Source: Candidatus Aenigmatarchaeota archaeon (GTDB taxonomy: Archaea > Aenigmatarchaeota > Aenigmatarchaeia > QMZP01 > QMZT01). Taken from it: a stretch of DNA of 21,500 nucleotides. The notes beneath the pieces are model-generated. The model saw only the letters and a list, made by a program, of their open reading frames with translations, ran no database searches and was not told where the DNA came from. Shown piece by piece: positions 1-21,500 of this stretch; positions within the stretch are counted from its first letter, which is position 1; each line of letters opens with the position of its first letter. The stretch is from the NCBI GenBank assembly GCA_030634615.1, contig DAOWAL010000002.1:1-21500 (forward strand), in the 5' to 3' direction. Both the position numbers and the translations under genes were made by a program.

Positions 1-1685
1 AGTCCTGCTACTGTTTCGTAAACATCCCGTCTTTTCTGCCTTAGATTTTCGATATCCTCTTTGATAGCTCTGTTTTTCTTTTCGTAATCAAAACCATCTT
101 TTCTTTCAACACCCTTGTTCAGTTCGCCGAGTTTTGTTTCGAGTTCTTCTATTTCAATCCTGAGAATTCCGCTTTCTTCTTCAAGCTTTGTTATCGTATC
201 CCTATATTTCTTTGTTTCAGGTGCGGTCTTTTTCCTGTAATGACCACCCATGACAGCACCGGATGTTTCAAAAATATCACCGTCAAGTGTTACCATTCTT
301 ATTCTGTTTTTCTCGGCAATATTCTTTGCTTTGTCTATGTCATTTACACAAGCTGTTCTTCCAAAAACATAATCAACAACACTTGAAAACTGTCTTTCAT
401 GGTGCATTAATTCTGAAAGCCAACCAAGAGTACCGTCAGGTAATTCTCTTTTGGGTATTGAATTTATTTTATCAAGCGGAAGGAATCTTGCCCTTCCAAT
501 TCTGTTTTCTTTAAGATATCTCACACATTGTATTGCGATGTTAAGATTTTCAACGACAATATCGTTCATGTGATTTCCGCCGGCAACTTCTGCTGCTATT
601 CTGTACTGTTCCGGAATCGATACAAGATCTTTAAGTGTCCCGTGTACACCCTGCATATCTAAAATGGGCTTCATGTCAGGATTGAATTGTCTGTTAAATG
701 TTGTGAGATTTTTAATCATGTCACCGAGTCGCGAAATTTCTCTGTCATTAGAAAGTATCATGTTTTCCTTGCTTTCCAAAGATGATTCAACCTTTGAAAT
801 CTTTTTCATTATTTCTACTTGATCTTGCTGCATTACCTCTTTCATCAGGTCGTCAAGTTCTTTGTCTTTTGCATTCATTTGTACATCTATCTTGTCTATC
901 TCTTTTTGTATCTTCGAAACTTCTTCTTCTGTTTCTCCGATGTCTTTATCAAGTGTACCAATCTTCTTTTCAGAAACCGTGAATTCTTTCCATATGATAG
1001 TGGACTTGACAAGCTCCAGTTCCATATTGAGTTTTTGATATTCCATCGCAGCATCTCTTTCTGCTTTGAGTTTATCAATAATTTCCTCTTTTTGTTCGAG
1101 TATGATTTCAGCTTCTTTTACCTTTTCCTCGACTTTGGAAAGTTGCCTTAATGCATTTTCCTTTTTTTCGTCATATTCCTTTATTCCGGAGATTTCATCG
1201 AGTATTGCCCTTCTTTCAATAGGGTTCATGTCGACTATTTTTGAAACATCACCTTGTTTGATTATGTTATGGCCACCAGGGTTCATTCTTGCCTGCATGA
1301 ATATGTCAAGCATTTGTTGTCTTGTTGTCATCTTTCCGTTTAATCTGTAAGAAGAAACACCTTCTTTGTTCAGCCTCCTCATAACAGTTACATCTGTTTC
1401 CGTCATTGGAAGTATTTTTTGATTGTTTGAAAATAGAAGATTTACTTTAGCATAATCCGAAGCGTTCTTTCCGGCACTTCCATGGAAAACTAAATCGCCT
1501 GCCTTCTTCGCACGCAAATGCTTTGACGAACCCTTACCAAGAACAAATGCTATTGAATCTCCTATATTACTCTTACCGCAACCATTTGGTCCTGTTACAA
1601 CTGCAAAATTTGAGGGGAAAGTCATGGCTGTGGGTCTTTTGAAAGACTTAAAACCATGCAATACAATTTTTTCCAATCTCACCAT
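1..1685 (-). CDS. smc: SMC chromosome segregation ATPase, N-terminal half (runs off the left edge)
   Basis: The minus strand is open from ATG at 1685 to the window edge, giving about 561 residues with no stop. It starts MVRLEKIVLHGFKSF, typical of SMC, and has the Walker A motif GPNGCGKS at residues 32-39. Charged heptad-rich coiled coil follows (about 160-330), then the hinge (about 343-480, with GVHGTL near its start and GAVMGGHY at its end), then the start of the returning coil. The second coil and the Walker B/signature head lie outside the window. SMC is the core of condensin-like complexes that compact and separate chromosomes in the cytoplasm, usually with ScpA and ScpB. The start is the first Met of the family-typical N-terminus and no longer form is needed. 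It is divergent from the gene at 1816. Confidence 0.95.
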   Translation of the reverse strand, partial: MVRLEKIVLHGFKSFKRPTAMTFPSNFAVVTGPNGCGKSNIGDSIAFVLGKGSSKHLRAKKAGDLVFHGSAGKNASDYAKVNLLFSNNQKILPMTETDVTVMRRLNKEGVSSYRLNGKMTTRQQMLDIFMQARMNPGGHNIIKQGDVSKIVDMNPIERRAILDEISGIKEYDEKKENALRQLSKVEEKVKEAEIILEQKEEIIDKLKAERDAAMEYQKLNMELELVKSTIIWKEFTVSEKKIGTLDKDIGETEEEVSKIQKEIDKIDVQMNAKDKELDDLMKEVMQQDQVEIMKKISKVESSLESKENMILSNDREISRLGDMIKNLTTFNRQFNPDMKPILDMQGVHGTLKDLVSIPEQYRIAAEVAGGNHMNDIVVENLNIAIQCVRYLKENRIGRARFLPLDKINSIPKRELPDGTLGWLSELMHHERQFSSVVDYVFGRTACVNDIDKAKNIAEKNRIRMVTLDGDIFETSGAVMGGHYRKKTAPETKKYRDTITKLEEESGILRIEIEELETKLGELNKGVERKDGFDYEKKNRAIKEDIENLRQKRRDVYETVAG

Positions 1686-1710
1686 AGAACAACAACCCAA
1701 TTGTTATAAT

Positions 1711-1722
1711 ACTATGTATAAC
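1711..1722 (-). promoter_or_regulatory. possible TATA box of smc
   Basis: On the minus strand GTTATACATAGT lies about 26-37 bases before the smc start codon, with no clear ribosome site between them. This fits an archaeal promoter giving a very short leader. A second AT-rich candidate sits at 1702-1709, so the assignment is tentative. Confidence 0.35.
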
Positions 1723-1774
1723 AGAAAACCTATTTATTTCTGAACCGAAAAAATGGCAACAAAGGACTGAAACG

Positions 1775-1783
1775 TATTTAAAA
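1775..1783 (+). promoter_or_regulatory. possible TATA box for the small gene at 1816
   Basis: TATTTAAAA lies 33-41 bases before the ATG at 1816. A partial ribosome site (GTGAT) lies 3-4 bases before the ATG, consistent with a short leader. Confidence 0.4.
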
Positions 1784-1815
1784 TTTCATACTTAAATTAC
1801 AATTCAAGTGATATT

Positions 1816-2013
1816 ATGTCAGGATTTCAGGGCAGGTATGCCGATAGTGATACGAAACATGAATATATTAAAAAACCTAAAGAAGGTATACCTGCATTTG
1901 GTGGGTTACCGTGTTGCTCTGGAATTTACAACGATGCTAAACCTATAATCGGCGCTCAACAAACACATCAGGAAAAACAGAAGAAAACTTCTCTGAAAAA
2001 ATTACCAACTTAA
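1816..2013 (+). CDS. small hypothetical protein (65 aa)
   Basis: I do not recognise this protein. It is hydrophilic and Lys/Gln-rich at the C-terminus, with a central Gly-Pro-rich stretch GGLPCCSGIY holding an adjacent Cys pair that could bind a metal or form a disulfide. There is no membrane segment or signal peptide. Support for a real gene is a TATA-like element upstream, GTGAT just before the ATG, and its place in the gap between smc and the PIN gene with its own stop and no overlap. A chance open frame cannot be excluded at this length. Confidence 0.5.
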   Translation: MSGFQGRYADSDTKHEYIKKPKEGIPAFGGLPCCSGIYNDAKPIIGAQQTHQEKQKKTSLKKLPT

Positions 2014-2036
2014 CAATGAACCGAAAGATGTGTAAT

Positions 2037-2045
2037 ATTTTTATT
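2037..2045 (+). promoter_or_regulatory. TATA box of the PIN-domain gene
   Basis: ATTTTTATT ends 22 bases before the ATG at 2067, and there is no ribosome site between them. The geometry is that of a leaderless archaeal transcript. Confidence 0.5.
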
Positions 2046-2066
2046 CCCGGAAGATAACAGAACGTT

Positions 2067-2456
2067 ATGAAAGCGCTTCTCGATACCAACTTCTTAATGA
2101 TACCCGGAGATTTCAAAGTGGACATTTTGTCAGAACTCTTGAACTTAGGGTATACTGAAGTATATACTATAGATCTTGTTGTAGCAGAACTCAACAAACT
2201 CTCAACACTTGGCGGGAAGAAAGCAAGGAATGCAAGAATCGGCCTTGAATTCATACATCAGGGCGGAATAGTTGTTCTAAAAGCAAAGGCAGATTATGCA
2301 GATGATGAAATAGTCGATCTTGCAAAAACAAAAAAATATGTTGCATGTACTCAAGATAAAGGTCTTATAAACAGGCTCAAAAGAGGTGGATTGATATACA
2401 TAACACTCCATCAAAAAAAGTACCTTGTCGAATCCGGAAGAACATGGGATATCTAA
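2067..2456 (+). CDS. PIN-domain nuclease, archaeal Fcf1/VapC9-like
   Basis: The 129-residue protein is essentially one PIN domain. Acidic active-site residues typical of the fold are visible: D6 in LLDTNFL, E41 in VVAELNKL, D79/D80 and D97 in CTQDKGLINR. The pattern, with TQDKGL followed by a basic stretch, is that of the archaeal Fcf1-like group related to eukaryotic rRNA-processing factors rather than a typical VapC toxin, and no antitoxin gene lies beside it. PIN domains cleave single-stranded RNA with Mg or Mn ions. The likely role is in RNA or ribosome processing (inference). The next gene starts 41 bases after its stop. Confidence 0.85.
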   Translation: MKALLDTNFLMIPGDFKVDILSELLNLGYTEVYTIDLVVAELNKLSTLGGKKARNARIGLEFIHQGGIVVLKAKADYADDEIVDLAKTKKYVACTQDKGLINRLKRGGLIYITLHQKKYLVESGRTWDI

Positions 2457-2467
2457 TTTTCAAAAAC

Positions 2468-2476
2468 TATATTAAC
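2468..2476 (+). promoter_or_regulatory. TATA box of the HAD phosphatase gene
   Basis: CTATATTAA ends 22 bases before the ATG at 2498, the spacing seen at other leaderless starts here. It supports 2498 over an earlier in-frame ATG at 2444, which lies upstream of this box and inside the PIN gene. Confidence 0.45.
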
Positions 2477-2497
2477 TACAAACCTGAAAATGGTTAT

Positions 2498-3151
2498 ATG
2501 AAATACGATCTCGTGATTTTCGATCTTGACGGTACAATAATAGATGGTGTGGAGTACATTTGGAAAACCATACACGAATTCTTAGGAATTGAGGATCATC
2601 CAAAGAGGATAGAACACCGTGACAAATTTATGACTAAAGAAATATCGTATTATGACTGGGCAAAAAAAGATCTGGACCTAATGGTAGAGTACGGTGCTGA
2701 CAGAGCAAAAATTCTGGAATCACTAAAAGCTGCAACTGTTATGAATGGTGCTCATGAAACACTCAAAGAATTAAAAAAACGTGGTTACAAACTTGCCATA
2801 ATATCAGGCAGTATGAACGTGTTACTTGAGGAATTACTTCCAGAATACAAGGAAGTTTTCGATTATGTTTTCATAAACAAAATCTTCTTTGACGAAAACG
2901 GAAAAATCAAGGACGTTGAGGCAACACCATTTGACATGGAACACAAAAAAACTGGTCTACTGAAAATATGTAAAATTGAAGGAATAAAACCTGATAGCGT
3001 TGCGTTTGTCGGTGACCATAAAAACGATTTGGAAATAGCAAAAATAGCTGGTTTTACAATATCGTTTAATTCCAAGTCAGAAGAACTCAACAAAATAGCC
3101 GATGTTGTTATAGAGAAGAAAGACCTGACAGAAATTCTCAAATATCTCTAA
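2498..3151 (+). CDS. HAD-superfamily phosphatase, SerB-like
   Basis: This 217-residue protein has all four HAD motifs: motif I FDLDGT (nucleophile D9, acid/base D11), motif II with S103 in AIISGSM, motif III Lys near 150, and motif IV FVGDHKND (D173, D177). A short helical cap lies between motifs I and II, as in phosphoserine phosphatases. The likely reaction is hydrolysis of a small phosphate ester by an aspartyl-phosphate intermediate in the cytoplasm. The substrate cannot be read from the sequence; phosphoserine is one candidate. The start at 2498 puts motif I at residues 8-13, as usual. The alternative ATG at 2444 would add 18 residues of no recognisable function. Confidence 0.85.
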   Translation: MKYDLVIFDLDGTIIDGVEYIWKTIHEFLGIEDHPKRIEHRDKFMTKEISYYDWAKKDLDLMVEYGADRAKILESLKAATVMNGAHETLKELKKRGYKLAIISGSMNVLLEELLPEYKEVFDYVFINKIFFDENGKIKDVEATPFDMEHKKTGLLKICKIEGIKPDSVAFVGDHKNDLEIAKIAGFTISFNSKSEELNKIADVVIEKKDLTEILKYL

Positions 3152-3168
3152 TGGTCTGTACAAATAAT

Positions 3169-3179
3169 ACTTATAAATC
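3169..3179 (+). promoter_or_regulatory. TATA box of the pyrophosphatase gene
   Basis: ACTTATAAATC lies 40-50 bases before the ATG at 3219. The leader ends with GGGTGG a few bases before the start, so initiation here is probably Shine-Dalgarno driven. TCTGTACAAA sits just upstream at 3155-3164. Confidence 0.5.
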
Positions 3180-3218
3180 AATTCTATAATTATTCTTATT
3201 TAAGCTATAAAGGGTGGT

Positions 3219-5183
3219 TTGATGATTGAGTATCTTCCGTGGGTATCAGGCGGGCTTGCACTAATTTTTGCATTAGTGACCGCGCTGACAATAAGGAAAA
3301 ACAGTGCAGGAAACAAAGAAATGAAACATATAAGCTCTCTTATACACAAGGGCGCTTTGACGTATCTTAACAAGCAATACAAATACATTACGGTTTTTGT
3401 AATTGCTGTTGCAGCAATCTTATATTTTGTGATTAACCAGTCGACTGCTTATGCATTCATTGGTGGAGCATTCTTCTCTGCTTTGACCGGAAATCTTGGA
3501 ATGAGAGTTGCAACATCGGCTAATGCCAGGACAGCAGAGGCAGCCAAAAAATCTATTAATGATGGTCTCAGAATAGCATTCTCTTCCGGAACAGTTATGG
3601 GAATGAGTGTTGTTGGTCTTGGTCTACTGGGTGTTTCACTCATGTACATGATCTTCCAGAGTCCGACTATATTGTTCGGCTTTGGTTTTGGAGCTTCTTC
3701 TATTGCTCTTTTTGCAAGAGTTGGTGGCGGTATCTACACAAAAGCTGCAGATGTCGGTGCTGATCTCGTAGGAAAAGTTGAGAAGGGAATCCCTGAAGAT
3801 GACCCAAGAAACCCGGCAGTCATTGCGGATAACGTTGGTGACAACGTTGGTGATGTTGCTGGTATGGGAGCTGACTTATTTGAAAGCTATGTTGATTCTA
3901 TAATAGCGACAATGGCTATTGGAATTGTACTTTCAACATTCTCAAACCTTGTAGTTCTTCCAATGATGATCGCAGGTCTTGGAATACTTGTTTCCCTGGT
4001 CGGAACATTCTTTGTAAGAACAAAAGAAGGAAAGAGTCCACACGGTGCCCTGAGTAAGGGAATATACATATCATCAGGACTGATGTTTGTGCTATCGTAT
4101 TTTCTCATAACATTCGTTTCAGGACCAGGCGCTATCAACATTTGGTATGCGACAGTTTCAGGTCTTGTATCTGGACTTGTCATAGGTCTTGCAACAGAAT
4201 ACTACACATCTGATTCGAAGGGACCAGTTAAGTCAATCGCAGAAGCATCCCAAACCGGTGCTGCAACAAACATCATTGCGGGACTTGCAACCGGTATGAA
4301 ATCAACAGTAATTCCTGTTTTAGCAGTTGGTGCTGCTATGATGATATCATATCAGTTTGCAGGACTTTACGGTATAGCAATAGCAGCAGTTGGTATGCTT
4401 TCAACACTTGGAATAACATTAGCATCCGATACATACGGACCAGTTGCTGACAATGCAGCAGGTATTGCTGAAATGGCGGGTCTTGGAAAAGAAATCCGTG
4501 AAAGGTGTGAAGCACTTGATGCAGTTGGTAACACAACAGCAGCAATAGGAAAGGGCTTTGCAATAGGTTCAGCTGCTCTTTCGGCACTTGCATTATTTGC
4601 GGTGTATGGAACAACAGTAGGACTTACTACAATTTCACTACTTGAACCAGCAGTTGTAACAGGTCTTTTCATAGGAGCACTTTTACCGTTCCTTTTCTCG
4701 GCCTTTACAATGAATGCTGTTGGAAAAGCTGCAATGAAAATAGTGGTCGAAGTCCGAAGGCAGTTCAAGGAAATAAAGGGCATAATGTCCGGAAAAGGAA
4801 AACCAGATTACGAGAGTTGTATTGCAATATCAACACAGTCAGCTCTTCATGAAATGATTGTACCGAGTTTAATTGCAATACTTGCTCCCATCGTGGTTGG
4901 ATTAGTCCTTGGTGCTGAAGCACTAGGAGGCATGCTTGGTGGTGCAATTTCCACTGGTTTTCTCATGGCTCTTTTCCTTTCAAACTCCGGAGGAGCTTGG
5001 GATAACGCCAAGAAATACATAGAAAGAGGTAACCTAGGAGGCAAAGGAAGCGATGCGCATAAAGCGGCAGTCGTAGGTGATACTGTGGGAGACGGTTGTA
5101 AGGATACCAGCGGTCCGTCGCTAAATATTTTGATTAAACTGATGTCGATAGTTGCTTTGGTATTTGCACCATTATTTTTGTGA
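3219..5183 (+). CDS. hppA: membrane-bound ion-pumping pyrophosphatase (likely K+-dependent, Na+-type)
   Basis: The 654-residue polytopic membrane protein couples PPi hydrolysis to ion export across the cell membrane. Family motifs are intact: [20 protein letters not shown] from residue 178, then [21 protein letters not shown], and a C-terminal [20 protein letters not shown]. In [11 protein letters not shown] (from 437), A441 and G444 stand where K+-independent members have Lys and Thr, which points to K+ dependence. E222 in DLFESY is the gate glutamate typical of Na+-pumping forms. Both assignments rest on family knowledge. The length is about normal. Oddly, the last 12 bases overlap an opposite-strand homing endonuclease gene, and a second, diverged copy of the C-terminal codons lies at 6449-6493, so this 3' end seems to have been supplied by the insertion. 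Confidence 0.95.
5139..5183 (+). repeat. restored C-terminal coding segment of the pyrophosphatase (copy 1)
   Basis: These 45 bases encode [13 protein letters not shown], then Leu and a TGA stop. The same 13 residues, then Ile and TAA, are encoded at 6449-6493. Eight of the 13 identical residues use different codons (for example Ser TCG versus AGC, Leu TTG versus CTT). The protein end is therefore preserved while the DNA has diverged. Confidence 0.85.
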
Positions 5184-6386
5184 GTTTTTGTTTTTTAGCA
5201 ACTCACTTCTTATTTCTTCTTTTATTCTATTCCAACCAGTTTCGACTCCGTCCCAAAGTTTGTCTTTGTTTTTCAATATGAATTTCATTTTTCTGGTTTT
5301 TTCACTGTGCTTGCTTAAAGGTAATATTATATTTACCAGAGATAATACATCGTTCTTTCTGTATAAAGTGAGATTATACATATCATTACGTAAAGCTCCA
5401 TATATACCTTTAGTGCCCTTCTCACGGTCCAAGTATAGTTGAGTAGTATAATTTTCAAAAAATAATCTTTCTCTTATTTGTTGAAGAATTTTTTTATCGC
5501 ACGTTTTTATTTTGAAAATGAATCTTACATGCTTTTCGTGACTTTTCATCACGTTCCATGTCCCTTCGCAATCCATATACGCGCTTAGGAAATTGTAAAA
5601 ATAATCATCATTTTCCATGACCCATACGGGGATTTTTTCAGGTTTCTCTAAAAGAAAATCAAACGATGGATGTAAATCCGCATAGATAAACCATTCATCA
5701 TCCCTTGCTTTGTTTTTTGACAAATATATACAAGTTTCTCCGTATTTCTCAAAAGCTCTTCTCAGAAGTTCAATTTGGGCGGAATGTGTTGTTGTGGTTT
5801 GAAATCTAATAGATTTTCTGGCCCATTTAGCGTAGAAGTCTCCTGCTCTCATCCCCAGAAAATACGCTTTTTCTTCTAAATTACCCGAAAATTCGTGCTT
5901 GAACTTCTTAGTCAGCGCTTCCGAAACGGTTTTAGTTTTTAGTCCATATTTTATCATTTTCTTCCTAACTGTTCTACCGTGTTTGATTCCGAACTTCTTC
6001 GCAATTTGATTTGACGTAAGATTCTTATCCCAGTAAAGTTTTTTTAGAACACTCTTCGGTATGTGAATATAATTTTGATTCGCTGGTCTTCTTTTTATAC
6101 CGAATTTCCTCATCCAATACAATATGTTCGTATTATTACAATCAAATTTTTTGGCAATTCCCTCCATTGACATTTTTTGTTTGACATAGAGATCTTCTAA
6201 AGTTTCTCTATCCATTTCGAGTCCTTTCTTAAATTCTTTCCTTCTCTCTATCTCGAAGTTCAGAAGCCAGTAATGGACTTTTGTCGGACTGCATCCTAAT
6301 TTATCCGCAATTTTATTCATAGAAAGTCCTTCTTTCCAATATAAATTATATAATTGCTGTCTATCGATTTTCGGTTCTGTTTTCAT
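5172..6386 (-). CDS. LAGLIDADG homing endonuclease with three N-terminal HTH repeats
   Basis: The protein has 404 residues. Three related helix-turn-helix units (about 10-50, 60-100 and 112-152) share the pattern LY..-..S..-IAKKFG and probably bind DNA. Two LAGLIDADG-type helices follow: [11 protein letters not shown] at 174-184 (acid D183) and [12 protein letters not shown] at 266-277 (acid E274). A single chain with two motifs acts as a monomer, cutting a long asymmetric site. The gene is not in an intron or intein: it is antisense to the pyrophosphatase gene and complete. Its last codons overlap that gene's last 12 bases, and the displaced pyrophosphatase end lies just upstream of its promoter. 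The likely role is spreading this insertion into uninterrupted pyrophosphatase genes. Host-gene cleavage is inferred. Confidence 0.85.
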
Positions 6387-6406
6387 ATTAAATATTTAGA
6401 TTTGAT

Positions 6407-6420
6407 CCCTTATAAATGAA
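6407..6420 (-). promoter_or_regulatory. TATA box of the homing endonuclease gene
   Basis: Read on the minus strand, TTCATTTATAAGGG contains a strong TATA box (TTTATAAG) 23-30 bases before the ATG at 6386, with no ribosome site. The insertion therefore seems to carry its own promoter for a leaderless transcript. Confidence 0.6.
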
Positions 6421-6430
6421 AGATACATAA

Positions 6431-6493
6431 GGACTAAAATTAAACATGTTAATGAGCATTGTTGCACTTGTATTCGCACCACTATTCATATAA
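6431..6493 (+). pseudogene. orphan 3' end of the pyrophosphatase gene, left downstream of the insertion
   Basis: From 6449 to 6493 the plus strand reads [13 protein letters not shown], Ile, stop in one frame, matching the last residues of the pyrophosphatase that ends at 5183. Farther upstream in this frame (6431-6448) the reading is GLKLNM, only loosely like the SLNILIK of the intact gene, so the junction with the insert probably lies about 6435-6450. It is too short to make a product. Two consecutive TAA codons follow, then a terminator-like palindrome. The simplest reading is the original gene end, cut off when the endonuclease gene arrived. Confidence 0.85.
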
Positions 6494-6496
6494 TAA

Positions 6497-6516
6497 AAGA
6501 AGGCAATTGCCTTCTT
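6497..6516 (+). terminator. 20-bp palindrome and T-rich tract, probably the original pyrophosphatase terminator
   Basis: AAGAAGGCAATTGCCTTCTT is a perfect 20-bp palindrome, followed by pyrimidine-rich DNA with T runs to about 6543. It sits 3 bases after the tandem stops of the orphan tail, where the terminator of the uninterrupted gene would be. A protein-binding palindrome is an alternative. Confidence 0.6.
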
Positions 6517-6532
6517 CCTTTCTTTTTCTAAT

Positions 6533-6543
6533 CTTTTTATTTT
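6533..6543 (+). promoter_or_regulatory. TATA box of mtnA
   Basis: CTTTTTATTTT ends 20 bases before the ATG at 6564. There is no ribosome site between them, so the transcript is probably leaderless. Confidence 0.5.
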
Positions 6544-6563
6544 CCTACTCTTAATACTATCTT

Positions 6564-7577
6564 ATGCTCGTAAACGGAAAACACTACAGAACTGTGTGGT
6601 TTGAAAAGGACAAAATAAAAATGATAAACCAGTTAGTCCTTCCACATAAGTTTGAAATAACAGAACTGAAAAACGTGAGCGATGTCGCTCTTGCGATAAC
6701 CAGCATGGTTGTGAGGGGAGCTCCTGCAATTGGTGCAACTGGTGCTTATGGAATGGTACTTGCAATTCTTAAGGGAGACAATCCTGAAAAAGCTGCAGAA
6801 GTACTTCGTGGAACAAGACCAACAGCTCAGGACCTATTCCATGGAATAGATTATGTTTTAGAATCAGTGAAAAACACAGATGATTCTCAATTAAAGCATG
6901 CTGCATTAAAGGCAGCTGAAGATTATGCCAACTGGTCGGTCGAGGCGTGCAAATCAATCGGTGAACACGGTTCTCAGGTCATAAAGGATGGTAACATAAT
7001 AGCTACTCATTGCAATGCAGGATGGCTTGCAACAGTTGACTGGGGGACAGCACTTTCTCCTATATATGCTGCAAAAAGACAGGATAAAAAAATAGAAGTT
7101 TATGTTGACGAAACAAGACCAAGACTCCAGGGAGCAAATCTAACTTCGTGGGAACTTCTCAATGAGGGCATTCCTCACTATATTATAACAGATAATGCAA
7201 CTGGCTATTACATGAGCAAAAGGGAAATAGACTTAATGATAGTCGGTGCAGACAGGGTTGCAAGAAATGGCGACTTTGCAAACAAGATAGGAACATATGA
7301 AAAAGCAGTGGTTGCAAAGGAAAACGGAATTCCGTTCTATGTTGCCATACCAAGTACAACAATTGATGTTTTGACAGAAAACGGAAGCAAAATACCAATA
7401 GAAGAAAGAGATGAAAATGAAGTGCATTTCATAGGAAAGGAACGAATAACTCCACGAGGAGCAAGAGCAAAAAATCCTGCTTTTGATGTCACGCCTGCAA
7501 AGTTCGTTACAGGAATAATAACAGAAAGAGGAATTTTTAGACCAGAAGAACTCTCAAAAGTTTTTTCTAAAAAATAA
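6564..7577 (+). CDS. mtnA: S-methyl-5-thioribose-1-phosphate isomerase (MtnA / aIF2B-like fold)
   Basis: The 337-residue protein has the sugar-phosphate isomerase fold shared with eIF2B subunits. It carries VVRGAPAIGATGAYG near residue 50, TRPTA near 84, HCNAGWLATVDWGTA with catalytic Cys150, VYVDETRPRLQGA, and MIVGADRVARNGD with catalytic Asp230. This set is characteristic of MtnA, which converts 5-methylthioribose-1-phosphate to the ribulose form in methionine salvage. Archaeal relatives act on ribose-1,5-bisphosphate or are initiation-factor-like, but the motifs here favour MtnA. No other salvage genes are nearby. It stands alone with its own promoter. Confidence 0.88.
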   Translation: MLVNGKHYRTVWFEKDKIKMINQLVLPHKFEITELKNVSDVALAITSMVVRGAPAIGATGAYGMVLAILKGDNPEKAAEVLRGTRPTAQDLFHGIDYVLESVKNTDDSQLKHAALKAAEDYANWSVEACKSIGEHGSQVIKDGNIIATHCNAGWLATVDWGTALSPIYAAKRQDKKIEVYVDETRPRLQGANLTSWELLNEGIPHYIITDNATGYYMSKREIDLMIVGADRVARNGDFANKIGTYEKAVVAKENGIPFYVAIPSTTIDVLTENGSKIPIEERDENEVHFIGKERITPRGARAKNPAFDVTPAKFVTGIITERGIFRPEELSKVFSKK

Positions 7578-7595
7578 TTTTTATCCGAAAACATC

Positions 7596-7605
7596 ATTTA
7601 AAAAA
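7596..7605 (+). promoter_or_regulatory. TATA box of the small gene at 7626
   Basis: ATTTAAAAAA ends 20 bases before the ATG at 7626, the spacing seen at other leaderless starts. It is the main evidence that the small reading frame is a gene. Confidence 0.4.
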
Positions 7606-7625
7606 CTAACTAATAGACAATTTGT

Positions 7626-7823
7626 ATGAAAAACTACATAAATAATCACTACGTTAGAACTGGAAACTGTACCACGCATCATGTACTAGGCATAATACGG
7701 CCAAGCAATATTAATGCTTTAATCGAATTGGAACTTCTTGAAAAGCATGCATTGAAATCAGAAATGAGACCTGATGAACTTTCATCCAAAATCGGAGAAA
7801 TTTTTTACGAGAACCTTCGATAA
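7626..7823 (+). CDS. small hypothetical protein (65 aa)
   Basis: I do not recognise the family. The protein is soluble, with no signal or membrane segment. The N-terminal part has NCTTHHV, where Cys and two His could bind a metal. The C-terminal part (about 30-65) looks helical and acidic (LIELELLEKHA and DELSSKIGEIFYENL). The frame runs from a well-placed TATA box to a stop 14 bases before the convergent methyltransferase gene ends, filling the gap neatly. It could still be a chance frame. Confidence 0.5.
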   Translation: MKNYINNHYVRTGNCTTHHVLGIIRPSNINALIELELLEKHALKSEMRPDELSSKIGEIFYENLR

Positions 7824-7837
7824 ACAGCTAAATCTTT

Positions 7838-8650
7838 TTATCTGAAGTAAGGTCCACCGAGTATCCTTTTGTCGACAGCGTATGTTATACCATTTTTTCC
7901 GTTTGATTCGAAAATTACGTAATTGACTTTTACAAACCCCTTTGATGGGTCATGGTCTACTACGTCTTTACCTATTTTATCATTAGGGTTCCATGGTACT
8001 GTGTCTGAGCCGTGTTTTGAACAGACTACAGGAAGCATAAGAAGACCGTCAGTTTCTTTGAGTTGTCCGAGTAACTGTGCAAGATGTTTTTCGTTTCTTG
8101 CCGCAACTGTTGTTGTTATTCTGTTATACGGCGACATTTTTTCATAACCCAAGTCTTTGCTTGCCGGAATTATTTTTACTTTGTCACCCATTCCAAGTTT
8201 TTTTACATTTCGTTCAGCTATTTCCAGAATTCGTGGTCTGATTTCTGTGCTGTATACCGCAGAGTTATTCGCTAAATCTGCCAATAGACATGTATAATAA
8301 CCACTACCTGCTTCAATCTCAAGATTTTCTTGACCGTTTGAAAGATCTAAGTTAAGAAGATTTGTAAAAAGTATATTTGATGCTGGAACAGTTTGCCCGT
8401 CTGCAAAAACAGTGCCTTTAAAATCATATTTGCCGGGAACATCCCCTGTGAATAATGCCCTATCAAATGTTTCAAGTGCTTGGAAGTATTTTTCAGGTAT
8501 ATTATGAGTATCAACTGCTTTTCTAATGGAATCTACCATTGCTTTGTTACTTAAAAACCCTTCTTGTCCACGTATTTTTTCAAGTGACTCGATAACATCT
8601 TGATTGGGAAAATCTGTTTCTCTGAAGTTGTATTTTTTAATACATTCCAT
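7838..8650 (-). CDS. protein-L-isoaspartate O-methyltransferase family protein
   Basis: The 270-residue protein resembles PCMT enzymes, which use S-adenosylmethionine to methylate isoaspartyl residues during protein repair. The family's GQT motif is at 85-87 (ADGQTVPAS), and the SAM-binding loop is LEIEAGSGYYT near 110-120, followed by an acidic strand end (STEIRPRILEIA). An N-terminal extension of about 60 residues precedes the usual start, and the C-terminus (KRILGGPYFR) is also longer than in the shortest PCMTs. Another SAM-dependent methyltransferase of this subfamily is possible, so I give no symbol. It is transcribed convergently with the small gene at 7626 and away from the Doc module. 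Confidence 0.75.
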   Translation of the reverse strand: MECIKKYNFRETDFPNQDVIESLEKIRGQEGFLSNKAMVDSIRKAVDTHNIPEKYFQALETFDRALFTGDVPGKYDFKGTVFADGQTVPASNILFTNLLNLDLSNGQENLEIEAGSGYYTCLLADLANNSAVYSTEIRPRILEIAERNVKKLGMGDKVKIIPASKDLGYEKMSPYNRITTTVAARNEKHLAQLLGQLKETDGLLMLPVVCSKHGSDTVPWNPNDKIGKDVVDHDPSKGFVKVNYVIFESNGKNGITYAVDKRILGGPYFR

Positions 8651-8670
8651 GTTAAAAACATGTTTTTTTG

Positions 8671-8679
8671 ATTTAAATA
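8671..8679 (-). promoter_or_regulatory. TATA box of the PCMT-like gene
   Basis: On the minus strand TATTTAAAT lies 21-29 bases before the ATG at 8650, with no ribosome site. This fits a leaderless transcript. Confidence 0.5.
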
Positions 8680-8715
8680 GTCACTATTGTATAGTAAATG
8701 TGATATTCATGTAAT

Positions 8716-8742
8716 CTTTTTATTTCTCGACTATTCTCTTTT
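8716..8742. repeat. 27-bp direct repeat, left copy
   Basis: These 27 bases, starting CTTTTTATTTCTCGACTATT and ending CTCTTTT, are identical to 9340-9366 in the same orientation. This copy covers the last codons and stop of the ribbon-helix-helix gene (KRIVEK on the minus strand). The flanks of the two copies differ at once on both sides. The repeat period is 624 bases and spans exactly the two-gene module. Confidence 0.9.
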
Positions 8743-8944
8743 CTACCACTTCGTCTATGATATTACTCATTGACTTACCAGTTTCTCTGGATTCATTTTT
8801 AAGTGCGTTGAAAGTGGAGCGACGGATGGTGAAAGAGCGTCTCATCTTCTCAAGAGGCATATTCCCTGTTCTATCAAATTCTTCAAGCATTCTTGCGTAT
8901 TTCTCGTTTTCCTTCATTATTCTTTCAATTTCCTGTAACCGCAT
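8720..8944 (-). CDS. ribbon-helix-helix antitoxin-like protein paired with Doc
   Basis: The protein has 74 residues. The N-terminal 35 are helical and charged, and residues 36-72 (SFTIRRSTFNALKNE, then SMSNIIDEVVEKRI) read as a ribbon-helix-helix DNA-binding unit: a basic strand followed by two helices. Such proteins dimerise, bind operator DNA and often neutralise a partner toxin. The start overlaps the doc stop by 20 bases, showing translational coupling. The order is toxin first, antitoxin second, and the partner is not a Phd-type protein, both departures from classical phd-doc. The last six codons and stop lie in the flanking 27-bp repeat. Confidence 0.7.
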   Translation of the reverse strand: MRLQEIERIMKENEKYARMLEEFDRTGNMPLEKMRRSFTIRRSTFNALKNESRETGKSMSNIIDEVVEKRIVEK

Positions 8945-9281
8945 ATCTTATCAACCTCTCTATCCTTCCTACATCTGTTATGTTTTCCATGGCTATCTTG
9001 GTTATTTCCAAGACCAAACTTTCGTTTACCTTTTTTCCTGTTTTGATTTTACTATTTTCCAGTATAGCAAGTGCCGACATGAGGGCTGTTCTCTTATTAC
9101 CGTCTGTGAAAGGGTGACCAACTAAAATTGCCCTCCATAAATATGCTATTTTCCTGAAAACCGCCTTTCCTCTTCCCAGAGAAAGGGCAGTTTCTATTTC
9201 AGCATCTGTCCTGAGACTCCCGCCATACTTATCATTTATCCACTTTATCTGGTCTTTGGATATTATATATTCCGAATTCAT
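8925..9281 (-). CDS. doc: Doc-type toxin, Fic fold
   Basis: The 118-residue protein has the compact length of Doc. The active-site loop is HPFTDGNKRTAL (H56 to R64). Lys after Asn (GNKR rather than the GNGR of AMPylating Fic proteins) is the Doc hallmark; Doc of phage P1 phosphorylates elongation factor Tu. Doc usually has Ala before that Asn, while this one has Gly as in Fic, so the chemistry is not certain. The archaeal target would have to be an EF-1A-like factor or something else (inference). It is the first gene of a two-gene operon with its own promoter, bracketed by the 27-bp repeat. Confidence 0.82.
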   Translation of the reverse strand: MNSEYIISKDQIKWINDKYGGSLRTDAEIETALSLGRGKAVFRKIAYLWRAILVGHPFTDGNKRTALMSALAILENSKIKTGKKVNESLVLEITKIAMENITDVGRIERLIRYAVTGN

Positions 9282-9302
9282 ATATATCTTTTCGTAATAT
9301 TA

Positions 9303-9311
9303 CTTATAAAG
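9303..9311 (-). promoter_or_regulatory. TATA box of the doc operon
   Basis: On the minus strand CTTTATAAG lies 22-30 bases before the ATG at 9281. Just upstream on the plus strand, GTTATC occurs twice (9311-9316 and 9325-9330) at a 14-base period. This is a possible operator for the ribbon-helix-helix protein, which is a guess. Confidence 0.5.
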
Positions 9312-9339
9312 TTATCGTTTGTTCGTTATCTGTACAAAC

Positions 9340-9366
9340 CTTTTTATTTCTCGACTATTCTCTTTT
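9340..9366. repeat. 27-bp direct repeat, right copy
   Basis: This is identical to 8716-8742. It lies upstream of doc and just before the aldolase gene. It begins CTTTTTATTT, which is placed to be the aldolase TATA box. On the minus strand it would again read KRIVEK and stop, but with stop codons right before it, so it is not the remains of a longer second antitoxin gene. Confidence 0.9.
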
Positions 9367-9400
9367 ATTATATCATTATTACAGAATGATTTTGAGGTGA
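9340..9400 (+). promoter_or_regulatory. promoter and ribosome site of the aldolase-hyp operon
   Basis: CTTTTTATTT at 9340-9349 is TATA-like and would start transcription near 9370. GAGGTGA at 9394-9400 is a strong ribosome site, 4 bases before the ATG at 9405. A second AT-rich element at 9363-9375 would start too late to include the ribosome site. The chosen TATA box lies inside the 27-bp repeat. Confidence 0.45.
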
Positions 9401-9404
9401 TTTC

Positions 9405-10190
9405 ATGGATTGGGGTAAAAGTAACAGAATGAACAGGATTATAAGACCAAAAACAGGTCGAACATTAATGCTTGCAGTGGATCATGGATATTTTCTTGGT
9501 CCGACAACAGGGCTTGAAAAGCCGGGTGAAATGGTAAAACAACTTTTGCCATATGCTGATTGTCTAATGCCGACTCGCGGAGTACTAAGGAATTGTATTG
9601 ATTCAAAAATAGATACACCTATTGTTCTTCGTGTATCAGGTGGAACAAGTATTCTTAATAAGAATCTTTTACACGAGGGCATCACAGTTTCAATAGAAGA
9701 TGCAATAAGGCTTAATGTTGCTGGTGTTGCATTTTCAATAACAGTCGGGACAGACTGGGAAAGGGATACAATTCTTGGACTTTCTCAGTTAGTTGATGAA
9801 GCAGAAGAATTCGGAATACCCGTTGTTGTAGTAACAGCTGTTGGGAAGGGACTTGGTAAAGATGCAAGATATCTTTCCTTGGCATCCAGAATGGCAGCAG
9901 AACACGGAGCAAGTATTGTAAAAACATATTTCTGTGAAAACTTTGAAAAAGTAGTTGATACATGCCCGGTTCCAATCGTAATTGCAGGCGGTAAGAAAAT
10001 GCCTGAACCAGATGCATTGAAAATGGCATACGACGCTTTACAGGCAGGAGCAGTTGGTGTTGACATGGGAAGAAACATTTTCCAGTCAAAGGATCCAGTT
10101 GCAATGATACAGGCTGTGCGGGAAATCATACACAAGGATGCAAATCCAAAAGAAGCTTATGAATTTTTCAAACAGAAATGTAAGGAGTGA
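9405..10190 (+). CDS. lsrF: LsrF/DhnA-type class I aldolase family protein
   Basis: The 261-residue TIM-barrel protein follows bacterial LsrF closely: DWGKSNRMNRI at the start, MLAVDHGYFLGPTTGLE at 22-38, PTRGVLRN, RYLSLASRMAAEHGA, the Schiff-base lysine K173 in IVKTYF, VPIVIAGGKKMPE, and GVDMGRNIFQS. LsrF is a thiolase acting on a phosphorylated autoinducer-2 breakdown product. Related archaeal proteins are class I fructose-bisphosphate aldolases or make a shikimate precursor. No autoinducer-2 uptake genes are seen here, so a sugar-phosphate aldolase role is at least as likely. It is the first gene of a five-gene operon. The strong ribosome site fixes the start. Confidence 0.85.
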   Translation: MDWGKSNRMNRIIRPKTGRTLMLAVDHGYFLGPTTGLEKPGEMVKQLLPYADCLMPTRGVLRNCIDSKIDTPIVLRVSGGTSILNKNLLHEGITVSIEDAIRLNVAGVAFSITVGTDWERDTILGLSQLVDEAEEFGIPVVVVTAVGKGLGKDARYLSLASRMAAEHGASIVKTYFCENFEKVVDTCPVPIVIAGGKKMPEPDALKMAYDALQAGAVGVDMGRNIFQSKDPVAMIQAVREIIHKDANPKEAYEFFKQKCKE

Positions 10191-10194
10191 ATGA

Positions 10195-10503
10195 ATGGGT
10201 TGTTTTGTAGTTCCTTTGGTAGCAACAATTGTAATAGGCCTAAGAAGAAAAACTTCACATAAGAAAAAAACTGTTGAAGGTTTTTGGCTTAGTATAATGA
10301 TGGCAGGTGCTTCCATATTCGGACTTATCGATCACGCGTGGAATGGTGAACTTTTCATGCTAAGTTCCAATTTAGTAGCTGATATCTCACTTGGCTTTAC
10401 AATAACCACAGGAGTGTTCATAGGTTGGTTATTCATAGTTCACAGAGAAAGATTGTCTGGTCACCTTCCGTTTATAGAAAGGAAAACTGGATTATACAAG
10501 TAA
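10195..10503 (+). CDS. small membrane protein (102 aa)
   Basis: I do not recognise the family. There are probably three membrane segments (about 2-16, 30-48 and 60-82), with a basic loop RRKTSHKKK after the first and a polar C-terminal tail. The start is the second of two close ATGs: the one at 10191 is in another frame, and AAGGAG at 10180-10185 serves as ribosome site for 10195. It sits 4 bases after the aldolase stop and 9 bases before hypA, so it is co-transcribed with both. Its place suggests a membrane partner, perhaps in metal handling, but that is a guess. Confidence 0.75.
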   Translation: MGCFVVPLVATIVIGLRRKTSHKKKTVEGFWLSIMMAGASIFGLIDHAWNGELFMLSSNLVADISLGFTITTGVFIGWLFIVHRERLSGHLPFIERKTGLYK

Positions 10504-10512
10504 GTTGATTAT

Positions 10513-10917
10513 ATGCACGAATGGGCTTTAGCTGAATCGGTGATAATTTCAGTTTCCAGATTTGCAAAGAAAAAGAAAATGAAAAAAGTTAAAACAGCTG
10601 AAGTATCATTTGGTGAAATGCAGAACATAGATAAAAAAATATTCAACTTTGCAGTAAAAGAACTTACAAAAGAAATGTCTGTTTTTTCCAATTTTTCTAT
10701 TAAGATGAAAACAGAAAAGACGAAAATGAAATGCCGCTCATGTAGTAAAGAGTGGCAATTTAGTTTTTCTAAAAGAATGAAAGAGAACGATCTTGAAGCA
10801 ATCCACTTTGTTCCTGAGGTATCTCATGTATATGTTAAATGTCCTAAATGTGGTAGCAGGGATTTTAAAATTTTAAACGGAAGAGGAATTATGATAAAGT
10901 CGGTGATCGGAAAATGA
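10513..10917 (+). CDS. hypA: hydrogenase nickel-insertion protein HypA
   Basis: The 134-residue protein starts MHEWALAES, with the His2-Glu3 nickel site of HypA. A zinc site with two CxxC pairs follows: C74/C77 (CRSC) and C110/C113 (CPKC). The segment between the pairs is longer than in bacterial HypA, as in archaeal versions. HypA delivers nickel to NiFe-hydrogenase large subunits together with HypB. The 3' end overlaps the next gene by ATGA, and that gene is a MinD-type ATPase known in archaea as the HypB partner. No hydrogenase gene lies in this window. Confidence 0.9.
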   Translation: MHEWALAESVIISVSRFAKKKKMKKVKTAEVSFGEMQNIDKKIFNFAVKELTKEMSVFSNFSIKMKTEKTKMKCRSCSKEWQFSFSKRMKENDLEAIHFVPEVSHVYVKCPKCGSRDFKILNGRGIMIKSVIGK

Positions 10918-11636
10918 TTGATCCAAGAACCAGTATAATATCAAAGAGAATGAAGAAAGTAAAAAGAATAGTAGCTGTTGCTGGTGGTAAAGGCGGTGTT
11001 GGTAAAAGCTCGGTTGCATCAATGCTTTCCTTGGCACTTTCCAAAAAAGGTTATCGTGTCGGACTTTTTGATTTGGACTTTCACGGTCCGAGTACACATG
11101 TTATCCTTGGTGCCAAGAAAGACATGCCAGTAGAGGACATGGGTATAATCCCGCCTCTTGTAAGTGGAATAAAATTCATGAGTATAACACATTACATCGG
11201 GAATAATCCTTCACCGATAAGAGGTGAGGATCTTACAAATTCAATGATAGAATTACTTGCAATAACAAGATGGGAAGATTTAGATTATCTTATTTTGGAT
11301 GTTCCGCCGGGACTTGGGGATACAACTCTTGACATAATAAGACTACTTCCAAAAACAAAATTTTTGATAGTTCACAACAATTCAAAGCTTGTTACAGAGA
11401 CTGTGAAAAAACTTGTCAAAATGTTAAAAGAACACAAAGTTCCGATCATAGGTGGAATCGAAAATATGAGAGTATTGCGAGAAGAATCTTGCAGTGATTC
11501 TAAATTCCTTGGGTCTATAAGGTACGATAGATCATTTGAAAAAGCACTTGGTTGTGAGGAAAAACTTCTGAGAACATACTTCTTTAAAGACATAACTAAT
11601 ATAATTCCTAAAATTGAAAAGAGGGCGAAAAAATGA
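10914..11636 (+). CDS. MinD/Mrp-type ATPase, archaeal HypB (mmHypB)
   Basis: The 240-residue SIMIBI ATPase has the deviant Walker A motif GGKGGVGKSS at 24-33, the switch region FDLDFHGPS, and LILDVPPGLGD as Walker B. It lacks the C-terminal CxxC pair of Mrp/Nbp35 iron-sulfur carriers. Archaea that have no GTPase-type HypB use such a MinD-type ATPase with HypA for nickel insertion, as established in Thermococcus kodakarensis. Its overlap with hypA (ATGA) supports the same role here. It also overlaps the dehydrogenase gene downstream by ATGA. A role in iron-sulfur cluster transfer is the main alternative. Confidence 0.85.
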   Translation: MIDPRTSIISKRMKKVKRIVAVAGGKGGVGKSSVASMLSLALSKKGYRVGLFDLDFHGPSTHVILGAKKDMPVEDMGIIPPLVSGIKFMSITHYIGNNPSPIRGEDLTNSMIELLAITRWEDLDYLILDVPPGLGDTTLDIIRLLPKTKFLIVHNNSKLVTETVKKLVKMLKEHKVPIIGGIENMRVLREESCSDSKFLGSIRYDRSFEKALGCEEKLLRTYFFKDITNIIPKIEKRAKK

Positions 11637-12655
11637 AAGTTGCGATGTATTACAAAAACTGCGATGTGAGAATTGAAGAATACCCAGTTCCAGAAATAGA
11701 TGAAAATGAAATTATGATGAAAGTAATGGCTTCAGGAATATGCGGATCAGATGTAATGGAGTGGTACAGAATAAAAAAAGCTCCGCTTGTTTTAGGGCAT
11801 GAAGTTTCCGGAACTGTTGAAAAGACTGGTAAAAATGTAAGAGGATTTAAGAAAGGTGAGAGAATTGTTGTTACCCATCACGTTGCTTGTGGAACGTGCC
11901 AGTGCTGTAAAGAAGGAAACGGTACTGTTTGCGATATGTTAAAAACAACAAAATTCTATCCGGGCGGATTCGCTGAATATTTGCGTGTTCCGAAAATAAA
12001 CATATCAAAGGGAACATTAAAACTTCCTGACAACGTTTCATTTGAAGAGGGGACATTTGTTGAACCGCTTGGCTGTGTTGTGCGTGGTCAGAACAAAGCG
12101 GATGTTAGAAAAAATCACAGTGTTCTTGTCTTAGGCTCAGGGATTTCAGGGCTACTTCACATAAACCTTGCAAAGTCAAAAGGTTGTAAAGTATTTGCAA
12201 CTGATATTTCAGAGTTCAGGTTAAAGATGGCAAAGAAGTTTGGGGCAGACATAACTTTCGATGCTCTCAAATACGATGTCGAAGAATTCAAAAAGAAAAA
12301 CAATGGAAAACTTGCAGACAGGGTTATTGTCTCAACTGGTGCACCGTCTGCAATTGTACAGGCATTTAACTCAGTTGAAAAAGGAGGAACAATTCTTCTC
12401 TTTGCTCCAACAAGTCCAAACGCAGAAGTTCTAATTCCTGTAAACGATCTTTGGTCAAAATGTGCAACAGTAACAACTACATATGCTGCAGTTAAGGAAG
12501 ATTTGGAAGAAGCGCTTGATCTCATATCAAAAAAGAAAGTCAACGTTAAAGACATGGTCACCCACAATTTAACTCTTGACTACATACAGAAAGGATTTAA
12601 TCTTGTTCTCAGACCGGAAAATTCCATAAAGGTAATAATCGAGCCGCATAAATAG
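11633..12655 (+). CDS. zinc-dependent medium-chain alcohol/polyol dehydrogenase
   Basis: The 340-residue protein has both zinc sites of the family: catalytic Cys37 (GICGSD), His56-Glu57 (LGHE) and Glu144 (VEP), plus structural C86, C89, C92 and C100. The cofactor fold has GSGISG at 168-173, followed by an acidic strand end (ATDIS), which favours NAD over NADP. The overall layout is like sorbitol or threonine dehydrogenases; the substrate cannot be told. It is the last gene of the operon and is translationally coupled to the MinD-type HypB. The aldolase at the head of the operon could supply or consume its substrate (inference). Confidence 0.88.
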   Translation: MKVAMYYKNCDVRIEEYPVPEIDENEIMMKVMASGICGSDVMEWYRIKKAPLVLGHEVSGTVEKTGKNVRGFKKGERIVVTHHVACGTCQCCKEGNGTVCDMLKTTKFYPGGFAEYLRVPKINISKGTLKLPDNVSFEEGTFVEPLGCVVRGQNKADVRKNHSVLVLGSGISGLLHINLAKSKGCKVFATDISEFRLKMAKKFGADITFDALKYDVEEFKKKNNGKLADRVIVSTGAPSAIVQAFNSVEKGGTILLFAPTSPNAEVLIPVNDLWSKCATVTTTYAAVKEDLEEALDLISKKKVNVKDMVTHNLTLDYIQKGFNLVLRPENSIKVIIEPHK

Positions 12656-12725
12656 ATTTTAAAAATTTGCAAATGATCATTTTGGGGGCATACAGAAAGA
12701 TAAGTGTAGCCAAATTTTAATAAAA

Positions 12726-12744
12726 CTTTATAAATGTGGTCACC
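12726..12744 (+). promoter_or_regulatory. fic promoter with overlapping operator-like site
   Basis: CTTTATAAA (12726-12734) is a good TATA box 22-30 bases before the ATG at 12756. ATGTGGTCACC (12734-12744) begins at its last base and covers the space up to the expected start site. A protein bound there would block transcription. The same 11 bases recur twice right after the gene. Confidence 0.6.
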
Positions 12745-12755
12745 TAAATTTAATT

Positions 12756-13691
12756 ATGTTTGTAGAGAAAAGAAAGGTCGGTAAGAGGACAAAATATTAT
12801 CTTGTTCACTCTTTCAGAGAAAACGGTGGAGTTAAAAAAATAAGACGCTTCTTGGGCTCAGACCTTTCAGACTCTGAACTTAATAAAATAAAAAAATCTG
12901 CTGAGAGTATAATTATTGAACAGATTAGAATATACAAGACCATAAGCGATCCATTAAAGACCGTTCTGGATAAAGAAGAAATTAATGAATTGCAAACACT
13001 CGAGTCAAAAGGCAAAATGCACATATTCCACCTTTCAGAAGATGAATGGAATAAATTTTCTGAGGACTTTACTTATGATACAAATGCAATAGAAGGTTCA
13101 ACAGTTACGAAAAATGAAGTAAAAAATATACTTAGAAAAAACCATTGGCCTGAAGATAGAGCTAAATGGGAAGTATCAGAAACATATGGTGTTTCCGATG
13201 CCATAAAATACATAAGAAAAAGCAAAACTCATATATCACTTGAATTAATCAAAAAACTTCATTTCATAGTTTTTAAAAATTCTAAACAATTTGCAGGCAA
13301 TTTCCGAAAAACTGGAGAAGAGGTTGTTGTTGCAAACAGTTCAGGTAGAATTTTACATAGAGGTGCACCATCACAAAAGGTGACATGTCTCATAAAAGAA
13401 CTTGTTTCGTGGTACGAAAAGAACAATAATCGTTATCCTCCAATTACGCTTTCAGCTGTTGTTCATAATCAATTTGAAAACATACACCCTTTTCTTGATG
13501 GCAACGGACGAGTTGGTCGTCTACTTCTCAATAACATACTTATAAAACATTCTTTACCTCCTGTAAACATACATTTTTCAAACAGACAAATATATTATTC
13601 TACACTTAGGGAATATCAGAAAAACGGAAACATCCGCCCCACAATAGAACTCATATTAAACGAATATGGAAAGCTGAAGAAAAACAGGTGA
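12756..13691 (+). CDS. Fic-domain AMPylase, class II with inhibitory helix
   Basis: The 311-residue protein opens with a basic domain (FVEKRKVGKRTKYYLVHSF, then KKIRRFLG at 27-34), followed by a charged helical region. The inhibitory helix motif TNAIEG (109-114, with the active-site-blocking Glu113) precedes the Fic core, so this is a class II Fic. The full catalytic loop HPFLDGNGR is at 244-252, the form that transfers AMP to target proteins. The target is unknown; a wHTH-like or other extra domain may select it. The stop codon lies inside the inverted repeat at 13687-13716. It is the second Fic-fold gene in the window and seems single-gene, unlike the Doc module. Confidence 0.88.
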   Translation: MFVEKRKVGKRTKYYLVHSFRENGGVKKIRRFLGSDLSDSELNKIKKSAESIIIEQIRIYKTISDPLKTVLDKEEINELQTLESKGKMHIFHLSEDEWNKFSEDFTYDTNAIEGSTVTKNEVKNILRKNHWPEDRAKWEVSETYGVSDAIKYIRKSKTHISLELIKKLHFIVFKNSKQFAGNFRKTGEEVVVANSSGRILHRGAPSQKVTCLIKELVSWYEKNNNRYPPITLSAVVHNQFENIHPFLDGNGRVGRLLLNNILIKHSLPPVNIHFSNRQIYYSTLREYQKNGNIRPTIELILNEYGKLKKNR

Positions 13692-13716
13692 CCACATTTT
13701 AAATTATGTGGTCACC
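13687..13716. repeat. inverted pair of the 11-bp sequence flanking the fic gene
   Basis: GGTGACCACAT (13687-13697) and its complement-inverted partner ATGTGGTCACC (13706-13716) are separated by 8 A/T bases and could form an 11-bp stem. The second arm is a direct copy of 12734-12744 in front of the gene. The first arm includes the fic stop codon. No T-run follows, so a simple terminator is less likely than a binding site or element boundary. Confidence 0.8.
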
Positions 13717-13752
13717 CAAATACGATTTCAATAACCTTGTTTAAACATAACG

Positions 13753-13759
13753 TTTTAAG
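13753..13759 (+). promoter_or_regulatory. possible TATA box of the helicase gene
   Basis: TTTTAAG lies 28-34 bases before the ATG at 13787 with no ribosome site in between. The match is weak. Confidence 0.3.
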
Positions 13760-13786
13760 CCCTCGTACCCATGTTATGTTATTCTT

Positions 13787-15451
13787 ATGAAAACAAAAAT
13801 TCTTTCAGGAGGAGCAGACAATAAGAAGGTACCTGAACACTTTCCGCACATGTCGGTGCGTCCCTTTCAGGCAGAAGCAATAGATGAAATAAATGCTGCG
13901 TGGGACACTGGATACAGGTTTGTGTTCTTAGAAGCACCTACTGGTTTTGGTAAAAGCGCAATAGCAATAACACTGGCAAGACAGCGACCAAAAGCATACT
14001 TACTTGTTTCCACAAAAACTCTTCAGGACCAATACGTGCGCGAGGATTCTTATCATACAATACATGTAATGGGAAGATCGAATTTTCCATGCGCTTTAGA
14101 TGAAAACAGAACATGTGATTCTGCTCCCTGTATAGTTGGAAAGGAATGTCCACATAAACCAAAAAGACCATCAGAAGATTCTGTTCCAAAGGGTTCGATA
14201 AAACTTGCAGATGCTGAAAAAGATGAATTATGGATTGACGAAAATTCTAATGTTTGTGAATACTGGCAGCAAAAATGCGACGGGCTTAATCACAATTATC
14301 CTGTTATGAATTACAGTTATTTTCTTGGCGAAACAATGTACGCAAAAGATTTTGGCAAGCGTTCAGTTATGATATGCGATGAAGCCCATAACATAGAAGG
14401 CGAACTAATGCGTTTTGTTGAATTTACAATGTCAGACAAAGACCTAAAACTCATAAACAGCAAAATACCAAGCGACGACATGTCAATTGAAGAATGGATA
14501 GAAACAATAAGCGAATGGAATGCAAATCTTTCAATCGAATTCAAAACAACAGTTGAAAGGGCAAGGAAAGGAAAGGGTGATGATGTCACATTGAAAAAAA
14601 TGAAAAAACTTGGTGAAAAAGTTGAAAAATGCAAATTCATTATTGACGAACTTTCCTCTGATTCTGAAAACTGGGTAATGGAATTTAGCAGAATAAATGG
14701 TATTAGGAGTGTAACATTCCGTCCAATATTTGTAAAGAGGTGGACAGATAAATTCTTTGGAAAAGCTGACAGATTCCTTTTGCAATCTGCAACAATACTT
14801 GATGCACAGGCAGTGGCAAAAAGTCTTGGACTTGCCGAAGATAGCTGCATATTTCTAAGAGCGTCCGGAGCATTTTCACCTGAAAAGCGTCCCATATATT
14901 ATCAGCCTGTTGGTAAAATGACAAAAGCTGAAATTAAAGGAAATCTTCCAAAACTATTGTCTCATGTAAAAGATCTCATGGAAAAATACCCGAAGCAAAA
15001 AGGAGTCATTCATACACATACTTACAAAATACAGGAGTATTTGCTTGAGAACATCAAGTCTTCGAGAATAATAGCAAATCGTGCAGGGGACGGCATTAAC
15101 AAAAATTCGATTATGAGAAAATTTATGTATTCAGACAAGCCGCTTGTTTTGATAACACCAAGTGCATACGAAGGTATGGATTTTCGTGATGACATGTGCA
15201 GATGGCAGGTAATATGTAAAATACCATATCCGAATCTCGGCAATAGACAGGTCAAGATGAGAATGGAACTTGACAATGGATGGTATCAGTGGAAGACAGT
15301 ACTAAGGCTTGTTCAGACATATGGTAGATCAACAAGGTCAAAGGACGACTGGTCTGACACTTACATTTTAGATAAATCATTTGAAACACTTGTTCACTTC
15401 AATAGAAACATGTTCCCTGAATGGTTCAAAGAAGCCGTTGTCATGGAATAA
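13787..15451 (+). CDS. XPD/DinG-family superfamily 2 helicase with iron-sulfur cysteines
   Basis: The protein has 554 residues. Walker A is APTGFGKS at 50-57 and the DEAH box is ICDEAHNIE at 197-204. Between them, cysteines at 102, 110, 115, 121, 157 and 164 include the four that should hold the 4Fe-4S cluster of this family; VCEYWQQKC resembles the usual last ligands. The C-terminal ATPase lobe has ITPSAYEGMDFRDD and the arginine-finger motif QTYGRSTRSKDDW. Such enzymes unwind DNA 5' to 3' in repair. The two extra Cys residues leave the exact ligands open. The gene stands alone after fic, and a stem-loop follows its stop. Confidence 0.9.
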   Translation: MKTKILSGGADNKKVPEHFPHMSVRPFQAEAIDEINAAWDTGYRFVFLEAPTGFGKSAIAITLARQRPKAYLLVSTKTLQDQYVREDSYHTIHVMGRSNFPCALDENRTCDSAPCIVGKECPHKPKRPSEDSVPKGSIKLADAEKDELWIDENSNVCEYWQQKCDGLNHNYPVMNYSYFLGETMYAKDFGKRSVMICDEAHNIEGELMRFVEFTMSDKDLKLINSKIPSDDMSIEEWIETISEWNANLSIEFKTTVERARKGKGDDVTLKKMKKLGEKVEKCKFIIDELSSDSENWVMEFSRINGIRSVTFRPIFVKRWTDKFFGKADRFLLQSATILDAQAVAKSLGLAEDSCIFLRASGAFSPEKRPIYYQPVGKMTKAEIKGNLPKLLSHVKDLMEKYPKQKGVIHTHTYKIQEYLLENIKSSRIIANRAGDGINKNSIMRKFMYSDKPLVLITPSAYEGMDFRDDMCRWQVICKIPYPNLGNRQVKMRMELDNGWYQWKTVLRLVQTYGRSTRSKDDWSDTYILDKSFETLVHFNRNMFPEWFKEAVVME

Positions 15452-15477
15452 AATAGTAATAATTTCTATACTATTTT
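15450..15477 (+). terminator. stem-loop after the helicase gene
   Basis: AAAATAGTA (15450-15458) pairs with TACTATTTT (15469-15477), with a 10-base loop. It begins at the helicase stop codon and ends in a T-run, so it fits a terminator. The T-run doubles as the next gene's TATA region. Confidence 0.45.
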
Positions 15478-15482
15478 TAAAT
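15474..15482 (+). promoter_or_regulatory. TATA box of the lipoprotein gene
   Basis: TTTTTAAAT lies 22-30 bases before the ATG at 15504, the leaderless spacing common here. It supports that start over in-frame ATGs inside the helicase gene. Confidence 0.5.
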
Positions 15483-15503
15483 CATGTTGTCATAATTCTT
15501 AAC

Positions 15504-16349
15504 ATGAATTTCAAAGCACTGCTCATTTCAATTTTCATGATAGCTATTGTTTTTAGTTCCGGCTGCGTATCTGATACTACAACCGGTGGTGCTACAGGCG
15601 GAGAAGTTCAGTGCCAGGAGAGCTGGGAATGTACAGACTGGACAGAATGTGTTGACGGAGCATCATCAAGAGTGTGCGCAGACTCTAACAGCTGCGGAAC
15701 AACCGCGAACAAACCTGCGGGAACCAAGACATGTGAAATGCCGGCAGAGCCTGTTCCTGAAAAGCCTTCAATTGAGGTGGAGGCATTCATGGTATCTCAT
15801 GGTACAACTGATATAAAGTTCCTTAAAGCGTACATACCTGTTTTTGAACTGCTTGGTGATTCTGTTGGCATGAGAATAAGATTTATGGATCGTGTAATGC
15901 ATGGAGCAGATGAGATGAGGGATAACACGAGATTATACTCTGTGCAGGAAGAATATGGTGACAAACTCAGCAAATATCTAAGATGCTTTGCAAGATACGG
16001 CAACCAGAATAACTACCCAGGCAACCTATGCCTTGTCGAAGCAGAAATCGACAAAGAATCATTTGATTTGTACGTCGCATCAGTTGATGAAGAGTTCAGC
16101 ATAACAAAGGATTATGAAGACAGCAAGGACCTGTTCCCGCCATACAACCTTCACAAAGATTTAATTGAATTATATGGTGTTACAAAAACACCAACACTTT
16201 ATGTAAACGGCGTACTTGTAAGCTTTAAGTACAACCCAGAGAGCATAAAAGATGCAATCTGCGATACATTAACAACCCATCCAGCAGAATGCAGTGAAGA
16301 GCTCAGTTCAAGCACGGCAACAGTGGGTTTCGGGCCTGTGAGCTACTGA
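15504..16349 (+). CDS. lipoprotein with thrombospondin-like module and thioredoxin-like domain
   Basis: The 281-residue protein begins with a signal peptide ending in the lipobox FSSGC (lipid Cys21). A Thr/Gly linker leads to a Cys-rich module at 37-77 (WECTDWTECVDG, then C-D-N-C-G and a final TKTC) that resembles thrombospondin type 1 repeats. The rest (about 88-270) has features of a thioredoxin-like fold: a first strand EVEAFMVSHG and VTKTPTLYVNG with the usual cis-Pro. The CxxC site is absent (VSHG at its place), so it is probably not a disulfide exchanger. It acts on the outer face of the membrane. The start at 15504 is chosen because the signal peptide and promoter agree. Confidence 0.75.
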   Translation: MNFKALLISIFMIAIVFSSGCVSDTTTGGATGGEVQCQESWECTDWTECVDGASSRVCADSNSCGTTANKPAGTKTCEMPAEPVPEKPSIEVEAFMVSHGTTDIKFLKAYIPVFELLGDSVGMRIRFMDRVMHGADEMRDNTRLYSVQEEYGDKLSKYLRCFARYGNQNNYPGNLCLVEAEIDKESFDLYVASVDEEFSITKDYEDSKDLFPPYNLHKDLIELYGVTKTPTLYVNGVLVSFKYNPESIKDAICDTLTTHPAECSEELSSSTATVGFGPVSY

Positions 16350-16379
16350 TTATTCTCTTCTTTTGCGCACTTACATCTT

Positions 16380-16631
16380 TCACTTTTTCCGGGATTCGAC
16401 TTCTTTTCCTTTCTTATGGGAAACCGTGATAAGTGCTGGTATCTGTACTATCACGGCAAAGACTATGAACATCCATCCTGCAATTAACCAGTAGTTCAGG
16501 GGATTCCAGAAGTACGTTGCCAGCAGTATGCCCAGTCCAAGTCCGCCAAGGAATTTGCCGAAGACCATAAAGATCAAGTTCGACGTGTGCATGGATTTTA
16601 ACTTTTCGATTTTCTTCTCTAAGCAGTGCAT
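16380..16631 (-). CDS. small two-helix membrane protein (83 aa)
   Basis: I do not recognise the family. A basic N-terminus (KKIEKLKS) is followed by two membrane segments (about 19-40 and 47-70, the latter ending IPALITVS) and a Lys/Glu-rich tail that probably lies in the cytoplasm. It has its own TATA box and a GGTGAT ribosome site 3-4 bases before the ATG, so it is a real, separately started gene. It lies 53 bases downstream of the XRE gene on the same strand and could also be read from that operon. Confidence 0.7.
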   Translation of the reverse strand: MHCLEKKIEKLKSMHTSNLIFMVFGKFLGGLGLGILLATYFWNPLNYWLIAGWMFIVFAVIVQIPALITVSHKKGKEVESRKK

Positions 16632-16661
16632 AATATCACCAATTATAATTGATTCTCCCGG

Positions 16662-16671
16662 CTTATAAAAT
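16662..16671 (-). promoter_or_regulatory. TATA box of the small membrane protein gene at 16631
   Basis: On the minus strand ATTTTATAAG lies 31-40 bases before the ATG. The leader holds GGTGAT as ribosome site. Confidence 0.5.
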
Positions 16672-16684
16672 CCCTGTGATGGTT

Positions 16685-16882
16685 CTAATCTTCCTCGAAT
16701 ACAAACAGTTCTTCTATCGTCGTCTTCAGAGCTTTCGCTATATCATGCGCCAGCTTAAGGGAAGGGTTGTATTTCCCCTTCTCCAGAAACAGGACAGTTT
16801 CTCTACGAACTCCGACTTTCCGGGCGAGATCTTCCTGTGTCATATCATGCTTCGCTCGAAATTCCTTTATTCTCGTTTTCAT
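16685..16882 (-). CDS. XRE-family helix-turn-helix regulator
   Basis: The 65-residue protein is a single HTH domain: [39 protein letters not shown] is split here as [12 protein letters not shown] (helices 1-2), then [11 protein letters not shown] (recognition helix) and [14 protein letters not shown]. The C-terminus [11 protein letters not shown] is typical of the short YozG-like regulators. It is the third gene of an operon with two small membrane proteins, starting 2 bases before the end of the upstream stop region with little spacing. Such regulators usually repress their own operon; the paired palindromes at 17558-17594 are the likely site (inference). Confidence 0.88.
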
Positions 16883-16883
16883 A

Positions 16884-17210
16884 TCATTTACCTGTCCTGT
16901 CGTAGTAGAACAGTGAAATTAGGCATACTACCAAAGCGCCGCCGAACAGAAGAGTGAAAGCCGGAAGCAGTATCTCCAAATTCTTGGTTAGGTATCCATA
17001 CGCAAGAGTACCTGAACCAACCAATATAGTATACATAAAAGCATTCCTTGTCGCTCTTCCCACGTTTACTTCTATCCTTTCATCGCTCATTTTATATATT
17101 GAAAAGTAAGGAATGAAACCCAGGAATCCCAGGAAGCCACCCTTAAACTCCACAAAATACAAAAGGCTAAGCACAGACAAGAATCCCAGATACCACATCA
17201 TGTTCTTCAT
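16884..17210 (-). CDS. DUF3796-like small membrane protein
   Basis: The 108-residue protein has four probable membrane segments. The N-terminal part with [23 protein letters not shown] is split as [13 protein letters not shown] and [18 protein letters not shown]; Gly-Phe-Leu repeats followed by a DER motif are characteristic of DUF3796, a family usually next to XRE regulators. Its function is unknown. The start codon overlaps the stop of the upstream gene (TGATG), and GAGGTGAT inside that gene serves as its ribosome site. It is followed by the XRE gene after one base. Confidence 0.65.
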
Positions 17211-17542
17211 CAGGCATCACCTCTACGATTAAAATAAAATCGCAATCCTAAAGAAAGGCCAGCCATTACAATAATTGATATTATCAATACTTGCGTTGCA
17301 TTCATTTCAGGTATACCAAAAAATTCAGCACCCAGGAAAGTATACCACATGAGTCCGAGCATGAACCAAATTCCTATTGTAGTGGAGTAATGTCCTACGC
17401 GTCCTTCCACGTACATAGTTCTTTCGTCTTTTATGGGAAATCCACTCTTTTTTTCTTTCATGCTAACTCTTAGCGCAATACCAAATATGATAACTATTAT
17501 AATGCCTATTACTGGAATTAATGATCCAAATATATCCATCAT
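17210..17542 (-). CDS. DUF2178-like small membrane protein
   Basis: The 110-residue protein starts with a membrane segment (about 4-25), then a basic loop and the motif KDERTMYVEGRVGHYST, which is the mark of DUF2178, then two more membrane segments (about 56-75 and 84-102). The family is widespread in archaea and Firmicutes beside XRE regulators and has no known function. It is the first gene of the three-gene operon, with a clear GAGGTGA ribosome site 3 bases upstream. Two ATGs occur in tandem, and the first is taken because of spacing. Confidence 0.7.
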   Translation of the reverse strand: MMDIFGSLIPVIGIIIVIIFGIALRVSMKEKKSGFPIKDERTMYVEGRVGHYSTTIGIWFMLGLMWYTFLGAEFFGIPEMNATQVLIISIIVMAGLSLGLRFYFNRRGDA

Positions 17543-17545
17543 ATA

Positions 17546-17594
17546 TCACCTCATAATGTTAACTATTTCTAACCTTATGTTAAATATTTATAAC
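17546..17594 (-). promoter_or_regulatory. promoter, ribosome site and twin operator-like repeats of the XRE operon
   Basis: On the minus strand GTTATAAATATTTAAC (17579-17594) and GTTAGAAATAGTTAAC (17558-17573) are two imperfect palindromes with 13 of 16 positions alike. They are spaced 21 bases, two DNA turns. The first contains the TATA box (TTATAAATA) and the second covers the expected start site. GAGGTGA (17546-17552) is the ribosome site. The layout fits autorepression by the XRE protein. Confidence 0.6.
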
Positions 17595-17668
17595 ATTTGA
17601 GTATTTAAAGTTATCGGTGTATCTGAATCAAAAACATATAACACGATGGTTTCCAGATTTTATTCATG

Positions 17669-17693
17669 CTTTTAAAAATTACTACGAAGTAGT
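17669..17693 (+). promoter_or_regulatory. promoter with palindrome for the gene at 17708
   Basis: CTTTTAAAAA (17669-17678) is a TATA-like box 30-39 bases before the ATG. ACTACGAAGTAGT (17681-17693), a perfect inverted repeat with a 3-base centre, lies between it and the ribosome site AGGTG (17698-17702). It is placed like a repressor site. Confidence 0.45.
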
Positions 17694-17707
17694 TAACAGG
17701 TGTAACG

Positions 17708-18964
17708 ATGAGATTCCGAAAATCAACTTACTTTCCAATAAAAGTTACTAAATACTGGAAGAATCTGGTATACGATGCCATAGATGAAAGGAAAGATCTT
17801 GGATTGTGTATGCCAGAAGATTTTGACGTATCTATAGGGATTTTACAAGGAAATAGTTCTGCAGCTGTTGCCTCGCGATATGGCAGTAAAAATTTATTTA
17901 TGATAAACACTTTTGCTATTTTGTATAATAGTGATGTAGTTCATATGAGTAAGGTGGAAGAGGACAATATGGAAAAACTCATTAATTATTCTACTGTTGT
18001 GTCCAACTGTTTCCATAGGTTCGGGATTGCTGGAAAACCCAATGAAAAAGATGTCCTGCGTTGTATGCGTTCGAAAAATCCGAGAAAAGCGTTCGAAAAT
18101 ATGGTGAGTAAAAAATACACGAAATCTGAAATAAGGGACATGAAAGAAAAACAAGAATTAGACGGTTTCTCATTTGAAAAAGCCATAGATCACCTTTCAA
18201 AAGGTGCTTCTGGAGCGTTAAAGATTATAGATGAAATAAAACCATTAGTCACCAAATACCACAGTACCGGTAAAGGTATACTACATGATAATGTTACAGC
18301 AAGACATGAAACCGACCATCTGGCCTTCGTTGAGGGAAAAATGTATAAAAAAATAGATTGCATGTACATGAATCTTGTTGAAGCCATGAATGCAATAGCG
18401 GATGAACATAGCAGAGTGCCAGTTTCCGTAGAAATTGCTAATGATAATCAAAAAATGGTCGATTTTCATATAGATTCCGTTTTACTAATGGAGGCCGGTG
18501 CTCATGTGTTTAACTTTGTACCCGCTGGGGGCTGGGAAAAGCTGAAAGATAATTATATAGATGTGAAGAAAATGATAGCTTTTGAACTAATGGACAAATA
18601 TATTCACACTCCAGATTGTAACGGCTTACTTTCTGAAAATGCCATTAAAGGTATGATAAGAACAGAAACATATAAAGGAGCTATTAACGATGATACTGCT
18701 AATTACGTATTAAGTAAACTTTCCGGACCATTCAAGAGATTTGTGTATACTGTGAAAAACCCCAAAGAAGTTCAATGGGGAGAAGCAGAAAGAATAAGGG
18801 AAGAATATAACGCTTACATTAAAAATTTAGGAAATAAAGCGCAAACAGCAGCAGAAGCAGTAGTCAAAGCGTACGTGGAGGACCACTCAAGACTGAATCA
18901 TGCATACAGTGAAGCTGAATCATTCGATGAATTTATTGGCACATGCATGAACGACGGTTCCTGA
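17708..18964 (+). CDS. unknown protein with HExxH motif, possible metallopeptidase
   Basis: The 418-residue protein matches no family I know. It has no signal peptide or membrane segment and is mostly helical. ARHETDHLAFVEG holds HETDH at 200-204, a possible zinc-protease HExxH site; E209, E226 or E234 could be the third ligand. A Lys-rich helical region (about 118-165) precedes it, and the C-terminus has an Ala-rich helix (NKAQTAAEAVVKAYVEDH). It has its own promoter with a palindrome and an AGGTG ribosome site. It is divergent from the XRE operon, so control by that regulator is possible. The HExxH could be chance, so the activity is uncertain. Confidence 0.8.
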   Translation: MRFRKSTYFPIKVTKYWKNLVYDAIDERKDLGLCMPEDFDVSIGILQGNSSAAVASRYGSKNLFMINTFAILYNSDVVHMSKVEEDNMEKLINYSTVVSNCFHRFGIAGKPNEKDVLRCMRSKNPRKAFENMVSKKYTKSEIRDMKEKQELDGFSFEKAIDHLSKGASGALKIIDEIKPLVTKYHSTGKGILHDNVTARHETDHLAFVEGKMYKKIDCMYMNLVEAMNAIADEHSRVPVSVEIANDNQKMVDFHIDSVLLMEAGAHVFNFVPAGGWEKLKDNYIDVKKMIAFELMDKYIHTPDCNGLLSENAIKGMIRTETYKGAINDDTANYVLSKLSGPFKRFVYTVKNPKEVQWGEAERIREEYNAYIKNLGNKAQTAAEAVVKAYVEDHSRLNHAYSEAESFDEFIGTCMNDGS

Positions 18965-19011
18965 CATGACCCGCACATTCTAGAACCTATTCCATAGTTA
19001 TGGTTATTGTT

Positions 19012-19293
19012 TTAACAGAGGAATTCATTGTTTTCGCATATGCAACCAGGAAGCAGTTGTTCGCATGTTTCCCCGCTAGGCCCCACTGAATCCCCTGTCC
19101 ACGTATCAGGGAAATTCCCATTCGTAACACATGATAAGTGCCCAGCATTGGCACACGCATTCCTTGCAGTTGTCAAAGGACTAAGACCACCGTAATAAAA
19201 TGGCCCGCCAAATGTGCCAAACGTACTTGCGAGTAAAACAAACGCTATGATAACAATAATCACGGGAATTAAAATCTTCAAATATTTGTTCAT
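19012..19293 (-). CDS. small membrane-anchored Cys-rich protein (93 aa)
   Basis: One hydrophobic segment at 5-24 (KILIPVIIVIIAFVLL) follows a short basic N-terminus, acting as signal anchor or uncleaved signal. The remaining 65 residues would be outside the cell, with six Cys (in ARNACANAGHLSC, ETCEQLLPGCICE and the last residue), likely forming disulfides. No known domain is recognised. Short extracellular Cys-rich proteins with this kind of anchor are common in small archaeal genomes. It has its own TATA box and is not in an operon. Confidence 0.7.
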   Translation of the reverse strand: MNKYLKILIPVIIVIIAFVLLASTFGTFGGPFYYGGLSPLTTARNACANAGHLSCVTNGNFPDTWTGDSVGPSGETCEQLLPGCICENNEFLC

Positions 19294-19314
19294 GTTTAAG
19301 AATTCCTAGCTTGA

Positions 19315-19325
19315 TTAAAAAAGTT
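19315..19325 (-). promoter_or_regulatory. possible TATA box of the gene ending at 19012
   Basis: On the minus strand an AT run with CTTTTTTAAT lies 22-32 bases before the ATG at 19293. There is no ribosome site. Confidence 0.35.
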
Positions 19326-19388
19326 TTTTTTAAGTGGTTCCAGTACCAACCAATTAACTGTTAAATTAAAACAAACCAAAATATTACA

Positions 19389-20012
19389 ATGGATAAAAGA
19401 ATTGAAAATTTTCTTTTGCTTTCCGGTATAATATGTTACGTGTATTTTCTTGTAATACTGTTTGTCATGGGAGCATTATCTCCGGGGTATGACCATACCC
19501 TCAATTACATAAGCGAGCTTGGGGCGCATGACAGTCCTGTGATGATTTACGCGAACTTTTTGCTCTTCTTTGTAACAGGATTACTCTGGGCGCTTTTCTC
19601 GGTCGGACTTTTAAGAACTCTTGGAAAGGGAAAAACATGGACAGGTAAGATAGCATCAATGCTCATGATTTTTTCCGCCATAACGTTCATGTTAATCGCC
19701 TTCTATCCGTGCGACCCGGGCTGCAACAACCTCACCAACACAGGAATCACTCATGGATACATAAGTAATGGGATGGTTTACTTCGCTCTCCTCTCTCTCA
19801 TCTTCCTCACGCTGGGATCTCTGAAAGGAGACTTCCTCAACAAGAAATGGTTTTTAGTTTTCCTTTCAGTTACAGTATTGACCTCGGTTCTCGGTTACAT
19901 GTACTTGATGAACATAATATCAGGACCCATCTTCCAGAGATTGACAATAGCTCTACCGTTCACCCTGATGGGTGGACTGTCTGTTTGGCTTTACAAAAAG
20001 AGTATGGTTTAA
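19389..20012 (+). CDS. DUF998-family integral membrane protein
   Basis: The 207-residue protein has about six membrane segments (near 9-29, 53-76, 87-106, 125-143, 155-175 and 184-202). The outer loop GALSPGYDHTLNYISELGA at 28-46 is the hallmark of DUF998, and a second loop has FYPCDPGCNN, a possible disulfide. No function is established for the family. No ribosome site precedes the start; AT-rich DNA about 28 bases upstream may be its TATA box. It is convergent with the lipoprotein gene at 20037, with 24 bases between the ends. Confidence 0.82.
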   Translation: MDKRIENFLLLSGIICYVYFLVILFVMGALSPGYDHTLNYISELGAHDSPVMIYANFLLFFVTGLLWALFSVGLLRTLGKGKTWTGKIASMLMIFSAITFMLIAFYPCDPGCNNLTNTGITHGYISNGMVYFALLSLIFLTLGSLKGDFLNKKWFLVFLSVTVLTSVLGYMYLMNIISGPIFQRLTIALPFTLMGGLSVWLYKKSMV

Positions 20013-20036
20013 ACCCAGTTATACTTCATAGTTCCC

Positions 20037-20510
20037 TCAACTTTTCTCGCATTTCATCGTCTTTGTGTATTTGTCATAAGAGACATCATCAAAGCTGTTA
20101 TCCATGCACGAGAATATGACGAAGTAGTTCCTGTCATTACATGACATTCCATTTGTCTTTTCAGTGAATGCAAGACCATCTTTCGTTATTTTATATGTCA
20201 ACGGATCTTCCGTAAGTATCTCTCCTTCATTATCTTCGACATGTGTTTTCAATGTATTCAAATACTTCTCCATAGAATCCTCAGGAGAGTTAAGATAGAA
20301 CGTACATGTATTGTCAGGCCTTGTCAGAGTGATGATGTTGAGAGGCTCGTTGTTCTCGACCTCGTTCCATTCAGGATATTCCATTGAGAAGGTTTCTAAA
20401 GACAACGGATTGGATGAAGTGTATCTCACGGGAGGGGGAGTTGCCTGCTCCTGTACGCATCCGCTGATTATGATGATGGCGAACAATGCACTAAGAATTG
20501 CTATTTTCAT
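20037..20510 (-). CDS. small lipoprotein (157 aa)
   Basis: A signal peptide with lipobox IISGC (lipid Cys18) is followed by a Pro-rich linker (QEQATPPPVRY) and a soluble domain of about 125 residues. The domain resembles the single-domain lipoproteins that begin with a FSMEYPEWNEVE-like strand, but I cannot name it. It has three Cys in the mature part plus one near the C-terminus. The start overlaps the stop of the propeller gene (ATGA), so the two are co-translated and may work together at the cell surface. Confidence 0.75.
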   Translation of the reverse strand: MKIAILSALFAIIIISGCVQEQATPPPVRYTSSNPLSLETFSMEYPEWNEVENNEPLNIITLTRPDNTCTFYLNSPEDSMEKYLNTLKTHVEDNEGEILTEDPLTYKITKDGLAFTEKTNGMSCNDRNYFVIFSCMDNSFDDVSYDKYTKTMKCEKS

Positions 20511-21500
20511 GATATCATATTCAATACATCTGTCCTCAGATTTCCCATATTTTCAAATGTCTCTCCGCTGTCCGTGCTCTTGTAGAAGTTGTATCCTGAT
20601 GTTATTACATATACTATGCTGCTATTAGTTGGCGCAAAAACTATATCAGAGATGTGTCCCTTGCCTGTTCCGTCAGACACTATTGAAAGTACTTTAGTCT
20701 TTGATATAAGACCATCCCTTGACATATAAACACCATCACTTGCGGCATACAAAATTCTTTTTGGGTTAGACTGGGACACTGCAACAGCATAGCATGATCC
20801 TGCTGTTTCGCTCCATGTGTTTCCGCCGTCAGCAGATTTGATAAGATTGGAGCAGTCATCATGGAGTGCTCCGACTATTGTCTCACCGTCTGATGATATG
20901 TCAAAATAATTGAAATAATCAGAATCAATTCCTGTCCATGTAAGACCCGAGTCAGTGCTTTTGAAAAGTCCTATATGGTATTTTCCTTCTTCTATATCTA
21001 TTCCCGACGTATAGACTAAATCGGGATTATCCTTTGCAGAAACTATGACACGATAAGCGTTTTTGCCGTCGTTTACCCCAAGGCTAACTCTTTCCCATTT
21101 CTCTCCTCCGTTTGTTGTCCTGAATATCCCTCCATCATAATATCCACCATCTGAAGCTGTGTTTCCACCACCACTTATACCGACAAGAGCGATGTCAGAA
21201 TTTGTGGGATGTGCCCACACGCTCCATGGCCAGCCACTTGTAAGTCCACAACTCTTCCACTCCCAGCTGTCCCCGCCGTCAGTGCTTTTATACACTCCTG
21301 CAGCTGGTCCCGGGTAATTGGATAACAGCGGACCCGGTCCGGAGACTGCCGCCGCATACATTACCTGAGGGTTGCTTACCGAGTATGCGATATCGTATAT
21401 CTCAGGATAAAACGGTTCATGTCCCATTACAGTATCCGGATCGTCATGCCAAAGTCCTTTTCTCATGCGGGTCCATGTCTCTCCTCCGTCAGTGCTTTTC
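20507..21500 (-). CDS. BNR/Asp-box beta-propeller protein, C-terminal part (runs off the right edge)
   Basis: The frame is open to the window edge: before the Met at 21466 it reads KSTDGGETWTR, another repeat, so that Met is not the start. The visible 330 residues contain at least six Asp-box repeats (KSTDGGDSWEW, TTNGGEKWER, KSTDSGLTWTG, KSADGGNTWSE, SRDG and KSTDSGETFEN), each joined to a strand such as DLVYTSG or SIVYVIT. This is the layout of sialidase-like, VPS10/sortilin-like and photosystem-stability (Ycf48) propellers. It is probably extracellular, but any signal peptide is outside the window. Enzymatic residues of sialidases are not recognised. Its stop overlaps the lipoprotein start. 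Confidence 0.85.
   Translation of the reverse strand, partial: KSTDGGETWTRMRKGLWHDDPDTVMGHEPFYPEIYDIAYSVSNPQVMYAAAVSGPGPLLSNYPGPAAGVYKSTDGGDSWEWKSCGLTSGWPWSVWAHPTNSDIALVGISGGGNTASDGGYYDGGIFRTTNGGEKWERVSLGVNDGKNAYRVIVSAKDNPDLVYTSGIDIEEGKYHIGLFKSTDSGLTWTGIDSDYFNYFDISSDGETIVGALHDDCSNLIKSADGGNTWSETAGSCYAVAVSQSNPKRILYAASDGVYMSRDGLISKTKVLSIVSDGTGKGHISDIVFAPTNSSIVYVITSGYNFYKSTDSGETFENMGNLRTDVLNMIS

Follow-up and report, generated by a model that had tools for sequence, protein, structure and literature searches.

The 3' end of the membrane pyrophosphatase gene hppA in a Candidatus Aenigmatarchaeota archaeon (genome G000) most probably derives from an end-replacing homing element of ~1.3 kb (~5118-6436), consisting of an endonuclease gene together with the last 21 codons and the stop of hppA in recoded form. 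We assign this reading a probability of about 0.8. Comparison with other genomes established the layout of the locus, its recurrence, an empty site, decay of an orphaned hppA tail, odd codons in the working tail, a predicted LAGLIDADG fold and selection on the endonuclease. As in the end-replacing class, hppA is complete, the endonuclease gene lies beside it, no splicing is involved and the former end of hppA persists as a fragment past the endonuclease gene. An initial annotation of this DNA had proposed an insertion that came with a recoded tail and left the host protein complete; the empty site, recurrence and codons support this proposal, and we infer from these sequence comparisons that the element brought the tail and is mobile.

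All coordinates refer to the window, i.e. the whole stretch of 21,500 nucleotides analysed (G000:C19:1-21500), which belongs to a 1.10 Mb assembly of 142 contigs (83% complete). The hppA ORF (3219-5183, plus strand) encodes 654 aa. Its body (3219..5117), the host gene, matches PF03030 (E 3.1e-275) and NF001960 (973.5 bits as compared to a cut-off of 546), and the recoded 3' end with its stop (5118..5183) is taken as element cargo on the basis of the codon test of carriers versus empties; the left edge at 5118 is an estimate, and the orphan of a related genome (G006) starts at the same codon. On the minus strand, the endonuclease gene (5172..6386, 404 aa) shares 12 bases with the end of hppA. 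The region upstream of this gene (6387..6436, minus strand) forms the right end of the element, is partly conserved in G006, G324 and G610 and contains, judged by sequence only, a TATA-like TTTATAA at 6410-6416, ~27 bases ahead of the endonuclease ATG. Beyond it lies the orphan (6437..6493, plus strand), a former hppA 3' end ending in ATA TAA, then a perfect 18-base palindrome (6498..6515) with a T-rich stretch, which is probably the old hppA terminator, and finally the flanking host gene mtnA (S-methyl-5-thioribose-1-phosphate isomerase; 6564..7577, plus strand; TIGR00512, 394 bits as compared to a cut-off of 279). mtnA also lies downstream in G006 and G007. The presence of the pyrophosphatase C-terminus on both sides of an antisense LAGLIDADG gene was thus correctly recognised in the initial annotation; the second tail, placed there at 6449-6493, does possess the stop and palindrome but starts earlier, at ~6437. 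Elsewhere in the window, a Fic/DOC protein (8925-9281, minus strand; E 3.1e-9) is adjoined by a 74-aa ORF (region 8720-9281), with which it may form a toxin-antitoxin pair; another Fic protein is encoded at 12756-13691 (plus strand; E 2.2e-19).

The reality of the duplicated tail was examined by translated flank-versus-flank comparison at 51 endonuclease loci and with an hppA-tail profile. The G000 locus scored 79 in the flank comparison, as compared to a median of 41, a 95% point of 53 and a maximum of 65 for 150 mismatched flank pairs. With the profile, the far flanks of G006, G000, G137 and G595 scored 36.8, 26.9, 17.2 and 14.1, respectively, the best of 26 control endonuclease loci at other genes reaching 13.6. 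Both results exceed their controls in G000 (79 against 65; 26.9 against at most 13.6), indicating that the second tail is not a chance match. The G595 orphan is marginal by score and was accepted because its match, STITLVLALLFI, is terminated by a stop codon where one is expected. Far flanks of G324, G610 and G183 were at background with this profile, giving no orphan. The flank comparison gave no signal for G006 (L118, 33), whose working tail is off that contig, or for G137 (L148, 40), whose orphan has decayed; both orphans rest on reading of the loci and the profile scores. Matches at L108 (79), L124 (79) and L149 (70) were accepted in the 51-locus comparison. Five further matches above the null maximum (L123, 71; L176, 84; L178, 247; L189, 71; L190, 80) were dropped as low-complexity, reverse-frame or repetitive-ORF matches by eye, as were L173 (56) and L185 (55), short matches barely past the 95% line. 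A hand count agreed with the initial annotation that 8 of the 13 residues common to the hppA end and the copy at 6449-6493 use different codons.

Of 156 genomes in the G000 phylum, 20 have a relative of the endonuclease, as do 34 of 371 genomes of the G156 phylum, 11 of 241 genomes of the G324 order (partly the same genomes as in the other sets), 12 of 286 genomes of the G159 phylum (i.e. Patescibacteria) and one of nine chosen genomes. The Patescibacteria matches were rejected as long close relatives, the longer ones being 31-32% identical and a single 43-residue piece 51%. Close endonucleases, defined by at least 53% identity, occur in nine genomes (G000, G006, G137, G324, G183, G393, G561, G610 and G595), and in all nine the gene lies 3' of hppA or, in G006, of the orphan tail. 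Seven of these loci are convergent with hppA (G006 by deduction), and an orphan is present in four of the seven (G000, G006, G137 and G595). In G561 and G393 the endonuclease gene is ~170 bases downstream of hppA on the same strand, with no orphan, and the G393 copy is broken by stops. A scan of viral contigs with the endonuclease alignment produced 14 pattern matches and no relatives.

The layout of tail, insert and orphan that the initial annotation suggested should be found in other genomes was recovered in G006, G137 and G595. G006 belongs to another genus of the same family and has an endonuclease 71% identical to that of G000, followed by SLNILIELISILSLVFAPLFI with its stop, an 82-aa ORF and mtnA. 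The orphan begins at codon SLN; the G006 hppA runs off a different contig at residue 560, leaving the left junction unassembled. G137 belongs to the same class but a different family; here hppA lies behind a run of N and is followed by an endonuclease of 60% identity and a tail with a deletion and a frameshift, and the downstream gene differs. An uninterrupted relative was likewise found: G007 has no endonuclease match, and its hppA stops ~30 bases ahead of the same mtnA, representing the empty site. The hppA ends of G002, G004, G005 and G008 are intact. Two observations that would have spoken against an insertion, i.e. a double tail in relatives lacking the endonuclease or conservation of 6449-6493 as a small gene, were not made: a second tail was absent from the 500 bases past hppA in the five same-family insert-free genomes (G002, G004, G005, G007 and G008), and the orphan has no conserved small-gene form, having lost 9 bases relative to the hppA gene in G000 and being frameshifted in G137. 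As separate observations, G007 has a tandem pair of hppA genes that differ in type (G007:C3:6314-10299; 71% and 50% identical to the G000 hppA protein), and TTTCCGGA is common to four hppA carriers (L163, L193, L164 and L194) just past the right end of the element.

The history of the working tail was assessed in an alignment of 22 hppA genes (8 carriers and 14 without the element at hppA) by counting codon identity where the amino acid was equal, Met and Trp being excluded. Between G000 and G002, only 1 of 19 tail codons was equal as compared to a body-window mean of 0.46, with all 628 of 628 windows at least as high. Against other insert-free genomes the tail shared 4/19 codons with G008 (body 0.42), 5/20 with G005 (0.37), 2/16 with G007 (0.31) and 4/19 with G004 (0.27). 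Against carriers it shared 10/19 with G393 (body 0.35), 9/19 with G561 (0.39), 8/17 with G324 (0.29), 7/17 with G610 (0.30), 7/17 with G137 (0.27), 3/12 with G183 (0.44) and 3/12 with G595 (0.40), the hppA genes of the last two having another tail type. With the last 150 body codons as reference, the mean tail-over-body excess of G000 was -0.168 versus the 14 empties and +0.062 versus the seven other carriers, as compared to +0.028 among empties. The excess was 0.231 higher for carriers than for empties (permutation P = 0.00025), with the carriers being partly related and not fully independent. Significance persisted on removal of G610 and G393 (P = 0.00125) and with convergent carriers only (P = 0.0011), and none of 43 other G000 windows attained the observed value. 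Taking each of the 14 empties in turn as centre gave a negative carrier-empty difference (-0.004 to -0.208); with the other seven carriers as centre the difference was not significant (six with P of 0.14 to 0.32; G595, 0.97). By this test, and for G000 alone, the end and body of hppA appear to have different histories, and the working tail of G000 looks foreign. The orphan was not clearly more native, sharing 15/68 codons with the five family empties as compared to 16/93 for the working tail.

The endonuclease was examined using AlphaFold2, Foldseek and VIA-align, which predict three helix-turn-helix units and a LAGLIDADG domain with two motifs. Across 19 sequences D183, D272 and E274 are invariant, giving two motifs with conserved acidic residues, and a Pfam search also found N-terminal HTH domains. 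Among the best 25 of 27 Pfam families (E up to 0.1) there was no intein or zinc-finger domain, indicating that the protein is not a WHO protein of the yeast type discussed below. Comparison with the G006 gene gave a dN of 0.176 and a dS of 1.52 (dN/dS ~0.12), indicating purifying selection on the gene. The helix-turn-helix array is similar to Cbp1, a CRISPR repeat-binding protein (NF040595, E 1.9e-6, below cut-off), and the N-terminal half matches PDB chain 2lvs_A (E 2.7e-4), there named a putative uncharacterized protein. One relative, 63% identical (P0013), carries a Patescibacteria label.

A free-standing endonuclease gene might instead have landed at the end of hppA, with break repair duplicating the local 3' end, the working tail being the host's own and the two copies having drifted apart. 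Five of the nine close loci lack a recognisable orphan, the endonuclease genes of G561 and G393 resemble ordinary genes downstream of hppA and the orphan codons are not clearly native, all of which would fit this alternative. The same points (i.e. the orphan-free G324, G610 and G183, the same-strand G561 and G393 without an orphan, and the codons of the orphan), together with null codon tests for seven carriers and for iscU, also count against the element. However, a host tail drifting under protein constraint should match the codons of relatives as well as the body does, and in G000 the match with G002 is far below this expectation, with no such deficit against most of the distant carriers. 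We regard this alternative as unlikely. The identification of the orphan as the old tail is based on its place beside mtnA, on its decay and on how unusual the other copy is.

Joining of the hppA body to the downstream tail by an intron or intein-like mechanism would accord with the usual residence of LAGLIDADG endonucleases in introns and inteins, and archaeal group I introns have reportedly been found (PMC6125680). We nevertheless consider splicing extremely improbable, as the endonuclease gene runs antisense to hppA, the hppA frame is itself complete with a stop and the tail to be joined is damaged by the G000 deletion and the G137 frameshift. An intein was rejected because the endonuclease ORF is on the strand opposite hppA and is not an in-frame insertion, and a group I intron because Rfam searches of both strands of 4900-6700, around the endonuclease gene, gave no match up to an E value of 1. 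A very improbable origin of the downstream tail is as an independent small gene or a remnant of a second hppA copy; its in-frame ATG and stop and the tandem hppA pair in G007 would suit such an origin, but the tail varies in length and frame, lies just past the endonuclease start in four genomes and has no counterpart within 500 bases past hppA in the five same-family insert-free genomes. The homing element is preferred on the evidence of the G007 empty site, the orphans of G006, G137 and G595, the location at hppA in nine of nine genomes, the codon test and the parallels at iscU and metG.

For such an element, we propose that the endonuclease would cut uninvaded hppA near codons GP/SLN, and that an element-carrying donor would serve as template for repair of the break, with homology to hppA used on the left side and the old 3' end on the right. 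The recipient hppA would then end in the donor tail, with its own tail stranded past the endonuclease gene as the orphan, and a complete protein would be made with no splicing of RNA or protein. With its many synonymous differences, the new tail should also shield the occupied gene from re-cutting. Cleavage, transfer and self-protection are thus the activities that the sequences lead us to infer for the element.

Comparison of distant loci places the hppA case in a wider set of putative elements that includes a 5' version at metG. Gene names were tested in ten proteins against NCBIfam, the other host-gene names at distant loci being assigned by eye; at least one cut-off was passed by metG (L149, L168 and L174), hmgA (L122) and pheS and pheT (L120), whilst rtcB (L152, L156 and L177) and iscU (L124) were below cut-off. 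The listing of neighbouring genes covers rows with a locus other than L162, L175, L176, L178-L191 and L198-L209. In G031, iscU is separated by an endonuclease relative (31% identity) from an orphan tail, KVHCSVLAVEALKKAIENYKKKDG with its stop, and an IscU search recovered the orphan again as a separate match. By eye, two tail types can be told apart, short in this orphan and long in the working tail; the codon test of iscU found no tail-body difference (80/242 and 83/249 as compared to 296/857 for the body).

At 12 loci the endonuclease is upstream of metG on the same strand, with spacing from fused or overlapping to ~70 bases apart, and four of these (L149, L167, L168 and L174) have a remnant of the metG head ahead of the endonuclease. 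In L149 the endonuclease gene overlaps at its start with the stranded head, MVIKIKFYISTAIIYTNGD with its stop, and at its end with the new metG head; the L168 remnant is MTASKFYVTT. A test with each locus's own head supported only L149 and L168 among the 12, and a head profile test added L167 and L174. Each of the four remnants was matched by 0 of 100 shuffles, the best of 24 controls reaching 6 of 100, and the remaining eight loci gave a head signal at background. In L167 (G403) a single open frame of 872 aa spans both the endonuclease and metG, and L166, also at metG, has a short piece in common with L167 by eye. At rtcB (five loci), hmgA (two) and pheS/pheT (two) the endonuclease overlaps or is near the gene end; profiles detected orphan ends at none of the five rtcB and two hmgA loci, and none was seen by eye at the two pheS/pheT loci. 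At pheS/pheT and rtcB loci (L120, L121, L155 and L156), the endonuclease gene is preceded by a short ORF that by eye we take to be AbrB-like and that could be a regulator carried by these elements. In G010, by eye, locus L126 (2640-3444 and 7049-8002) has a LAGLIDADG-like ORF ahead of a seemingly broken uppS start and, further on, an RtcB-like ORF that seemingly has an intein-like insertion.

When integrated islands insert into a tRNA or protein gene, they rebuild its 3' end by means of site-specific recombinases and near-identical repeats. Like them, the hppA element supplies a new end and leaves the host gene whole; it differs in that the sole long gene of the 1.3-kb insert is an endonuclease and the two copies of the end have diverged. 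Inteins and intron-borne homing endonucleases also place a LAGLIDADG protein at a highly conserved host site, but they need splicing and split the cut site by insertion, whereas the hppA element is unspliced and its site is presumably lost through recoding. No archaeal or bacterial precedent was found among titles and the openings of abstracts, most subscription journals being outside the search. To our knowledge, end replacement of this kind is known only from fungi.

The fungal mitochondrial precedent named in the initial annotation stands (PMC3630166, PMC4019555), but precedents are also nuclear, the closest being the WHO elements at FBA1 of Torulaspora and Lachancea yeasts as described by Coughlan et al. 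2020 (PMC7282813). WHO elements resemble the hppA element in that the endonuclease gene adjoins the host gene and does not interrupt it, with a replacement 3' end upstream, a decaying former 3' end beyond the endonuclease and, in some cases, an orientation opposite to the host gene; resistance is ascribed there to allelic differences (PMC7282813). WHO proteins combine an intein-like region with a zinc finger, their genes are clustered and their cleavage has been demonstrated (PMC7282813), whereas the hppA element is archaeal, occurs singly and encodes a protein with predicted HTH units and a LAGLIDADG domain. A further difference is that relatives of the hppA-element endonuclease also use the 5' end of metG. 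The mitochondrial papers report mobile ORFs of Glomus at atp6, atp9, cox2 and nad3, with atp6 of Allomyces macrogynus cited (PMC3630166), and, in Phlebia, alternative ends of both atp6 and cox2 (PMC4019555). In these cases a LAGLIDADG or GIY-YIG gene carries a foreign C-terminal part with the native part beyond it, as at hppA; the fungal ORFs are organellar and often in phase with the host gene, whereas the hppA element is chromosomal, archaeal and antisense (PMC3630166, PMC4019555).

With slightly better than even odds, we suggest that DPANN archaea harbour widespread homing elements that replace the 3' ends of hppA and iscU and the 5' end of metG, where the endonuclease would take over the start of the host gene, that the recoded ends would protect the elements from their own endonucleases, and that such swaps have occurred repeatedly, across phyla and without splicing. 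The pairs of endonuclease and target are directly testable in vitro. There are also risks for annotation, as the G137 endonuclease (P0010) is labelled a transposase and orphan tails can pass for small genes. If this suggestion is true, a selfish gene can occupy a highly conserved site without an intron or intein, and chimeric histories are predicted at the ends of conserved archaeal genes, which would be relevant to both phylogeny and annotation.
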